Assembly: GCF_029689925.1 (NCBI RefSeq)
Contig: NZ_CP121445.1
Span: 5,130,501 to 5,194,500, forward strand
DNA from: Anaerocolumna sp. AGMB13025
GTDB taxonomy: Bacteria; Bacillota; Clostridia; Lachnospirales; Lachnospiraceae
Reading direction: 5' to 3'
Length of the DNA: 64,000 bases
A program made the translations under genes and the position numbers. The notes beneath the pieces are model-generated. The model was not told the origin of the DNA and did no database searches. It saw nothing but the letters and a program-made list of their open reading frames with translations. The stretch's first letter is position 1, and each line of letters begins with the position of its first letter. Below are positions 1-64,000 of the stretch, piece by piece.

Positions 1-999
1 AAGCAGCAAAAGTAAATACCAAATATATGCTCATATAAGCATTTAATATTATTCGTCTTCCTTTTGTTAAATTTATTTTATTGTCAATAACAATATCTCT
101 CTTAAATATAATTTTCTTAAAGGCATACTTTATTGAATCAAAAGCCCTTTTATTTATATTCACAATTCCAAGCCAATCACTTAAAATCCAATATCCATCT
201 AAACGTAAAAATGGATTCAAATTTATAATTGCTAATATAATTACAGAAAGCATTGCTACTCTCAATTCACTGTTTTTAAAAAATAAACCTAATACAGCAA
301 GTACATTTACAGTTAGTATCTGGAAATATATTCCTGAAAGATCTGTTATTACTCTTTTTTTCCTATTTAACACCCATGCTTTTGATAGATCTGTATAAAA
401 TACTGGTTTAAACAAATATAATCCAATACCTAAATCTCCTACCTCACAACCATAATAGCTTGCTGCACTTGCATGACCTAACTCATGTAAAACACTTGAA
501 ATCAAAAGAATAACTACAACAGTAATTGTATTATTATTCCAGATGTCACTGAATACTTTTAAGTAATTTCCGGAGAATATATATATAAATTGAAATAAAA
601 TAAAAAAAAAACCTGGGCGACCATAATTCTAGCATTGCATAGATTTCCAAACAACTTTAAAACAGGTTCAATCCTTTTTCCTTTTACAATTGGCATATGG
701 AACCATAACCGTGACTCTGCATTCAATGCTTCGTCAGTTCCTTCAATCATATTATTTTTCATCAAAAAAGTTTTAATAAAATCATTGATTTCATCAATAG
801 TAATAATAATATTTTCTTTATTTAAAGAAGCTATTATTTCATTATTATTTTGCTGCCCATCAAATTTTTGAATAATCGTTTCAGCCATTTCACTTACTTT
901 ATATTGTTCATCATTGTCAAATCGTAAAATATAGTATTTTCCCATCTCATTAACATCAAAATCATACCTTACATAATTCTTTACTTTAATATAATCCAT
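1..999 (-). CDS. PqqD-like/M50 zinc metalloprotease of a RiPP cluster, frameshifted and cut by the left edge
   Basis: The first 146 codons (999 to 559) encode a soluble N-terminal region resembling the PqqD-like heads seen on peptide-maturation M50 proteases, then the start of a membrane segment. The frame then hits a stop, but a second frame continues without a gap. It carries the zinc site HELGH (near 450) and the third-ligand motif NPFLRLDGYW (near 215), both typical of M50 site-2-type intramembrane proteases, and is still open at base 1. The switch falls at a run of ten A (602-611; T on the coding strand). One extra or two fewer bases would restore one continuous protein. It lies 21 bp downstream of the radical SAM gene and is probably co-transcribed with it. 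The inferred role is leader removal or export of the modified peptide. The break may be a sequencing error, a true mutation or slippage. Confidence 0.8.
602..611 (-). other. Homopolymer run at the reading-frame break of the M50 protease
   Basis: Ten consecutive A on the plus strand read as a poly-T tract in the coding strand. Upstream of it the PqqD-like frame is open; downstream only the neighbouring frame encodes the M50 domain. No other position in the overlap of the two frames offers a better junction, so this tract is the break point or a slippage site. Confidence 0.7.
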
Positions 1000-1020
1000 C
1001 TTTCTCCCTTCTTTATAATA

Positions 1021-2403
1021 TCAACCAAACTTCTCTAAAATGTAAGGTGCTAATCCTTTTAAATACTCACTGATAACCTCATGTGCATTATTACAAACAG
1101 GATCATTGATATCTCCATTCGTTCCAAGCGCAGCATATGCACATCCACCACCGCAGAATGGAGCTATATTGCAGTCTATACACTTAGGAATCGTTAATAT
1201 ACTTCTTCCTGACCAAAGATTAAGCAACTTTTCATCAAAGACTATTTCTTCATTAAAATCACCTATCGCATACCTTTCTTCACCTACAGCCTCAGGACAA
1301 GCATATATTTTCCCACTTGGCTCAAAAACATAAAATTGCATTCTATTAGCTTCACAATAAGTAAATTTACTAAAACTTCCTTCACTTTTTATTATTCCTA
1401 AAACTTTGGCAATATGCTCCAAAATCCGAAACATAGCTAACTGAGTAAAGCTGTTTTCTGTATCGTATTGAGGATATACCTCTATTATTTTACGCACTAT
1501 GTCACTTTCTTCCATTATTTCATCAGGTTTTTGATCTGTATGATCCGTCACAGGTGCTATATCACAATGGAAATTTTCGTGTTCTCTCCATCTCTTTTCA
1601 TCAATAAAAGCCACAAATTCTTCTAAATAATCTATATTTTCATTATCGATATTCACTCGAATATTTACTTTAGGTAACCCCACTTCTAACAGCATATCAA
1701 TCCCCTGACAAATCAAGTCAAAAGTTCCGGTACCATCTTTTTTAAATCTGCGTTTATCATGTATTGCTTTAGTTCCGTCTATTGTTATTTGCATTGACAT
1801 AATCTGGTCTTTATATTCTTTCATTAAATCCTTATAATCAAGCAAATGAGTTCCGTTCGTAATGATATTCAGCAGCATTTTTTCTTCTTTAACAAATTGA
1901 AAAATTTTCTTATTTACTTCCATTGTCATAGGTAACAAAGGTTCTCCGCCAAATAATTCAACAATATTTAATTTTGCATCTGAATTATTCCGCAAATTTC
2001 GAATTATCGAAAAAATATTCTTAATTTGTCTATCTGACATAACTTTCGCATTACTTCTGGTTTCCTGGCTTTCAAAGCAATACTTGCAATTCAAATTACA
2101 AAATGTCGTTGGACAAATGACAAACATTAATGCTGATTTTTCAATAATAGTTTTCCGAAAGGCTCTCTGTCTCTCTAGCTCTTCCATTTCTTTAGCTCTG
2201 CTAGGAAAAATGTATCCTCGATCTTTAAGTGAATCAAATAATTCTATATCATCTTCATTCACCTTATTATCGTTAATCATATTTTTAATCTTTTCTTTGC
2301 ACTCTACATCAATTAAATCGATTGCTCCAGAAAGTGCATTAATCAATAAATAATTTGAATTATCCAGCTCATACATTGATACATACTTTGTTAATACTCC
2401 CAT
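1021..2403 (-). CDS. Radical SAM/SPASM peptide maturase
   Basis: A 460-residue enzyme predicted to make a radical-based crosslink in the adjacent Cys-rich peptide. Residues 1-90 look like the precursor-binding head common in such maturases. The radical SAM motif CNLNCKYC gives C102, C106 and C109, which bind the SAM [4Fe-4S] cluster. A conserved FGGEPLL follows, as expected for the GGE motif. The C-terminal region (about 350-445) has SPASM-type cysteines, including CEAN, YACPEAVG, CIDCNIAPFCGGGC and a last PVCNNAH, to bind auxiliary clusters. The ribosome site AGAAAGGAT precedes the ATG. Placement between the precursor gene (140 bp upstream) and the protease supports RiPP maturation. It might belong to the clostridial Cys-rich peptide maturase (CcpM-like), sactipeptide or ranthipeptide group; the crosslink type cannot be read from sequence. 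Confidence 0.92.
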   Translation of the reverse strand: MGVLTKYVSMYELDNSNYLLINALSGAIDLIDVECKEKIKNMINDNKVNEDDIELFDSLKDRGYIFPSRAKEMEELERQRAFRKTIIEKSALMFVICPTTFCNLNCKYCFESQETRSNAKVMSDRQIKNIFSIIRNLRNNSDAKLNIVELFGGEPLLPMTMEVNKKIFQFVKEEKMLLNIITNGTHLLDYKDLMKEYKDQIMSMQITIDGTKAIHDKRRFKKDGTGTFDLICQGIDMLLEVGLPKVNIRVNIDNENIDYLEEFVAFIDEKRWREHENFHCDIAPVTDHTDQKPDEIMEESDIVRKIIEVYPQYDTENSFTQLAMFRILEHIAKVLGIIKSEGSFSKFTYCEANRMQFYVFEPSGKIYACPEAVGEERYAIGDFNEEIVFDEKLLNLWSGRSILTIPKCIDCNIAPFCGGGCAYAALGTNGDINDPVCNNAHEVISEYLKGLAPYILEKFG

Positions 2404-2542
2404 ATTTATCCTTTCTGTTAATATAACCCTTCATTAAACAACTCGCTATGATCTTATTGATTAGGAAAAAACTACAACCTTAGTGAAAATTAATTTACTA
2501 AACCATTAAAAAACAATTACTACTAATTTGAGTTATATATTG

Positions 2543-2677
2543 TTAAATTTTAAAGCAACAGTCTATGCAAATTTTGTAGCAGCAATCAATACATACATGT
2601 ATGTATTCTTCTCTTTTTTCTAATTTTTCTACACTAAGCTCTGTCCATAATTCTTTTTTTTCATTAATAGGTTTCAT
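2543..2677 (-). CDS. Cys-rich RiPP precursor peptide with two CIDCC octapeptides
   Basis: A 44-residue peptide. The leader (1-28) is charged and Lys/Glu-rich with one Trp; the C-terminal 16 residues are two tandem octapeptides, CIDCCYKI and CIDCCFKI. All six cysteines (29, 32, 33, 37, 40, 41) sit there. A strong ribosome site (AGGGGGTG) lies 6 bases before the ATG. The two repeat units differ in five of eight codons at DNA level but in only one residue (Tyr/Phe), so the protein repeat appears to be kept by selection. It is encoded directly upstream of the radical SAM gene, the usual place for a RiPP precursor. It has six Cys in about 45 residues like SCIFF peptides, but the pattern is different. 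Function (bacteriocin, signal or metallophore) is unknown. Confidence 0.85.
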   Translation of the reverse strand: MKPINEKKELWTELSVEKLEKREEYIHVCIDCCYKICIDCCFKI

Positions 2678-2752
2678 TGATTCACCCCCTCATTATTCTT
2701 ATAGCTCCATAAAATGAAACTTTTTTACCTAAATGCTGTAGTTTTTTCTAAC

Positions 2753-2805
2753 CTATCGATAGTATCGACATTTCCATAATATTATGTTTTAACATATTTT
2801 GTCAA
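2753..2805 (-). promoter_or_regulatory. Promoter of the RiPP precursor with palindromic operator
   Basis: On the minus strand TTGACA (2800-2805) and TATTAT (2776-2781) are spaced 18 bp, a good sigma-A promoter. A perfect palindrome CTATCGATAG (2753-2762) lies just after the expected start site. A related palindrome TTATCGATAA (2861-2870) sits about 100 bp upstream. Together they suggest a repressor or activator pair site. The predicted leader before the precursor ATG is about 90 nt. Confidence 0.6.
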
Positions 2806-2891
2806 TATAATTATCATATTTTTACTTTTTTTTCTATATTTTGGTGTGCAAAAAAAAGATTTATCGATAATATAATGATAAAACAACTAAC

Positions 2892-3959
2892 TTACCTTAT
2901 AGGAATTTTTACTGTAACTTGAGCTCCTTTCCATTTTTCTGACTTATCTAATGTTAAACTTCCATCATGTTTTTTTATGATTGAATCCGCTATGTATAAT
3001 CCCAAGCCAAAATGATTCTGACTATTTCTGCTTTTATCACCTCTATAAAATTGCTTAGTCCCATTTACCATTTCATCTTTTGAAAATCCTTTGCCGGAAT
3101 CCTCTATTATAAATATCAAATTATCATCAACTGCATTGACTGTTAATGATACAATACCATTTTTTCCCGAATAATCCATCGCATTTATAACTATATTTTC
3201 AATAACACGACTTAGTTGCAATTCATCAATTAAAACCTGTTGCGGAATTTCCCCAATATGTAATTCATACCGAATTTCATTATTTACTGCCATGATTTGA
3301 AATGATTTATCAATTCCGTCTAACATATTTCTAAAATCTTTATATTGAAAATCCATTTCGATTTCCATGTTATATTTCATAACCTCTAATAAAATCAATA
3401 CATACTTTTCAATTTTTTCTACATTATGATATATACTTAAGCTATATTCATTTTGCTCCTCGGATTGTTCTGTTTCCATAAGAAGTTCCGAAGAGGCTTT
3501 CACAACTGTTAAGGGTGTTTTTATATCATGAGCGATTGCAGATAATGAAATAATTTTGTTTTCCTCGTTTTTCCACTCTGCCGTCAAAGTATTCCTTAGT
3601 TCAACTTTCATTAATTCAAGGGATTGCATTATTTCATCTATTTCCTTTATCTCAGAACCTGATATACTAATATCAAGATTTTCTGATAAAATACTTTCTG
3701 TGATTTTTTCTAATAACATCAAGTCTTTTTTTATAGTCCTTCCAAATAAATTGGAAAGCAGAATTAATTCTGCTACAGAAAGGATTAAAAATGCAACTAC
3801 TTTCCACGTATCATAGGTTGTATCTATTAGCTGTAAGGATGTTAAAATCCGAGACAACATAAGAATCACAATAAAATTTATTAACAAACTAAGCCCAAAT
3901 ATAGCGATATATTTCGCAAATGTATTTTTTACTGACTTTATCTTTTTTGTTCTTTCCAC
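2892..3959 (-). CDS. Sensor histidine kinase
   Basis: A 355-residue membrane kinase. Two N-terminal membrane segments (about 17-38 and 52-72) flank a very short outer loop, so it may sense within the membrane, as do cell-envelope or antimicrobial-peptide sensors. A HAMP-like linker is followed by the H-box AHDIKTPL with phospho-acceptor H144, an N-box (VIENIVINAMDYS), a G1 box (DSGKGF) and a G2 box (GLGLYIADS). It overlaps the end of the regulator gene by 22 bp, so the two are translationally coupled. Given its position it probably controls the peptide locus; the signal could be the mature peptide itself (inference). Confidence 0.9.
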   Translation of the reverse strand: MERTKKIKSVKNTFAKYIAIFGLSLLINFIVILMLSRILTSLQLIDTTYDTWKVVAFLILSVAELILLSNLFGRTIKKDLMLLEKITESILSENLDISISGSEIKEIDEIMQSLELMKVELRNTLTAEWKNEENKIISLSAIAHDIKTPLTVVKASSELLMETEQSEEQNEYSLSIYHNVEKIEKYVLILLEVMKYNMEIEMDFQYKDFRNMLDGIDKSFQIMAVNNEIRYELHIGEIPQQVLIDELQLSRVIENIVINAMDYSGKNGIVSLTVNAVDDNLIFIIEDSGKGFSKDEMVNGTKQFYRGDKSRNSQNHFGLGLYIADSIIKKHDGSLTLDKSEKWKGAQVTVKIPIR

Positions 3960-4609
3960 CTATATCCGATCCCCCACACAGTATCAATTACTGATATTCC
4001 ATACACATTTAATTTATTTCTAATATTTTTAATATGTTCAACTATAACATTATCAAAGCTATCCTTATCAAATCCGAACACTGCCTGATATATTTGTTCC
4101 CTGGAGAACACCTGTCCTCTATGGAGAGCCAGAAACTCACTAATCCCATATTCACTTTTAGTAAAAGGTAGTAAAATATTATTCCAATATACTTCTTTCG
4201 AATTTATTGCAAATCGTAATCCCGAAATTTGAAAAGAATTACTCTTTTCTCTGTATTCTCTTCTTAAGTGGGCTTCCACTCTAGCCCTCAATTCACCTAT
4301 CCCAAAGGGTTTACATATATAATCATCGGCACCAAGACTAAGACCAGTAATCAAATCCGCCTCATTATTTCTTGCAGTCAGAAACAATATTGGACAATCT
4401 GTAACTTCACGTATCATACTACATAGTGTAAAACCATCAATATTAGGCATCATCACATCTAAAATAATCAAATCAAATCTAGAAAAAGACTTTATATCCA
4501 AGTCTTTAGAATTAAAATATGTGATTACAGTATGCTGCTGTGATTCCAATGCTTTTTTAATTAATTTTTGAATCTCTATATCATCATCTACTGATAATAT
4601 TACACTCAT
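3938..4609 (-). CDS. OmpR/PhoB-family response regulator
   Basis: A 223-residue regulator with an N-terminal receiver domain (acidic pocket near residues 8-10, phospho-acceptor D51 in LDVMMP, the TARN region and K near 103) and a C-terminal winged helix ending in DTVWGIGYRW, the usual end of this family. It is followed by and overlaps its kinase gene. The likely target is the 11-bp direct repeat at 5477-5498 upstream of the CPBP gene, and possibly the precursor promoter. Confidence 0.93.
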   Translation of the reverse strand: MSVILSVDDDIEIQKLIKKALESQQHTVITYFNSKDLDIKSFSRFDLIILDVMMPNIDGFTLCSMIREVTDCPILFLTARNNEADLITGLSLGADDYICKPFGIGELRARVEAHLRREYREKSNSFQISGLRFAINSKEVYWNNILLPFTKSEYGISEFLALHRGQVFSREQIYQAVFGFDKDSFDNVIVEHIKNIRNKLNVYGISVIDTVWGIGYRWKEQKR

Positions 4610-4631
4610 ATTTATTCCTCCTAATATTAAA

Positions 4632-5384
4632 TTATCTTATATTTATTTCCACTTTCCTGCACCTTTTTATTTCTCTAACATGTATACTTGAAATAAATAC
4701 CAGTAAAATCCAAATGATTAAAATATAAAAGATATTGCTGTAATTATTACTATACTCCGAATAAATATCCCAAATCATGTGAAAAGCGACAAGTGGAATA
4801 ATGGATTGGATATTTTCATAAGCAACTGCAAATACAATTCCAGAAAGAAGGAGCATTGTAAATAAAACCATAGTCATTTTATCTGATGATAAAAAATGTA
4901 AAAATGCAAATAAAACTGCTGAAGTCATTACCCATTTCCATTTCTTCATATTGCATAATTTATATTTAATATATCCTCTAAAAAGTAATTCCTCTGAAAA
5001 AGCAACTATAAAATAATAGAAAATCTTAGAAACGGCTTTCGAAATCTCCTCCTTTGTGAATGAAAAATTTTCTAAAATCTTAAAATCAATTAAACCCGGA
5101 GTTGCTGCTAAAATTATAAATATAAAAATCACAGCGATTTTATTTTTTTCAGGGAAAGTTAACCCCAATTCATTTAATCGCCCTCCATCAATAAATTTCA
5201 ACCAGTAAAACACTCCAAACAATATTGATACAAATGGAACTAATTTAGTGATTCTTGCATCATCAAGTGCAAAATATTTCAACAGGATTAATATTGTATA
5301 CATCAAAAAGATTATGCTAACTTCCATAAAACCAATATTTAATATCTTTTTAACTTCTTCTTTCAAATAAATGGATCGATGCAT
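4632..5384 (-). CDS. CPBP-family (CAAX-like) intramembrane protease
   Basis: A 250-residue protein with about seven membrane segments. It carries the family motifs: EELLFRG (E131, E132, R136), a motif-2 His in FAFLHF (H163) and HMIWD (near 201). Such proteins serve as immunity factors in bacteriocin loci or as processing proteases. It heads the operon with the regulator and kinase (22 bp gap). A ribosome site AAAAGGAG lies before the ATG. Immunity against, or trimming of, the CIDCC peptide is a reasonable inference but not proven by sequence. Confidence 0.85.
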   Translation of the reverse strand: MHRSIYLKEEVKKILNIGFMEVSIIFLMYTILILLKYFALDDARITKLVPFVSILFGVFYWLKFIDGGRLNELGLTFPEKNKIAVIFIFIILAATPGLIDFKILENFSFTKEEISKAVSKIFYYFIVAFSEELLFRGYIKYKLCNMKKWKWVMTSAVLFAFLHFLSSDKMTMVLFTMLLLSGIVFAVAYENIQSIIPLVAFHMIWDIYSEYSNNYSNIFYILIIWILLVFISSIHVREIKRCRKVEINIR

Positions 5385-5453
5385 TTCTATAACTCCTTTT
5401 CAAGATAATTATTTATATGTTTGGCATATTTGCTGCATTAAACATATGAATAC

Positions 5454-5498
5454 TTTATATCTACATTTTATCGCCTAATTATAAGGAAATTATAAGGA
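5454..5498 (-). promoter_or_regulatory. Tandem 11-bp direct repeat at the promoter of the CPBP-regulator-kinase operon
   Basis: AATTATAAGGA occurs twice head to tail at 5477-5487 and 5488-5498. A -10-like TATAAA (minus strand, 5454-5459) lies 17 bp away, with no good -35. OmpR-family regulators bind direct repeats with an 11-bp period next to a weak -35, so this is a likely autoregulatory site. Confidence 0.5.
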
Positions 5499-5501
5499 AT
5501 T

Positions 5502-5690
5502 TTAATGCATATTGAATATGAAAAATATTAAAAAAAATACTATTAATACTGACAAAATTATAGACATACTCAAGCCAATGATTGATATTTTTTTTATAAC
5601 TATGGGATTATTCTTACTTGCTTTTATAATTGTATATACTAATATGCCTATTAAAAGACCAAACAGTAAAGGTTTAAATATGACATCCAT
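5502..5690 (-). CDS. Small two-TM membrane protein
   Basis: A 62-residue protein with two hydrophobic segments (about 5-20 and 34-60) joined by a short Lys/Asn-rich loop. The start was placed at the ATG at 5690 because AAAGGTG lies just before it; an upstream in-frame ATG at 5747 has no such site. It has no recognised family. Its place beside the CPBP protease and two-component system of a peptide locus, and its size, would fit a bacteriocin immunity or sensor-accessory protein; this is inference only. The stop lies next to the direct repeat that controls the next operon. Confidence 0.55.
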   Translation of the reverse strand: MDVIFKPLLFGLLIGILVYTIIKASKNNPIVIKKISIIGLSMSIILSVLIVFFLIFFIFNMH

Positions 5691-5747
5691 AGGGCACCTT
5701 TCTAATATAAATAGAGATAAATAGATAGCTTCGTAATTATAGCGCAA

Positions 5748-6050
5748 CCGATTTTTAACATATTATACCACTACGAACAAATTATCTCTACCTTTTTATT
5801 CCAATACAATACTCTTCGTTGAATCATAGTCTTATCTTAATCCTACTATAGTTCTATCTCTGGGATATCGGTTATAGCGATATTCTGATTGGATCGACCT
5901 GCGAGTTGAAGTTCTTACTGATGATTATAGTAACCAATCGGAACGTTATCAACTTAATTAGCACAGATGTTGAACATATCATTCCTATAACAATATTAAT
6001 CATATCTTCCTTAAACCGATAGGTTAACAAGATCATCTATTCACAATTAT
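5748..6050. other. Gene-poor stretch with possible gene remnants
   Basis: No intact gene seen. A plus-strand reading from about 5885 to 5970 gives a short protein-like stretch (including RYSDWIDLRVEVL and DDYSNQSERYQLN) bounded by stops, which could be the tail of a decayed gene. No family recognised. The next gene is missing its normal 5' part, so this area may be a rearrangement scar. Confidence 0.3.
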
Positions 6051-6692
6051 ATGCCACAAAAAAACACCCGAACCCCGGATGTTTCCTACAGTCCTTATCT
6101 AGCATTCCCTTGGGGGAATGAGGATACGGCAGAAATTCTTAAAATCCTGGCTAGACACAATATCAAGGTTACCTTTTTTATGACTGGAGGATGGATTGAA
6201 AAATATCCGGAAGATGTAAAAGCCATAGCCGCAGCAGGTCATGACCTGGGTAATCACAGTGAGAATCATAAGCATATGTCTGAATTATCGAAGGAACAAT
6301 GCAAAGAGGAAATAGTAAATACTCATAATAAAGTAAAAGAATTAACCGGGTTAGATATGAACCTTTTTCGTCCACCTTATGGTGATTACAATAACACTTT
6401 AATCGAAGCAACCAATGAACTGGGATATTATTGTATTGAATGGGATGTGGATTCCATGGACTGGAAAGATTATGGTATTGATCCCATCATAAATTCTGTC
6501 GTTAATAATAAGCATCTCGGTAATGGTTCCATCATACTCTGTCATAACGGCGCAAAATATATTAAAGAAGCTCTGGATTCGTTGATTACCGGATTAGAAA
6601 ATAAAGGATATCAAATTGTACCGATTTCTCAGCTAATTTATAAAGATGACTATTATATGGACCCTGAGGGCAGACAAATTGAAAAGAATTAG
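6051..6692 (+). CDS. NodB-type polysaccharide deacetylase, 5' end damaged
   Basis: A 213-residue protein with most of the NodB deacetylase fold. It has the metal-binding pair in HSENH (motif 2), RPPYGDYN (motif 3), WDVDSMDWKDYG (motif 4) and ILCHNG (motif 5). Relatives begin this domain with FDAAWGNEDT, where the Asp pair supplies the catalytic base and a metal ligand. Here only PWGNEDT remains and the Asp is absent. The usual N-terminal membrane anchor and first strand are also missing, and no ribosome site precedes the ATG. It is probably a non-functional remnant. Relatives deacetylate peptidoglycan or chitooligosaccharides, often in sporulation. Confidence 0.7.
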   Translation: MPQKNTRTPDVSYSPYLAFPWGNEDTAEILKILARHNIKVTFFMTGGWIEKYPEDVKAIAAAGHDLGNHSENHKHMSELSKEQCKEEIVNTHNKVKELTGLDMNLFRPPYGDYNNTLIEATNELGYYCIEWDVDSMDWKDYGIDPIINSVVNNKHLGNGSIILCHNGAKYIKEALDSLITGLENKGYQIVPISQLIYKDDYYMDPEGRQIEKN

Positions 6693-6715
6693 GAGCCTCG
6701 TAATCTCAAAACAAT

Positions 6716-6755
6716 GAAAAAGGTCACATTCAGCCAAGACTGTGTGACCTTTTTT
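6716..6755 (+). terminator. Intrinsic terminator, likely bidirectional
   Basis: The 11-bp stem AAAAGGTCACA / TGTGACCTTTT closes a 14-nt loop and is followed by T's on the plus strand and preceded by A's, so it can also serve the minus strand. It lies 24 bp after the deacetylase stop. Confidence 0.85.
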
Positions 6756-6882
6756 CGATTGATTCATTTATTAAGATAATATTACTACCAATTATCTCTA
6801 AACAATTATCTCTAAAGTTCAAGTACTCTCTTATTTTCACAAATATTCCTGTATCAAAACAAAAATTCTAATAAATTCCAGT

Positions 6883-7479
6883 TTATCCAAGTAATACATT
6901 TTTAACAATATCAACTAATATTTTTGCTGTCATATCAATACCAAAGTGACTGCTGTCAATCATAATATCGTAGCCATCATAGGGATTATCCACTTCCGGG
7001 CAATAACGGTAGCGATAATTCTCTCTGGCTTTATCAATATCTTTAATCATCTTGCGGGCAGCTTTAGGTTCCATCTGAAAGGTGTCAATGCAATTTTTCA
7101 GTCTGCTTTCATAAGGTGCATAGATATATATATTTAAGCATTTCGCATAATCCTTAAGTACACTGCCGGCACATCTTCCTACAATAATGCAGGATTCTTT
7201 TTTTGCAATATCACGTATGATATTGGTCTGAATATTAAAAATTTCATCCTGTATGTTGGCGACCCCCATTCCCAGTGGATATTTTCGCCTGAAGAATACC
7301 GAATTCGAGTTTTCCTCTTCATTACTAATGACAGGAATTGGCTGCCCCATCCGTTTCGCAGTTGCCTCAACGATATCCCTGTCGTAAAATTCAATTTGCA
7401 GCTCTTCCGACATCTTTTGCGCAATTGAACGTCCAAAACTTGCAAACTGCCTTGAAATTGTAACCACATAATTATCCAA
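6883..7479 (-). CDS. Cytidylate kinase-like family protein
   Basis: A 198-residue P-loop-fold protein of the cytidylate kinase-like (Cmk2-type) group. It begins with YVVTISRQFASFGRSIAQ, the degenerate nucleotide-binding loop typical of this family, and has FYDRDIVE near residue 31 and an IIVGRCAG segment near residue 98, both family hallmarks. The true substrate of these proteins is not known. It is 39 bp downstream of the amino acid transporter permease and so probably the last gene of that operon. ATP or nucleotide binding is likely; calling it a CMP kinase would go beyond the evidence. Confidence 0.8.
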   Translation of the reverse strand: MDNYVVTISRQFASFGRSIAQKMSEELQIEFYDRDIVEATAKRMGQPIPVISNEEENSNSVFFRRKYPLGMGVANIQDEIFNIQTNIIRDIAKKESCIIVGRCAGSVLKDYAKCLNIYIYAPYESRLKNCIDTFQMEPKAARKMIKDIDKARENYRYRYCPEVDNPYDGYDIMIDSSHFGIDMTAKILVDIVKNVLLG

Positions 7480-7518
7480 AAATTAAACCCCCATTCCTTT
7501 CTTCTCTATATACATCCG

Positions 7519-8286
7519 TTATGACATACGGGTTGTGCTTTTGGGTATACGCGGATGCTTTTGCATATACCTGACCAGGGAAGATAACGTAAAATTGATA
7601 ATAAAATAAATCAAAGCAGCAAACCCAAATAAAACAAAAACATCCGATACATTCACCGATCCGGTGCCGTTGTATCGATTCGCCGCACTTAATAATGTCT
7701 TCACCCTTGCCATTAATTCAATTACTGCTATATTGGCCAGATAAGAGGAATCTTTTATTGTAGTGATTACCTGACTGAGCAGTGTAGGTATAATATTTCG
7801 GTAAGCTTGTGGCAGTATAATATAAATCATAATCTGCACTGTATTAAAACCTTGAGAGTGTCCGGCTTCGAATTGTCCCTGTGCCACCGAATTCAAGCCT
7901 CCCCGTATAATTTCAGCAATAACAGAAGAAGTGAATAAAATTAATGCTGCAGCTCCTTTAAATAAAAGTTTAACTTCTACAGACGTAAGACCAAACATCT
8001 TTTTTGATAAAAATTCTGGAAATGGAAAAAATACAAGACAAATAAAAATCCAGAGCAGCAGCGGAGTATTTCTGAATATCTCGATATAAGCTACTGCCAG
8101 CCATCTAAAAACCCTGGTTTTTCTGGTAATGCAATAGTTTCGCACAAGTGCAAGAACAGAACCTAAAAGTATGCCAATGCCAACAGCAATTACAGATAAT
8201 ATAATTGTAAATGCAACACCTTTAAAAATATAATTTAGGACTGCTGGGTTCTTAAGTATTGATAAACTTCCGTCTAATGTATTCAT
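7519..8286 (-). CDS. Polar amino acid ABC transporter permease
   Basis: A 255-residue His/Glu/Gln/Arg-type (HisM/GltK) inner-membrane permease with about five membrane helices. The coupling-loop signature appears as FEAGHSQGFNTVQIMIYIILPQA, split here into the EAA-like motif and ILPQ. The start codon overlaps the stop of the preceding permease at 8286, showing tight coupling. It works as a pair with the next permease and with the ATPase and binding protein upstream. The substrate is probably glutamate/aspartate or a similar polar amino acid; specificity is not decided by sequence. Confidence 0.92.
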   Translation of the reverse strand: MNTLDGSLSILKNPAVLNYIFKGVAFTIILSVIAVGIGILLGSVLALVRNYCITRKTRVFRWLAVAYIEIFRNTPLLLWIFICLVFFPFPEFLSKKMFGLTSVEVKLLFKGAAALILFTSSVIAEIIRGGLNSVAQGQFEAGHSQGFNTVQIMIYIILPQAYRNIIPTLLSQVITTIKDSSYLANIAVIELMARVKTLLSAANRYNGTGSVNVSDVFVLFGFAALIYFIINFTLSSLVRYMQKHPRIPKSTTRMS

Positions 8287-9017
8287 TATTTAATCACCAT
8301 CCCATCTGTTATGGTTTTTCCCTTGTCCTCTGTTTTTAGTTCTCTCTTTTTAAGAGAGTTTTCCCATACACTTGCCAAAGTTGAAAGGGGAAAGCAAATG
8401 GCAAAAAATAAAAGACCGCTGACTAGATAAGCCGGTGCATAAGCCCCTCCAGTCGTAGCGCCCGTAACAAAGCTATAGGTCAGAGAAATCAAATCTGCTC
8501 CTCCTATAATATAAAGGCACGACGTATTCTTAACTAGATTGACTACTTGATTCACCATAGGCGGTAATATAATCTTTATGCTTTGCGGTAGTATTATATA
8601 ATACATCTTTTCAAAATATTGAAAGCCTTGTGAATCGGCCGCTTCAAATTGTCCTTTGGGAATCGCACCGATACCAGCCCGAACGACTTCAGCCATATAA
8701 GCCCCATGATAAATACCAAGCGCAAACATGCCGGTGACAATAATCCCCATGCTTTTACCCATAAATGCCAGCGCATAATAAAGAAAACATAGCTGAAGAA
8801 TCAAAGGAGTATTTTGGATTAACTCCACGTAAATACGGCTGATTACTTCCAGACCTTTCTTACCGCTGGTAGCCATCAACCCAAATAATATTCCCAGGAT
8901 CAGTGATAATAATAGGGCGAACAAGGCCGTTCTGCCAGTATTATATAAACCTAAGAGAAAGGTGTTACGGTAAGTCCATACCTTTTCCCATTGAGTTATT
9001 GAAAATAAACCATCCAC
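8286..9017 (-). CDS. Polar amino acid ABC transporter permease
   Basis: A 243-residue partner permease of the same family, with the EAA-like signature (FEAADSQGF, then YIILPQS). It is followed by the second permease with a shared base. The GGAGGAAAATG context precedes the ATG at 9017. A 261-bp gap separates it from the binding-protein gene; it carries no convincing gene but has GC-rich inverted repeats that could act as a processing or partial termination site. Confidence 0.92.
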   Translation of the reverse strand: MDGLFSITQWEKVWTYRNTFLLGLYNTGRTALFALLLSLILGILFGLMATSGKKGLEVISRIYVELIQNTPLILQLCFLYYALAFMGKSMGIIVTGMFALGIYHGAYMAEVVRAGIGAIPKGQFEAADSQGFQYFEKMYYIILPQSIKIILPPMVNQVVNLVKNTSCLYIIGGADLISLTYSFVTGATTGGAYAPAYLVSGLLFFAICFPLSTLASVWENSLKKRELKTEDKGKTITDGMVIK

Positions 9018-9047
9018 TCATTTTCCTCCTGTTATTTAGTATATAAA

Positions 9048-9247
9048 AGGCTGCTGCAGAATTCAAACAGTAAATTACCCAAGTAAGAAAACGGATTACA
9101 TTTTCAGAATTTTTGTGAAGAGTATGTGCAAAAGGCTGCCAGAATAAAATGCAGCACTTATTCGCGCGAACCTGGAACAAAATTTCTTAAAACATAATCC
9201 GTATTCCAAATGAAAGATTATTTACTTTTACAATTTTGCAGCCGTCC
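9048..9247. repeat. Intergenic segment with inverted terminal motifs
   Basis: The gap between binding-protein and permease genes starts with GGCTGCTGCA and ends with TTTTGCAGCC, an inverted pair about 200 bp apart; a further TGCAGCAC lies between them. The motif TTTTGCAGCCGTCC recurs at about 20545, and GCTGCTG hairpins recur at 25135 and 32130. It may be a small dispersed repeat. Confidence 0.35.
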
Positions 9248-9278
9248 CTTGTAGGTTATAAACCGAACAGCTTCCTAT

Positions 9279-10205
9279 TTATTCCAATCCGTTGTCAGCA
9301 ATTAAGCCTTTCACTGTTCCGTCTGCCAGCCAGTCTTGAACCAATTGTTCAATCACGGCCGTTAACCCCGAACCTTTTTTCGTAGCTACTCCGTAATTCT
9401 GGGGAGCAAACTTATCGGCTATGTAAGACCTGCTATCACTGTTATAAGCTGCAAGAATGGATTTATCCACACAGAAGGCATCAATTTCTCCGGCACTTAA
9501 TGCTGTGGAAATCGTCGGATAGTCATCATATTGATGGAACTTAACTCCCTCCGTCCAGGTTGCCGGATCGAAAGAATCTTCCTTGAAGTTATCTCCACTT
9601 ATGATTCCACCCTCAATCATGGCTTTTATTAAAGCTTTGGCTGAGGTTGAACCGGAGGAAACACCTACTGTCTTATCTGCTAAATCGTTCAAAGACTTAA
9701 TACCGGATGCATTTTCTACTAATACAGTAACATAATCCGTAAAATAAGGTGTTGAGAAATCCCAGCTTTCCTTTCTTTCATCCGTGATTGTAAATGTAGC
9801 CAAAACACAGTCAATATCACCGGAGTCCAGTAATTCCGTACGAGTTGCAGCTGTAACGGCAGTATATTCAACCTCTACGCCAAGATGTTCTGCAATTTTC
9901 TTTGCCAAAGAAATTTCAAGACCGCTATACTCCTGTGTCAACGGGTCCTGATAACCAAAACCGATAACTGCATTCTTAACTCCGACTCTTAAAACACCCC
10001 GGTCAATAATAGCCTGAACATCTGCAGGATATTCTGATGATGCTGTATCTTCATTAACTGTATCACTCTCCGATGTTACTGACTCAGTTGTTGCATCAGC
10101 AGTGGATGTTTTTGTACTGCTTTCATTCCCTTTGCAGGCCACTAGCAGGGATGTTAATAAAAGTACACTAAGTATAAGGCTTACATATTTTTTTAAATTC
10201 TTCAT
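9279..10205 (-). CDS. Amino acid ABC transporter substrate-binding lipoprotein
   Basis: A 308-residue family 3 extracellular binding protein. It has a lipoprotein signal (LLTSLLVACKG, Cys near 24), then a Ser/Thr/Glu-rich linker to about residue 60, then the domain with the hallmark YSGLEISLAKKIAEHLG and a CVLATFTITDERKESWDFS segment that contacts ligand. It is anchored outside the membrane and feeds the two permeases. It lies between the ATPase gene (76 bp upstream) and the first permease gene. The ligand is probably glutamate, aspartate or a similar polar amino acid. Confidence 0.93.
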   Translation of the reverse strand: MKNLKKYVSLILSVLLLTSLLVACKGNESSTKTSTADATTESVTSESDTVNEDTASSEYPADVQAIIDRGVLRVGVKNAVIGFGYQDPLTQEYSGLEISLAKKIAEHLGVEVEYTAVTAATRTELLDSGDIDCVLATFTITDERKESWDFSTPYFTDYVTVLVENASGIKSLNDLADKTVGVSSGSTSAKALIKAMIEGGIISGDNFKEDSFDPATWTEGVKFHQYDDYPTISTALSAGEIDAFCVDKSILAAYNSDSRSYIADKFAPQNYGVATKKGSGLTAVIEQLVQDWLADGTVKGLIADNGLE

Positions 10206-10281
10206 AAAGTCTCCTCCTTAATTCTATTACAGGGTTGATGTGTTCTATAGAACTTAATCCGTTATTTAGCCGGAGCTTTTC

Positions 10282-11004
10282 TTAACGAATTATCTTGCCA
10301 AGAAATTGCTTAACACGGTCATTTTCCGGATTTGTAAAAAAATGTTCGGGTACGCCCTCTTCAATGATCTGTCCATCTGCCATAAAGACAATCCGGTCTG
10401 CTACCTGACGGGCAAATCCCATCTCATGAGTGACCACCACCATCGTTATATTCTCTTTCGCTAATTTTATCATGACATCCAATACTTCCTGAATTGTCTC
10501 AGGGTCAAGTGCCGATGTCGGTTCATCAAACAAAATAATCTTAGTCTGTGCACACAAAGCCCGGGCTATAGCAATACGCTGCTGTTGTCCGCCGGAAAGG
10601 GTCGACGGATAAACAAACGCCTTATCCCTGAGTCCGACAATATCAAGATAATGATAGGCCATTTCCTCAGCTTCTTTTTTACTCTTGTGGTATAGTTTCA
10701 AAGGAGCCAATGTCAGATTCTTTAGTACGGTCATATGAGGATATAAGTTAAACTGCTGAAAAACCATAGAGGTAGATTCTCTGACCACTTTCGTCTTGTT
10801 CCTCGAGGTTAACTTTTCTCCGTTAATATATACATGACCACTGGTCGGTTCTTCCAGAAAATTCAAACAACGAACTGCGGTAGATTTACCGGAACCGGAG
10901 GGTCCGATTATAACCAGCTTTTCACCTTCTGCAACTTCTAAGCTGACATCTTTTAGCACATGAAGATCCCCAAAGAACTTATTCACATTCTCCATTTTTA
11001 TCAT
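10282..11004 (-). CDS. Polar amino acid ABC transporter ATP-binding protein
   Basis: A 240-residue GlnQ/HisP-type ATPase with Walker A GPSGSGKST, Q-loop VFQQFNLYPHMT, signature LSGGQQQRIAIARAL, Walker B ILFDEPTSALDPE and H-loop VTHEMGFAR. The start was set at the ATG at 11004 since GAGAGGTGA lies 5 bases before it; a longer frame to 11025 would contain that site. It is the first gene of the transporter operon and has its own strong promoter and a hairpin leader. Confidence 0.94.
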   Translation of the reverse strand: MIKMENVNKFFGDLHVLKDVSLEVAEGEKLVIIGPSGSGKSTAVRCLNFLEEPTSGHVYINGEKLTSRNKTKVVRESTSMVFQQFNLYPHMTVLKNLTLAPLKLYHKSKKEAEEMAYHYLDIVGLRDKAFVYPSTLSGGQQQRIAIARALCAQTKIILFDEPTSALDPETIQEVLDVMIKLAKENITMVVVTHEMGFARQVADRIVFMADGQIIEEGVPEHFFTNPENDRVKQFLGKIIR

Positions 11005-11048
11005 AAATGTCACCTCTCTCTGCAAACCCTGCTTTATTGATTAAGAAA

Positions 11049-11123
11049 AAAAGATGTCTGAACTGTAAAATTCAGACATCTTTATCCTGTTATGATTATA
11101 TTAAATTATTCAAGTATTGTCAA
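11049..11123 (-). promoter_or_regulatory. Consensus promoter with a terminator hairpin at the transcript start
   Basis: On the minus strand TTGACA (11118-11123) and TATAAT (11095-11100) are spaced exactly 17 bp. The transcript would start near 11088 and run at once into a perfect 13-bp stem (AAAGATGTCTGAA with its complement) followed by T's, at 11050-11083. This is terminator-like and lies about 45 nt before the glnQ-type start codon. A 12-codon ORF (starts ATGTCTGAA) spans the hairpin. Confidence 0.65.
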
Positions 11124-11221
11124 GCAATAATTTGATTAATTAGTCTATTAACGTGTTCCCGCAACATTCGACTAAATAATTAAACTCAGAAATCCTATCA
11201 ATTTTCCCATAACCATTTTTC

Positions 11222-11280
11222 TATCCATATAAATAACCCCGCTCATACCGTTTTTTATCTATATAAATAACTCCGCTCAT
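11222..11280. repeat. Imperfect 25-bp direct repeat
   Basis: Two copies of a unit containing ATATAAATAAC and CCGCTCAT lie at about 11222-11246 and 11256-11280, differing at two positions. They sit between the esterase stop and the transporter promoter. Role unknown; possibly a regulator site or replication slippage. Confidence 0.6.
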
Positions 11281-11291
11281 TAATGGATCGA

Positions 11292-12251
11292 TTATAATAA
11301 TATACCACTTTCCCTTAAATACCTTAACTTTTTCTCAAACTGAACGTGATTAGCTCCGTCATGACCGTTAAATGGATATACTTCTATCTGCTTTGGCGCG
11401 GTAATCCGATTATAAGATGCAAAATAACAGACAGCAGGACAAACATCATCTTTAAGGGCAACCGAAGCAAAAATCTTACAGGTAATTTTATCTGCCATAT
11501 TCATGGTATCAAAATAACTTAAGGTCTCATAAGCCTTATTTAAATGCTCCGGGTATCTGGTGAGATAATCCTTTACACCGGTGAAGGCTCCGTGGCAGCC
11601 CTCCACTCTTCTTTCAATATTGCTGTTGCTGGGTACATCTACCATGGCAATTTTATGACGGTGATCCAAACAGCTGACTGCCATGCCAAGAGCTCCCCCT
11701 TGACTTCCACCGTTAATTATAATTCTATCCTTATCTACTTCCGGACATACCTCTGCGAAATCTATCGCTTTCAGGCTATCCATATAAACATGCCTGTAGT
11801 AATATTCGTATTTATCTAAAATCCCTTTATTGGTTACATTATCTGTTATGCCAGAAGAATAAGTAGCTTTATTACCAGTTACTCCTCCCTGGCCTCTGCA
11901 ATCGATGGTTATCACGGCTAATCCCATCATGGCCCATGCCATGAAATCAGCAGGAACTCCACGGCTTCCGGTATATCCATGATAATTAATGAGACAGGGA
12001 TATTTCTCTTTCTTTAAGAAAACAGGAATGATATACCACCCATAAATTCTGGTATCATCAAAGCCGTTATAAGAGATGGAATAAACTTTTACCTGGTCAC
12101 AAGGATAATCATATTCCATAAACTCAGGTCTTAAATCCACACTTTTTGCTATCTGAATGGTTTCCTCCCAAAAATCCTCAAAATCCATTCTTTTCGTCAT
12201 GGGCGGTAAATATTCTGATAATTCTTTTATTTTGTTCTCTAAAAAATTCAT
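11292..12251 (-). CDS. CE7-family acetyl xylan esterase/cephalosporin-C deacetylase
   Basis: A 319-residue alpha/beta-hydrolase. It shows the CE7 features: RGQGG near the oxyanion site, the nucleophile elbow GGSQGGALG and a late HDGAN that supplies the catalytic His, with an Asp in LKDDVCPA. It probably removes acetyl groups from xylo-oligosaccharides or other small acetylated sugars in the cytoplasm, since no signal peptide is seen. The start was set at 12251 (AAAGG upstream); an open frame to 12359 gives an N-terminal extension not seen in relatives. Family length of about 320 fits the shorter form. Confidence 0.9.
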   Translation of the reverse strand: MNFLENKIKELSEYLPPMTKRMDFEDFWEETIQIAKSVDLRPEFMEYDYPCDQVKVYSISYNGFDDTRIYGWYIIPVFLKKEKYPCLINYHGYTGSRGVPADFMAWAMMGLAVITIDCRGQGGVTGNKATYSSGITDNVTNKGILDKYEYYYRHVYMDSLKAIDFAEVCPEVDKDRIIINGGSQGGALGMAVSCLDHRHKIAMVDVPSNSNIERRVEGCHGAFTGVKDYLTRYPEHLNKAYETLSYFDTMNMADKITCKIFASVALKDDVCPAVCYFASYNRITAPKQIEVYPFNGHDGANHVQFEKKLRYLRESGILL

Positions 12252-12449
12252 AGCGCTGCCTTTCTTTTTTGTAAAATTCATGGATCTTTTACTTATTCCC
12301 TTATACAATGGGTAAGTTTTTGTCCGGTTATAGTTTTTATCTGAATAATAAGAATTCAATCATTTATTATCTTATCATCCTAGTGACAGTATAACAGAAT
12401 TTTCCATTCCAAACAATGCTTTATAACCTAAAATCGCCTAAATTACTAT

Positions 12450-12499
12450 AAAAAGCTCCTAACCTTTTGCACTCTACATACAGAAGATAGGAGCTTTTA
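12450..12499 (-). terminator. Intrinsic terminator
   Basis: The stem AAAAGCTCCTA / TAGGAGCTTTT with a T-tract on the minus strand. It follows the lipoprotein gene ending at 12574. Confidence 0.8.
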
Positions 12500-12573
12500 T
12501 TACTTGAATTGCATGATGCCGGAGCAAATGGTATCCATTAAGAATTCAATAGGACCATTCCTTTTGCCTGATA

Positions 12574-13269
12574 TTAGAAATCTTCCTTTAAAATATAAAT
12601 TCCATACGTCTTTAGGGTATCCTTTTCATAATTAACAGATAGATAGATGTCTCCATATTTAAAATGGGCATCTCCGTTATTATCCTTTACCGGGTCACCA
12701 AATACTTCTTTAAATGCGCTTATCGTATCCCCAGCCTTAACCCCCTTTAAATCGATATCTCCAGCCAAAAAAAAGATTTGATTCACTTTAGCTCCCTCAT
12801 CAAACCAGACACGAATACCATAATTTATAAATTCCAGTCCGCCTTCGTCAATCTTTGATGGTTCCTCCCCTAATTCTTTGCTAATCTCTTCTTTCGTTAA
12901 TCCCAGTAGACCAATTAATTTATCCAGATTATTCTCTTCTCCGGTACTTACATTCGTTTCGCCTGTTTCTTCTCCTGCTGAGTTTTCTACCGTCGATGCA
13001 CTGTTAATAGTATTTCCGTTTTCCTCACTGGAATTTGCTGTATTTTCTACACTGTTATCCTGCTGTGCAGTGGCGCTCTCTGCCGTATCAAGGTCTGTGC
13101 TTTGTTCTATACCGCTTTTGGTATTATCCAATAAGGTAATAACCTGCTTTTTTGAACTGCAGCCTGTTAAAACTGCCATACTGACTGATAAACTTACGAA
13201 CAGAGCCGCCGTCAAGGTTTTATTATGCTTTTTTCTATAATTTTTATAATAATTTTCTTCAATTCTCAT
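12574..13269 (-). CDS. Predicted lipoprotein
   Basis: A 231-residue exported protein. A lipobox (VLTGCSS, Cys near 37) is followed by a long Ser/Thr/Glu/Asn linker (about 45-110) and a small C-terminal domain (115-231) that looks like a beta-rich periplasmic/outer-surface module; no family is recognised. Just after the lipid Cys it reads VITLLDNTKS, nearly the same as KITLLNTAKS in the next lipoprotein upstream, so the two genes may share an N-terminal origin. It is the last gene after a regulator, kinase and propeller lipoprotein, and may act in the signal-sensing branch of that system. AGGTGG precedes the ATG. Confidence 0.75.
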   Translation of the reverse strand: MRIEENYYKNYRKKHNKTLTAALFVSLSVSMAVLTGCSSKKQVITLLDNTKSGIEQSTDLDTAESATAQQDNSVENTANSSEENGNTINSASTVENSAGEETGETNVSTGEENNLDKLIGLLGLTKEEISKELGEEPSKIDEGGLEFINYGIRVWFDEGAKVNQIFFLAGDIDLKGVKAGDTISAFKEVFGDPVKDNNGDAHFKYGDIYLSVNYEKDTLKTYGIYILKEDF

Positions 13270-13361
13270 TTATTCCACCTGCTTCATCTAAAATTATTTC
13301 ATCCTTTGTACCGGCTGTTTTCCAAAACTATTTTAACCTTTGTACCAGTTATTCTGAGCAT

Positions 13362-13413
13362 TTGATCTTAGCAATTGCTCTTACCATTTGCTCTTACCAT
13401 TTGTTCTTAAAAT
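13362..13413. repeat. 13-bp tandem repeat
   Basis: Four consecutive 13-bp units related to TTGCTCTTACCAT lie between the two lipoprotein genes, right after the stop at 13414. Two adjacent units are identical. Confidence 0.7.
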
Positions 13414-14559
13414 TTATCTTAAAGATATAATATAAGAATTATCAATAAGTTTCATATCCTTTACTTCAGATATGCTGGCTAAGACCTTATTTCCTGCGGT
13501 ATTCCATTTTAAACCATTGTCAATTCCTATAAAATCCTGTGATACATATAAGCTTTCTTTATCCTCAAGTTTCATAATATAAAGCCCGTTTTCACTTTCC
13601 TTATCATCTAATTTTATATAGGCAAGTTTTGTCTGGTCTGGTGACCAGCTCATACCGAATACGGATTTTCCCACGGTTAATTGGGAAAGTTCATTACCGG
13701 AAAGATCCGTAATGATTAACGCTATTTTACCGTTATTTAACTTTTTCTCAAGAGCAAATTTATCTTTCTTTGGAGACAGTTCAAAATCATATATTTTTTC
13801 TTTGACAACGGTTTTTTCCCTGGTATTAACATCTACGGACATAAGGTTTCTGTCCGTAGAAATATAGTATATCTTATCTTCTGCCATAACTGCCGTATCG
13901 GTCTGCATCCGGTCTATCCCATCCATCACTTCTATATCCGCATTCACATGGATAAGACAGACTCCATCACCAGATGAAGGTACAATCACAAGGTCATTAT
14001 TAACCCATTTTGCATTACTGTATGAGAGATGGAGACCCTTTTGCGTATTTTCCTCCGATACAGTTACAATAACACTCCCGTTTTGATCTAGTATCTGTCC
14101 TTTCAGCTCCCCATCCTTATAAGTCTGCACCAGGATATGCTTTTTGTCCGGAGATACGATAGGCATATACAGGTAATCATTTTCCTTATATAAAAGTACC
14201 TTCTTACCCGTGCCCGTATTATAAGTAAATAAATTTCTTATATTTTCCATGGAATCAGCAACGCGTATGGGTTCTAAGTCCAGGTTTTCTCTTGTAATTA
14301 AAATATTATCACCTTCTAACCAGTCTTCTCCCTGCACTCCAACTATTTTGTCAATTTTTTCTATAATAAACTCGTTGGCTGGTTCTGTCGTTTCAGCGTC
14401 CTGGGATTTAGCAGTATTTAATAAAGTGATTTTTCTGCCCTCCTGAGTTATTATGACCCGTCCGTTTCCTTTTGCACTGCATCCGAATATGGTGACTGCC
14501 ATAACTGCCGTCAGGCAGCCTGTGTAAGCGATCCGTTTTAAGTTATGCAATTTCTTCAC
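13414..14559 (-). CDS. Lipoprotein with TolB-like beta-propeller
   Basis: A 381-residue surface lipoprotein (lipobox TIFGCSAK, Cys near 27). The body has repeated propeller blades with WD40/TolB-type strands, such as YMPIVSPDKKHILVQ, FELSPKKDKFAL and GMSWSPDQTKLAYI. Such proteins usually bind other proteins or envelope ligands. The start is uncertain: a GTG at 14559 lies very close to AAGGAAAGGA, while a TTG at 14550 has better spacing. It follows the kinase gene, with a 127-bp gap, and may regulate it. Confidence 0.8.
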   Translation of the reverse strand: MKKLHNLKRIAYTGCLTAVMAVTIFGCSAKGNGRVIITQEGRKITLLNTAKSQDAETTEPANEFIIEKIDKIVGVQGEDWLEGDNILITRENLDLEPIRVADSMENIRNLFTYNTGTGKKVLLYKENDYLYMPIVSPDKKHILVQTYKDGELKGQILDQNGSVIVTVSEENTQKGLHLSYSNAKWVNNDLVIVPSSGDGVCLIHVNADIEVMDGIDRMQTDTAVMAEDKIYYISTDRNLMSVDVNTREKTVVKEKIYDFELSPKKDKFALEKKLNNGKIALIITDLSGNELSQLTVGKSVFGMSWSPDQTKLAYIKLDDKESENGLYIMKLEDKESLYVSQDFIGIDNGLKWNTAGNKVLASISEVKDMKLIDNSYIISLR

Positions 14560-14685
14560 TCCTTTCCTTTAAAGTCAGTTCTGTCCGCCCTTGGCTCCAT
14601 TCACACTTTCGTTAGCGGATATACAGATACTACCATAAGAGTTTTTCATTCATAAAACGAATTGTTTCAAACTTGTAAACAATTG

Positions 14686-16128
14686 TTACAGCGGATACCT
14701 GATTTCAAATAAAGTTCCTTCCTCGGGATTCTCCAAAAGCTCTATCCGTCCGCCCTGTTTTTTCACGAGTTCCCACACTAGTGCCAGACCAAGACCAGTA
14801 CTTCCGGGGTAGGCTTTATTAACTGTATAAAAAGGAGTAAATATCTTATCTCTGGCTTCCTCCGGAATCCCAATGCCCGTATCCTTAATCTGTATACAGG
14901 CTTCTCCCATGTTTTCGTTTAAGCTTACCCAGATATGTCCCTCTTCCTTGTTGTATTTTATAGCATTATCTATAAGGTTTATAAATACCTGTGACATCCT
15001 TTCCTTATCCGCCAGTATAGTAATCTGATCAAGCTCCATATGTAATGTTATATTGTGCTGCTTTGCTTTACTCATAAGGCGGTCACAGATTTCTTTCATA
15101 ACTAAATCTAAAGCTATTTGTTCCGGGTGAAATTCAAAGTTATAGTTTTCAAGGGCGGATAATGTCAGGACCTGATCTATCATTGTGGTTAGCTTACTAA
15201 TTTCCGTATCAATATTTCCCTTTGCTTCCTCTAAAAGCTTCGGATCATCCTGGTACAGATTCATGAGATCGGCATAGGCTTTGATAACCGTTAATGGTGT
15301 TTTAAATTCATGGGTAACATTGCCTATAAATTGTTTTTGTTGAACTCCAAGAATCTCCAGTTTTTCTACCGCCATTTTTAAATTATCCTGCTCCGCCTTC
15401 ATCTCCTCTAGCTGGTTTTTAATTCTGTTTCCCATATAATAAATATTTCTGCTTAAATCCCCCAGCTCATCCCTGCGTTTTAAGGGTTTTATATCACTGT
15501 AATCTCCTTCTTCAATCCGTTGTGCAGTGTGCTTTAAATTTAAAATTCCTTTGGTAATGGGGTTAATATAAAAATAACCACACAAAAAGCAGCTTATGAA
15601 TATAAAAATACCTGCATACCAAAAAAGCTGTTCCAGTTTTTCATAAAACAACCTGTCCTTTTGTATGGAATAATTAAACTGTACTACACCGATTTGTTTT
15701 CCTGAATTGTGAAGAGGTGCCAGAAAAATCATGGTATCCCCTTCTAGGGTATAGGTATTAATATCCTTAAGTGCGTAGTGAAGCAGCTCTTTTATATCAG
15801 TTTTAGCTGCTAACGGGATGGAATCTGCTACTTCTTCTCCATTCATATCATATAATACAACCTGCATTTGGGTAAGCATTTCAAATCTTTTTACAAGCTC
15901 TGTTCCCCGTTCTTTGACAAATACCTCTGGGTCTTTTACCGATTCCATCAGATACATCTGTTTAATATAATTACCTGCAATAACGCCCTGTTCCGTCAAA
16001 TAAGTTTCATTCTGTCTGATCTGATTATTTTTAACACCACTAAGAATCAGGAAACTAAGGGCCATAACTGTCATTAATAAAAGAACCGCCAGAAACAGAC
16101 TGGATTTTAGTTTAAGACCTGGCTTCAT
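14686..16128 (-). CDS. Sensor histidine kinase with HAMP domain
   Basis: A roughly 480-residue membrane kinase: a TM segment near the N-terminus, an extracytoplasmic sensor of about 130 residues, a second TM near 170, HAMP, then H-box VTHEFKTPLTVIKAY, N-box FINLIDNAIKYN, G1 KDTGIGIP and G2 GLGLALVWELV. The start is set at 16128 because GGTGATG lies before that ATG; an open frame extends to 16161. It overlaps the regulator end by 17 bp. The pair resembles envelope-stress systems; the partner lipoproteins downstream may modulate it. Confidence 0.92.
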   Translation of the reverse strand: MKPGLKLKSSLFLAVLLLMTVMALSFLILSGVKNNQIRQNETYLTEQGVIAGNYIKQMYLMESVKDPEVFVKERGTELVKRFEMLTQMQVVLYDMNGEEVADSIPLAAKTDIKELLHYALKDINTYTLEGDTMIFLAPLHNSGKQIGVVQFNYSIQKDRLFYEKLEQLFWYAGIFIFISCFLCGYFYINPITKGILNLKHTAQRIEEGDYSDIKPLKRRDELGDLSRNIYYMGNRIKNQLEEMKAEQDNLKMAVEKLEILGVQQKQFIGNVTHEFKTPLTVIKAYADLMNLYQDDPKLLEEAKGNIDTEISKLTTMIDQVLTLSALENYNFEFHPEQIALDLVMKEICDRLMSKAKQHNITLHMELDQITILADKERMSQVFINLIDNAIKYNKEEGHIWVSLNENMGEACIQIKDTGIGIPEEARDKIFTPFYTVNKAYPGSTGLGLALVWELVKKQGGRIELLENPEEGTLFEIRYPL

Positions 16129-16813
16129 AAACATCACCGATGGATTTGTATCCCACACCATATACCGTCTGTATCAGATCCTGGTATTGCATACCTAATT
16201 TGCTTCTTAATCTTTGTACATGAATATCTACGGTTCTAGTTCCGCCTATGTACTCCATCCCCCATACCAAATCAAGCAGCTGCTCCCGTTCATATACCCG
16301 CTCTGGGTTTGAAAGCAGCAGATATAGTAAATCAAATTCTTTCGGGGTCAGTTCCAGCTGTTCACCCTTTAGAAGTACTTTCCTCTGGGACTGTATTACC
16401 TCAAGTTCTTTTATCTTTATTTTTGTAACCTGTTGTTTTTCACTGTTTTTCTGTAGTCTGCGAAACAGGGCTTTTACCCTTGCTATTAGTTCCCTCATAT
16501 CAAAAGGTTTTGTAATGTAATCATCCGCACCAAATTCAAATCCTACTACCTTATCCACAATGTCATTTTTCGCCGTAAGCAGTAAAATTCCCAGGTCTTT
16601 TCGGTCACTCAGCCTTTTACACACCTCAATTCCGCTCATTTTGGGCATCATAATATCAAGTATCAGCACTCCTGTACCAAAGTCTGATGCTTTAGTAAGT
16701 GCTTCTTCTCCATCACCGGCAGTTTCGACCACATACCCTTCCCGCTTGAACGCATAGGATATTGCTTCTAAAATACCTTTTTCGTCATCCACAATTAAAA
16801 TTTTTTCCTCCAT
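16112..16813 (-). CDS. OmpR/PhoB-family response regulator
   Basis: A 233-residue regulator with a receiver domain (DDEK acidic pair, phospho-acceptor Asp in LILDIMMPKMSG, LTAKND, KPFDMREL) and a winged-helix C-terminus (IGGTRTVDIHVQRLRSKLG, then VYGVGYK). It begins a four-gene operon with its kinase and two lipoproteins. AGGAGG lies before the ATG. Confidence 0.94.
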   Translation of the reverse strand: MEEKILIVDDEKGILEAISYAFKREGYVVETAGDGEEALTKASDFGTGVLILDIMMPKMSGIEVCKRLSDRKDLGILLLTAKNDIVDKVVGFEFGADDYITKPFDMRELIARVKALFRRLQKNSEKQQVTKIKIKELEVIQSQRKVLLKGEQLELTPKEFDLLYLLLSNPERVYEREQLLDLVWGMEYIGGTRTVDIHVQRLRSKLGMQYQDLIQTVYGVGYKSIGDVYEARS

Positions 16814-17217
16814 TATGTAAAACCTCCTAAAAATATGTGAAAGTTCCGTTTTTGTTGTATGTTTGCCTCACTAATTAAAGTAATTTGCATTACTTGTATC
16901 AATTAAATTAAATATTTACCAAATAGGTAAGCTTGCCATCTATTCGATAAGATATTTAAGGTTTAAGATAAACTTATACGAATATTCTTCTGGATATTAG
17001 TCTTATGGAAGGATTTTGTCAATATTATTTCGCTTTCCACATTTACTAAATGATACTTATAGTTAGAATTCATTTCTATTTGCCCAAGTATTTGTACATA
17101 GTAATGCATATCTTAGAAATCTGTCAAGCAATAAACAGCTTTTCCATAATATTTTTCCTAAATTCATCCAAATTATAAAAATATTCACAGAATGTTCACG
17201 ATTCAGCCACGCTGTGA

Positions 17218-17385
17218 ACATATATGTCTAATATAATAATAACATAGTAATTAAGAAATACCTAATTAAGTTATTTTAACATTTATTTATGTAATACCCA
17301 AAAAAAGCTTATAAGAAAACTTTTTCATAAAATAAAGCCTGGTAGTTACCCTCCCCTCTACCGGGCTTCTCCTCTGTTTATCGGT
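17218..17385 (+). ncRNA. Candidate small RNA, copy 1
   Basis: A segment nearly repeated at 18123-18250. Both have the palindrome ACATATATGT, then TATAAT, an AT-rich stretch of 60-95 nt, TCATAAAA and a GC stem GCCTGGTAG / CTACCGGGC whose loop is TTACCCTCCCCT, followed by TTCTCCTCTGT. The start near 17244 is inferred from TATAAT at 17232-17237. The C-rich loop could pair with Shine-Dalgarno sequences as in Firmicute anti-SD small RNAs. The orientation is uncertain: the hairpin followed by T's is better as a terminator on the minus strand. Confidence 0.5.
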
Positions 17386-17412
17386 ATATTTTCTATACTT
17401 CTGCTATTAAAA

Positions 17413-17461
17413 GAAAAATCCTGATTCCTTCAAAGAATTTACTCTTGAAGAATCAGGATTT
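17413..17461 (-). terminator. Intrinsic terminator
   Basis: The stem AAATCCTGATTC with its complement is followed by T's on the minus strand. It ends the small membrane protein gene at 17479. Confidence 0.85.
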
Positions 17462-17478
17462 GTGAAACATCTAAGGTC

Positions 17479-17931
17479 CTAAGGCTGTTCCTGTTCATTA
17501 ATAAGAAGAATCCGGTCTAAAACTGTTTTATACACCAGAACAATCTGAGCATCAATAAAACAATATTTATTAACAATAAACTGATAGGTTTTTCCTAAAA
17601 AACAAAAACTCATTAGCACGATACTTAAAAAGGTTATAAGGGGATTAATATCTTTTGTTAACAGGTAAAAGATAGCTCCAATAAAAAATAGAAAAGAGAA
17701 AAAATAGGTTTTCACAATACGCATAGCCAAAAACATGGTATCATTTAACCGCTGCTGCATCTTTTTTATTGCAGTTCTGTCTTTATTCTTTAGATGTTCA
17801 TAAATATCATTGTATATTTCTTTACTGTCAAATACCTTGTTCTGCAGACTTTTTTGACATACAAAGAAATATTTATTGTAATTATTTTCACCAAGTTCTT
17901 TACTGATTAATTTTTTAAATATACTTGCCAT
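17479..17931 (-). CDS. Small membrane protein of unknown function
   Basis: A 150-residue protein with a charged, helical N-terminal half (1-75, Lys-rich), two adjacent membrane segments (about 76-90 and 96-115) and a short hydrophobic C-terminal tail with QIVLVYKTVL. No family recognised. It sits alone between the two copies of the candidate small RNA and has its own terminator. The start is preceded by a weak GGATGGTATC site. Possible functions are not evident. Confidence 0.6.
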   Translation of the reverse strand: MASIFKKLISKELGENNYNKYFFVCQKSLQNKVFDSKEIYNDIYEHLKNKDRTAIKKMQQRLNDTMFLAMRIVKTYFFSFLFFIGAIFYLLTKDINPLITFLSIVLMSFCFLGKTYQFIVNKYCFIDAQIVLVYKTVLDRILLINEQEQP

Positions 17932-18122
17932 GCTGATACCATCCTCTCATCTATTTTGACACTCCATACAAATATTTTTTGCTTTGGATTTTAGATGTTT
18001 CTCTTAGTATTTGTTCCTTTTGTATTTGTAACCTTTGTAAATCCTGAGAATTCTGCCTATTATAAGAAAATTCTAAATTTTTTATTTATTCACAAATTGT
18101 TCATAAATAATCCATACTATAA

Positions 18123-18250
18123 ACATATATGTCTATTATAATAAATTCATGGTAATTGAGTTACACCTAAATAGCTAATAAGATAATTTTTTTCATAAAA
18201 CAAAGCCTGGTAGTTACCCTCCCCCCTCTACCGGGCTTCTCCTCTGTCTA
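18123..18250 (+). ncRNA. Candidate small RNA, copy 2
   Basis: The second copy of the element at 17218. The block AACATATATGTCTATTATAA, the TCATAAAACAAAG stretch and the hairpin (18205-18236, loop TTACCCTCCCCCCT) match copy 1, with two extra C in the loop. The spacer between is shorter. Upstream, TATTCACAAATTGTTCA also aligns with copy 1. Conservation of promoter-like and hairpin parts with a diverged middle suggests a functional RNA pair. Confidence 0.5.
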
Positions 18251-18470
18251 TAGACCAGATACGGTAAAAATTTTTTATTCTTATAAAACCTTCAAATAGT
18301 CTCCCCAAATCACATAATCTCCATAACTCGTAATTATTAAAAAATACAATAAAATTAAATTTATGCTTTTCTTAGACATTAAACTTTGTTATAATGATTC
18401 TTAAAGTAAATAATTATGTTCATTTTTAGGGGCATAATATAATAAGTCAAAAATATTTGGAGGCAAGGTT

Positions 18471-19100
18471 ATGTCTAAAGTTATTATTATGGATCACCCA
18501 TTAATTCAGCACAAAATCGGAATTATGAGACGCAAAACGACTTCTACCAAGGAGTTTCGTGATTTAGTGTCCGAAGTTGCCATGCTGATTTGCTATGAGG
18601 CAACAAGAGAGCTTCCTCTTGCTGATATCGAGATAGAAACACCTCTCGTTAAAACAATTGCGCATGAAATTGCAGGAAAGAAACTCTGTATTGTTCCGAT
18701 TTTAAGGGCAGGCCTTCATATGGCCGATGGTATTTTAAATCTGATTCCTAATGCTAAAGTTGGTCATATTGGTTTATACCGCAACGAAGAAACTCTTGAA
18801 CCGGTAGAATATTTCTGTAAGCTTCCAGTTGACGCCGATGAACGAGAGATATTCGTAGTAGATCCCATGCTCGCAACAGGTGGTTCAGCAAGTGCCGCAA
18901 TTACATTATTAAAGAATAAAGGGATTAGCAAAATCCATTTCTTATGTTTAATTGCTGCACCGGAAGGTGTAAAACGCTTAACTGAGCTTCATCCTGATGT
19001 GGATGTTTACATTGGTACATTAGATGAAAGATTAAATGAACATGGTTATATTCTTCCCGGTCTTGGTGATGCCGGTGACAGAATCTACGGTACTAAATAA
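18471..19100 (+). CDS. upp: Uracil phosphoribosyltransferase
   Basis: A 209-residue enzyme converting uracil and PRPP to UMP in the cytoplasm. It shows the family start ([12 protein letters not shown]), the PRPP-binding loop [14 protein letters not shown] and the uracil-binding C-terminus ([16 protein letters not shown]). Full length. GGAGG lies before the ATG and TATAAT (near 18392) upstream. It is a pyrimidine salvage gene, and the window also has a pyrimidine degradation locus, so uracil may go either way depending on need. Confidence 0.97.
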
Positions 19101-19116
19101 TTATATACCGGATTAT

Positions 19117-19160
19117 TAAAAAAGTGCTTATCTCCTGTTAAAAAGGACGATAAGCACTTT
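19117..19160. terminator. Bidirectional intrinsic terminator
   Basis: The stem AAAAGTGCTTATC / GATAAGCACTTTT lies between convergent upp and the aldose epimerase gene, with A's on one side and T's on the other. Confidence 0.88.
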
Positions 19161-19164
19161 TATT

Positions 19165-20220
19165 TTATTTGGTTGAAAATTTGAATACTGTCACAAAGTC
19201 ATATTCATTACCCGCTTTTAAGACGCAAGAAGGAAATTCTGACCGATTACAGGAATCCGGGAAGTACTGGGTCTCAAAGCAGACACCGGCACGTTTTTGA
19301 TATACAAAGCCATCTTTACCTTTTTCTGCATTGATAAAATTACCGGTATATAACTGAATTCCTGTCATATTCGTAAATATTTCCATCTTTCTCTTTGTTT
19401 TATCCTCTACTAATTCACCGATCTTTTCTACTTCGCTGCCGCTTATATTTAATACATAATTATGATCATAACCTCCGGCCTGTTTTAATGGTCCGTAATT
19501 AGCTTCGATATCTTGTCCGATTGGTTTTAATGTTCTAAAATCCATAGGCGTTCCAGTTACATCACGAATCTCACCGGTAGGGATCAACGCGTCATCTGTA
19601 GGTGTGAACTTATCTGCATCCAACATGACCTGATGATCCAGGACAGAACCGGATTTATGTCCGGCAAGGTTAAAATAGGAGTGGTTTGTTAAATTAACTA
19701 TGGTATCTTTATCAGAAACAGCAAGGTATTCAATTACCAGTTCATTGTCATCGGTCAGAGTATAAGTTACGCTGATATCAAGATTTCCGGGGAAGCCCTG
19801 TTCCATATGAGGACTTAATCTGGAAAATTCAATAGAGTCTGAATCTTCATCTTCAAAGGTTTCTACTTCATACATAAACTTATTGTAACCTTTAAATCCT
19901 CCATGTAAGTTATTCTCACCATCATTTTTCTCAAGCTCGTATTTTTTACCGTTTAATTCAAAAGAAGCACCGCCGATACGATTGGCATGGCGTCCGATAA
20001 AGGAACCAAAGCCCGGCGCATTGCCTTCATAACCCGTAACATTATCATAACCTAAAACTACATCATCATAATTGCCGTTTTTATCCGGAACAAGGATATT
20101 AACAATGTTGGCACCATAATCCGTAAAGGTTACGGTCATTCCTTTTTTATTTTTCAAAACAAAAAGAGTAGCTTCTACTCCTTCTTTTGTTTTACCAAAC
20201 GATTGTTTCTTTATACTCAT
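19165..20220 (-). CDS. galM: Aldose 1-epimerase (mutarotase)
   Basis: A 351-residue cytoplasmic mutarotase interconverting alpha and beta sugars. The family catalytic residues are visible: GRHANRI, the His in LTNHSYFNLAGH, DHNYVLN and the Glu in VCFETQYFPDS. The start was set at 20220 since AGAAGGAGAATTACT lies right before the ATG; an open frame runs to 20247. It is a single gene, convergent with upp. Confidence 0.95.
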   Translation of the reverse strand: MSIKKQSFGKTKEGVEATLFVLKNKKGMTVTFTDYGANIVNILVPDKNGNYDDVVLGYDNVTGYEGNAPGFGSFIGRHANRIGGASFELNGKKYELEKNDGENNLHGGFKGYNKFMYEVETFEDEDSDSIEFSRLSPHMEQGFPGNLDISVTYTLTDDNELVIEYLAVSDKDTIVNLTNHSYFNLAGHKSGSVLDHQVMLDADKFTPTDDALIPTGEIRDVTGTPMDFRTLKPIGQDIEANYGPLKQAGGYDHNYVLNISGSEVEKIGELVEDKTKRKMEIFTNMTGIQLYTGNFINAEKGKDGFVYQKRAGVCFETQYFPDSCNRSEFPSCVLKAGNEYDFVTVFKFSTK

Positions 20221-20594
20221 AGTAATTCTCCTTCTGTGACAATTCATTTATATAATTACTAGAATAATCCACTTTATAAAAAAGTGCAAGCTAATTTTTG
20301 AATAAATATTAAGTTAATTCTTTGCTTGCATTAATCTAAAAAACACATTTTTCGAATCTGGCCTGCTGATGATTTATTGTTCCGGCTTTTTGTCAGGTTG
20401 ACAAGTAAAATTTGTAATGCTATACTTCAACTATCCAATGAGTTTAAATCATAAGACATTGCTGCATAGTTCTAATCAAAATACCTGAATGAAATTTTCA
20501 ATAACATCGTCCTTTTATTTCAAAGTTCAGCAATTCTTTGATTTTGCAGCCGTCCTGATTCTGATTTACTCCTGGTATAGATAAGATATCAAGT

Positions 20595-20790
20595 GGCTCC
20601 ATATATTACTGCAAAGCAGATTTAAGGAATATGGAGTTAATAGGGAAACAGGTTCAAAGCCTGTACGGTCTCGCCGCTGTATATGAGGAGTTTACCGAGG
20701 CAGTATAAGATACTGTTAATAATCACTGAGTAACCTTACTTGGGAAGATTCAAAGTAAATGCTGATTCATAAGTCAGAAAACCTGCTTGA
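20595..20790 (+). ncRNA. Cobalamin riboswitch
   Basis: The aptamer features are present in order: GGGAAACAGGTTCAAAGCCT, then a GCCGCTGTAT junction, GAGGAG/ACCGAGGCAG, CACTGAG, GGGAAGA and the B12-box AAGTCAGAAAACCTGC. It lies upstream of genes for a DUF4430 protein and an ECF S component, thus likely turning uptake off when B12 is plentiful. A terminator follows at 20941. Confidence 0.93.
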
Positions 20791-20940
20791 TTTCGTACTG
20801 TAACCGCCACGAGGTTTTGGGGAAACGTACAATATTACTGACTGCTGCATAGGAATTCCTTTTTTTTGAATACCATGCTGTTTATTATCTGACTATATTT
20901 TTGTGATTATCAGGCACCTCTGTCAGTATTATAAATGTGT

Positions 20941-20972
20941 GTTCCTTATCCAATCAGCTGAGGAACTTTTTT
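20941..20972 (+). terminator. Terminator of the cobalamin riboswitch region
   Basis: The stem GTTCCT / AGGAAC with loop and a seven-T run. It is about 150 nt after the aptamer, and is the likely off-state terminator in the leader of the DUF4430 gene. Confidence 0.7.
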
Positions 20973-21007
20973 TGTTGCCATTTATCAGCGAAGGAATTAA
21001 GTCAAAG

Positions 21008-21142
21008 AATAATACCGTTTTTTCAACATCCTGATTTATAGGTACCCACAGCCCACAGATTGGAGTTTAATTGAAAAATTATTACTATTTTTTCAACATC
21101 TTGATTTTAGGTGCCCACCGCGCACAGATTGGAGTTTAATAT
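21008..21142 (+). repeat. Tandem duplication of the translation-start leader
   Basis: About 65 bp ending in CAGATTGGAGTTTAAT occurs twice (21008-21072 and 21079-21142). The second copy supplies GGAG and the ATG of the DUF4430 gene. The first has the same GGAG, but TTG replaces ATG, and its frame soon stops. Confidence 0.8.
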
Positions 21143-21542
21143 GGAAACAAAAAATACGAAGAAAATTGTAATTGGTCTGTTAATCCTGATTGTAATAGCC
21201 TCAGTTATGACATTGCTATACTATCAGTTTAAGCCAAAAACAACGCTGGGATCAAAGAGTATTACCGTAGAAGTCAAATTGGATGACGGCACCAGTAAAT
21301 CCTTTGATATTAAGACAGATGAGGAATATTTACGAGGTGCGTTAGAGCAAATCGGACTGATCTCAGGAGATGAATCCGAATATGGTCTTTTTGTAAAAAC
21401 TGTTGACGGCAGAACCGCAGATGACAGCAAGCAGGAATGGTGGTGCTTTACCTCCCAGGGTGAAACCATTAATACCAGTGTTGATCAGACACCTATAAAA
21501 GATGGAGACCATTTTGAAATCACCTTAACAGTAGGTTACTAA
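21141..21542 (+). CDS. DUF4430 (transcobalamin-like) exported protein
   Basis: A 133-residue protein with one N-terminal membrane anchor (about 10-30) and an extracytoplasmic domain of the DUF4430 type, including the hallmark region EWWCFTSQGE. The domain is related to the C-terminal part of transcobalamin. The ATG at 21141 follows GGAG from the leader repeat. It is two bases upstream of the ECF S component and under a cobalamin riboswitch, so a role in capturing cobalamin or another corrinoid is inferred. Confidence 0.85.
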   Translation: METKNTKKIVIGLLILIVIASVMTLLYYQFKPKTTLGSKSITVEVKLDDGTSKSFDIKTDEEYLRGALEQIGLISGDESEYGLFVKTVDGRTADDSKQEWWCFTSQGETINTSVDQTPIKDGDHFEITLTVGY

Positions 21543-21543
21543 A

Positions 21544-22074
21544 ATGCGGATAAAGGATATTGTTATCATTGGTATGCTTGGTGCTATCTTGTTTGTGGTC
21601 CAAGTTGCTTTTAGGATGATTCCAAATGTGGAATTGATTTCATTTCTGATAATAATTTATACATTAATAATGAATAAAAAAACGTTATATATTATTGCTG
21701 TTTTTATTATTCTCGAATTGTTATTATACGGATTTGGGTTATGGTGGCTGAACTATCTTTATATCTGGTTTGGTCTCTATGGTATTACCAGGATATTCAA
21801 AAAAGAACGTTCTCCTCTCCTATGGGCAATTATTTCCGGTGGCTTTGGTTTTTCCTTTGGAGCATTATGCGCAATTCCCTACTTTTTTATAGGTTTATCA
21901 GACGGAACTATCCGAACTGGTTTTCATACTGCCTTTGCTTACTGGATAACCGGTATCCCCTTTGATATTCCTCATGGTATCGGCAATTTTTTAATTACTC
22001 TGGTTTTATTTAAGCCGATGTATTCACTCCTATATCACCTTATTATTACATACAATCCTTCCCCTGAAGGTTAA
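21544..22074 (+). CDS. ECF transporter S component, probably for cobalamin
   Basis: A 176-residue membrane protein of about six helices, typical in size and pattern for substrate-binding S components of energy-coupling factor importers. It starts with the usual short cytoplasmic head and IIGMLGAILFVVQ. The ATPases and T subunit are not in this window, so it would use a shared ECF module. The riboswitch and DUF4430 gene directly upstream point to cobalamin or a precursor as substrate (inference). Confidence 0.82.
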   Translation: MRIKDIVIIGMLGAILFVVQVAFRMIPNVELISFLIIIYTLIMNKKTLYIIAVFIILELLLYGFGLWWLNYLYIWFGLYGITRIFKKERSPLLWAIISGGFGFSFGALCAIPYFFIGLSDGTIRTGFHTAFAYWITGIPFDIPHGIGNFLITLVLFKPMYSLLYHLIITYNPSPEG

Positions 22075-22099
22075 AGATATACCAATATCAAGATATTCC

Positions 22100-22182
22100 A
22101 TTATAAAGATTCTTCATAATAAAGATTCTTCATTATATAGATTCTTCATTATATAGATTCTTCATTATAAAGATAGTTCTTC
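22100..22182. repeat. 16-bp tandem repeat, five copies
   Basis: Five consecutive units related to ATTATAAAGATTCTTC, with the last unit expanded to 19 bp. It lies between the convergent ECF and corrinoid-activator genes. Confidence 0.85.
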
Positions 22183-22219
22183 ATCTATCCTGATATTTCA
22201 TCACTATGATACGTATATC

Positions 22220-23824
22220 TTATCCTTCAGGAAATGAGACCGCATTCATAAATTCTGTTTCAAAATCTTCTCTTAAGGCCAGTTCCAGATGACTGACCTT
22301 TTTTGCAATCTGTTCTGCTGCTGATCTTGATATTTTATCAAGAAGAAGCATTGCCGCCCCTGCTAAAGCACCATTGCCAATATATCTATACTTATCAGGA
22401 TTTATATCCGGGATCAGACCAATATGCATAGCCTTTTTCACATCCAGATTGGTTCCAAAGGCACCAGCCAAATATATCTTATCCACATCGTCAAAGGTTA
22501 TTCCTTCCTTTTTAAGTAATATCTTCATTCCGGCATAAATGGCACCCTTGGCAAGCTGGAGTTCTCTGATATCTTTCTGGGTAACTCTGACTTCCTTATT
22601 ACCTTCCTCCCAAAGAGAAATATAATTTTTATCTCCGGCTTCCCCCAGAAGGCGTCCTGTTGTATCCATCATGCCGTTTTTCAGCAGCTCTGACGCTGCT
22701 TCTATAATTCCCGAACCACATATACCTTCCGGTTTTATTCCGGGAATATCAGAACCGATATATTCAACCCTGATCATTCCATCACTAATCTTTACTTGTG
22801 TAATCGCACCCTTTACCGCACGCATTCCCTGATACAGGGCTGCACCTTCAAAGGCAGGTCCGGCAGCCGTAGAGCAAACGATAAGCGTTCCGCCCCTTGC
22901 AAGCACAATCTCACCATTCGTGCCAATATCCACTAGCAAAATAGTTTCTTGTGTTTCATAAAGATCGTTTGATACGATACACCCTAAGGTATCCGAACCG
23001 ACATGACCACCAATACCAGGCAATACATATATAACTCCATTTTCATTCATATCAAAGTCCATATCACAAGGCTTTCTTTCTTCTCCCTCATAGGAAATGC
23101 CGGTAAAGGGTACTTTAGAAAGGGTATCTACAGGTCGGCCAAGAAATAGATGGACCATAGTGGTATTACCGGCGGCCGTCACTTTACCTATATCTGTAAT
23201 ATTTATTTTACATTCCTCTGTCAGCTCATGGATCAAACGGTTACAGCATTGCCGTATTAACATCGTCAGCCTTTCTCTGTTCTCCGTTTTGCTTAATGCA
23301 TAAGTTATTCTTGAAATTACATCAGCACCGTAACTGCTTTGAGGATTTAAGGCACTAATCTGCAAAAGGCTCTTACCGGTAGTTAAATTCCATAATTCAG
23401 CAGCCACAGATGTGGTTCCGAGATCAAATGCAATACCGTACTTGAAATTATCACTAGTAAAGCCTTCCTCATCACCTGATTTTCCCTTTAGCATCCAATT
23501 TCCATCTGGAGAAACATCAGATTTAAAGTCAGAAACATGCCTGGTATCTTCTTCCGACAAAATCACACAGGTATCTTCACGAACCGTAAAACAACAGGCC
23601 AGTCTTATTCCCTGTTCCAGTTCTTTCTGATTCAGTAACTCCAATTCCTCTTTTTTATATTCCCTATGGTTTCCTTTTGTAATAAGGACTTTACATTTTC
23701 CGCAGGTTTTATTACCGGAACAGACTCCGCTTATACCAATTCCATTTTCCCTTGCTGTCTGAAATAGATTGATACCGGCTTCTGCCTGGATTTTTATATT
23801 GATTGGCAAAAAAGTTATCAGCAT
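22220..23824 (-). CDS. Corrinoid-protein reductive activator (2Fe-2S ferredoxin plus ASKHA domain)
   Basis: A 534-residue RamA/RACE-type protein. The N-terminal ferredoxin domain has the CSGNKTCGKC pattern (C35, C41, C44) and a further Cys in RLACCF. After a linker comes an actin/Hsp70-like ATPase domain with phosphate loops AFDLGTTSVA and LLVDIGTNGE and the late GAFGTN. Such proteins use ATP and electrons to restore the Co(I) state in corrinoid proteins of methyltransferases. It sits convergent with the B12 uptake genes; a partner methyltransferase is not in the window. Confidence 0.93.
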   Translation of the reverse strand: MLITFLPINIKIQAEAGINLFQTARENGIGISGVCSGNKTCGKCKVLITKGNHREYKKEELELLNQKELEQGIRLACCFTVREDTCVILSEEDTRHVSDFKSDVSPDGNWMLKGKSGDEEGFTSDNFKYGIAFDLGTTSVAAELWNLTTGKSLLQISALNPQSSYGADVISRITYALSKTENRERLTMLIRQCCNRLIHELTEECKINITDIGKVTAAGNTTMVHLFLGRPVDTLSKVPFTGISYEGEERKPCDMDFDMNENGVIYVLPGIGGHVGSDTLGCIVSNDLYETQETILLVDIGTNGEIVLARGGTLIVCSTAAGPAFEGAALYQGMRAVKGAITQVKISDGMIRVEYIGSDIPGIKPEGICGSGIIEAASELLKNGMMDTTGRLLGEAGDKNYISLWEEGNKEVRVTQKDIRELQLAKGAIYAGMKILLKKEGITFDDVDKIYLAGAFGTNLDVKKAMHIGLIPDINPDKYRYIGNGALAGAAMLLLDKISRSAAEQIAKKVSHLELALREDFETEFMNAVSFPEG

Positions 23825-23887
23825 CGTATTGCCTCCCTGTTATAAAACTTTTAATATAATATAGCCTATGTTACGAATTCAAGGTTA

Positions 23888-23918
23888 AAAAAAAGGTTAT
23901 CCCGAAGGATAACCTTTA
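23888..23918 (-). terminator. Intrinsic terminator of cspA
   Basis: The stem AAAGGTTATCC / GGATAACCTTT with CGAA loop, followed by T's on the minus strand. It lies about 105 bp after the cspA stop. Confidence 0.85.
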
Positions 23919-24024
23919 ATCAATTTCGTTCCTAACAATATAGCTATTTCTGTATAAAAATGTTAAAAATAATCATTCTTAAAATTTATATATATAGAAA
24001 AAGGTACACTGAAAACTTTGTTGA

Positions 24025-24225
24025 TTATAATTTAGTTACGTTAGTAGCCTGAGGTCCTTTAGCTCCTTGAACAACATCAAAAGCAACTTCTTGTCCTTCT
24101 TCTAAAGACTTGAAGCCATCCATGTTAAGTCCTGAGTAATGTACGAATACATCGTTGCCTTGTTCGTCAGAGATAAATCCAAAACCTTTTTGATTGTTGA
24201 ACCATTTTACTGTACCTTTGTTCAT
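24025..24225 (-). CDS. cspA: Cold-shock protein
   Basis: A 66-residue cold-shock domain protein. It has the RNP1 motif KGFGFI and RNP2 DVFVHYS, and starts [12 protein letters not shown]. It binds single-stranded RNA/DNA as an RNA chaperone. TTTGGAGGAATTATC precedes the ATG, and the leader is about 70 nt with a TTGCATTAGATGCAA hairpin, which may matter for cold regulation. It is a monocistronic gene. Confidence 0.97.
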
Positions 24226-24303
24226 GATAATTCCTCCAAATAAATTAAAATTACTGTTACATATAGTGACAGTTATATCTATTGCATCTAATGCAACACA
24301 TTA

Positions 24304-24332
24304 ATCATATCACTATTTATCCATTCTGTCAA
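24304..24332 (-). promoter_or_regulatory. Promoter of cspA
   Basis: TTGACA (24327-24332) and TATGAT (24304-24309) are spaced 17 bp on the minus strand, about 80 bp before the cspA start. The rest of the 24340-24670 gap is very AT-rich with no gene seen. Confidence 0.75.
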
Positions 24333-24673
24333 ATATTATTTTGTAGATTTTCATGCGAAAATATACATTTTTCATTTATTTTTTGTTTGAATTTTTCTTA
24401 TTTTTTATATATTATTTAAATAGATTCATATTATTAATATTTTTTTGTAGAAAACAGTCAGATATCGGCTAAAGCTACATTTTGTTGCTTTATCAGAAAT
24501 TTTTTAATCAAATTGGTATAATAGTTTAATTGATATATCGTAACTTAGTATTAATTATTACTCAAGTATAACATTTTCCCTATTATCATACGAATATAAT
24601 AATTGAATACTTTAATACAATCTATCAGCTTTCAATCAATGGAAAAGCATATAAATTCGTAAGGGGGTTTGGC

Positions 24674-25093
24674 ATGTCTGAATTATTATTGAAAGACAAA
24701 TTGCGCGAATTGCGTACCAGAATGCATTTAACCCAGAGTAAAGTCGGCCAATATCTAAATATGACGCGGCAGGGTTATGCTCATTATGAAGCAGGCTTAC
24801 GAAACCCGGATTATCTGACATTGCTGAAATTATCTAAGTTATATCAAGTTGACATAGGGGAATTGATCAATAACCACACGACCCCCATCGTCCATGAGAC
24901 ACTGCATGAGAATGTGGACTATACGATAAAGCCGGCAAATATAAAGCAAAATGCCGTACCTCCCCGTGTAATACAGCTCACCAGTGATGAAAAGAAATTA
25001 TTTAATCTATATGGCAAGTTGAGCCCATCCGAAAAAAAAGAGTTTCTAGATATGTTGGAGTTAAAAGTTAATGAAATTAAAAAGCCCAAATAA
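24674..25093 (+). CDS. XRE-family transcriptional regulator
   Basis: A 139-residue protein with an N-terminal Cro/CI-type helix-turn-helix (about 8-65): LRELRTRMHLTQSKVGQYL, then MTRQGYAHYEAG and P-Y-L-T-L-L-K-L. The C-terminal half has no known ligand domain but an acidic-basic helix near the end. AAGGGGG lies before the ATG. No target can be assigned; it is alone between cspA and a hairpin terminator. Confidence 0.9.
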   Translation: MSELLLKDKLRELRTRMHLTQSKVGQYLNMTRQGYAHYEAGLRNPDYLTLLKLSKLYQVDIGELINNHTTPIVHETLHENVDYTIKPANIKQNAVPPRVIQLTSDEKKLFNLYGKLSPSEKKEFLDMLELKVNEIKKPK

Positions 25094-25134
25094 TCAATGT
25101 CTGAATTTAATATCTTTAATGAATTATTTAGTTT

Positions 25135-25230
25135 AAGCTGCTGTAAATAAAAGTGTTTCTGCGCAGAATAAAATGGATTAGTATTCCAATTATTTTCACA
25201 CTATAACCTTTTGTATTACAGCAGCTTTTT
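25135..25230 (+). terminator. Long hairpin terminator after the XRE gene
   Basis: AAGCTGCTGTAA and TTACAGCAGCTT form a 12-bp stem around about 70 nt, followed by TTTTT on the plus strand. A related GCTGCTGCA hairpin occurs at 32122. Confidence 0.6.
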
Positions 25231-25298
25231 AACTAATGGTATATTCTCTGACAGCTTTAATAAAAGTAAGAAACTACAGCTGCCATTTATATCAAGGC

Positions 25299-25727
25299 TT
25301 AATTTATACTATATGCTTCTTCTGCTTTTAACATATCGAAATTGCTTTGCCGCAAGGTCTCAAGGGCTTTATTCACATCTGAAACCTTCAATATCATGGA
25401 GCCGATCTCACTTGAGGATAATGCATACATATACTCAACACTGATGCTGTCTTTTGCAAGGGTTTTAAACAGCTGATGCAGCATACCTACTTTATGGGGC
25501 AGCTTAACTGCTATAACATCTGTCAGATTAGCAGAAAAACCGGATTCTTTTAACACTGTCCTGGCTCTTTCCGGTTCCGATACGATCAAACGGAATATTC
25601 CATATTCTGAGGTATCCGCTAAACTGGCAGAAATAATATTAATATTATTCTCATCCATTGTCTCCGTCACCTTCTCAAGCCTTCCTGCCCTGTTTTCAAT
25701 AAATACCGATAGTTGTTTAATTAACAT
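25299..25727 (-). CDS. ACT-domain protein
   Basis: A 142-residue protein made of two ACT domains (about 1-68 and 70-142). The first has the pattern LSVFIENRAGRLEKVTETM and the second KVGMLHQLFKTLAKDSISVEY. ACT domains bind amino acids and regulate enzymes. It lies downstream of the paaK gene of the ior operon. A regulatory role in aromatic amino acid or branched-chain metabolism is likely but not proven. Confidence 0.88.
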   Translation of the reverse strand: MLIKQLSVFIENRAGRLEKVTETMDENNINIISASLADTSEYGIFRLIVSEPERARTVLKESGFSANLTDVIAVKLPHKVGMLHQLFKTLAKDSISVEYMYALSSSEIGSMILKVSDVNKALETLRQSNFDMLKAEEAYSIN

Positions 25728-25783
25728 ATTTAATCACCTTCTCCCGTTTTCAGTTTCCTATAAAAATATCAATAAAACCCAAT

Positions 25784-25886
25784 GGCTAAACCTAACGATA
25801 TCTAGACTAATTTACGTTTATCTATAACACGTTTGGCGAAGCCTAACGCATGTCTAGACTAATTTACGTTTATCTATAACACGTTT
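25784..25886. repeat. Tandem duplication of the paaK 3' end
   Basis: Two units of about 51-52 bp; 34 bp starting TCTAGACTAATTTACGTTTA are identical in both. The inner copy carries the last codons and stop (25854) of the paaK gene; the outer copy repeats that sequence downstream. Confidence 0.85.
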
Positions 25887-27152
25887 GGCTTTTCCTTCAC
25901 TTCTCTCAATGGTCTTCGGCTCCACGAGTTTTACCTTAACAGCCAGTCCAAGTGCTGCCTGAAGGACATGTGCGATCTTCTTCGTCAGATTCTCCAGTTC
26001 TTTAATTTCATCAGAGAAAAAACGTTCCTCGACTTCTACCCATACTTCCAAAATATCCAGGTTATTTACACGGTCTACTATTAATAAGTAATGGGGACTG
26101 GTCTCTCCGATTTCAAGTAAAGCAGCCTCCACCTGGGAAGGAAATACGTTAACCCCACGGATAATTAGCATATCATCTGAACGTCCTTTGAATCTTGAAA
26201 TGCGCGCTAATGTTCTACCGCATTCACATTTATCATATGTAATGCTGGTTAAATCTTTGGTGCGGTAACGGAATAAAGGCAAAGCTTCTTTTGTAACAGT
26301 TGTAAATACCAGTTCACCTATTTCTCCTTCTGCTGCCGGCTGTAAAGTATCCGGATTAATAATCTCTGGAATAAAATGATCCTCATAGACATGTAGTCCG
26401 TTATGATACTCACAATCGGCCGCAACACCGGGTCCCATGATTTCACTTAAACCATAAATATCATAAGCTTTGAGACTTAGTTTAGATTCGATCTCCCGCC
26501 GCATATTTTCAGTCCAGGGTTCAGCACCAAGAATTGCAGCTTTTAACTTGATTTTATCCAGCTTTCCAGCTTCCTCCAGCGTTTCTGCAATGTGAAGTAA
26601 ATAGGAAGGGGTACAGGCAATCGCTGTACAGCCGAAATCCTCCATCATAGTAATCTGTTTTTTCGTATTGCCGGAGGACATGGGAATAACTGTTGCTCCC
26701 AGGTTTTCTGCACCGTAATGCAGCCCTAAACCACCTGTAAATAAACCATAACCATAGGATACCTGGATTTTATCCTTCTTACCAATACCTGCCATTGCAA
26801 GTACTCTTGCAACGCATTCCTGCCAGTGTTCAATATCCCTTCTGGAATACCCAACAACGGTAGCCTTTCCGGTAGTTCCGGAGGATGCATGGATTCTAAC
26901 TACCTCTGACTCAGGAATTGCAAATAATCCAAAAGGATAATTATCCCTTAAATCATTCTTAGTCGTAAAGGGCAGTTTATTTAAATCTTCGATACCCTTA
27001 ATATCTCCGGGTTCCAGCCCCAGCTGCTGCATTTTCTTACGGTAAAATTCTACATTGTGATAAACTCTGTCTACCATTTTTTTAAGTCTGGCACTTTGAA
27101 GATTGCTCATCTCATCCCGGCTCATACATTCTTTTGTTTCATTCCATATCAT
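25854..27152 (-). CDS. paaK: Phenylacetate-CoA ligase family enzyme
   Basis: A 432-residue AMP-forming acyl-CoA ligase. The ATP-binding P-loop appears as [15 protein letters not shown], with [10 protein letters not shown], then YRTKDL and the C-terminal loop near [13 protein letters not shown]. It activates phenylacetate or other arylacetates with CoA and ATP. It follows iorB in the same direction (94 bp). In anaerobes such ligases occur with IorAB, which makes arylacetyl-CoA from arylpyruvates, so it may run in either direction for energy or recycling. GAGGAGG lies before the ATG. Confidence 0.93.
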
Positions 27153-27246
27153 ACATTAATCCTCCTCATCATTTGTCTTACTTCCGTTTGCCATTAAGGT
27201 TTAAGTACTTTTTTTTGTTACTACGAATTTCCTATACTGCACCTGA

Positions 27247-27828
27247 CTATGCACCGGCATGCAGATTATATCCTGCTTCAAATGCCTGCTTATTCACTTG
27301 TACCGTCTTTGACGGCACGGTATTTTCAATTACATGTAACCAGTCTTCTTTGGTAAAGTTCATGTGTTTGGCCGCTACCCCTAAGATTACTATGTTAAAA
27401 GTCCTGGTATTCCCCAATTTTTTGGCTTCCTCCATAGCATCCACTTGTATTACCTTGTATTTTTCCATCAGATTTTCTATGATATCCTCGGGGTAATTGG
27501 CTGAACCAATTACTACCGGCATAGGATCTATACGGTGGTTATTTACAATAATAACCCCATCTTCTTTCAGAAAGTGAGCATACCGCAGTGCTTCCAGCTT
27601 TTCAAAAGCAATCAATACGTCTGCCTGACCGGCTTCTACTATGGGTTCATAAACCTTCTCCCCGTAGCGCACAAAGGTTACAACACTTCCCCCTCTTTGT
27701 GCCATCCCATGTACTTCTGATAATTTCACGTCAAAACCTGCACCCAGGGTAATTCCGCCAAGGATTCGGCTGGTAAGCAAGGTTCCCTGTCCACCTACGC
27801 CGACTATCATAATATTCTTTGTCTTCAT
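27247..27828 (-). CDS. iorB: Indolepyruvate:ferredoxin oxidoreductase, beta subunit
   Basis: A 193-residue gamma-type domain protein. It begins NIMIVGVGGQGTLLTSRILG, characteristic of the CoA-binding/gamma domain of 2-oxoacid:ferredoxin oxidoreductases, and has EVHGMAQRGGSVVTFVR, a family hallmark. It pairs with IorA (4 bp upstream) to oxidise arylpyruvates from aromatic amino acids to arylacetyl-CoA with ferredoxin reduction. Confidence 0.96.
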   Translation of the reverse strand: MKTKNIMIVGVGGQGTLLTSRILGGITLGAGFDVKLSEVHGMAQRGGSVVTFVRYGEKVYEPIVEAGQADVLIAFEKLEALRYAHFLKEDGVIIVNNHRIDPMPVVIGSANYPEDIIENLMEKYKVIQVDAMEEAKKLGNTRTFNIVILGVAAKHMNFTKEDWLHVIENTVPSKTVQVNKQAFEAGYNLHAGA

Positions 27829-27832
27829 GGCA

Positions 27833-29572
27833 TTATACCTCCACTTTCTCTATGGCATTAAACTTACAGGAGCCATAACACAAACCGCAGCCATTGCACA
27901 TGGTATCATTAATCCAAACGGTTCCATCCTGATTTTTCGTTATTGCAGGACATCCGGGTTTTAGGCACATACCGCATTTTTTACAGGCTGACGGTATTGC
28001 TCTATATTGACTGGTTATTTTCTTCTTATTCAACAACACACAGGGTGCTTTTGTAATAATAACGGAAATTTCCTCTCTGGCAGTCTCTTCTTTTAAAACT
28101 TTTGTAAGCTTATCCGTATCAAAGGCGGGCACTACCTCCACATGTTTAACACCGATTGCTTTACATAATGCTTCCAGGTCAATGGAATAGGTTGTCTCCC
28201 CCATTAAAGTCTTACCGGTGGCTGCATGATCCTGATGACCTGTCATTCCCGTGGTAGAGTTATCCAATATTAAAACGGTTCCGGTGCTCTGGTTATATAC
28301 CATATTCATCAGTGAATTAATACCCGTATGCATAAAGGTGGAATCTCCAATCACCGCCACCCAGTTTTTAATATAAGCTTTGCCCCTGGCCTTTTCCATG
28401 CCATGAAGGGAACTAATGCTGGCACCCATACAAATCGTAGTGTCTACCACACTTAAGGGTGCAACAGCACCTAATGTATAACAGCCAATATCTCCGGCAC
28501 CATGCAGTTTCAATTTATTCATAACGGAAAATACACTTCTGTGAGGACATCCTGGACATAGGATTGGTGGCCTTTGGGGTACCTCAGCAGGTGCTTTTAG
28601 GTTAAGGTTTTCCCCGTTAACTGCCGTACGAAGCAGATTGACGCTGTATTCCCCCTGAACCGTAAATATCTCCTTGCCAACAGCCTTAATCCCCCAGGAT
28701 TTTACCTGTTCTTCAATGACCGGGTCCAATTCTTCCACTATGTATAATTTATCTACGTTATCTGCAAATTCTTCGATTAAATTCCTTGGCAAGGGATTCA
28801 GCAATCCTAATTTAAGTACGGAGGCTTCCGGAAATGCTTCTTTTACATATTGATATGGAATGCCAGAGGTAATAAAGCCAATCTGTTTATCCTGATATTC
28901 TATACGGTTTACCGGATACTTACACCCTTCCAAAGCCATGGCATTTTCTCTTTGCTCCACTGCCAGATGCCTGAATTTTGCATTTCCCGGCATCATAACA
29001 TATTTTGCTGTATTTCGTTCGTATACCTTGTCTTCTGGTACTACTCGTTCCTCTAATTCCACCATCCCCTGGGAGTGTGATAATCTGGTAGTACTTCGGA
29101 CAATTACCGGTGTATCATACTTTTCGCTTAACTCATAGGCAAACTTTATAAAATCCTTGGCTTCTTTACTATCCGCAGGTTCTAATACCGGTACTTTGGC
29201 TGCCCTTGCGACTGCTCTGGTATCCTGTTCATTCTGAGAACTGTAAAGACCGGGATCATCGGCTACCACAACCACCAAACCTGCGTTTACTCCTGTATAT
29301 GCTGCAGTAAACAACGGATCTGCAGCCACATTAAGCCCAACATGCTTCATAGAGGCTAACGCTCTGACTCCGCTTATAGAGGCACCAATTGCTACTTCCA
29401 TTGCTACTTTTTCATTCGGTGACCATTCGGCATAGATTTCTTTGTACTTAATTATATTTTCACTGATTTCCGTACTGGGTGTTCCTGGATAAGCCGCAGA
29501 AACCTTGACCCCTGCCTCATAGGCACCTCTGGCAAATGCTTCATTCCCCAGCATAATTACTTTTTCTTTCAA
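27833..29572 (-). CDS. iorA: Indolepyruvate:ferredoxin oxidoreductase, alpha subunit
   Basis: A roughly 579-residue enzyme. The N-terminal domain has the pyrimidine-binding region, GYPGTPSTEI (near 30), the middle binds TPP (GDIGCYTLGA and GDSTFMHTGI) and the C-terminus carries two [4Fe-4S] ferredoxin motifs, CKKCGMCLKPGCPAI and CNGCGLCYGSCKF. The start was set at a TTG (29572) with AAAGGAG at good distance; the ATG at 29590 overlaps that site. It begins the operon ior-paaK-ACT. Confidence 0.96.
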   Translation of the reverse strand: MKEKVIMLGNEAFARGAYEAGVKVSAAYPGTPSTEISENIIKYKEIYAEWSPNEKVAMEVAIGASISGVRALASMKHVGLNVAADPLFTAAYTGVNAGLVVVVADDPGLYSSQNEQDTRAVARAAKVPVLEPADSKEAKDFIKFAYELSEKYDTPVIVRSTTRLSHSQGMVELEERVVPEDKVYERNTAKYVMMPGNAKFRHLAVEQRENAMALEGCKYPVNRIEYQDKQIGFITSGIPYQYVKEAFPEASVLKLGLLNPLPRNLIEEFADNVDKLYIVEELDPVIEEQVKSWGIKAVGKEIFTVQGEYSVNLLRTAVNGENLNLKAPAEVPQRPPILCPGCPHRSVFSVMNKLKLHGAGDIGCYTLGAVAPLSVVDTTICMGASISSLHGMEKARGKAYIKNWVAVIGDSTFMHTGINSLMNMVYNQSTGTVLILDNSTTGMTGHQDHAATGKTLMGETTYSIDLEALCKAIGVKHVEVVPAFDTDKLTKVLKEETAREEISVIITKAPCVLLNKKKITSQYRAIPSACKKCGMCLKPGCPAITKNQDGTVWINDTMCNGCGLCYGSCKFNAIEKVEV

Positions 29573-29735
29573 AATTAAGTCTCCTTTCATCTTTTGAGGT
29601 GTTAAGACCTATTATTCATTGTTTATTCCCCAAAATTGCTGTCCTTTGTATAGAATTATAAACCCAATTCTTGTAATTTAAGTTAAATCTAAATTAAATC
29701 CAGTTAAAACTATACGTTATATTGAATCATAGCAT

Positions 29736-29804
29736 TTTAGTGCATTTACGCACTAAAGCTTTAGCGTATTAAACAATTATACTATTTCCTAAACTTGTTT
29801 TCAA
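29736..29804 (-). promoter_or_regulatory. Promoter and operator-like inverted repeats of the ior operon
   Basis: TTGAAA (29799-29804) and TATAAT (29776-29781) are spaced 17 bp. Just downstream lie CTAAAGCTTTAG (29753-29764) and the inverted repeat TTTAGTGC/GCACTAAA (29736-29757), placed where a repressor would block transcription. Confidence 0.6.
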
Positions 29805-29869
29805 TGAACTTTTATATAATTCTTAAAACTCCTAAAGGACTACTCCTCTAAGTCCTGCTTTCTAATTAA

Positions 29870-30154
29870 TCATACAATATGTATATAATATAAAAATGCT
29901 GCCAGAACAATCTGGGCAATCAATATAGCCGGCATCCCAAAAACGAAACCAGTGTGTTTTGTTTTATGACGGAAATACTGCATCCCTAATATAGCTCCGG
30001 CACTACCTCCGATTACTGCAAGAAGGAACAGTGTTTTTTCTTTTACCCGCCATTGAGCCTTTTTTGCCCGGTGCTTATCAATTCCCATGGCAGCAAAGCC
30101 TGCTATATTTATGATAATTAAGTATAAAGTTCCCATAATAGCTATAATCCTCAT
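29870..30154 (-). CDS. DUF1294 small membrane protein
   Basis: A 94-residue protein with three membrane segments and the DUF1294 motif AAMGIDKHRAKKAQWRVKEK, followed by GGSAGAILGM and RHKTKH. The function of the family is unknown. It is a single gene, with no clear ribosome site. Confidence 0.85.
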   Translation of the reverse strand: MRIIAIMGTLYLIIINIAGFAAMGIDKHRAKKAQWRVKEKTLFLLAVIGGSAGAILGMQYFRHKTKHTGFVFGMPAILIAQIVLAAFLYYIHIV

Positions 30155-30159
30155 GTTTA

Positions 30160-30757
30160 ACCCTTTGCATGCCTTAAATAAACAGGTTGAAATAATGTAT
30201 TTTCTTTCGCTTTGGAAGAATATATTTTTCTTGCAGCCTATGAAAAAACCTATTGCGGCACCCTTTCAATTCTTATATTTTCCTTAGTTCCTTTCTAATC
30301 TTTAGTTATTATTTTACTCTGCTCTCTTTATAATGTCCAGCAAATTGGAAGAATTTTGTTATTACTGCCTAACCATGTCTCAGTCCTTATCATAGTAAGC
30401 TTATAGCCTGCAAAACCTGGGAATCAGCAATAGCAATATGCCGAGAATTGGCACGAAAGAGAAGGCGGATGCAAACCTGTTGGATAGTAAAACACCCAGA
30501 CTGATCCTTCGCTGGTTTTGGCCAAAAGACTGAAGGGATTTACATTAAAATCCATTTTAGGAGCGGAATGGATTTTCCAGTCAAAAGAATGAAACTATAC
30601 TCCTAGACAAAATATCTTGACATCCAATCTTTTCTATTTTACTATTAATTCTAAGAGTGCTGTTAACAAATTCACAGACTATTATATTCTACCATGAGCC
30701 TGGAATTATAACGGCATTTTTAATTTCAGAAGAAAAGGGTCAAGGTAGTCAAATACC
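30160..30757. other. Gene-free stretch with a structured segment
   Basis: No gene seen. Bases about 30395-30590 are more GC-rich than the flanks and hold several inverted repeats: TGCCGAGAATTGGCA, GACTG/CAGTC and AAAATCCATT/AATGGATTTT. It resembles a structured RNA, but I could not match it to a known riboswitch. It precedes the plus-strand gene at 30776. Confidence 0.4.
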
Positions 30758-30775
30758 TTGAAAAGGGATTGGGAA

Positions 30776-31873
30776 ATGTTTAATGAATTAAAACGACTAT
30801 CTATGAAAAAGGTAACAGGCTTCATCACACTGGGCATTGCTGCGATTATTATCTTATCCGCAATATTTGGTTCCGATGCCCTCAAACTGTTCAAAGGACC
30901 GGCAGATTTGGATTCTCTGTCTGCGGACGAACTGAATAACACCTATACCAAAGGCGAAATAAAAGCTCTGTACGATTCCTTTGGAGAGTATTACTCCAAG
31001 AATGACGACGGCTCAGATGATGTCCAGTCAAGATATTATGTGGTTCCTTTTGGGGATAAATATTATGCACTCAAGGTAAGCAAACGGGATTTTGGAATTG
31101 CAGATAAAATCAATAACGAAACTTATGAATACTTATTAGGAGATCGCGAAACTTTGACTACCACCATGGCGGTTCAGGGCACCTTTACTGAAATGGACGC
31201 AGACGCCTCCGATTATTATTATGAATGGTTTGAGTCTGCCGGTCTGATGGAAGGTTATACTCCGGAAGATTTTAAAGAGGTTGCACTTCCCTATGTACTC
31301 ACGGTTGACCAGATTGGACAATTAGATGAGACAACACTTTATGTTATTTTAGGATTAATTGGACTCGTACTTATTTCAGTGCTATTTCTCCTAATTAAAG
31401 GGTTATCCGGCGGGTATTTATCTTCAATCAAGAAATATGTAAAGGCAAATGAAGGCACCCTGAGTTTAGAACGGCTTGATCACGATTTTGCTAATGCAGT
31501 CCAGGTAGAACATGTAAGAATCGGCGAAAGCTTTTTATACTTTTTTACTGGGTTTTATGCCAAAATCCTCAACCATAATGATATTATCTGGGCTTATTTA
31601 GAAGAAATCACCCATAAAACCAATGGCATAAAAACAGGGGTTACAAAATCCTTAATTATTTATACCAGAAAAAAGAGGAAATTCACAATATCTATGAAAT
31701 CTGCTGCTTATGTTAATGATGTTCTGAAAGTTCTTGCACAGAATCAGCCTCATATAGTTATTGGTTACAGTGATGATCTGAAAAAATGTTTCAATAAGGA
31801 TTTTGAAACCTTTGTTAAAATCCCCTATATGCATGAAGCTGCTGCTTCCAGTGAAGACAATACAGAAGCTTAA
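30776..31873 (+). CDS. Two-TM membrane protein of unknown function
   Basis: A 365-residue protein with one membrane segment at about 12-35 and a second near 190-210, an acidic extracytoplasmic region of about 150 residues between them and a C-terminal cytoplasmic domain of about 150 residues. The latter region (YLSSIKKYVKANEGTLS, FITGFYAKIL-like and IIWAYLEEITHKTNG) looks like a fold used for membrane-linked signalling, but no family is claimed. The start was set at the ATG at 30776 behind AAAGGG. The structured segment upstream may be its leader. Confidence 0.75.
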   Translation: MFNELKRLSMKKVTGFITLGIAAIIILSAIFGSDALKLFKGPADLDSLSADELNNTYTKGEIKALYDSFGEYYSKNDDGSDDVQSRYYVVPFGDKYYALKVSKRDFGIADKINNETYEYLLGDRETLTTTMAVQGTFTEMDADASDYYYEWFESAGLMEGYTPEDFKEVALPYVLTVDQIGQLDETTLYVILGLIGLVLISVLFLLIKGLSGGYLSSIKKYVKANEGTLSLERLDHDFANAVQVEHVRIGESFLYFFTGFYAKILNHNDIIWAYLEEITHKTNGIKTGVTKSLIIYTRKKRKFTISMKSAAYVNDVLKVLAQNQPHIVIGYSDDLKKCFNKDFETFVKIPYMHEAAASSEDNTEA

Positions 31874-31905
31874 ATATTGGGTTGTAATCTACTTGTAGCT
31901 ATTGT

Positions 31906-32109
31906 AAAATTACAGATTTTGTATACATTACAGGTTTTATTTATTTGCGTGTTTTGCATACTTGCTGATTTTGCATGATTTCAGTTTTTGCATACTTACA
32001 GGTTTTGAATACATACAGTTTTTGCATACTTATAGGTTTTGAATATATACAGTTTTTGCATATTTACAATTTTTGTATTCTTACAGGTTTTACACATATG
32101 CAGGTTTTG
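31906..32109. repeat. 17-bp tandem repeat, twelve copies
   Basis: Twelve consecutive 17-bp units related to CATACTTACAGGTTTTG, some nearly identical, fill the gap after the plus-strand gene. Confidence 0.9.
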
Positions 32110-32121
32110 AACCTGAGTTAA

Positions 32122-32196
32122 GAAGAGGCTGCTGCAAACTTATCAGCTAACAGAATTGGCTTAGAATAAGAATTATATTATGCAGCAGCGTCTTTT
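32122..32196 (-). terminator. Long hairpin terminator
   Basis: AAGACGCTGCTGCA and TGCAGCAGCCTCTT pair on the minus strand, around about 47 nt, and end in TTCTTAA. It lies just after the isomerase-like gene stop at 32205. Confidence 0.55.
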
Positions 32197-32204
32197 CTAT
32201 ATTT

Positions 32205-33719
32205 TCACTTATTTAGGATTATATGTTTTATAGTAAGCAGATCGGCTGTTTTGTCTAAAACAGACGCATTATGTCCTATTGACATGGCAAAATGGTGGGT
32301 CGGTGCTTCCGCAAACCATTCTGTCATGTAAGTATCCGGATCTTTTTTAAACCTGACGGGTGTCTGGGTATTTCCGATGGTCATGATAGCACCGTCAGTT
32401 GATTCCGCTTCACTGGTTATCATTTTTAGCCTGCCATCACAGGTCTGAGTCATATTCAGGGTCGTTATATTACCAGTACGTACCTTTGCTTCTACAGAAA
32501 CTCCGGTTCCCTGCTTTCCGTGATAAAGTCCTAACCCTCTAAGAATTGGTTTTCCTTTGGCAATCCCGATATGGAATGGACCATCATGACCTAAAAGGAT
32601 GGTTCCGTCTAAATAATCTGTCACTACGATTTCACAGAAGCTTCCGCCTGTCCCCAGGATATCACAGATTTTCATCGCCAGGGCAGTCTTTAAATCTCCC
32701 TCGCCGGAACAAGGTATTCCTTTTGCCGTAAGCAGGGAATGCCCTACAATAAATCCACTCTGTAATTTCTCATATTCTCCTCCTGGTACCCCGTGATAGT
32801 AATAAGTCAGGGCATCCAGATTATAAGCCTTAACCAGCCTTTCCTGCGCCGCCGCTACCTTGGCTGACCAATAGAGCTGTTCTTCTGTCGGTTTTTTCGC
32901 ATTTGGATCTGCTTTAGAATCCCCACTGATTTCAAAGATATCATAAATTTCATTTATTTTATCCTGTATTTCCTCTTCTGTTACCAAGTTCAGCTGACGA
33001 TCCAGCTCACACATCTCCAGAACTTCGATATGAATACCGGTCTGAGCCTGAAGCATGGTAAAATCACTGTACATATCAAGCATTCCGCTGTAGGTATTGC
33101 CCAAAAATCCAAATCTTGCATGGTTTAATGCACGTTTTACAGATGCAGCTTTAATCCACTCTTCCATCTCTTTATATGCCTTTATGGCTTCCGGTCTGTC
33201 AGCAGTTACTTCATCCGTTAAGGATAGATCCGGTGTCCTTATAAGTCCTAATAAACCATTAATTACCCGGAACTTAATACCTGCCCGGTTAAAGGCATTA
33301 GAAATTTCCGGTACCCCACAGGCTCCACAGTGGGCCAGCCATTCACCAGTCGTTGTTCTCCTGTAATTAATCCTTGCTGCCGGCTGCAGGTTAAGAACCA
33401 CCACCGGAGCTTTGCAGACCTGATGAACGGGCAGTACGCAGTCACTGGTGACATAGGTTCCACTATGGCAGAAAATTAAGTCCACATTATTTCCGTTGAA
33501 ATAATCTCCTGCGCTCAGCCCCGAATCCGCCGTATCTACGAGTCCAAAATTAAAGATCGAAGTTCCTGTCATCCCTTCTAGTTTACTTTCAATGAATTTT
33601 CCGTATTCCAGCAAACGCTCCTTTAAACCTGGAAACTGATTCCAGTAGTGTTTCAAACCCACGGTATAAAGACCGATTCGAGGCTTTTTCACTTCTTTGA
33701 TATGCGTTAATTTTTCCAT
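32205..33719 (-). CDS. L-arabinose/L-fucose isomerase family protein
   Basis: A 504-residue protein of the arabinose/fucose isomerase superfamily, not a close match to classical AraA. The N-terminal Rossmann-like domain begins PRIGLYTVGLKHYW, and the metal-site region includes SGEGDLKTALAM and HDGPFHIG. The isomerase probably interconverts a sugar or sugar acid in the cytoplasm; the substrate is unknown. The ATG at 33719 follows GGGAGG. It is divergent from an AraC regulator, the likely controller. Confidence 0.88.
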   Translation of the reverse strand: MEKLTHIKEVKKPRIGLYTVGLKHYWNQFPGLKERLLEYGKFIESKLEGMTGTSIFNFGLVDTADSGLSAGDYFNGNNVDLIFCHSGTYVTSDCVLPVHQVCKAPVVVLNLQPAARINYRRTTTGEWLAHCGACGVPEISNAFNRAGIKFRVINGLLGLIRTPDLSLTDEVTADRPEAIKAYKEMEEWIKAASVKRALNHARFGFLGNTYSGMLDMYSDFTMLQAQTGIHIEVLEMCELDRQLNLVTEEEIQDKINEIYDIFEISGDSKADPNAKKPTEEQLYWSAKVAAAQERLVKAYNLDALTYYYHGVPGGEYEKLQSGFIVGHSLLTAKGIPCSGEGDLKTALAMKICDILGTGGSFCEIVVTDYLDGTILLGHDGPFHIGIAKGKPILRGLGLYHGKQGTGVSVEAKVRTGNITTLNMTQTCDGRLKMITSEAESTDGAIMTIGNTQTPVRFKKDPDTYMTEWFAEAPTHHFAMSIGHNASVLDKTADLLTIKHIILNK

Positions 33720-33874
33720 GACGAATTCCTCCCAAATATTATTATCTTGCAACACTAAACTAATATTGATATACTGATTATATCAGTATTATTAGCAGTA
33801 TACATCCAATAATATTGGGGTTAAATAACAGTATTTTGCTGTAATCACTCAACAGTCCCAGAAAGGAAAATCAA

Positions 33875-34747
33875 TTGTTAATGAACGAATATTTGGAGCG
33901 TATTTCCCTAACCTTGTCTAAGGATTCCATACGGCTTATTGAAACTGCCGGCCAGACAGCGAAAAATAACTATCTGTATATACAGGAAGCGGGATATTTT
34001 AAAACTCAGTATCCTTATTTTACGGAACGTAAGAACCTGAATTCCTTCCTATTGGTATATACCTTATCCGGCAAGGGTAATCTGCGATATGAAGGCAAGG
34101 AATACCAGTTAGGGAAAGGCAATATCTTTCTAATCAACTGTTTGAATCATCATTATTATGAATCCTCCAAAGATGACCCCTGGGAAATCCTATGGGTACA
34201 CTATAATGGCTGGAATGCATCCATCTACTACGAAGAAATGACTGAAAATGGTTTTTCAATCCTGACTCCAGATAATTCCTTTCTTATAGAAAGCAGTATA
34301 AAGCGAATCCTATCCCTTCATCAGAAAAAAGAGGTCCACCGGGAGCGTATTACCAACAGTCTCCTTGTCACTCTGCTGACGGAACTGGTTTTGCTCAGTA
34401 TGTCTGGAGATTCCTTCAGCCATACTATGCCCCAATTCATTCGTGGAATAAAAAATAAGCTGGATCAAGAATACCTCAGCCATATTACGTTAAATAACCT
34501 GGCGGCAGAATTTAGTATTAGTAAGTTCCATATGGCAAAGGAATTTAAGAAATATACCAAAACCACGATCCATGAATATCTTATTGATCGGAGAATCAGC
34601 CATGCCAAAGAATGGCTGAAATATTCCGACCTGTCTGTTTCAGAAATTGCATATGGCTGCGGAATGAATAATATAAGCCACTTTATAAATTTATTTAAAG
34701 CCAGAGAAGGGGTAACTCCTATGGTTTTCCGAAATGAATGGAAATGA
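33875..34747 (+). CDS. AraC-family transcriptional regulator
   Basis: A 290-residue regulator: an N-terminal cupin ligand domain (about 40-130) and a C-terminal double helix-turn-helix (about 190-290), with ending VSEIAYGCGMNNISHFINLFK, typical of AraC. The start is probably TTG at 33875, 7 bases after AAAGGA; an ATG at 33881 is possible. It is divergent from the isomerase-like gene and convergent with the amidohydrolase gene, so it likely controls the isomerase. Confidence 0.92.
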   Translation: MLMNEYLERISLTLSKDSIRLIETAGQTAKNNYLYIQEAGYFKTQYPYFTERKNLNSFLLVYTLSGKGNLRYEGKEYQLGKGNIFLINCLNHHYYESSKDDPWEILWVHYNGWNASIYYEEMTENGFSILTPDNSFLIESSIKRILSLHQKKEVHRERITNSLLVTLLTELVLLSMSGDSFSHTMPQFIRGIKNKLDQEYLSHITLNNLAAEFSISKFHMAKEFKKYTKTTIHEYLIDRRISHAKEWLKYSDLSVSEIAYGCGMNNISHFINLFKAREGVTPMVFRNEWK

Positions 34748-34753
34748 GCGGAA

Positions 34754-35974
34754 TTAATTCTTATCAATTTCTAACAGGGTCTGCAACAGAACATTGGCAC
34801 CTTTGAAACAGTTTTCAATGGGTGTGTATTCGATTTCACAGTGGCTGTGACCTCCAACACTTGGAACAAATATCATAGTCGTAGGTATGATATCGGTTAT
34901 AAACTGAGCATCATGTCCCGGTCCGCTGTACATTCTCTTTGTAGTATAGCCGTAAGCTTTTGCATTCTTCTCAACATAGTCTACGAATTCTGTATAAAAA
35001 GAAACCGTTGCCCGTGACCAGGCTTCGTTATAGCTTACCTTACATTTTTCAACTTCCTCAGGAATTGCTTTTATGATAGCCAGAACCTGTTTAATAACCT
35101 CAGGGTCCTGATGTCTGGCATCCAGTGTAAATTTCACCACATCCGGAATTATAGTATGGATATTCGGGTGGGCCGATATTTTACCTGTAGTATAAACTAA
35201 TTTACTATCCAGCTTATCCAGTTCCTCATGTAGATACTGTATTGTCTTTACAGCCGCATATAGTGCATCTTTCCGGTATTTCATAGGGGTAGTGCCTGCA
35301 TGACCGGCCTGACCGTAAAAGGTGAATTCATAATTAATCATACCACACACACCTTCAACCACACCAATATCGATACCTTCTGCTTCCAAAACCGGTCCCT
35401 GCTCTATATGAAGTTCTACTAAAGCGGCGTATTTATCAGGTGACATACGGTTTAATGCATCTCCCATGTATCCGCTGGCTTCCAGGGCTTCCTTAAAGGT
35501 CACTCCTTCCGTATCTTTGGAGGCAAGCATTTTTTCTTTATCGAATTTACCGGTAATTACACCGGAGGACATCATAGCCGGTTCAAAACGAGCGCCTTCT
35601 TCATTGGTCCAGATTACTACGGTTAATGGATGGCGATGAGGGATTTTCTCAGTAATAATGGTCTCCACGGCTTCTAACGCTGTAAGTACCCCGAGTATAC
35701 CGTCATAATTACCGCCCTGCCGTACAGAATCTGCATGGGAGCCTGACATGATAGCCGGTAAATCTTCTTCTCCTGGAATTGTGGCATAGATATTAGCCAT
35801 GTCATCCGTTACAATTTTCATACCTAAAGCTTCACATCTTTTACAAAATTCCGCCCTTGCCGCTAGGGCTTCTAAGGATAAGGAAAACCTGGTTATTCCA
35901 CCATTTCCCGTATCACCAAATTTTGAAAATGTCTTGATTTTATCCTCTAATCTTTCCTGGTTGCAGCTAATCAT
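34754..35974 (-). CDS. M20-family amidohydrolase, likely N-carbamoyl-beta-alanine amidohydrolase
   Basis: A 406-residue Zn enzyme of the hydantoinase/carbamoylase branch. Metal ligands are seen in SGSHADSV, GNYDGILG, NEEGARF, VELHIEQGP and the late SHCEIEYT, with a GPGHDAQF loop. It would split 3-ureidopropionate into beta-alanine, CO2 and ammonia. The start is at 35974 (AAAGGATG upstream). It stands downstream of the pyrimidine degradation genes in the same direction. Allantoate or another carbamoyl amino acid remain possible substrates. Confidence 0.88.
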   Translation of the reverse strand: MISCNQERLEDKIKTFSKFGDTGNGGITRFSLSLEALAARAEFCKRCEALGMKIVTDDMANIYATIPGEEDLPAIMSGSHADSVRQGGNYDGILGVLTALEAVETIITEKIPHRHPLTVVIWTNEEGARFEPAMMSSGVITGKFDKEKMLASKDTEGVTFKEALEASGYMGDALNRMSPDKYAALVELHIEQGPVLEAEGIDIGVVEGVCGMINYEFTFYGQAGHAGTTPMKYRKDALYAAVKTIQYLHEELDKLDSKLVYTTGKISAHPNIHTIIPDVVKFTLDARHQDPEVIKQVLAIIKAIPEEVEKCKVSYNEAWSRATVSFYTEFVDYVEKNAKAYGYTTKRMYSGPGHDAQFITDIIPTTMIFVPSVGGHSHCEIEYTPIENCFKGANVLLQTLLEIDKN

Positions 35975-36045
35975 AATAAAACACATCCTTTCCTGCTGTT
36001 ATTTAGTACTACAAACTACAATTAATCCTATTCTGCACATCTCAG

Positions 36046-36135
36046 ACTTTGCCTGCTTAAACTTTGTCTGCTTAAACTTTGTCTGCGCAAACCTTGCCTG
36101 CTTAAACTTTACCTACTCAATCTCCGCCTGTTCGA
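36046..36135. repeat. 15-bp tandem repeat, six copies
   Basis: Six consecutive 15-bp units related to ACTTTGTCTGCTTAA lie between the small gene at 36172 and the amidohydrolase gene. Confidence 0.85.
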
Positions 36136-36171
36136 ACTGTTCAAACTCTTCCGTCACAGACTCTTCCAGTC

Positions 36172-36600
36172 TCAACCTCTGCCAGTCGAGGGGTTCTTGC
36201 TTTTCTGCTCCGGTATACGGCAGCACCGTTCTAAAAGATTCTTCATATCCTCATCTGTCACATAAAAAGAAATTTCAGATTTTTGGTCTTTTCCTTCTAT
36301 AACAAGTGTAAATTTATCATCCCAGTCCTGCATATAAATAGTTTTAACCGTATTCTCATTTAGATTTTGTTCCCTGCAAAAGTCAAGTAAGCCTTCTGAA
36401 TATCTGGCATAGGCATACAGTTTACCATCCCAGGGTACCATGAAGTTAAGCTTTTTAATAAAATTATCCTTAAGTTCGATTTCTACATTAACTTCTGATT
36501 TGGCCTTTCTCATTTCAAACGATTCAACAGTACGGAAATGGTCCGCCGGGATTAGTCTCGTCAAATCGATCATTTTTTTATTAAATCGTTCATTGGTCAT
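36172..36600 (-). CDS. Unrecognised small soluble protein in the pyrimidine locus
   Basis: A 142-residue protein without membrane segments or a signal peptide. The central part (about 50-110) alternates strands and acidic residues, including NFMVPWDGKLYAYARYSEG and WDDKFTLVIEG. No family recognised. The start was set at 36600 because GGAGGTGATTTATATA lies before that ATG. Its position between the alcohol dehydrogenase and amidohydrolase genes suggests membership of the operon. The function cannot be inferred. Confidence 0.65.
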   Translation of the reverse strand: MTNERFNKKMIDLTRLIPADHFRTVESFEMRKAKSEVNVEIELKDNFIKKLNFMVPWDGKLYAYARYSEGLLDFCREQNLNENTVKTIYMQDWDDKFTLVIEGKDQKSEISFYVTDEDMKNLLERCCRIPEQKSKNPSTGRG

Positions 36601-36722
36601 TATATAAATCACCTCCGGAAGGTTTTGCACATTTCTAAGTCTTGCACATTTCTAGATTTTGCGCTTTACCAAATAGTAAGAATATCTGATTTTTTTGTTT
36701 CTATAAAGCTTTTCCTGACTTG

Positions 36723-37826
36723 TTATAAATCAAAAACTGTCTTATATATATGAATTAAATCTTCCTCTGTTGGAATTACGATACAATTCGCTATGTTTTT
36801 AGCTTTTATTGCAATGGATGCGAATTCCATGATTTCTTCTTCTGTCAGTTTTTCTTTTTCTCCAAGGAGTTCCATTATAATTTTTTCCAGTTCGGCTAAG
36901 TCTTTTAGCTTCATGGCTGTTAATAATGTCTTAATCCGTTCTGGCTTTTCTTTCTCCACAAGTTTTAAGAATTCGGTAATTAAAAGTCCATTGGCTCTAC
37001 CGTGGTCAATATCTTTAAAATAAGTAAGGGAATAACCCATAGAATGAACTGCTGTTGTACCGGTATGAGCTATAACAATACCACCAAGGGTGGAAGCATA
37101 TAAAAGCTTGCTTCTGTCTTCTCTGGTAAGCGTAAAGTTTTTAAGGTTTTCAAACTCTTCTGCTATGATGGATATACCCTCTAAAGCAAGTGCATCCGTA
37201 AGAACATTGGACCTGTTTGACAGATAACCTTCTACGGAATGGGACAGTGCATCCACTGCAGTATTGATGGTAGTGGTTTTGGAAAGGGATTCCATGTATT
37301 TACTGTCTAAAAAAGATACGTCTGGAAACAGGAAGGGTGCAGCCACCGTAGTTTTCGTTTTTGCTGCATCATTGGTCAGAATGGAATATTGGGTAACTTC
37401 TGAACCGGTTCCTGCAGTTGTGGGGATAAACACCATGGGAAGTACCTTTTCTTCATATTCACCGGAGAACAGCTTTTCTCTTTTAATATCCTGACTGGCT
37501 AAAAGGGCAATGGCTTTGGCGGCATCCATAGGAGAACCGCCTCCGATGGCAATGATAAAGTCTGCATTTTCACTTTTAGCAAGCTCTGCACCTTCGTAAA
37601 CACAGTCAATGGTGGGATTACTCATTACCTTATCATAGACTGCATATTCCTGACCGTTTTCAGTAAGTGCTTTTGTAACATCTTTTAAGGAACCATTTAA
37701 AACCGCAGACCTGCTGCCGGTTACGATTAATGGCTTTTTACCAAGTTTTTTTAGTATTTCAGCATTTTTTATTACACAATCATCACCCATGATTATTTTC
37801 GTGGGCATAAAAAATTGTAAATTCAT
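36723..37826 (-). CDS. Iron-containing alcohol dehydrogenase, candidate malonate semialdehyde reductase
   Basis: A 367-residue type III alcohol dehydrogenase. Its NAD-binding stretch is IGGGSPMDAAKAIALL and TTAGTGSEVT; metal ligands are in NTAVDALSHSVEGY (Asp, His), HSMGYSL (His) and DHGRANG (His). The start ATG at 37826 has GGGTG before it. Being downstream of a beta-alanine-type aminotransferase, it would reduce malonate semialdehyde to 3-hydroxypropionate, regenerating NAD(P)+. Other aldehydes are possible. Confidence 0.88.
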   Translation of the reverse strand: MNLQFFMPTKIIMGDDCVIKNAEILKKLGKKPLIVTGSRSAVLNGSLKDVTKALTENGQEYAVYDKVMSNPTIDCVYEGAELAKSENADFIIAIGGGSPMDAAKAIALLASQDIKREKLFSGEYEEKVLPMVFIPTTAGTGSEVTQYSILTNDAAKTKTTVAAPFLFPDVSFLDSKYMESLSKTTTINTAVDALSHSVEGYLSNRSNVLTDALALEGISIIAEEFENLKNFTLTREDRSKLLYASTLGGIVIAHTGTTAVHSMGYSLTYFKDIDHGRANGLLITEFLKLVEKEKPERIKTLLTAMKLKDLAELEKIIMELLGEKEKLTEEEIMEFASIAIKAKNIANCIVIPTEEDLIHIYKTVFDL

Positions 37827-37838
37827 ATGAACACCCAT

Positions 37839-38121
37839 TCTTTATTATTATTAATCTCTTTTCATTAATCTTTAATTTGGTAACTTTCTAAAACAAGTTG
37901 ATATTTACTTTCTTATGATTTATATCTACTGGTTTTTAACTTTTTGTTTTTAACTTTTTGTTTTCATCTTTTTGTTAATATCTTTTTTATTTCTTTTGTT
38001 TATATCTTTTTTATCTTTTGCATTTTATTTTTTTTTAGCGTTATTAAAGTCTAAAGTTTTTGACTTCATAAAGCTCTTTAATCCTTCTATTTTTCTCTGT
38101 TAATCAGTTATTTGTTTTAAA
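37839..38121. repeat. T-rich low-complexity gap
   Basis: A run of imperfect copies of ACTTTTTGTTTTTA and ATCTTTTTTATTTC (about 37918-38030). No gene or terminator is seen. It separates the aminotransferase from the alcohol dehydrogenase gene. Confidence 0.55.
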
Positions 38122-39450
38122 TTATTCCAATATTTCTTTATCTACCTCAGAAAGCACTTCATCCACTTTCTTCAGTTCTTCCCTAATCTGTTCTGACGTA
38201 ATGATAAGAGGCGGTGCAATTAATATCATATTTTCATGTGAATAGGTCATAAAGCCTTTTTTAGAAAGCCTTCCGATTATACTCTTCATGATTCCTTTCG
38301 AATCACCGCCATATGGAACGAGAGCTTCTTTGGTTTCCTTATCCTTAACTAGCTCCACAGCAGAGAATAAACCGATATATCTGACATCACCGACACTTGG
38401 ATGCTTTTCTTTCAAAGCTTCTAATTCTTCCCCAAGTACTTTGCTTACCTCATTGACATGATCAAGGATTTTCTCATCGTCATAAAATTTAAGACATGCT
38501 ATTCCGGCAGCACAGGCAAGAGGATGACCACTGTAGGTAAGACCGCAGGAAAGGAAATTATCATTAAAATAGTCTGCTATGTCTTTACTAACCGCAACGC
38601 CTCCTAGCTGAACATAACCACAGGTAACGCCTTTGGCAAAGGTAACCATATCGGGCTTTATATCAAAATTTTCAAAAGCAAACATCTTACCAGTTCTTCC
38701 AAAGCCAGCCATAACTTCATCACAGATTAACATAATGCCGTAATCATCACAGATTTGCCTGATTCCTTTTAAATACCCCTTAGGCGGAATAATGATTCCG
38801 TTGGAACCAGTTATGGTCTCCAGGACAATTGCAGCTACACTATTTGCTCCTTCATAACAAATCTGTTCACGGAGTTTCGATACATAATATTCTGCCGCAG
38901 CTTCTTCCGATTCAAAGGGTATCGTTTCACGATAAAGATAAGGGTCAAAGAACTTAACAAAGCCTGGTATGCCCGGTTCTAATGGATATCTTCTTGGTTC
39001 ACCAGTTAAATTACCAGCTCCGAAGGTAGAGCCGTGATAACTTCTATAACGGGAAAATACTTTGTTCCTACCAGTATACATTCTCGCCATTTTTACCGCA
39101 TTTTCATTGGCATCAGCACCGCCGTTGGTAAAAAATATCTTACCCATATTATCAGGAAGGCGTTCAATTAACATTTTGGCAAGTTCGCCTCTGGGTTCAC
39201 TGGCATAGCTTGGGGATATATAACAGTACTGTTCTGCCTGTTCTTTAATGGCATCTATGATATAACGGTTTCCATGACCAACATTTAAGTTAACCAGTTG
39301 GGCAGACATATCGGAATACCTGATGCCCTCTGTGTCCCACATATAGATACCCTCTGCTTTTACTATCGGTATGGGGTTTAATCCTCTTTGCTTTGACCAG
39401 GACTGCAGTACATAGCCGGTCTGTGTATTTTTAATTTCTTCTGATGTCAT
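38122..39450 (-). CDS. Class III PLP aminotransferase, likely beta-alanine aminotransferase
   Basis: A 442-residue omega-type aminotransferase. Family features include FTNGGADANENAVKMAR, RYRSYHGSTFG (aromatic and phosphate site), CDEVMAGFGRTG and TFAKGVT, whose Lys forms the internal aldimine. It would move the amino group of beta-alanine to pyruvate or 2-oxoglutarate, giving malonate semialdehyde. The start ATG at 39450 follows TTGGAGTGG. The regulator gene ends just upstream. Confidence 0.9.
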   Translation of the reverse strand: MTSEEIKNTQTGYVLQSWSKQRGLNPIPIVKAEGIYMWDTEGIRYSDMSAQLVNLNVGHGNRYIIDAIKEQAEQYCYISPSYASEPRGELAKMLIERLPDNMGKIFFTNGGADANENAVKMARMYTGRNKVFSRYRSYHGSTFGAGNLTGEPRRYPLEPGIPGFVKFFDPYLYRETIPFESEEAAAEYYVSKLREQICYEGANSVAAIVLETITGSNGIIIPPKGYLKGIRQICDDYGIMLICDEVMAGFGRTGKMFAFENFDIKPDMVTFAKGVTCGYVQLGGVAVSKDIADYFNDNFLSCGLTYSGHPLACAAGIACLKFYDDEKILDHVNEVSKVLGEELEALKEKHPSVGDVRYIGLFSAVELVKDKETKEALVPYGGDSKGIMKSIIGRLSKKGFMTYSHENMILIAPPLIITSEQIREELKKVDEVLSEVDKEILE

Positions 39451-39464
39451 ATCATCCACTCCAA

Positions 39465-40634
39465 TCATAAATTATTTTCTAAAATTTCTTTAATATTAAA
39501 GGCAAGCCAAAGTCTTGCAATTTCATCGTAATCAAGTTTGATTCCCAGGTATTCACGTATCATCTTCATCTTATAATTCACTGTGTTCCGATGGACATTC
39601 ATCTGTGCGGATACCTTTTGTATGCTTCCGTTATTCTCAAGATAGCATTTTAAGGTATTTAAATAATCCGTGCTGTGGGAAGCGTCATAATTCATAATTT
39701 TATTAATGGTATCATTTAGATACCGTTTTAATATTCCTGCATCCTCTACTGCAAATATAAGCTTATATATTCCGGTGTCCTGGTATTTTAATATGGTTTT
39801 TTCCAAAAGCCTGGCGGTATTAGAGGCCGTAACTGCCTGCTTATAACAAGCCTGCATCCCTCCGTAACCGATAATCGTATCTGAGATACCGATATAAAAC
39901 TGAACTGCTTCAAACCTGACTGAGAGTTCCTGACTTACGATTACAGCATGGTTCTCCATCTGAGTGCTGTTAATACCAGATCCCGCTATTACCAGATAAT
40001 TTTCCTGATTAAAGATACAGATGGGTTTTTCTGCACTGGTCATAATACTTTCTAACTCAAAACGTATGGACTGCCAATCTTCACCGGATATAACAGAACC
40101 ATTATTTCCCGCCTGTAACAGGAGCAGGCTGTATTCCACATAATTATGGAAGCCTCTGCGGTCTAGGGTCCCGGCATAAGCATCTTTATTTTCCGGGGAA
40201 AATATTAAATTTCTAAAAGCTGCGGCAATACTGGTTTCATTTTCTTCATTGGCAATAATTCTATGGCAGAAATCATAGGTAACATCAATTAAGTGGATTT
40301 CCCAAGGAACGATGAATAAGGGGAATTCATTTTCGTCACAGTAATTGACTACATATCTTGGTACATTTTTGATATAGGGACCCACATTTAGCACCAGACC
40401 AATAGCTCCGTGATTTAATAGACTTTTTACGAAATCCACAATCCAATCCGTTCCAGTGTGGGCGATGCCCGTAGTAAGAATTAGTTCATTGCCATGTAAA
40501 AATCCCGGAACCTCACTGTCTTCTACCATATGGACCCATCTTACCAGGCTTTTCATACCGCTTTGACCGGCAATTAGTTTTATATTATAATTCTTTTCCG
40601 AATTAGCAAATAATCTGGATAAGGTAATTGCCAT
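39465..40634 (-). CDS. PucR-family transcriptional regulator
   Basis: A 389-residue protein. It has an N-terminal purine-catabolism-type ligand domain (about 1-125), a GGDEF-like middle and a C-terminal helix-turn-helix (LKCYLENNGSIQKVSAQM, NVHRNTVNYKMKMI), which fits the PucR family. The start was set at 40634 because AAAGGGGGTAAAT lies just before the ATG. Inside the pyrimidine locus, it is the likely activator, sensing a pyrimidine or a breakdown product. Confidence 0.92.
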   Translation of the reverse strand: MAITLSRLFANSEKNYNIKLIAGQSGMKSLVRWVHMVEDSEVPGFLHGNELILTTGIAHTGTDWIVDFVKSLLNHGAIGLVLNVGPYIKNVPRYVVNYCDENEFPLFIVPWEIHLIDVTYDFCHRIIANEENETSIAAAFRNLIFSPENKDAYAGTLDRRGFHNYVEYSLLLLQAGNNGSVISGEDWQSIRFELESIMTSAEKPICIFNQENYLVIAGSGINSTQMENHAVIVSQELSVRFEAVQFYIGISDTIIGYGGMQACYKQAVTASNTARLLEKTILKYQDTGIYKLIFAVEDAGILKRYLNDTINKIMNYDASHSTDYLNTLKCYLENNGSIQKVSAQMNVHRNTVNYKMKMIREYLGIKLDYDEIARLWLAFNIKEILENNL

Positions 40635-40651
40635 ATTTACCCCCTTTACAC

Positions 40652-40706
40652 ATCGCAAGTTCACTAGCGATACTGCCACATAATAGGATGTGAAACGAGT
40701 TTCACA
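40652..40706. promoter_or_regulatory. Two inverted repeats before the PucR-family gene
   Basis: TGTGAAAC/GTTTCACA (40689-40706) and ATCGC...GCGAT (40652-40671) lie in the 103-bp gap between the dehydrogenase and regulator genes. They may be operators or RNA hairpins. Confidence 0.4.
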
Positions 40707-40737
40707 GGTTGTAAGAATCACTTAGGATAAATATCCT

Positions 40738-42231
40738 TTAGCTTGGTTTTGGCACCCTTCTTCCGCTGCTTATTGCCCCACAGGGGCATACCAGCAGGCA
40801 GAGATGACATCCGACGCAGTTTTTAGCAATCAGTTTTGGTCTGTGTTCATGTTCCTCGAACTTTATTGCCTGATGTCCCGCATCCTCACAAGAGATAAAA
40901 CATCTGCCGCAGCCGATACATTTATTCTTATCTACGATCGGATATGTCAGGGTCGTTCTGTCCAAAAGATCAGGATGAACAAAGCTTTTCAGGGCACTGC
41001 CGCATAACTGATGGATACTGTTATAGCCCTGTTCTTTTAGGAAGGCTTTCATACCAAGTATCAGATCGTCGATAATACGGTAACCGTACTGCATAACCGC
41101 TGTGGTAATCTGGATATTTTCACAGCCCAGGGCAATAAATTCCGCCGCATCCTGCCAGGTTTCAATTCCGCCCATACCGCTTATCGGTACGCCCTTTAGC
41201 TGTTCATGGCTTGCCAAATCATGGATGAATCTTAACGCCACGGGTTTTACAGCCTTGCCGGAATAACCAGATACTGCTGATTTGCCGTTAATATGCGGAG
41301 CAGGTGCCATATCATAAAGATTGATACCCGTAATACTTTTGATGGTATTAATCGCTGCGATTCCGTCTGCTCCGCCCTCCATTGCAGCGATTGCCGGAAT
41401 CTCCATATTACCCAGATTTGGTGTCATTTTGGCCAGAATGGGAAGATGGGTTCCTTTTCTAGTAAATTCAGTATAGCGTTTAACAAGCTCCGGCGACTGT
41501 CCTACATCTGCCCCAAGTCCATGCGCCGACATATGGGGACAGGAAAAATTACATTCGATGATATCAACTCCGATATCCGTTACGGCCTTGGCTAGTTTCG
41601 TCCACTCCTCCTCGGTCTGACCCATTATGGAAGCGACAATGATTTTCTCCGGGAAATCTTCTTTTAACTTTTTTAAATACATCAGATTCTCTTCCAGGGA
41701 ATGTTCTGCTATCTGTTCCAGATTCCGAAAACCAATAAAAGGTGTTCCTTCCTTATTGGTGGCTGCAAATCTTGGCGATACCTCTTCCGGCTGTAAAAAC
41801 CCTATGGTTTTAAAAACAATACCGCCCCAGCCGGCCCTTAATGCATTGGCACACATTTCATAATTACTGGCAACCACAGAGGAAGAAAGGAAAAAGGGAT
41901 TTTCACAGGTGATACCGCAAAATTCAACAGATAAGCTCACCTCCTTTAAATCAGTCACCTTACTTTCTATATGTTCTGCCATATCCCGTATCCGTATGGG
42001 ATAATCGTAATGAATGCAGGCTTTCTCACAGGGAGCATCACAGTTCTTACATTGGTCTTTTATAATTTTACCAAAATCATTCTTCGTATTTTCAAATCTC
42101 ACCGACCGGATAAATCCAGCCGGATCAAAGCCTTTCTCACAGGCTTTGGTGCAAGCCGGCAAATAGCAGAGGAGACACCTGGCGGCTTCACTGGCTAAAA
42201 ATTGTTTTGAATATGATTTGTTTACCGGCAT
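40738..42231 (-). CDS. Dihydropyrimidine dehydrogenase-like flavoprotein with PreT-like Fe-S head
   Basis: A 497-residue protein. Residues 1-90 have eight Cys in two clusters (C19, C22, C27, C31 and C61, C64, C68, C72), as at the N-terminus of PreT/DPD. The FMN barrel (about 95-400) has ECNFSCPHMSAHG, AKMTPN and INTIKSI, matching PreA. The end has two ferredoxin motifs (CIGCGRCFISC and CVGCHLCLLVC). No FAD or NADPH domain is present between head and barrel, and no separate PreT gene is in the window. It probably reduces uracil/thymine with ferredoxin or another donor. Where mammalian DPD has a catalytic Cys (from memory), this protein reads GADVGQ. Confidence 0.9.
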   Translation of the reverse strand: MPVNKSYSKQFLASEAARCLLCYLPACTKACEKGFDPAGFIRSVRFENTKNDFGKIIKDQCKNCDAPCEKACIHYDYPIRIRDMAEHIESKVTDLKEVSLSVEFCGITCENPFFLSSSVVASNYEMCANALRAGWGGIVFKTIGFLQPEEVSPRFAATNKEGTPFIGFRNLEQIAEHSLEENLMYLKKLKEDFPEKIIVASIMGQTEEEWTKLAKAVTDIGVDIIECNFSCPHMSAHGLGADVGQSPELVKRYTEFTRKGTHLPILAKMTPNLGNMEIPAIAAMEGGADGIAAINTIKSITGINLYDMAPAPHINGKSAVSGYSGKAVKPVALRFIHDLASHEQLKGVPISGMGGIETWQDAAEFIALGCENIQITTAVMQYGYRIIDDLILGMKAFLKEQGYNSIHQLCGSALKSFVHPDLLDRTTLTYPIVDKNKCIGCGRCFISCEDAGHQAIKFEEHEHRPKLIAKNCVGCHLCLLVCPCGAISSGRRVPKPS

Positions 42232-42305
42232 AAATTTACCTCCTGGTCTATTGCTTTATTTCTAGGTTATCGTTTCATCTATATTTGCCTGCTGCCAGGC
42301 AAACT

Positions 42306-43667
42306 TTACTTTTTCCTTGATACACGTTTTATGAATTTACCCCAGCCGGCTTCTCCGACAAAGTCTCCGTTATCAAAAACGAGTCTTCCTCTGGAATAGG
42401 TCTGTATCGGATATCCGTGAAGCTTAACCCCCTCCCAGATGGTATGGTCATAATCAGAATGCATGGCCTCCTTCGTTATCGTCATGTCTTTCTTCGTATC
42501 GTATATAACAATATCCGCATCCTTTCCAACGGATAAAAAGCCTTTCGTTTCACAGCCAAAGATTCTGGCAGGATTCTCACAGCATAATTCCACTACCTTT
42601 TGATAGCTTACTTTTCCTTCATTGGCACTGGATAACATGTAAGGGTACATGTTTTCGATCGCTGCACAGCCATTGGGTATCTTGGTAAAGTCATCTATGC
42701 CCCAATCCTTTTCATAACTCTGGAACGGACAGTGGTCCGTTGCTATGGTATCAATATCCCCTCTCCTGATTGCTTCCCATAAAGCATCCTGACTTTCCTG
42801 TCCCTTAATGGGCGGAGAGCATACAAAGTTTCTGCCATCCTCCCTTTTGTAAACTTCCTTGGTAAAGTGCAGATAATGAGGGCAGGTTTCCGAATAGATT
42901 TCATAACCTTCATCCTTGGCTTTTGTCACGGCTTCTACTCCGGCTTTATTAGCAAGATGCACAATATAAAGTGAAGTATTCAGTGATTTTGCCCAACTAA
43001 TGGCACGTTCATCGGCTTCCGCCTCTACGAACTCCGGTCTTGACTTATAGTGGTACCAGGCACTGGTTTTACCTTCTGAAAGATACCGTTTTGTAAGCAT
43101 CCCAATAATTTCTTTATTTTCCGCATGGACACTGATTTGACCGCCGCATTCCTTTGCTTTTTCCAGTACTTTATAGAATACACCGTCATCCACACCAAAG
43201 TCATAAACCATAAACACTTTAAAAGAAGGTACTCCAAAGTTTACCGCTTCCTCCATGGAATCTAACAGGTCTCCATGAACATCCTTAACTCCCACATGAA
43301 ACGCATAGTCCACCGCAGCCTCAGGGCTTGCTAAGGCATCTCGCCTTTTTACCGTATCTACCAGGTTTTCATTAAAATCCTGCAGTGCAAAATCAAAAAC
43401 TGTCGTTGTACCGCCGCAGGCTGCAGCCCTGGTACCGGCAAAATATCCGTCCGCCGAAACCGTTCCCCCAAAGGGCATTGCCAAATGTGTGTGTACATCA
43501 ATTGCACCGGGCAGTACCAATTTTCCGGAAGCATCTACTACCTTAACTCCGTCCACCGGCTGTATATCTTGTGCAATGGAAACTATTTTACCGTCTGCTA
43601 CTGCAATATCTGCCACATAGCTCTCTTTTGAATTTACAATCGTGCCATTTTTGATTATCAGATCCAT
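42306..43667 (-). CDS. Dihydropyrimidinase
   Basis: A 453-residue D-hydantoinase-type amidohydrolase with a binuclear zinc site. H59 and H61 (DVHTHL), K150 (PSFKVF, the carbamylated bridge), the His in VHAEN, CPHYLH and the Asp in ATDHCPF are present. It opens dihydrouracil to 3-ureidopropionate. The start was set at 43667 (AAGGAGG upstream); an upstream extension to 43766 has no such site. It lies directly before the dehydrogenase gene. Confidence 0.94.
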   Translation of the reverse strand: MDLIIKNGTIVNSKESYVADIAVADGKIVSIAQDIQPVDGVKVVDASGKLVLPGAIDVHTHLAMPFGGTVSADGYFAGTRAAACGGTTTVFDFALQDFNENLVDTVKRRDALASPEAAVDYAFHVGVKDVHGDLLDSMEEAVNFGVPSFKVFMVYDFGVDDGVFYKVLEKAKECGGQISVHAENKEIIGMLTKRYLSEGKTSAWYHYKSRPEFVEAEADERAISWAKSLNTSLYIVHLANKAGVEAVTKAKDEGYEIYSETCPHYLHFTKEVYKREDGRNFVCSPPIKGQESQDALWEAIRRGDIDTIATDHCPFQSYEKDWGIDDFTKIPNGCAAIENMYPYMLSSANEGKVSYQKVVELCCENPARIFGCETKGFLSVGKDADIVIYDTKKDMTITKEAMHSDYDHTIWEGVKLHGYPIQTYSRGRLVFDNGDFVGEAGWGKFIKRVSRKK

Positions 43668-43821
43668 ACCTTTACCTCCTTTTTCATACCTTTCTATTAA
43701 AATGAAAGAACAAAGCTGACGCGCTGTCACGACAGTGACAATCTTCCTTAAGTGCGTCATGCACATCCTGCCCGGAAGGCTTTTTAATTTTTAGGCAAGT
43801 TCTTAGAACTTACCCATAAAT

Positions 43822-43862
43822 TAAAAAACCCCCGCCTCCTTCGCTTCGATAAGAGGCGGGGG
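43822..43862 (-). terminator. Strong terminator after the binding-protein gene
   Basis: CCCCCGCCTC/GAGGCGGGGG with a T-run on the minus strand, 9 bp past the stop. It could separate importer from catabolic genes and set a higher level for the importer. Confidence 0.9.
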
Positions 43863-43870
43863 ACTATACC

Positions 43871-45073
43871 TTATTTATTTAATTTATAAACCAGTACAAG
43901 TCCAGATCTTTGGTATACCTGAGATACTTCAAGTAAGTCCATACCGCCTGCATTGGCTGCAATTAAGTTTGATACCCAGGTAACACCAAAATCTACGGAA
44001 CCGTTATTAACGGCTGTGGTTTCACCGATGTCACCGCCGCCGGGTACAATATTTACTTCCAGTCCGGCATCTTTATAATAACCTTTGTCAAGGGCTACAT
44101 AGTATCCCATGAACTGCGCCTGTGGCAGCCACTTTAACTGAATGGAAACTGATGTTTTCTCCGGTGTTCCAAATTTACCGTCTGTTGAAGCATTGGCTGC
44201 TTCCCAGTAAGAAGTGTCTCTGATGTTATCAAGGGTTAACGCTTTTAGTTTATCTGCTGCTGCCGCATCATCCAGTTTAATATACTGCTTTGCCAGCTCT
44301 AAAGTCTGACCAAGAGCTGTATCATCCATTTTGCCGTAGTCTGTAACCGTTGCACCTTTTGTATCTGTTTCGACTAACTTCTTAACTTCATCTGCCATAT
44401 ATGCCTGATGTTCAGAAGATACGGAAGAACCGTATTTATATACGATTTCAGCGGCTTCCTCCGGATTCGCACAAGCATATTCCCAGCCTTTCATGGAAGC
44501 ATAGATAAAAGCTTTTACTGTATTGGGATTCGCTTCGGCAAAGGCCCTGGTACAAAAGATATTATCTTCTAACATTGCAACCCCTTCATCGTTCATATCA
44601 ATATAACCTACGGAATCTCCGTAGCCATAGCCGCCGTCATAGGAATTAACCACAAGACCATATTCGTTATAGGTCATTGCAGAAGCAAGGGAAATGGAAT
44701 CATCATCAAAGCCGTCCATGTCAAAGGCCTGGCTTAAGAAGGTGGTCGGCTGTCCGTATTTGGTTAATAAAGCCTGAATCTCGTATTCATTACCAATACC
44801 CCAGTTACCAACCTTGCCCTCCGTAGCAGCTTTAACTACGATATCTTTCACCGATTCACCTTTGTTAAAGTAAGGACCGGTTGTTTCCGGTGCAGCTTCT
44901 GTTGACTGGGTCGGTTCGGGAGTAGTCTCATTGGCAGATTCGTTTTCTGTATCTTTTGTATCTGCTGTGGTGTTTGCAGATGTATCTGCCGTATTGGATT
45001 TACTGCCGCAGGCTGCGAGTGATAACACTAGTATTAGAGAAATTACAATCATAAACACTTTTTTCTTCTTCAT
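43871..45073 (-). CDS. NMT1/Thi5-like ABC binding lipoprotein, circularly permuted
   Basis: A 400-residue lipoprotein (lipobox SLAACGS, Cys22, Thr/Glu linker 23-70). Ordinary members of this family start with the strand segment QLKWLPQAQFMGYYVALDKG and continue with GKKVGNWG-type residues after about 100 positions. Here GKVGNWGIGNEYEIQ comes first (86-100), the usual C-terminal part follows (to about 300), and the normal N-terminal part (308-400) comes last, ending at SGLVLVYK. The whole domain is present in one frame, so this is a circular permutation at the hinge. It feeds the two permeases and ATPase upstream; the likely ligand is a pyrimidine. Confidence 0.9.
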   Translation of the reverse strand: MKKKKVFMIVISLILVLSLAACGSKSNTADTSANTTADTKDTENESANETTPEPTQSTEAAPETTGPYFNKGESVKDIVVKAATEGKVGNWGIGNEYEIQALLTKYGQPTTFLSQAFDMDGFDDDSISLASAMTYNEYGLVVNSYDGGYGYGDSVGYIDMNDEGVAMLEDNIFCTRAFAEANPNTVKAFIYASMKGWEYACANPEEAAEIVYKYGSSVSSEHQAYMADEVKKLVETDTKGATVTDYGKMDDTALGQTLELAKQYIKLDDAAAADKLKALTLDNIRDTSYWEAANASTDGKFGTPEKTSVSIQLKWLPQAQFMGYYVALDKGYYKDAGLEVNIVPGGGDIGETTAVNNGSVDFGVTWVSNLIAANAGGMDLLEVSQVYQRSGLVLVYKLNK

Positions 45074-45135
45074 AAAATATACCTCCGTTTTAATTAAGTT
45101 AATTGGTCAAGTTTATATCAGTTGAACCCCTGCAA

Positions 45136-45963
45136 TTATTTGCGGTTTTTCAACAAAATACCTTCACAGGCCATCAGTATTCCATACATGACAATACCAA
45201 TGAGACAGGCAACTCCGATATAGGCCCAGGCTGTGGCATATTGGGCTAATACAATATTTTCCCTGATCTGCCTGCCGATGCCGGTTATATACTCGGCAAA
45301 ATATTCACTTACCAGTGCACTGATTACACTTGCAGGAACACTGACCCGCAGGGCAATGAAGATGTAGGGTACACTGTTTGGCAGCCTTAATTTAATAAAT
45401 GTGGTTATCTTTCCTGCTGCATAGGTTTTCATTAAATCTTCTGAAAATGGTTTTAGTTCCGTTAGTCCCCGAAAGGCGTTCACGCTCATAGATGCGGTAC
45501 AGATTACTGTTACTACAAGAACCTTGGCTACCATACTTCTTATATTGGCATCCTTGCTGACATCCTTGGTCCAGTTGGTAATTACGGGCGCCAGGGCAAC
45601 GATTGGGACTGCGTTAAAAGCAGAAACGATATTGAGCCCCCCTGCACCCCATCTTGGGAAAACAGCAGCAATAATTGCAATCAGGTAACCGAATAAGGAA
45701 CCTAAAATCAGTCCGCAGACGGAAACGATTACCGTTGCCTGTATATTGCCTGCTATTTTAGGGAAATTATCTATAATAATGGTAAGTATCCTGTTTGGCA
45801 GCGGAAGTGTAAATTCATCCGTATTCAAAAGCTTATGTAAAATCTGAGTCTGCCAGAGTATTAAGATCAGAATACCAAATAGTAAAGGATACAAGACACC
45901 GGTTAAGGCTTTGAAGCGAACTACTGATTTTCTCTGTCTTTTTTCTACTTGTGCCTTCTGCAT
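45136..45963 (-). CDS. NitT/TauT-type ABC transporter permease
   Basis: A 275-residue inner-membrane permease with five to six helices and the coupling loop ending RLPNSVPYIFIALRVSV. Its ATG shares one base with the stop of the other permease. Member of a four-gene importer for pyrimidines or a related compound. Confidence 0.92.
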   Translation of the reverse strand: MQKAQVEKRQRKSVVRFKALTGVLYPLLFGILILILWQTQILHKLLNTDEFTLPLPNRILTIIIDNFPKIAGNIQATVIVSVCGLILGSLFGYLIAIIAAVFPRWGAGGLNIVSAFNAVPIVALAPVITNWTKDVSKDANIRSMVAKVLVVTVICTASMSVNAFRGLTELKPFSEDLMKTYAAGKITTFIKLRLPNSVPYIFIALRVSVPASVISALVSEYFAEYITGIGRQIRENIVLAQYATAWAYIGVACLIGIVMYGILMACEGILLKNRK

Positions 45964-46793
45964 TACGATTCCTCCTTCTTCCGTCTTAAAGCCCTTTTAT
46001 GGGGCGATAACAATTTTTCGGCCACACCCATCAGATAAAAACTTAAAATTCCTATAATGGCACTTAAGAATACAATCTGCCAGAATACCATAATTGACAT
46101 TGCATGTTTGAGGGATTGAGATAACATACATCCAAGTCCTCCGTCTCCTTGCAAGGTGTCTACCAGAATAGATGCAGTGATCGCCATAGGTGCGGATATC
46201 TTAAGACCTGTAAAAAAGTAAGGGATGGAAGAAGGTATCAGGGTTTTTACATAAATCTGAACCTTGGTAGCCGCACATAAAAACATAAGATCATGTTTTT
46301 CCCGTTCTACGGCTTTAAAACCTGCCAGGGTATTGGTGGCCACCGGGTAAAAAGTTAAGATGGCGGCAATGATGATTCGGCTGGACCCAATATCACGGGT
46401 AATGGCAAGGACGATAGGTGCCATACCAAGTATGGGAATCATCTGGATTATCATCAGATAAGGGAAGGCGATCTTTTCAACGATTCCTGATAAATTCATT
46501 AAAAGTGCAAGGATAAATCCACCTGCTGCACCGATTGCAAATCCCTCCCCTGCCCGGATTAAGGTTGCACCGGCATTGGACAGAACGATTTGCAGTGCTG
46601 TCTGACCCATACTGACAGGTTTTGTGCTGAATATGGAACCGATAATCTGATAGAAATGGGGCAGAATATTTTCCGGTGTTCTTTTGGTACCGGCTATATG
46701 AAACGCTCCGATTTCCCAAATAATTAATACGCCAATCAGCCAGACAAACGTTACGATTCCATTAGAGGAAAGAAGTTTTTTAACCTGCTTCAT
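45963..46793 (-). CDS. NitT/TauT-type ABC transporter permease
   Basis: A 276-residue permease with the coupling loop TLIPSSIPYFFTGLKISAP. Two different permeases form the pore here, while many NitT/TauT systems use two copies of one. The start ATG at 46793 follows GAGGGGG; it lies two bases after the ATPase stop. Translation of the three genes is coupled. Confidence 0.92.
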   Translation of the reverse strand: MKQVKKLLSSNGIVTFVWLIGVLIIWEIGAFHIAGTKRTPENILPHFYQIIGSIFSTKPVSMGQTALQIVLSNAGATLIRAGEGFAIGAAGGFILALLMNLSGIVEKIAFPYLMIIQMIPILGMAPIVLAITRDIGSSRIIIAAILTFYPVATNTLAGFKAVEREKHDLMFLCAATKVQIYVKTLIPSSIPYFFTGLKISAPMAITASILVDTLQGDGGLGCMLSQSLKHAMSIMVFWQIVFLSAIIGILSFYLMGVAEKLLSPHKRALRRKKEES

Positions 46794-46795
46794 AA

Positions 46796-47569
46796 TCAAA
46801 CCCCCTCAAAACTGTTTCTTACCTTAGAGACCAATGCCGTAAATTCTATAGTATCTTTTATTTCTTTTGTCCTGGGTCTTGGCAGCGTAATATCTACCAC
46901 TGCCGATAATCTGCCCGGATGAGGGGATAATACACATACCCGGTCGGATAAAAACACAGCCTCTGCAATGTTATGGGTTACGAAGATGACGGTTTTATTG
47001 GTTTTACTCCATATCCGTAATAAATCTTCGTGAAGTTTTTCTCTGGTAAATTCATCAAGGGCTGAAAAAGGTTCATCCATTAAAAGAATTTCAGGTCTGA
47101 TTGCCAAAGCTCTTGCAATACCAACCCGCTGCTGCATACCTCCGCTTAACTGATGAGGATAATGGTCTGCGAACTTGGTAAGACCTACTAAATCAAGCAT
47201 TTTCTCCGCTCTGGCTTTTCTATCTTCCTTTTTCACCTTCATAAGTTCTAAGGGTAATTCAATATTTTTTCTTACTGTCCGCCACTCATATAAGACAGGA
47301 CTCTGAAATACCATTCCGTATTTTCTATTAAGCCTTGCCGACTCCGTTGTGTCTCCTTCTATCAGTACCTCACCAGAGGTAGGTTTCAATAAATTGGCAA
47401 CAATCCTTAAGAGTGTTGTCTTACCGCAGCCGGAAGGGCCAAGCAATGAGATAAATTCTCCTTTTTGAATATCCAGGCTGACACCGGTTAAGGCTGTAAC
47501 CTCATTAGAATCCGCCTGATATATCATGCTGACATTATTTAATCTTATCTCGATACCACCGTTATCCAT
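46796..47569 (-). CDS. NitT/TauT-type ABC transporter ATP-binding protein
   Basis: A 257-residue ATPase with Walker A GPSGCGKTTLLRI, the Q-loop VFQSPVLYEWRTV, signature LSGGMQQRVGIARALA, Walker B ILLMDEPFSALDE and H-loop VTHNIAEAV. The start was set at 47569 because AAAGGAG lies before the ATG; an upstream open frame has no such support. It heads the pyrimidine importer operon. Confidence 0.94.
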   Translation of the reverse strand: MDNGGIEIRLNNVSMIYQADSNEVTALTGVSLDIQKGEFISLLGPSGCGKTTLLRIVANLLKPTSGEVLIEGDTTESARLNRKYGMVFQSPVLYEWRTVRKNIELPLELMKVKKEDRKARAEKMLDLVGLTKFADHYPHQLSGGMQQRVGIARALAIRPEILLMDEPFSALDEFTREKLHEDLLRIWSKTNKTVIFVTHNIAEAVFLSDRVCVLSPHPGRLSAVVDITLPRPRTKEIKDTIEFTALVSKVRNSFEGV

Positions 47570-47738
47570 ATAGACAAGACTCCTTTCAAAATGTAATGTA
47601 GTCCAAAGTTGTATGCTAAGGCAAAACAGCACTGACGCTGTAAATAAAAATACACGCTTAAGGTGTATGGTTACTGCCATCACACCCCTGCGTGTGTTTT
47701 TCACTGACAAACACCTGTTTACAGATGTCTGTTTATAC

Positions 47739-47784
47739 AAAAAGGCAATGGGCTTTACGTTTTAGTAAAGCGCCATTGCCTTTT
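47739..47784 (-). terminator. Terminator-like hairpin in the importer leader
   Basis: AAAAGGCAATGG pairs with CCATTGCCTTTT, with a further GCTTTAC/GTAAAGC inner stem, and is followed by T's on the minus strand. It stands between the predicted start (near 47819) and the ATPase gene, so it may be an attenuator. Confidence 0.7.
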
Positions 47785-47825
47785 GCGAATATGTTTATTT
47801 ATCTTCAAAAATTAATCATGAGTTT

Positions 47826-47971
47826 ATTATACACACATTTATTTGATTAGCAAGTCTTTTTTATAAAAATTTCTGTGTTTTAGCACATATAATTAAAATT
47901 TTTAACATTTTGTACCATTTATACCGTATTTTAATTTAGCTTATTGATTTTTGTTTGTGCTATAGCACAAA
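47826..47971 (-). promoter_or_regulatory. Promoter and palindromic sites of the pyrimidine importer operon
   Basis: On the minus strand TTGCTA (47848-47853) and TATAAT (47826-47831) are spaced 16 bp. Upstream lie the perfect 18-bp palindrome TTTGTGCTATAGCACAAA (47954-47971) and its near copy TGTGCTAAAACACA (47874-47887). The latter is about 25 bp before the -35. They are candidate PucR sites. Confidence 0.6.
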
Positions 47972-48130
47972 TAAAATATAATCCTAACACAAAGCAGCTC
48001 TATTTTCATTGTTGTGTAATCTTTTTTAATAGTATATGGATTTCAAAAAACTATAGTTTTAAACTTTTCTATAAATCAGCTCAGCCCTTTTTATTAGACA
48101 TATTACGCAATGGCAGGTAATCTGCAAAGA

Positions 48131-48171
48131 AAAAAGCGCCTTCAAATCCAGTCTGCTGGATAGGAAGACGC
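48131..48171 (-). terminator. Terminator of the glycosyltransferase gene
   Basis: GCGTCTTC/GAAGGCGC with an inner ATCCAG/CTGGAT stem and a T-run on the minus strand. A second hairpin (TTTGATGCTT/AAGCATCAAA) lies at 48197-48226. Confidence 0.75.
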
Positions 48172-48258
48172 AATTGGTAAATTTGTTTATCCTTTGATGC
48201 TTAAGCCTAAAATTCAAGCATCAAACGGCTAATTTGGATCCTTTGGAGATATTTCATG

Positions 48259-49431
48259 TTATCTCAAATTTAAAATATAATCGGCTGCTTTTTCCAATCC
48301 CTCTCCCTGGTGAAAGGATTGACTTATTTTTCTAGCAGCTTCTTTATAGGAAGATTCCAATAATAGTTTATCAATGGAGGTTTTAAGGAGTTCAGGGGTT
48401 ATCTCATTCATTTTTAAAGGAATTCCAGCACCTAAACCTGCGATTCTCTTTGCTACCATAAACTGGTCATTAACCATCGGCAGTACTATTATGGGTACTT
48501 CAAAGTACAACGCTTCGCTTACACTGTTAAATCCTCCATGGCTGATAAATACATCGGTTTGCTTTAAGATTTCCAATTGTGGAACATAATCTTTTACAAT
48601 AAAATTATCCGGTATTTTACCAAGAGAGGATATATCGCATTTTTTACCTACGGACATTACTACCTTAAAAGGGGATTCTTTAAGTGTATCCATACACAGC
48701 TCATAAAACCGGTTAAAGTCTGTATTAATCGTACCCAGGGATATATAGATGACCTTTTGCCCTTTCAACTCATCAAAGGGAAAGCTTACTTCTTCTTTTC
48801 TTTCGGCAATCGAGGGTCCAAGGAACTTATAACTTTCATCAAAGCTGTCTCCCCCCGGGTTAAATTCCCTGGAAGTATAAGTTATATTCAAATCACCTTT
48901 ATTGATAAATAAATCCAGTACACTTGGTACTGCCACCTGCCATTTCGCACATACCTCATCCAGCACATGATAAAATTCATCCAGCTGGGGATGGGTTCCC
49001 GGCACAAGCATGGAATCCGGAACCGGAAGCTGGTTCATAACAAAGGATGAATTGGAACAGATGACAGGTACCTTCAAGATATTTTTGAGAAAATATCCTG
49101 CGCCTAAAATAGAATCATAAATAATATAATCAAACTTCATTGCAGCAATCTTATGAAGGACCTCTGGTATTAATACTTCATCATATTTAATAATATACTC
49201 AACCAGCGTATAAAAAGGATGATTGCCCGTAGGCCGATAGTTCTTATAAAACTCTTCCAGGGTATCTCCTGCTGTAATTATGTTCGCTCCTGCCGCTTCC
49301 ACCTTGTCCTTAAAAATATGGGAGCAAAAATACCAAACTTCTTCCCCTCTGCCAGTCAGTTCAGATACCAGCGGAATAGTAGGGTTAAAATGTCCATGTA
49401 AATTACCATTAATAAATAATATCTTAGCCAT
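48259..49431 (-). CDS. MGT-family (macrolide-type) glycosyltransferase
   Basis: A 390-residue GT1 enzyme. The N-terminal acceptor domain begins ILFINGNLHGHFNPTIPLV; the donor-binding motif HGGFNSVSEAL with VPMVNDQ is in the C-terminal domain. Such enzymes glucosylate macrolides or other small hydrophobic molecules, giving resistance, or build glycolipids. AAGGAGG precedes the ATG. The promoter holds a perfect inverted repeat, suggesting drug-dependent derepression, though no regulator lies next to it. Confidence 0.92.
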   Translation of the reverse strand: MAKILFINGNLHGHFNPTIPLVSELTGRGEEVWYFCSHIFKDKVEAAGANIITAGDTLEEFYKNYRPTGNHPFYTLVEYIIKYDEVLIPEVLHKIAAMKFDYIIYDSILGAGYFLKNILKVPVICSNSSFVMNQLPVPDSMLVPGTHPQLDEFYHVLDEVCAKWQVAVPSVLDLFINKGDLNITYTSREFNPGGDSFDESYKFLGPSIAERKEEVSFPFDELKGQKVIYISLGTINTDFNRFYELCMDTLKESPFKVVMSVGKKCDISSLGKIPDNFIVKDYVPQLEILKQTDVFISHGGFNSVSEALYFEVPIIVLPMVNDQFMVAKRIAGLGAGIPLKMNEITPELLKTSIDKLLLESSYKEAARKISQSFHQGEGLEKAADYILNLR

Positions 49432-49451
49432 AGATGTCCTCCTTGTAAGTT

Positions 49452-49501
49452 ATATATCACTCTGATACATTAATCATATATCAGAGTGATATATTTGTCA
49501 A
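49452..49501 (-). promoter_or_regulatory. Repressor-type promoter of the glycosyltransferase gene
   Basis: TTGACA (49496-49501) and TATGAT (49473-49478) are spaced 17 bp. A perfect 16-bp inverted repeat, ATATATCACTCTGATA with its complement (49452-49467 and 49479-49494, 11-bp spacer), covers the -10 and spacer. This is a classical operator layout, as for TetR or PadR-like repressors. Confidence 0.8.
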
Positions 49502-49615
49502 GGGAATAATCTTAATTTTCGTTTTGATTCTGGCAAATTCTTTCAAAAATACGGTCAGCAAACTGATAAAATTATTTCATGCAGTTGCATATCCTGCACA
49601 AGGCTTTTGTTCTTT

Positions 49616-49677
49616 AAAAGAAGGAGCCTTTATAACCGGCACTGTTAATCTGCCGGCTGTAAAGACTCCTTCTTTTC
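49616..49677 (-). terminator. Intrinsic terminator
   Basis: AAAAGAAGGAG/CTCCTTCTTTT with an inner CCGGCA/TGCCGG stem, followed by T's on the minus strand. It ends the small gene at 49685. Confidence 0.85.
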
Positions 49678-49684
49678 GCTGCTT

Positions 49685-49867
49685 TTAAAGTTTATCTGAA
49701 TATTTTGCAAGTTCTTTTTCTACACTGGCTAATTCTTCCCTAACAAGCTGAAGGATTTTTTCCGGTTTTACTTTTTCATTTGCCGGTGCATCTTTAATTT
49801 GTTCTGCTGCTTTTTCGAGATTTTTTTTCTGTTCATCTATAATTTTTTGGATATTATCAAAACTCAT
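49685..49867 (-). CDS. Small coiled-coil-like protein
   Basis: A 60-residue, highly charged helical protein. Lys/Glu-rich heptad-like stretches flank a Pro-containing turn (DAPANEKVKPEK). GAGAGGAGG lies before the ATG and a strong terminator follows, which supports a real gene. No family or function recognised. Confidence 0.7.
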   Translation of the reverse strand: MSFDNIQKIIDEQKKNLEKAAEQIKDAPANEKVKPEKILQLVREELASVEKELAKYSDKL

Positions 49868-49983
49868 TATTACCTGACCTCCTCTCCTGTTGACCGTTAT
49901 ATTTAATCAAGTATTTTTTTTACTGTACTATAATATATTCCTGCTAAATTGATATTGTTACCCCGAAAAAAAAGAATGCCCGC

Positions 49984-50541
49984 CTAAGTGTGCATTCTTT
50001 CATTCAGCAAAACCATATGTATGTGGTCTTCCCATTGACCATTTATTTTTAAATAATTACGCGCGAAACCTTCGTTGTAAAATCCCAGCTTCTCAGCCAC
50101 TTTTAAGGAGCGGGCATTCTTAGGCATGATATTGGCTTCAATCCGGTGAAGTCCGTATTCTTCAAACATAATCTGTATTCCTTTCCTTACTGCTTCCGTC
50201 ATAAACCCTTTGTTTATCTCACCCTGATCCAGTTTGTATCCCAGAAAACAGGATAAGAATACACCTCTTACAATATTGGTAAAGGCAAGGGTGCCTATAA
50301 TCCGTTTTGAATCGTCTTTTTTATAGATCCACAGCCTTAAGGAACTACGGTTACTAATATCTGTAAAGTCCTTTTCAAGAAGTTGTTCCTGACAGGCAGC
50401 TGAGTAAAACTCTTCTCCTTTTTCTGCCTCCCATTCCTCTAAAAAATCCCTATTCCTGATATAATAATCCAGGACCTGGTCAGCTTGGGATTTATCCAAT
50501 ACCTTTAATAATAGTCTATCTGTGGCATATTCTTTTTGCAT
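49984..50541 (-). CDS. GNAT-family N-acetyltransferase, RimJ/RimL-like
   Basis: A 185-residue enzyme. It has the RimJ-like start YATDRLLLKVLDK, the acetyl-CoA region FLGYKLDQGEINKGFMTEAV and the late HRIEANIMPKNARSLKVAEKLGF, a hallmark of this subgroup. It would acetylate an alpha-amino group of a ribosomal protein or another amine. The start was set at 50541 (AAAGGAAGG upstream). Confidence 0.92.
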   Translation of the reverse strand: MQKEYATDRLLLKVLDKSQADQVLDYYIRNRDFLEEWEAEKGEEFYSAACQEQLLEKDFTDISNRSSLRLWIYKKDDSKRIIGTLAFTNIVRGVFLSCFLGYKLDQGEINKGFMTEAVRKGIQIMFEEYGLHRIEANIMPKNARSLKVAEKLGFYNEGFARNYLKINGQWEDHIHMVLLNERMHT

Positions 50542-50587
50542 AAAATCCTTCCTTTCAAAATCAGCGGTCTTTATGGTTAAAACACAG

Positions 50588-50632
50588 TAAGAGGTAATAA
50601 AGCTTATGTATTCAGACTTTATTACCTCTTTT
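50588..50632 (-). terminator. Hairpin after aspS
   Basis: AAGAGGTAATAAAG pairs with CTTTATTACCTCTT, 16 bp beyond the aspS stop. T's are stronger on the plus side. Confidence 0.65.
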
Positions 50633-50647
50633 ATTAACTGTATCGGC

Positions 50648-52435
50648 TTAATCTTGGGATACAACTCCAATTCCAAGTTCATCAAGCTGTTTTTGTTCTA
50701 CTGTGTTAGGTGCTTCTGTCATAAGGCAGGAAGCGTCCTTAACTTTAGGAAAAGCGATTACATCACGGATACTGTCTTCTTTTGCCATAAGCATGACAAG
50801 ACGGTCTAATCCATAAGCAAGTCCTGCATGAGGGGGAACACCGTATTTAAACGCATTTAATAAAAATCCGAAACGGTCATAAGCATCTTCCTTGGTAAAG
50901 CCTAATACTTCAAACATCTTCTCCTGTACATGGTTCTGGAAGATTCTAACACTTCCTCCCCCGATTTCGGTACCGTTTAATACGATATCATAAGCCTTTG
51001 CTCTTACTTTATCGGGTTGTGTATCCAGTAAATCCAGGTCTTCTTCCATAGGCATGGTAAAGGGATGGTGTTTCGCCGTATATCTTCCTTCTTCCTTGGA
51101 GTACTCAAGAAGAGGAAATTCTGTAACCCAAAGGAATTTATATTCGTCTTTCTTTAGTAATTCAAGATTTCTTGCTATCTCTAATCTTAAGTTACCTAAT
51201 ACATCAAATACAACATCATCTTCATCTGCTGCAAATAATAATAAATCGCCCGGTTTTCCTGACATAGCCGCAACCAGTGCAGCCAGTTCTTCTTCCGTCA
51301 TGAATTTTGAGAAAGATGACTTATAAGTGCCGTCACCATTCACTGCCAAATAAGCCAGTCCTTTTGCACCAAAGCCTTTTGCAAATTCAACCAGGGCATC
51401 GATTTTCTTTCTCGGCATCTCAGCTTGTCCCTCTGCATTGATACCACGTACAGAACCGCCTTTTTCTAGGGCTCCGGTAAATACAGAGAAACCGCAGTGT
51501 TTCACAACTTCTGATACATTCTTTAATTCCAATCCAAAGCGGATGTCCGGTTTATCGGAACCAAAACGGTCCATGGCTTCTGCATAGGTCATTCTCTGGA
51601 TCGGAAGGGGTACTTCTATGCCAATGGATTCCTTAAATAATTTCTTTAGTAATCTCTCATTTACACCAATTACATCATCTACATCTACAAAGGATAATTC
51701 CATATCAATCTGGGTAAATTCCGGCTGCCTGTCCGCACGTAAGTCTTCATCACGGAAGCACTTTACGATCTGAAAATATCGATCATATCCGGAACACATT
51801 AAAAGCTGCTTAAAGATCTGAGGTGACTGGGGAAGTGCATAGAAACTTCCGGGATGAACACGGCTTGGTACCAGGTAATCCCTTGCGCCTTCCGGTGTGC
51901 TCTTGGTTAACATGGGCGTTTCGATTTCTAAAAAACCTTCCTCGGATAAAAACTGACGGGTCAAAGTAGCAACTTTGCTTCTCATTATCAGATTCCTTTG
52001 TAAATCCGGCCTTCTTAAGTCCAGATAACGGTACTTTAACCTTAAGTCTTCCTTGGTCTTTGATTCCTCTTCTATAGGGAAAGGCGGTGTTTCAGCTTCG
52101 GAAAGGATACGAAGTTCGGTGGCTCTTAGTTCGATACTGCCGGTTGCAAGATTTTCATTGGCTGCACCGGAACGCGCTTCGATTTTACCAACAACGGCAA
52201 TTACGAATTCACTCCTTAGCTTTTCCGCCTTTAAAAAACCTGCCTCGCCTATATCACTTCCTTCAAAGATAACCTGTAATATTCCGGAACGGTCTCTTAA
52301 ATCTACAAAGATAATTCCGCCTTTATTTCTGCTTTTTTGTACCCATCCCATAACGGTAACAACTTCTCCGATATTGGCACTGGTAACTTCCGTACATCTG
52401 TGGCTTCTTTGCAAGCCCTTCATTGATTCTGCCAT
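50648..52435 (-). CDS. aspS: Aspartyl-tRNA synthetase
   Basis: A 595-residue class II synthetase of bacterial type: an N-terminal OB-fold anticodon domain (about 1-105), motif 2 FRDEDLRADRQPEFTQID, a GAD insertion domain (about 290-415) and motif 3 GLAYGLDRLVML. It charges tRNA-Asp; whether it also charges tRNA-Asn cannot be decided here. AGGAGG precedes the ATG. The related hisS gene lies about 6 kb upstream in the same direction. Confidence 0.97.
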   Translation of the reverse strand: MAESMKGLQRSHRCTEVTSANIGEVVTVMGWVQKSRNKGGIIFVDLRDRSGILQVIFEGSDIGEAGFLKAEKLRSEFVIAVVGKIEARSGAANENLATGSIELRATELRILSEAETPPFPIEEESKTKEDLRLKYRYLDLRRPDLQRNLIMRSKVATLTRQFLSEEGFLEIETPMLTKSTPEGARDYLVPSRVHPGSFYALPQSPQIFKQLLMCSGYDRYFQIVKCFRDEDLRADRQPEFTQIDMELSFVDVDDVIGVNERLLKKLFKESIGIEVPLPIQRMTYAEAMDRFGSDKPDIRFGLELKNVSEVVKHCGFSVFTGALEKGGSVRGINAEGQAEMPRKKIDALVEFAKGFGAKGLAYLAVNGDGTYKSSFSKFMTEEELAALVAAMSGKPGDLLLFAADEDDVVFDVLGNLRLEIARNLELLKKDEYKFLWVTEFPLLEYSKEEGRYTAKHHPFTMPMEEDLDLLDTQPDKVRAKAYDIVLNGTEIGGGSVRIFQNHVQEKMFEVLGFTKEDAYDRFGFLLNAFKYGVPPHAGLAYGLDRLVMLMAKEDSIRDVIAFPKVKDASCLMTEAPNTVEQKQLDELGIGVVSQD

Positions 52436-52497
52436 ATTGACCTCCTACTTTTGCGCACCATAAGCACGCCAAAACTCTTATGCTATCATATCACTGA

Positions 52498-52803
52498 TTA
52501 TTCATAGTAGTCAATACATTTTCTATCCTTAACCACGGATCTTACGAAGGTTGCTGCCTTAACATGCTCCGGGTGAATCTGGTAATTATTCAAAGCTTCC
52601 ACAGACTCAAAGGAACTGTCCAGAATCAGGTCTGCATCGCCGGAGCCAGAAGGCAGGGGCTCTGTAATAACGGTAGCGGATATCACACCCGGAACCTTAT
52701 CTTTTAGCGCTTCCAGACTTTCCTTAATAATCTTTGCATGCTCCATCTTCTCTTCCTGCGTAAAATTATCGCCGTGTTTCCACATAACTATATGCTTAAC
52801 CAT
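52498..52803 (-). CDS. Dabb (stress-response A/B barrel) domain protein
   Basis: A 101-residue small dimeric-barrel protein. It starts MVKHIVMWKHGD and ends with an HPEHVKAATFVRSVVKDR region, both typical of the Dabb family. It lies 62 bp upstream of aspS. Its enzymatic role, if any, is unknown. AGGA lies before the ATG. Confidence 0.9.
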   Translation of the reverse strand: MVKHIVMWKHGDNFTQEEKMEHAKIIKESLEALKDKVPGVISATVITEPLPSGSGDADLILDSSFESVEALNNYQIHPEHVKAATFVRSVVKDRKCIDYYE

Positions 52804-52938
52804 AAAAAATCCTCCAAAGTTATATAATATCTTAAAAATAACCGAATCAGTTATTTTTAGTAAGTTTCTTAATTATAATTCTTTTTAGGTTAAATTACAA
52901 GTGTATGCACCTGCTTAAACAACTGAAAACACAGTAAA

Positions 52939-53054
52939 ACCCTGATGGCTTTTTCATGTGGTAATGAGTAAAAAAGCAAACTGTATGGTGAGCTTTTGGG
53001 AGGAGTTCGCATTTTTTTCTCTTTTACCTTACCACATGAAAAAACCATCAGGGT
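52939..53054. repeat. Long inverted repeat
   Basis: The 26-bp arms (52939-52964 and 53029-53054) start ACCCTGATGG and are complementary with one mismatch; the 64-nt loop contains GGGAGGAG. It lies between the GGDEF gene and the Dabb gene. It may be a miniature transposable element or a large RNA hairpin. Confidence 0.75.
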
Positions 53055-53107
53055 ACACGGCATTATGATTTATGAAATTTTAAACAATCTATATAATGTA
53101 GAATTTG

Positions 53108-54013
53108 TTATATCTTATATTGCAGCATATAGGATTTCTTGGTTTTTTTATCCTGTTTTATCTTCCGGTCTGCCTCTTCCAGATAGATATTAATATCAAA
53201 CTCTTCTCCCATATCCACTGGAGATATTTCAACAATACCATAGGATATGGACGTATAATCTGTATATAATTTAAGGCTGTCTTCGATCTTCTCCATTAAG
53301 CGGTAAGCTTTCATCTGATTCATATCGGTGCATTGCAATAAAAACTCATCTCCGCCTAACCGAAAGAGGTGGTCTTTATCTGCTCTGATTAGATTCTTTG
53401 TAATAGCTACAAAATTAAGTAACAGATCATCCCCTTTTCTAAAGCCGAATTCCTTATTATACTCATTTAACTTATTAAAATCTATTGATATTATGGTTAT
53501 CCGCTTTTGCTTCTGATGTGCCCTGGCAGCTTCCTTGTATATGAAAGAATTGAAATATCTGTGATTAAAAACATTGGTAAGGGGATCTTTCATAACCCAG
53601 TTCTCCAGCATATCCACATAGGTACTTGCTTCCTTTGAAGGCTCTGCAGTTTTTACAAAGTTTACCTGTTTCTCACTTAAGCGGCTTATTTCATATAAAG
53701 TTTCTAAAGTTCCACGACATCCTATCAGGACCGAGATATGAAACTTTTGATCTCTATAGAACGCATTCATACATACAGGCTGGATTATATTATCAATATT
53801 GATTGACAGTACATATCCCAGTGCATATCCATGTTCTCTTGCAGATTGTAAAAAGTTCTTAAAAACTGTGCGGGAATCTTTATCTAAGAGTAGGGAGAAG
53901 TTACTACCGATTTCAATTGGTATCTCCCTGGAATTGTAATTTACAATTTGTTCAACTTTTCCGGTCACATTGCAAATTACAGTATATTCCTTGATTACAT
54001 ATTCCTGTTTCAT
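53108..54013 (-). CDS. PAS-GGDEF diguanylate cyclase
   Basis: A 301-residue cytoplasmic protein. An N-terminal PAS-like domain (about 1-125) senses an unknown signal; the C-terminal GGDEF domain has an intact active motif (RLGGDEF) and the usual DPLTNVFNHRYF start. It would make cyclic di-GMP. No RxxD inhibitory site is obvious. The start was set at 54013 (GGGAG upstream) instead of an upstream ATG. An HD-GYP protein in the same area could degrade the product. Confidence 0.9.
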   Translation of the reverse strand: MKQEYVIKEYTVICNVTGKVEQIVNYNSREIPIEIGSNFSLLLDKDSRTVFKNFLQSAREHGYALGYVLSINIDNIIQPVCMNAFYRDQKFHISVLIGCRGTLETLYEISRLSEKQVNFVKTAEPSKEASTYVDMLENWVMKDPLTNVFNHRYFNSFIYKEAARAHQKQKRITIISIDFNKLNEYNKEFGFRKGDDLLLNFVAITKNLIRADKDHLFRLGGDEFLLQCTDMNQMKAYRLMEKIEDSLKLYTDYTSISYGIVEISPVDMGEEFDINIYLEEADRKIKQDKKTKKSYMLQYKI

Positions 54014-54258
54014 AGTTGGCTCCCATCTGCCCACTTGGCGGGCGTGCAAATTAAGAGGGGATAATCCCCATACCAATACCTTCAACTAAAGACTTAATCA
54101 AAAATGAAACGCCCCCATATACTCCATTATTCGGAAATAAAAACTGTTAAAATCCACCTCCATTTGACATTTTATACTAATTCATATTTTAACAACACTA
54201 TCTCACAAAATTCTCACAAAAAAATGTAAAATTTCTGACATAAAATGTAAAATATAAA

Positions 54259-54309
54259 ATGATGTCTATTAATAGGCTGGAATTTACCCCCATAAACAGA
54301 CATCATCAT
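54259..54309 (-). terminator. Hairpin after the response regulator gene
   Basis: ATGATGTCT/AGACATCAT stem, with T-rich DNA on the minus side. Confidence 0.55.
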
Positions 54310-54323
54310 TAATTATTATATTT

Positions 54324-55424
54324 TTAAAGAAGGGGCAACTCCATTTCAGATAATTTTAGATTAAACCAGGTTTTATATTCACTGATTTTATCTTCTCTGC
54401 CGCACCAGTTCCTTAACAGTTCAAACCACCAAATCATCATATCTTCACTTTCCGGATGCTGTTTCACAAAGTGACGCAGTATTTCCTCTGCCTGTTCGAA
54501 ATCGTCCTTATTCCGATAAAAATAAATAACTTTTTTACAGACTCTTTTATATATTCTTGCGATATTTTCCTGCAAAGCTACACTCCATATAAAATCTCTG
54601 GTTCCAAATAAAGGGGTATTGTAAGATAAGCACAGTGCCCTGATTCCAGATAAAGAACCCTCTGAAAGATCCTTTTCATCAACAAATTTTAGGTTATCAA
54701 TATCCGAGTACAGCCCTTCTGCCTTTAAAACATAACCATCATTGATTTTTTCAATCCCCGGCGAAGCCGGCAGACTCCTTATTACCTGCTTAATACGGTA
54801 AATTGTGTTATATAGATTATGAAATCCTCGCTCCTCCTCCATATCCGGCCAGAACTTATCAAGAAGCTCCCACTTATTTATGTAGCTTCCCTGATGCATA
54901 AGAAAATATGCAAACACTTCTTCTGCTTTTTTGGTAGGCCACTTAATGATCTGATCCAACTCATCTTTGATTTCAAATCGTCCAAAACAGCGGATGTTAT
55001 AAGGTTTTATTAATTCTTCCTTATCAGAATTCTCTCCCACTGCTTTAACAAATTCCGGATTTTTTTTATTTAACCGTTTTATGACGCGCAGGATATCTTC
55101 TGAATTAATCGGTTTTAAAAGATAATCGATAGCTTCCACTCCAAAAGCATCCACCGCATACTTTGAATATGCAGTAGTAAAGATAATCTGGAGGTCATGG
55201 TTCTTTTCCGTAAGTTTCCTGGCCAGTTCCAATCCGTTCATCCGAGGCATCTCAATATCTAAAAAAGCTACCTCCGCATTTAGAGTATCAAAAGAGTCCA
55301 GTACCTCCTCTGGTGAAGAGAAAGCTGCTTCAACAATAAATTCCGGAAAACTCTTGAGCATCTTTACCATATAGTTTAGTACAAACTTTTCATCCTCTAC
55401 TAGTATTACATGATACACTTTCAT
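54324..55424 (-). CDS. Response regulator with BTAD (SARP-like) output
   Basis: A 366-residue regulator. The receiver domain (phospho-acceptor Asp in AFLDIEMPRMNG, then TTAYSKYAVDAF and LKP) is of the LytR/SARP type. It is followed by a winged helix and a bacterial transcriptional activator domain with tetratricopeptide-like helices. The start was set at 55424 (AAGGAG upstream). It overlaps the kinase gene end by 35 bp; the two form a pair. Confidence 0.88.
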   Translation of the reverse strand: MKVYHVILVEDEKFVLNYMVKMLKSFPEFIVEAAFSSPEEVLDSFDTLNAEVAFLDIEMPRMNGLELARKLTEKNHDLQIIFTTAYSKYAVDAFGVEAIDYLLKPINSEDILRVIKRLNKKNPEFVKAVGENSDKEELIKPYNIRCFGRFEIKDELDQIIKWPTKKAEEVFAYFLMHQGSYINKWELLDKFWPDMEEERGFHNLYNTIYRIKQVIRSLPASPGIEKINDGYVLKAEGLYSDIDNLKFVDEKDLSEGSLSGIRALCLSYNTPLFGTRDFIWSVALQENIARIYKRVCKKVIYFYRNKDDFEQAEEILRHFVKQHPESEDMMIWWFELLRNWCGREDKISEYKTWFNLKLSEMELPLL

Positions 55425-57462
55425 CAACTCCTTTAAGCAGTTTTTCCTTAGGTAAATAAAGAACACATCTAGTACCTTTCTCCAGTTCCGAATCAATGGT
55501 AAAAGAGGCCTTTGGAATATCATTCAAACGCTTCCGTATGGTTTTAATTCCGTATCCACAACTGATATCCTCATTTAAAAGCCGATACACCTGATCGTCA
55601 CTCATACCGATACCATCATCAAGGACCACAATCTTAATAAAACTATCACCTTCTGTCACTGTAAGGCTTACCGTTCCTCTTCCCGGCTTATTAAACAAAC
55701 CATGTTGTATGGCATTTTCCACCAAAGGATGGATAATTAATGCAGGTATTATCATCTGCTCGGTAAAAACAGCTGAATCAATACTGGTTTTGTAACTTAA
55801 TCGTTCTCCAAACCTAAGTTTCTCAATCTCTATGTAAGCGTGAATCAACTCCAATTCTTTTTCCATTAATACCATCTGATTGGTCTGATCCGTTTGGAAT
55901 ATATGCCTTAAATAAGTTGATAGAAGATAAACCAATCCGGCAGCTTTTTCCGAGTCTTCATAACAGAGTGCAATAATATTATTCAGAGTATTATAAATAA
56001 AGTGAGGTTTGATCTGAACCTGTAATAGAGTCATTCTGCTTAAACAATCATTTTGATTGGAAAGGGTTTGTATTTCTTTTAGCTTATTGGTATAACGCTT
56101 GGCTAAAACGATATTTAATGAAAATAAAAAACCCAGGGAACTAATCTTACCAACTGCATTGCTGTCGACAATTCCCAAATAAATCATTCCTGCATCCAGC
56201 TGCATCATGGTTACAAATACAAAACTTGCTACAATAAAACTAAATTCATTGGAAGGTAATTTCTGATTCTCATTTTTAACAAGAATATAAAATAAACGTA
56301 TCACACTTAAGACCATGACTACATACTGATAGAAGGTAACTTCATCCCGGAAACTGGAATGAAAGGGCAACGGGGTAACTAAAATCAAAAATATGTAAAC
56401 AGCTGCTGGAGCTGTAGATATCAAGAGCATCTTCTGTTTCATGATCTTAGGCTCTACGGAGCGGATTAATAAGATAAACACCACAAACCCTGAGCAGATA
56501 ACAAAATCCTGGAATTTATAAGCTGCATTAAAAGGTATTTCTGACAAAAGTTTCATAAACAGCTTCTCACCTGAAGTTGAAATAACAAAAGCCATCAGTA
56601 TTAAATAAAGGCCGCTGTAGAGATAGGTAACTTCCTTTTCTCTCATCCGGTACAAATGAAGATAAAACATTCCAAAGGTAAGGAATAAGAATAATCCGGC
56701 CAGATCAAGACCGAAGTTCAGCATATTCTTCCGTTCCATCTGCAATACTTCCCCCAGTAGCAAAGGTGCAATGATACCGCCGTCAAAATAATTGTAATTT
56801 GCCACCTGAATTACGATATCAAGGAAATTTCCCGTGGTATTTCCCGTGGTATTTCCCCCAGAATTTTCCGTGGTATTTCCCCCGGAATTTCCCGTGGTAT
56901 TTTCCCCGATATTTTCCTTAGAAATTCTCCCGGTATTCCCCGTGTTGTTTCCCTTGGTAATTTCCTTGTCAACAAAGAACATATAAGGTGTGTTTAAGGC
57001 CTCAAAGCCCTTGTCCCTACCCGATAAACTACCGGATTCTTTTAGGAGAATACCGTTAATGTAGATTCGATGTGCCATCCAGATATTTTGTACTTTAATC
57101 AAAAGGTCTTCTTTACTTTCCGGTAATAGGATTTTCAGATGATAAGTTCCAATTCCCCTGACCGGTTTCGTAAAGAGCTGTTTACGGCTCCAGCCTCCCG
57201 GTACTCTGGCATACTTCTTGGGTTCAGAGCCGATGTCTTTTGGAAGCAAAAGCTTTCCTGAGTAAAATTCCCATTCACCGTTTAATTCGGTAATACCATC
57301 CTTTTTAAAACTCCAGCCAGATAAATCCAGCTCTCCTAGTTTTGCAGTATGGTAATTATGAATTGGGCAGAAAATATTGTATAAAATGGAGTATATAAAA
57401 GTAATGACACTAATTATTATCACTAAGCTTATCAATCTCTTTACATTAATCGATTCCTTCAT
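55390..57462 (-). CDS. 7TM-DISM-type sensor histidine kinase with a Gly/Asn/Thr repeat insert
   Basis: A 690-residue membrane kinase. After one N-terminal TM comes an extracytoplasmic beta-sandwich domain resembling 7TMR-DISM, then seven membrane helices (about 240-450) and a LytS-type kinase: H-box QIKPHFIYNTLNNI and N-box HPLVENAIQHG. Within the outer domain, residues about 172-212 are low-complexity repeats of GNTTGN or GGNTTEN, coded by 12-bp DNA units at 56826-56960. Relatives would not be expected to have this insert. GGTAGGGTAT lies before the ATG. Confidence 0.9.
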   Translation of the reverse strand: MKESINVKRLISLVIIISVITFIYSILYNIFCPIHNYHTAKLGELDLSGWSFKKDGITELNGEWEFYSGKLLLPKDIGSEPKKYARVPGGWSRKQLFTKPVRGIGTYHLKILLPESKEDLLIKVQNIWMAHRIYINGILLKESGSLSGRDKGFEALNTPYMFFVDKEITKGNNTGNTGRISKENIGENTTGNSGGNTTENSGGNTTGNTTGNFLDIVIQVANYNYFDGGIIAPLLLGEVLQMERKNMLNFGLDLAGLFLFLTFGMFYLHLYRMREKEVTYLYSGLYLILMAFVISTSGEKLFMKLLSEIPFNAAYKFQDFVICSGFVVFILLIRSVEPKIMKQKMLLISTAPAAVYIFLILVTPLPFHSSFRDEVTFYQYVVMVLSVIRLFYILVKNENQKLPSNEFSFIVASFVFVTMMQLDAGMIYLGIVDSNAVGKISSLGFLFSLNIVLAKRYTNKLKEIQTLSNQNDCLSRMTLLQVQIKPHFIYNTLNNIIALCYEDSEKAAGLVYLLSTYLRHIFQTDQTNQMVLMEKELELIHAYIEIEKLRFGERLSYKTSIDSAVFTEQMIIPALIIHPLVENAIQHGLFNKPGRGTVSLTVTEGDSFIKIVVLDDGIGMSDDQVYRLLNEDISCGYGIKTIRKRLNDIPKASFTIDSELEKGTRCVLYLPKEKLLKGVDESVSCNTSRG
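56826..56960. repeat. 12-bp coding minisatellite
   Basis: Units related to TTTCCCGTGGTA (GGAAATACCACG in the coding strand) recur in frame, giving Gly-Asn-Thr-Thr-type repeats inside the kinase. The period of 12 keeps the reading frame when units are gained or lost. Confidence 0.8.
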
Positions 57463-57524
57463 ATACCCTACCAGCTTTCTTCTGATGCTCTTGGCATTGC
57501 TAAACTTAAAGAATATTATTGCAA

Positions 57525-57561
57525 AATAACTGCCAGGTCATAAATGAAACAGGCAGTTATT
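57525..57561 (-). terminator. Terminator of hisS
   Basis: AATAACTGCC/GGCAGTTATT stem followed by TT and a T-rich run on the minus strand; it lies between hisS and the kinase gene. Confidence 0.75.
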
Positions 57562-57614
57562 GGTTAGATGATTAGTAATTGTTATTCAGTTATTTCTATC
57601 TCTCCGTTAATTCC

Positions 57615-58862
57615 TTATACTGTAAAATATTCGGTAATCTTATCTAAAGCGGCTTCGGTCTGTTCTCCAGTTTCCATGCGTTTAATTACCACACTGTTCT
57701 TGCTAAGTTCATCAGCTCCGATAATGATAGTATTTTTAGCTCCGATTTTATTGGCGTATTTCATCTGGGCTTTTACGCTTCTGTCCATATAATCTGTTTC
57801 CGTAATAATTCCGGCAGTTCTTAACTGATTCACAATTTTGTAAGCAGCTGCTTTGGCTTCCCTGCCAAGGATACCTACATATACTTCAATAGCCGGCTCT
57901 GCCTTAAGTTCTACCTTCTCTTTGTCCAGAAAATAGATAATACGCTCAATCCCCATTCCAAAACCAACCGAAGGAATATCCTGTTTTTCATCTACTTCAT
58001 GAATCAGGTTATCATAACGGCCGCCGCCGCATAACGTAAAACCTTCTTCATTGACGAACTCAAATACAGTTTTTGTGTAATAATCCAGACCTCTGACAAT
58101 TCCGGTATCTACTTCAAAAGGAATATTTAATTCCTGTAACAGACTCTTAAGTTCCATAAAGTGGTCCCTACATTCCTCATCCAGATAATCAATGGTTCTG
58201 GGTGCGTCTTTTACGATTTCTTTGCAGGAGGGAACCTTACAGTCAAGAACTCTTAACGGATTCTTTCCCATCCTTTCCCTGCAGGTCGGACATAAGTGGT
58301 CTTCGTGCTGCTTTAAATACGAAAGTAACGCTTCGTTATAAGTCTTTCTGCAGTTGCTGCAGCCAATGCTGTTAATGTGAAGTTTGGCATTCTTAAGACC
58401 GATTTTATCAATAAAGGTAGTAATTAAAGTAATTAACTCAACTTCTGCCAAAGGACTCTTAGAACCAATGAATTCCACTCCAAACTGGTGATGCTGACGC
58501 AGCCTTCCGCTTTGAGGCTGTTCATAACGGAATGCAGGAGTTACGTAAAACAACTTGGTAGGCTGACTCTCCGCATACAGGTTATTCTCCAGATAGGCGC
58601 GGATTGCACCTGCTGTGCCTTCCGGCTTTAAGGTTATGCTTCGGTCACCTTTATCCTGGAAGGTATACATTTCCTTTTGGACTACATCTGTAGTCTCACC
58701 CACACCTCTTTGAAATAAAATTGTATGTTCGAATACCGGTGTGATTACTTCCTTTATATTATAAGTCCTGCATAATTCTCTCGCCAGTTCTTCTATCAGC
58801 GTTCTTTTATACATGTTGCTCCCAAACCAGTCCTGGGTACCTTTTGGTCTTTGTGTTATCAT
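57615..58862 (-). CDS. hisS: Histidyl-tRNA synthetase
   Basis: A 415-residue class II synthetase. It has the motif [30 protein letters not shown] (HisA box) and a C-terminal anticodon domain. It also carries CPTCRERM-type Cys pairs and CSNCRKTY in the middle, as in clostridial homologues. AGGTAAC lies before the ATG. It charges tRNA-His. Confidence 0.97.
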
Positions 58863-58889
58863 CTTGTTACCTCCGAATCTATCTTAATT

Positions 58890-59543
58890 TTAATAATAAC
58901 CGTCATGGAGAATTTTTCTCCAGGAATATATCTTTTTATTGATATGTTCCACAAATTCGTCTACCTCATTAAATTGATCTGAATGGACCACCCTTAAGAA
59001 TGCGAGGAAAATCTTCATGTCAAAGTTCTTGACTTCCTCAATCATTAATTTAATCGCCATTTCTTTATCAAATGCGACACGGTATCTGCGGTCTGATATT
59101 AAGGCTGCATAAACATCACAGATTCTTAAAATCCGGGCTCCTAAAGGAATGTCCTCCTCTTTTAGATTGCCCGGGTAACCGGTGCCGTCATAGTTTTCAT
59201 GATGGTGATAAACCGATAACAGCAGTACCTCCTCATAATCGAAGCTCTGTAGTATTTCATAACCGATGGCGGGATGCATCCTGATATATTTCATTTCCTC
59301 CACCGTTAAAGTATTGTTACTTCTTTTATACAAGAACTGTCCCAGTTTTAATTTACCAATATCATGTACCAGTCCTGCTTTGGCCATAGTATAACAGAAA
59401 TTTTCATCAAGTTCCAGCTCTTTGGATAATAATAGTGCCAACTTACTAACTAAAATTCCATGATCAATGGCTTCTTCTAAATCCCCCGCCAGAACTGCTT
59501 CCTTATCCGATACCAGTAATTCAAGTGTATCCTCCAATAACAT
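58890..59543 (-). CDS. HD-GYP-type phosphohydrolase
   Basis: A 217-residue protein covering an HD-GYP domain: HDIGKLKLG (metal site), RMHPAIGYEIL, VYHHHENYDGTGYPG and RILRICDVYAALISDR. These residues match cyclic di-GMP phosphodiesterases. It has no sensor domain in the frame. It may balance the GGDEF cyclase at 53108. It lies between hisS and hemZ. Confidence 0.9.
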   Translation of the reverse strand: MLLEDTLELLVSDKEAVLAGDLEEAIDHGILVSKLALLLSKELELDENFCYTMAKAGLVHDIGKLKLGQFLYKRSNNTLTVEEMKYIRMHPAIGYEILQSFDYEEVLLLSVYHHHENYDGTGYPGNLKEEDIPLGARILRICDVYAALISDRRYRVAFDKEMAIKLMIEEVKNFDMKIFLAFLRVVHSDQFNEVDEFVEHINKKIYSWRKILHDGYY

Positions 59544-59556
59544 TTGAATTTCCTTT

Positions 59557-61137
59557 CTATAAACCGTAAGAATTATCTTTTAAAAAATTAAATTTTCTCT
59601 CAATCATCTCATCAATACGTTCTATATAGTCCTTTAAACTTTTAACATTTTCGACACGTTCAATACGGTTTTCCTTATGAAAAATGAACTTGGACAAAGC
59701 ACCGGCTCCCAGTGCCAGAATGGTTTGCTTTTCTTCCATAATCAGAATATTATAAAGCCCTTCTTTACCATAACGGGCATATCCGATATTTTCAAGGTTA
59801 TCTGCCATATTCTTCTGTCTATAGAGATAATATGGCAGATAACCGGATGATTTCGTATAATCAGAAGTCAGGTTAAGCATATCAGAGGCTTCAAAGGACA
59901 CTAAATCCTGATAGGTTTCCCTTTGTATATTAAGCCTCGCTGCACGCTTAATGGCAAGGGTATGAACCGTTAAGCTGTCCGGCTTTAATTTATCAATTTC
60001 TGCTAACGTATGGGCGGTATCTGCTTTACCCTCACCCGGCAGTCCAATGATTATATCCATATTAATATTGTCATGACCTGCTTCTCTGGCTGCATAAAAA
60101 GCTTCTATAACCTGGTTTACCGTATGTTTTCTTCCAATCAGGTCCAGGGTTTTCTGGCTCATGGTTTGTGGGTTAATGGAAATTCTGGTTACCCCATGAT
60201 CTTTTAGTATCTTTAACTTTTTTGCCGTAATACTGTCTGGTCTTCCGGCTTCCACCGTATATTCCTCTACATAGGTAAAATCAAAGGTATGATCAATATG
60301 GGTCAATAACCGGTCTAGTTCTTCCTCACTTAAGGTAGTCGGAGTACCACCGCCTATATAGATGGTGGTCAGTCTTTTCTTCATTCCGCATATTCCGGCA
60401 TAGGTAATTTCTTTATATAAAGCTTCTAAATATAAGGGTACGAAAGCACCGGATTTTTCAAGGGAATAAGAGGTAAAAGAACAGTACAGACAAGTACTTG
60501 GGCAAAAAGGTATTCCAATATAGATGCTGTAACCGTTCCGGTAATCAATTTCGTTCAGTAAAGTTATTTCACGCTTTGCCACCTTAAGACTTAAATCAAT
60601 CTTTTCCTCCGAACATAGATACTGTTCTTTCATGTATTGTCTGATATCCTCTTCGGATGCATTCTGTTCCATTTTTTCATAGGCTATTTTAGTCGGTCTG
60701 ACTCCGGTTAAAGTCCCCCAGGGTAATTGCCTTCCAGTAATATGGGATAAACAGTCATAAAGAGCCCTTTTTAACTGATTCCGGTATTGTCTTGTTTTTA
60801 ACTGCACCACCTCTGAATCGATAGCTTCCGAAGATCCTGATTCTTTATAATCAATATTGTCTTGTACCTCATGTACCGTTGAATTCTCTTTTGTACCGAA
60901 ACTGCTGTATAACTCCAATCCGTTTTTTACAGCTTTCAGGTTAAGAAATGGAATACGTAAATCTATCGTTAAAGTTAAGTCATCCGTAATCCTCTTGTCA
61001 GCTTCTTCGGATACAACCGTATCCAGGCTTTTGTCAGGCGGTTTAATGATTTTTATCTGCTCATTTGGATAAAATGCTTTTACAAGTGAATGAATATCAT
61101 ATTCAAACTCGTCCTTTGATAAATATATATAAATCAT
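59557..61137 (-). CDS. hemZ: Oxygen-independent coproporphyrinogen dehydrogenase
   Basis: A 526-residue radical SAM protein of the HemZ type. The N-terminal region (1-140) is family-specific; the motif CPSTCLYCSF gives the SAM cluster Cys, followed by YIGGGTPTTL and SINPQTM. The predicted step is conversion of coproporphyrinogen III to protoporphyrinogen. The start was set at 61137 (GGGAG upstream). HemZ and the related HemW group are hard to tell apart by sequence alone. Confidence 0.92.
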   Translation of the reverse strand: MIYIYLSKDEFEYDIHSLVKAFYPNEQIKIIKPPDKSLDTVVSEEADKRITDDLTLTIDLRIPFLNLKAVKNGLELYSSFGTKENSTVHEVQDNIDYKESGSSEAIDSEVVQLKTRQYRNQLKRALYDCLSHITGRQLPWGTLTGVRPTKIAYEKMEQNASEEDIRQYMKEQYLCSEEKIDLSLKVAKREITLLNEIDYRNGYSIYIGIPFCPSTCLYCSFTSYSLEKSGAFVPLYLEALYKEITYAGICGMKKRLTTIYIGGGTPTTLSEEELDRLLTHIDHTFDFTYVEEYTVEAGRPDSITAKKLKILKDHGVTRISINPQTMSQKTLDLIGRKHTVNQVIEAFYAAREAGHDNINMDIIIGLPGEGKADTAHTLAEIDKLKPDSLTVHTLAIKRAARLNIQRETYQDLVSFEASDMLNLTSDYTKSSGYLPYYLYRQKNMADNLENIGYARYGKEGLYNILIMEEKQTILALGAGALSKFIFHKENRIERVENVKSLKDYIERIDEMIERKFNFLKDNSYGL

Positions 61138-61159
61138 GAAGTCTCCCATCGTAATTGTA

Positions 61160-61801
61160 TTAATCCAGGTAATCATTTCCCCCGATAAAGGGATTATGGG
61201 TTCTTTCATAACCAATGGTTGTTTTATCTCCGTGGCCCGGATATACGGTAACTTCGTCCGGCAATATCATTAACTGTCTACGGATTGAATCCATAAGAAT
61301 GCCATAATTACCGGTAGACAAATCGGTTCTTCCCACGGACTCCCGGAATAAGGTGTCTCCGCTTATCAGGATTTTTTCGTCCTCAAAATAATAGCAAACA
61401 CCTCCTGCAGTATGACCGGGGGTGTGGAGAACTTTTATTTTTATTCCGGCTAAGGTAATCAATTCCTTATCCTTAAGGTACCTGTCTGCTTCGATCGTAT
61501 AATTTCTTCGCACCATACGGGATCCGTTATAATTCGCATTCCCTAACAGTTCTCTCTCCGCTTCACACGCAAACACCGGAATCTGAAAGCTTTCTCTTAA
61601 GTCACCAGCTGCCATGATATGATCAAAATGACCATGAGTCAAAAGAATAGCAACCGGAGTTACCTCCAGTGCTTTTAGTTTGCCTTCAATGACTGATGCC
61701 TGTTCCGGCGGGTCAATAATAATCGCTTCTTTTGTAAGTTCATTGGTTACGATATAACAATTTGTTCCAACCATTCCTATTACATAGGACTGTAGTTCCA
61801 T
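61160..61801 (-). CDS. MBL-fold hydrolase (glyoxalase II-like)
   Basis: A 213-residue metallo-beta-lactamase fold enzyme. The metal motif THGHFDH and downstream HTPGHTAGG, SGDTLF and the final GHGDKT are intact. It probably hydrolyses a thioester, as does GloB. It is 22 bp upstream of hemZ and in the same direction as relA, an arrangement often seen in Clostridia. Confidence 0.93.
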   Translation of the reverse strand: MELQSYVIGMVGTNCYIVTNELTKEAIIIDPPEQASVIEGKLKALEVTPVAILLTHGHFDHIMAAGDLRESFQIPVFACEAERELLGNANYNGSRMVRRNYTIEADRYLKDKELITLAGIKIKVLHTPGHTAGGVCYYFEDEKILISGDTLFRESVGRTDLSTGNYGILMDSIRRQLMILPDEVTVYPGHGDKTTIGYERTHNPFIGGNDYLD

Positions 61802-61867
61802 AGCTTCCTCCTGTCTGCCGTCTCAATTCTTAGAATTCAGCATATTCTACTGTTCTCTGTATCTAAA

Positions 61868-64000
61868 TCAACCGGTAGTACGTTCGATATCCAGTACACT
61901 TTCAATGCCTCGGAGCTTTGCAACGATATATTTTAACTGCTCCACTCCATTTATTTCAAAGCCTACACTGATAGTTGCCGTACCCTGCTTACTGGTTCTG
62001 ACCGTCATTGAGGTCACATCTATCTTATTTTCAGTTAAAATCTTGGATACATCTACTAATACACCGCTTCGGTTATTGGCATATATTTTAATTTCCGCAG
62101 TATAGAGTTCGCCTCCCTGGGCTTTATCCGGTGATACATTCCACTCTGCTTCAATTAACCGTGCACGGTCTTCTTCCGACAGATTCATCAGATTGATACA
62201 ATCGGTGCGGTGAATGGATACGCCACGGCCTCTGGTTACAAAACCAACGATTTCATCGCCTGGAACCGGACTGCAGCACTTGGAGAAACGGACTGCCACA
62301 TCGTGGATTCCTTCTACTACAATACCGCTTTTCGATTTTGCAACGGCTGCTGGTTTATTCTCCCTGATTTCTGATAAGGTATCTAATACCTTTTCATCGG
62401 TTATTTCCTTTTTATGCTTCTTATCATACTCATCTTTTAATTTATTGATGACCTGGCCTTCTTTTAAACCACCGTGTCCTACTGCAGCATAGATGGAATC
62501 CCAGTCACGGAATCCGTACTTAGACATGACCTTATTCATAAATTCGGTCTTTAACAATTCACTTAAATTAATGCCTTTATTCTTGCAGTAAGAGACGATC
62601 ATATCCTTACCCCGGGTAATATTATCTTCCTTAAGCTCAGTCTTAAACCACTGATTGATTTTATTCTTAGCCTGAGTACTTTTTACAAGGGATAACCAGT
62701 CTCTGCTGGGACCTTTGGAATTCTGGGAGGTAATAATCTCGATACGGTCGCCGTTCTGAATGACATAATCAATATTAACCAGCTTCCCATTGACTCTTGC
62801 ACCTACCATCTTATTGCCTACCGCACTATGGATGCTGTATGCAAAATCAATAGGGGTGGAACCATTTGGTAAATTTTTAACATCTCCGGTGGGAGTGAAA
62901 CAATACACGCTTTCTGAAAACAAATCCAAATCACTCTTAAGCAGGCTTAAGAATTCCTTGTTATCTGACATGTCCCTCTGCCACTCTAAAATCTGACGCA
63001 GCCAGGTAAGTTTTGCTTCTTCCGTATCATGGCTATTCTTTCCATCCTGACCTTCTTTATACTTCCAGTGGGCAGCAATACCATATTCTGCCGTTCTGTG
63101 CATCTCATAAGTCCTAATCTGGATTTCAAAGGGCTGTCCTTTAGGACCGATTAAGGTAGTGTGAAGAGACTGATACATATTTTGTTTTGGCATGGCAATA
63201 TAGTCTTTGAATCTGCCGGGTATGGGTTTATACATCTCATGAATTACCCCAAGGGCAGCATAACAATCCTTAACGGATTCCACAATAATGCGTACGGCAA
63301 ATAAATCAAAAATCTGATCCAGAGTCTTATTTTGATTTACCATCTTTTTATATATGCTGAAAAAGTGTTTGACACGACCGTCAATTTTAGCATCAATTTC
63401 TGCTGCCTCAATATGAAACTTAACTTCTTCAACAATTCCGTTAATAACGTCTTCCCGCTCGCCTTTTCTGGAATTAATCTTCTCGGTTAAATCTTTGTAT
63501 ACATCAGGCTCTAAATATTTCAGGGATAAGTCGTCAAGTTCTATTTTAATTTTTGAAATACCAAGTCTCTGTGCAATCGGTGCATAGATATCCATGGTTT
63601 CTCTTGCTTTTTCTTTTTGTTTGATTGGGGTCTGATATTGAAGAGTCCGCATATTGTGCAAGCGGTCTGCCAATTTGATTAAGATTACTCTGATGTCCTT
63701 TGCCATTGCTAAGAACATCTTCCTTAAATTCTCAGCCTGGATTTCCACTTTATCCTTAGAATAGCTTAACTGGGTAAGTTTTGTTACCCCGTCTACTAAC
63801 AATGCGATTTCTTCATTGAATTCTTTCGCAATTTCTTCGACGGTACAAACTGTATCTTCCACTACATCATGAAGAAGCCCCGCTACAATGGTTTCCTTAT
63901 CAAGTTCCAGTTCTGCCAGTATAATTGCCACACACAGGGGGTGGATAATATACGGTTCACCTGATTTCCTGAACTGACTTTTATGAGCCAGGTCAGCAAC
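61868..64000 (-). CDS. relA: Bifunctional (p)ppGpp synthetase/hydrolase, 5' end beyond the right edge
   Basis: About 710 codons are in the window; the frame is open at base 64000, so the true start lies beyond. The N-terminal HD hydrolase domain has HPLCVAIILAEL and LLHDVVEDT; the synthetase has KQNMYQSLHT; a TGS domain follows (CFTPTGDVKNLPNG), with the conserved CCSPVPGDEI and a C-terminal ACT domain. It makes and degrades the stringent alarmone. It would be the first gene of the relA-MBL-hemZ group. Confidence 0.96.
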   Translation of the reverse strand, partial: VADLAHKSQFRKSGEPYIIHPLCVAIILAELELDKETIVAGLLHDVVEDTVCTVEEIAKEFNEEIALLVDGVTKLTQLSYSKDKVEIQAENLRKMFLAMAKDIRVILIKLADRLHNMRTLQYQTPIKQKEKARETMDIYAPIAQRLGISKIKIELDDLSLKYLEPDVYKDLTEKINSRKGEREDVINGIVEEVKFHIEAAEIDAKIDGRVKHFFSIYKKMVNQNKTLDQIFDLFAVRIIVESVKDCYAALGVIHEMYKPIPGRFKDYIAMPKQNMYQSLHTTLIGPKGQPFEIQIRTYEMHRTAEYGIAAHWKYKEGQDGKNSHDTEEAKLTWLRQILEWQRDMSDNKEFLSLLKSDLDLFSESVYCFTPTGDVKNLPNGSTPIDFAYSIHSAVGNKMVGARVNGKLVNIDYVIQNGDRIEIITSQNSKGPSRDWLSLVKSTQAKNKINQWFKTELKEDNITRGKDMIVSYCKNKGINLSELLKTEFMNKVMSKYGFRDWDSIYAAVGHGGLKEGQVINKLKDEYDKKHKKEITDEKVLDTLSEIRENKPAAVAKSKSGIVVEGIHDVAVRFSKCCSPVPGDEIVGFVTRGRGVSIHRTDCINLMNLSEEDRARLIEAEWNVSPDKAQGGELYTAEIKIYANNRSGVLVDVSKILTENKIDVTSMTVRTSKQGTATISVGFEINGVEQLKYIVAKLRGIESVLDIERTTG

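Follow-up and report, generated by a model that had tools for sequence, protein, structure and literature searches.

A circularly permuted NMT1/THI5-type binding lipoprotein encoded beside putative pyrimidine-degradation genes in Clostridia and spirochaetes

An ABC importer encoded next to putative pyrimidine-degradation enzymes

The window analysed here is a 64,000-nucleotide stretch of Anaerocolumna sp. AGMB13025 (contig NZ_CP121445.1, positions 5,130,501 to 5,194,500). An ORF on its minus strand, running from an ATG at 45073 to a stop codon at 43871–43873, encodes a substrate-binding lipoprotein, P0001. This gene is the last of an ABC import set that includes an ATPase and two permeases, and pathway enzymes follow it:

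46796–47740, minus strand: ABC ATPase (profile matches)
45963–46799, minus strand: ABC permease 2 (BPD_transp_1; Pfam)
45136–45963, minus strand: ABC permease 1 (BPD_transp_1; Pfam)
43871–45073, minus strand: P0001, permuted NMT1/THI5-type substrate-binding lipoprotein, 400 amino acids (ORF, Pfam, PDB sequence match)
42306–43697, minus strand: dihydropyrimidinase, PydB-like (TIGR02033 above cut-off)
40738–42231, minus strand: PreA-type dihydropyrimidine dehydrogenase, PydA-like (profile matches; passages of PMC7332683)
39465–40721, minus strand: PucR-family regulator (Pfam)
38122–39468, minus strand: class-III aminotransferase, putative PydD-like role (profile matches)
36723–37838, minus strand: iron-type alcohol dehydrogenase, putative PydE-like role (all matches below curated cut-offs)
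34754–35986, minus strand: hydantoinase/carbamoylase-family amidase, putative PydC-like role (TIGR01879 above cut-off)

Passages of PMC7332683 lay out PydA, PydB, PydC, PydD and PydE as enzymes of the reductive pyrimidine pathway. The enzymes encoded at this locus fit that degradation pathway, with the PydD, PydE and PydC roles being provisional. The predicted dehydrogenase has ferredoxin-type domains at both ends, including an N-terminal Fer4_20, and its Pfam matches include no FAD/NADPH domain; it resembles the ferredoxin-dependent PydAc of Clostridium chromiireducens as presented in part of PMC7332683. With its lipobox and the adjacent permease and ATPase genes, P0001 has the features of the binding lipoprotein of an ABC importer, and, as befits a role in pyrimidine uptake, it is encoded with candidate enzymes of reductive pyrimidine degradation.

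Directly past the stop codon of the binding-protein gene, the coding strand has a strong hairpin followed by a U run (43823–43862; fold z −2.85, with 2 of 200 shuffles folding equally well), which was absent from the output of a pattern scan. This hairpin may reduce the expression of the downstream enzymes. Elsewhere in the window, 48259–49431 encodes a macrolide-family glycosyltransferase (TIGR01426 above cut-off), and the sole Rfam match at gathering scores is a distant cobalamin riboswitch (20577–20804, plus strand).

P0001 carries the segments of an NMT1/THI5-type protein in exchanged order

The gene can be divided as follows, from the N terminus of the protein to its C terminus:

45008–45073, minus strand: signal peptide and lipobox, residues 1–22 (LAAC, Cys22; sequence, orthologues)
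44819–45007, minus strand: tether, residues 23–85 (sequence, model; low model confidence up to residue 60)
44564–44818, minus strand: putative ancestral lobe 2, residues 86–170, now first in the chain (alignments, model)
44183–44563, minus strand: residues 171–297, with a crossing strand, the putative C-terminal part of ancestral lobe 1 and the old C-terminal helix (alignment, model)
44153–44182, minus strand: junction of old C terminus and old N terminus, residues 298–307 (rotated alignment with L120)
43901–44152, minus strand: ancestral N-terminal part of lobe 1, residues 308–391, now near the C terminus (PDB match, alignments, model)
43874–43900, minus strand: old first hinge strand SGLVLVYK, residues 392–400, now the C terminus (alignment, model, orthologue ends)

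P0001 matched the Pfam NMT1 family PF09084 significantly (E 2.9e-28; 99.7 bits against a cut-off of 20.5), in two stretches that do not keep the segment order of the profile. The best stretch, residues 319–397, aligned with profile positions 2–80 of 216. Because the start of the profile thus lies behind the remaining segment, we class P0001 as a permuted NMT1/THI5 variant. The same exchange was seen against PDB chain 4nmy, in which residues 7–72 correspond to residues 308–374 of P0001 and residues 100–287 to residues 76–268 (whole-sequence E 2.2e-18). None of the 15 NCBIfam matches to P0001 reached its own curated cut-off, and we caution that profile searches split such permuted proteins.

We refer to the moved segment (approximately residues 305–397) as 1a and to the remaining segment (approximately residues 86–293) as 2/1b. 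In all 20 ordinary relatives inspected, segment 1a came first (starting at query residues 284–309 and ending at 394–397) and segment 2/1b second (starting at 87–172 and ending at 233–293); the comparison was given 22 loci, the other two being a permuted locus (L130) and a contig-cut locus without a full ORF (L131). The ordinary protein L121, for example, matched query residues 303–397 at 61% identity (E 1.5e-35) and then residues 87–280 at 43% (E 5e-36). Across the eight nearest ordinary relatives, identity was 51–61% in 1a and 42–45% in 2/1b. That P0001 is an ordinary protein misread because the two lobes of type II folds are alike can be dismissed: its predicted structure does align sequentially with many ordinary type II folds, but resemblance between lobes cannot yield such identities in exchanged order.

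The circular permutation in P0001 is therefore confirmed. The sequence-only reading, which had proposed a permuted protein with a complete domain, one lipobox and one linker, is borne out by the sequence, by the kept relatives described below and by a confident structural model; P0001 has one lipobox-like motif, LAAC at residues 19–22, and one tether. Two of its details needed adjustment. The moved part, placed at 308–400, is indeed at the C-terminal end, although its borders are nearer 305–397, and GKVGNWG opens the domain but not the protein, standing at residue 86 after a 63-residue tether that extends from Cys22.

The permuted order is shared by relatives in two phyla

A genome scan with one genome per species confirmed 159 relatives, of which the best 80 were kept. 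The match was colinear with the permuted order in all 80 kept loci, from residue 86 or earlier to residue 395 or later, at 63–85% identity to P0001. These loci come from Clostridia and spirochaetes and include both isolates and metagenome-assembled genomes (MAGs). The same order was also found in genomes G246, G532, G418 and G524. In an even sample of genomes from the phylum, 2 of 299 had a colinear match (G000 and G246), as did 5 of 291 in an even sample from the class; G000 and G246 occur in both samples. The class sample also held a contig-cut match (G466) and an ordinary-order match (G472), with E values of 1e-18 or better. An assembly error or an isolated case of a broken, rearranged gene, either of which would undo the permutation, is excluded for practical purposes by the open ORFs and shared order of the 80 kept loci and by the four further genomes. 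The permuted form is old enough to be common to two phyla and is functional by all signs.

Each segment occurs once per kept locus, counting the ORF and flanks of up to 1.8 kb, in line with circular permutation. The ends of the proteins are likewise conserved, with 77 of 80 orthologues stopping 1–7 residues past the VYK of LVYK and the other three having a changed VYK. Where a locus leaves enough room, the ATPase and both permease genes lie directly upstream (70 of 70), and dihydropyrimidinase lies directly downstream in 63 of these 70. The seven exceptions are all spirochaete loci; five have an oppositely directed dihydropyrimidinase and PreA nearby (39–42% identical), and in the flanking DNA examined at L038 and L046 neither was present.

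The predicted fold suggests new termini just past a hinge strand

In the rotated alignment, P0001 continues as ...RDTSYWEAANASTDGKFGTPEKTSVSIQLKW at the point where the ordinary protein L120 ends (...VDTSYWEAATK). The junction reads ...IRDTSYWEAANASTDGKFGTPEKTSVSIQLKW and consists of the old C-terminal helix, approximately ten residues and the old first strand. At the other border, the ordinary protein L112 reads LVSK-KSAGINSAADLKGKK-VGNW, and the permuted domains begin near GKVGNW. Permuted rows shown in the alignment are without a lobe 2 loop of approximately seven residues that most ordinary rows shown have, and they carry an insertion around SYDGGYGYGD that is absent from the pyrimidine-operon ordinary rows shown (P0001 residues 105–113 and 143–153).

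The AF2 model of P0001 has a pTM of 0.80, with 274 of 400 residues at a pLDDT of at least 90. Its strand order, 4+1+4+1, is compatible with a two-lobe type II fold, and its best structural matches are binding proteins, as judged from sequential Foldseek alignments; many ordinary type II folds align in this way over approximately residues 84–400, and 4nmy is absent among the best 50 matches listed. Residues 86–170 contain strands at 88–90, 113–115, 129–133 and 155–159; within residues 171–297, the crossing strand spans 171–175 and the old C-terminal helix, DTSYWEAA, spans 286–293. The first hinge strand has its counterpart in the C-terminal strand, 392–398 (SGLVLVYK), and the second lobe opens with the strand found here at 88–90. 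A chain that crosses between the lobes only once was considered and rejected, since the old hinge strand is retained at the C terminus.

Both termini are most likely located on the second lobe, a short way beyond the hinge, with neither crossing strand lost; this placement draws on the strand order of the model, the general layout of type II folds and sequential matches that end shortly after the second crossover of the ordinary fold. The model further suggests that the cut follows directly on the first hinge strand and coincides with the position that pseudo-symmetry pairs with the ordinary N terminus. The lobes would thereby swap order, both hinge strands would survive and the lipid tether would now be on the other lobe. 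The proposal that the permutation cuts at the hinge and places the new termini there thus holds approximately, although the predicted termini lie just beyond the first hinge strand, on the second lobe.

Ordinary-order relatives occupy the same operon position

Family f29, another family of the same phylum, had a match in 56 of 148 genomes. All 54 paired places, in 53 genomes, had the ordinary order; the permuted order did not occur among them, and 15 rows were unpaired. Ordinary forms hold the same operon position in f29, Sinorhizobium (pSymB, L118) and Deinococcus (plasmid, L119), and the permeases of these operons are 28–38% identical to those of the window. We screened 19 fetched ordinary loci, with L116 left out, and found pyrimidine-operon genes near the ordinary form in 14 of them (L110–L113, L118, L119 and L121–L128), with an aminotransferase as the sole pathway enzyme seen in five (L123 and L125–L128). 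The flanking DNA examined contained a PucR-type match as the only operon-type gene at L114, L129 and L132, and no pyrimidine-operon genes at L117 and L120. In both segments together, 48 alignment columns had the same residue in at least 95% of 81 permuted and 10 ordinary proteins, the latter chosen from the 20.

A probable single ancestral rearrangement

We built a tree from the rotated alignment, with rotation borders that we set ourselves, using 33 of the 81 available permuted rows and 20 ordinary rows. All permuted rows fell on one side of a branch (support 100/100), and L116, a distant paralogue from the same genome as P0001, fell among the ordinary rows. L116, L119, L120 and L129 had long branches, and L120 joined the permuted group at 88/81, a placement marked as uncertain. 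A tree of the ATPase and permeases from 38 loci (23 permuted and 15 ordinary; 2 of 40 were dropped as incomplete) also separated the two forms by one branch, with a local support of 1.000. Spirochaete and clostridial proteins intermingled in the rotated-alignment tree, which suggests transfer between phyla.

In trees of single segments (15 permuted and 20 ordinary rows), each segment alone fell within the group to which the pyrimidine-operon binding proteins belong, with a support of 100 for 1a and 86–89 for 2/1b. The permuted group itself was supported at 93 by 2/1b alone and weakly (58) by 1a alone. L120 (G472:C82), an ordinary-order clostridial relative, may be the nearest extant ordinary form.

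These trees bear on whether another binding-protein gene supplied the C-terminal segment, as was considered for TpMglB-2 in passages of PMC4990184. L120 is sister to the permuted proteins by 2/1b (support 100) but not by 1a, as recruitment could explain. However, both segments lie inside the same ordinary group and reach their highest identities with one and the same f29 subgroup, and the junction retains both the old C-terminal helix and the old N-terminal lead-in, so that we regard recruitment as improbable.

We instead favour a single ancestral rearrangement, probably through tandem duplication, after which copy one would have lost its beginning and copy two its end. The old C terminus would thus have been fused to the old N terminus through approximately ten residues, and the chain would have opened after the first hinge strand, ahead of the first strand of lobe 2. 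Across the ORFs of the 80 kept loci and their flanks of up to 1.8 kb, we found no duplication intermediate or remnant. The type II binding-protein fold is pseudo-twofold symmetric, and for this reason the product would again be a two-lobe clamshell with two hinge strands, its lobes swapped. Because the signal peptide and tether stay N-terminal, they would hold the other lobe. Ligand binding, closing and permease docking would be expected to proceed as usual.

One possible explanation for the permutation is selection for membrane tethering, with the anchor moved off a ligand-contacting terminus, as proposed for TpMglB-2 in passages of PMC4990184. Consistent with this idea, 72 of the 80 permuted proteins have a lipobox-like motif (71 by regular expression and L017 by eye). 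However, ordinary f29 relatives likewise carry a lipobox-like motif and tether in the rotated alignment, and 8 of the 80 permuted proteins (7 spirochaete and 1 from a Clostridiales MAG) have no lipobox; tethering alone is therefore insufficient, and we consider it an unlikely driver. The spirochaete loci L030, L032, L038, L041, L046, L059 and L063 have neither a lipobox nor a dihydropyrimidinase directly downstream.

The ligand is likely to be uracil or thymine

As the operon carries the candidate enzymes of reductive pyrimidine degradation, the ligand of P0001 is likely to be uracil or thymine. The 48 conserved columns and the operon type shared by both orders make a common ligand likely; uracil or thymine would most likely serve the permuted and ordinary forms alike. 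Hydantoinase-type enzymes accept several rings, and the solved NMT1 relatives bind thiamin and thiamin pyrimidines, judging by their entry names (4nmy and 3ix1). The ligand might thus be a related compound, such as a dihydropyrimidine, hydantoin, cytosine or a thiamin pyrimidine such as HMP. Against this, the window holds a full set of reductive uracil-pathway candidates and no thiamin riboswitch at the Rfam gathering score. We consider a related compound rather unlikely.

Discussion

P0001 is very probably the lipid-anchored pyrimidine-base binding protein of an ABC importer and a natural permutant of the NMT1/THI5-type fold that arose by a single ancestral rearrangement. With somewhat less confidence, we propose that a one-time permutation at the pseudo-symmetry mate of the N terminus exchanged the roles of the lobes and put the anchor on the formerly free lobe. 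The permuted form would then have spread between Clostridia and spirochaetes; in orthologous pyrimidine operons of other bacteria, its ordinary parent would have remained in service.

Binding proteins with a natural permutation have been described before. According to passages of PMC4990184, TpMglB-2 (Tp0684; 'Type Ic / Cluster Bc') is a naturally permuted ABC binding lipoprotein with a type I sugar-binding fold, in which the N-terminal strands have moved to the C terminus and a fourth crossover has been created; adaptation to tethering is raised there as a possibility. P0001 resembles TpMglB-2 in being a natural permutation of a binding lipoprotein, with a range that covers treponemes and Gram-positive bacteria. 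By contrast, P0001 has a predicted type II NMT1 fold, apparently keeps both crossovers and has an ordinary-order parent in matching operons. The sequence matches listed for P0001, 10 in one search and 7 in another, included no MglB; its absence from lists of fold matches carries no weight.

The glycine-betaine binders OpuAC of B. subtilis (2b4l) and ProX (1r9l and 1sw1) belong to a permutation family found by CPSARST, a comparison of structures, at less than 24% identity, as reported in part of PMC2395249. They are 11–14% identical to P0001 in structural alignments, whereas the eight nearest ordinary parents of P0001 share 51–61% in the moved segment. The sequential Foldseek match of the P0001 model to OpuAC (TM 0.32–0.35 by query; rmsd 13–15 Å) was dropped as proof of a shared permuted topology.

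P0001 belongs by sequence to PF09084, the family of the thiamin-binding protein 4nmy and the formyl-aminopyrimidine-binding protein 3ix1, with the segment order exchanged. The ordinary pyrimidine-operon binders of f29, Sinorhizobium and Deinococcus share its operon position and conserved residues and are unpermuted. Together, P0001 and the ordinary forms are a clean parent–permutant pair, and it is the closely matched operons of parent and permutant that make P0001 unusual. No account of a permuted NMT1-type or pyrimidine-binding protein appeared in the titles and opening lines of abstracts among the matches listed from the open PMC literature. Passages of PMC11036815, which describe the breakdown of 5-fluorouracil by preTA and hydA in Anaerostipes, give no account of a binding protein, nor do those of PMC7332683.

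In our judgement, few fixed permutations that cross phyla can be traced so clearly to an ordinary parent that is still recognisable in the same operon. This example suggests that selection can keep a two-lobe clamshell whose chain has been reopened at its symmetry mate, and it offers a natural control for engineered permuted biosensors. It also bears on the question, raised for TpMglB-2 in passages of PMC4990184, of why permuted binders occur in Gram-positive bacteria and treponemes. If our account is correct, the permuted and ordinary proteins would provide a natural matched pair for testing how lobe order and the side of the tether affect ABC import.
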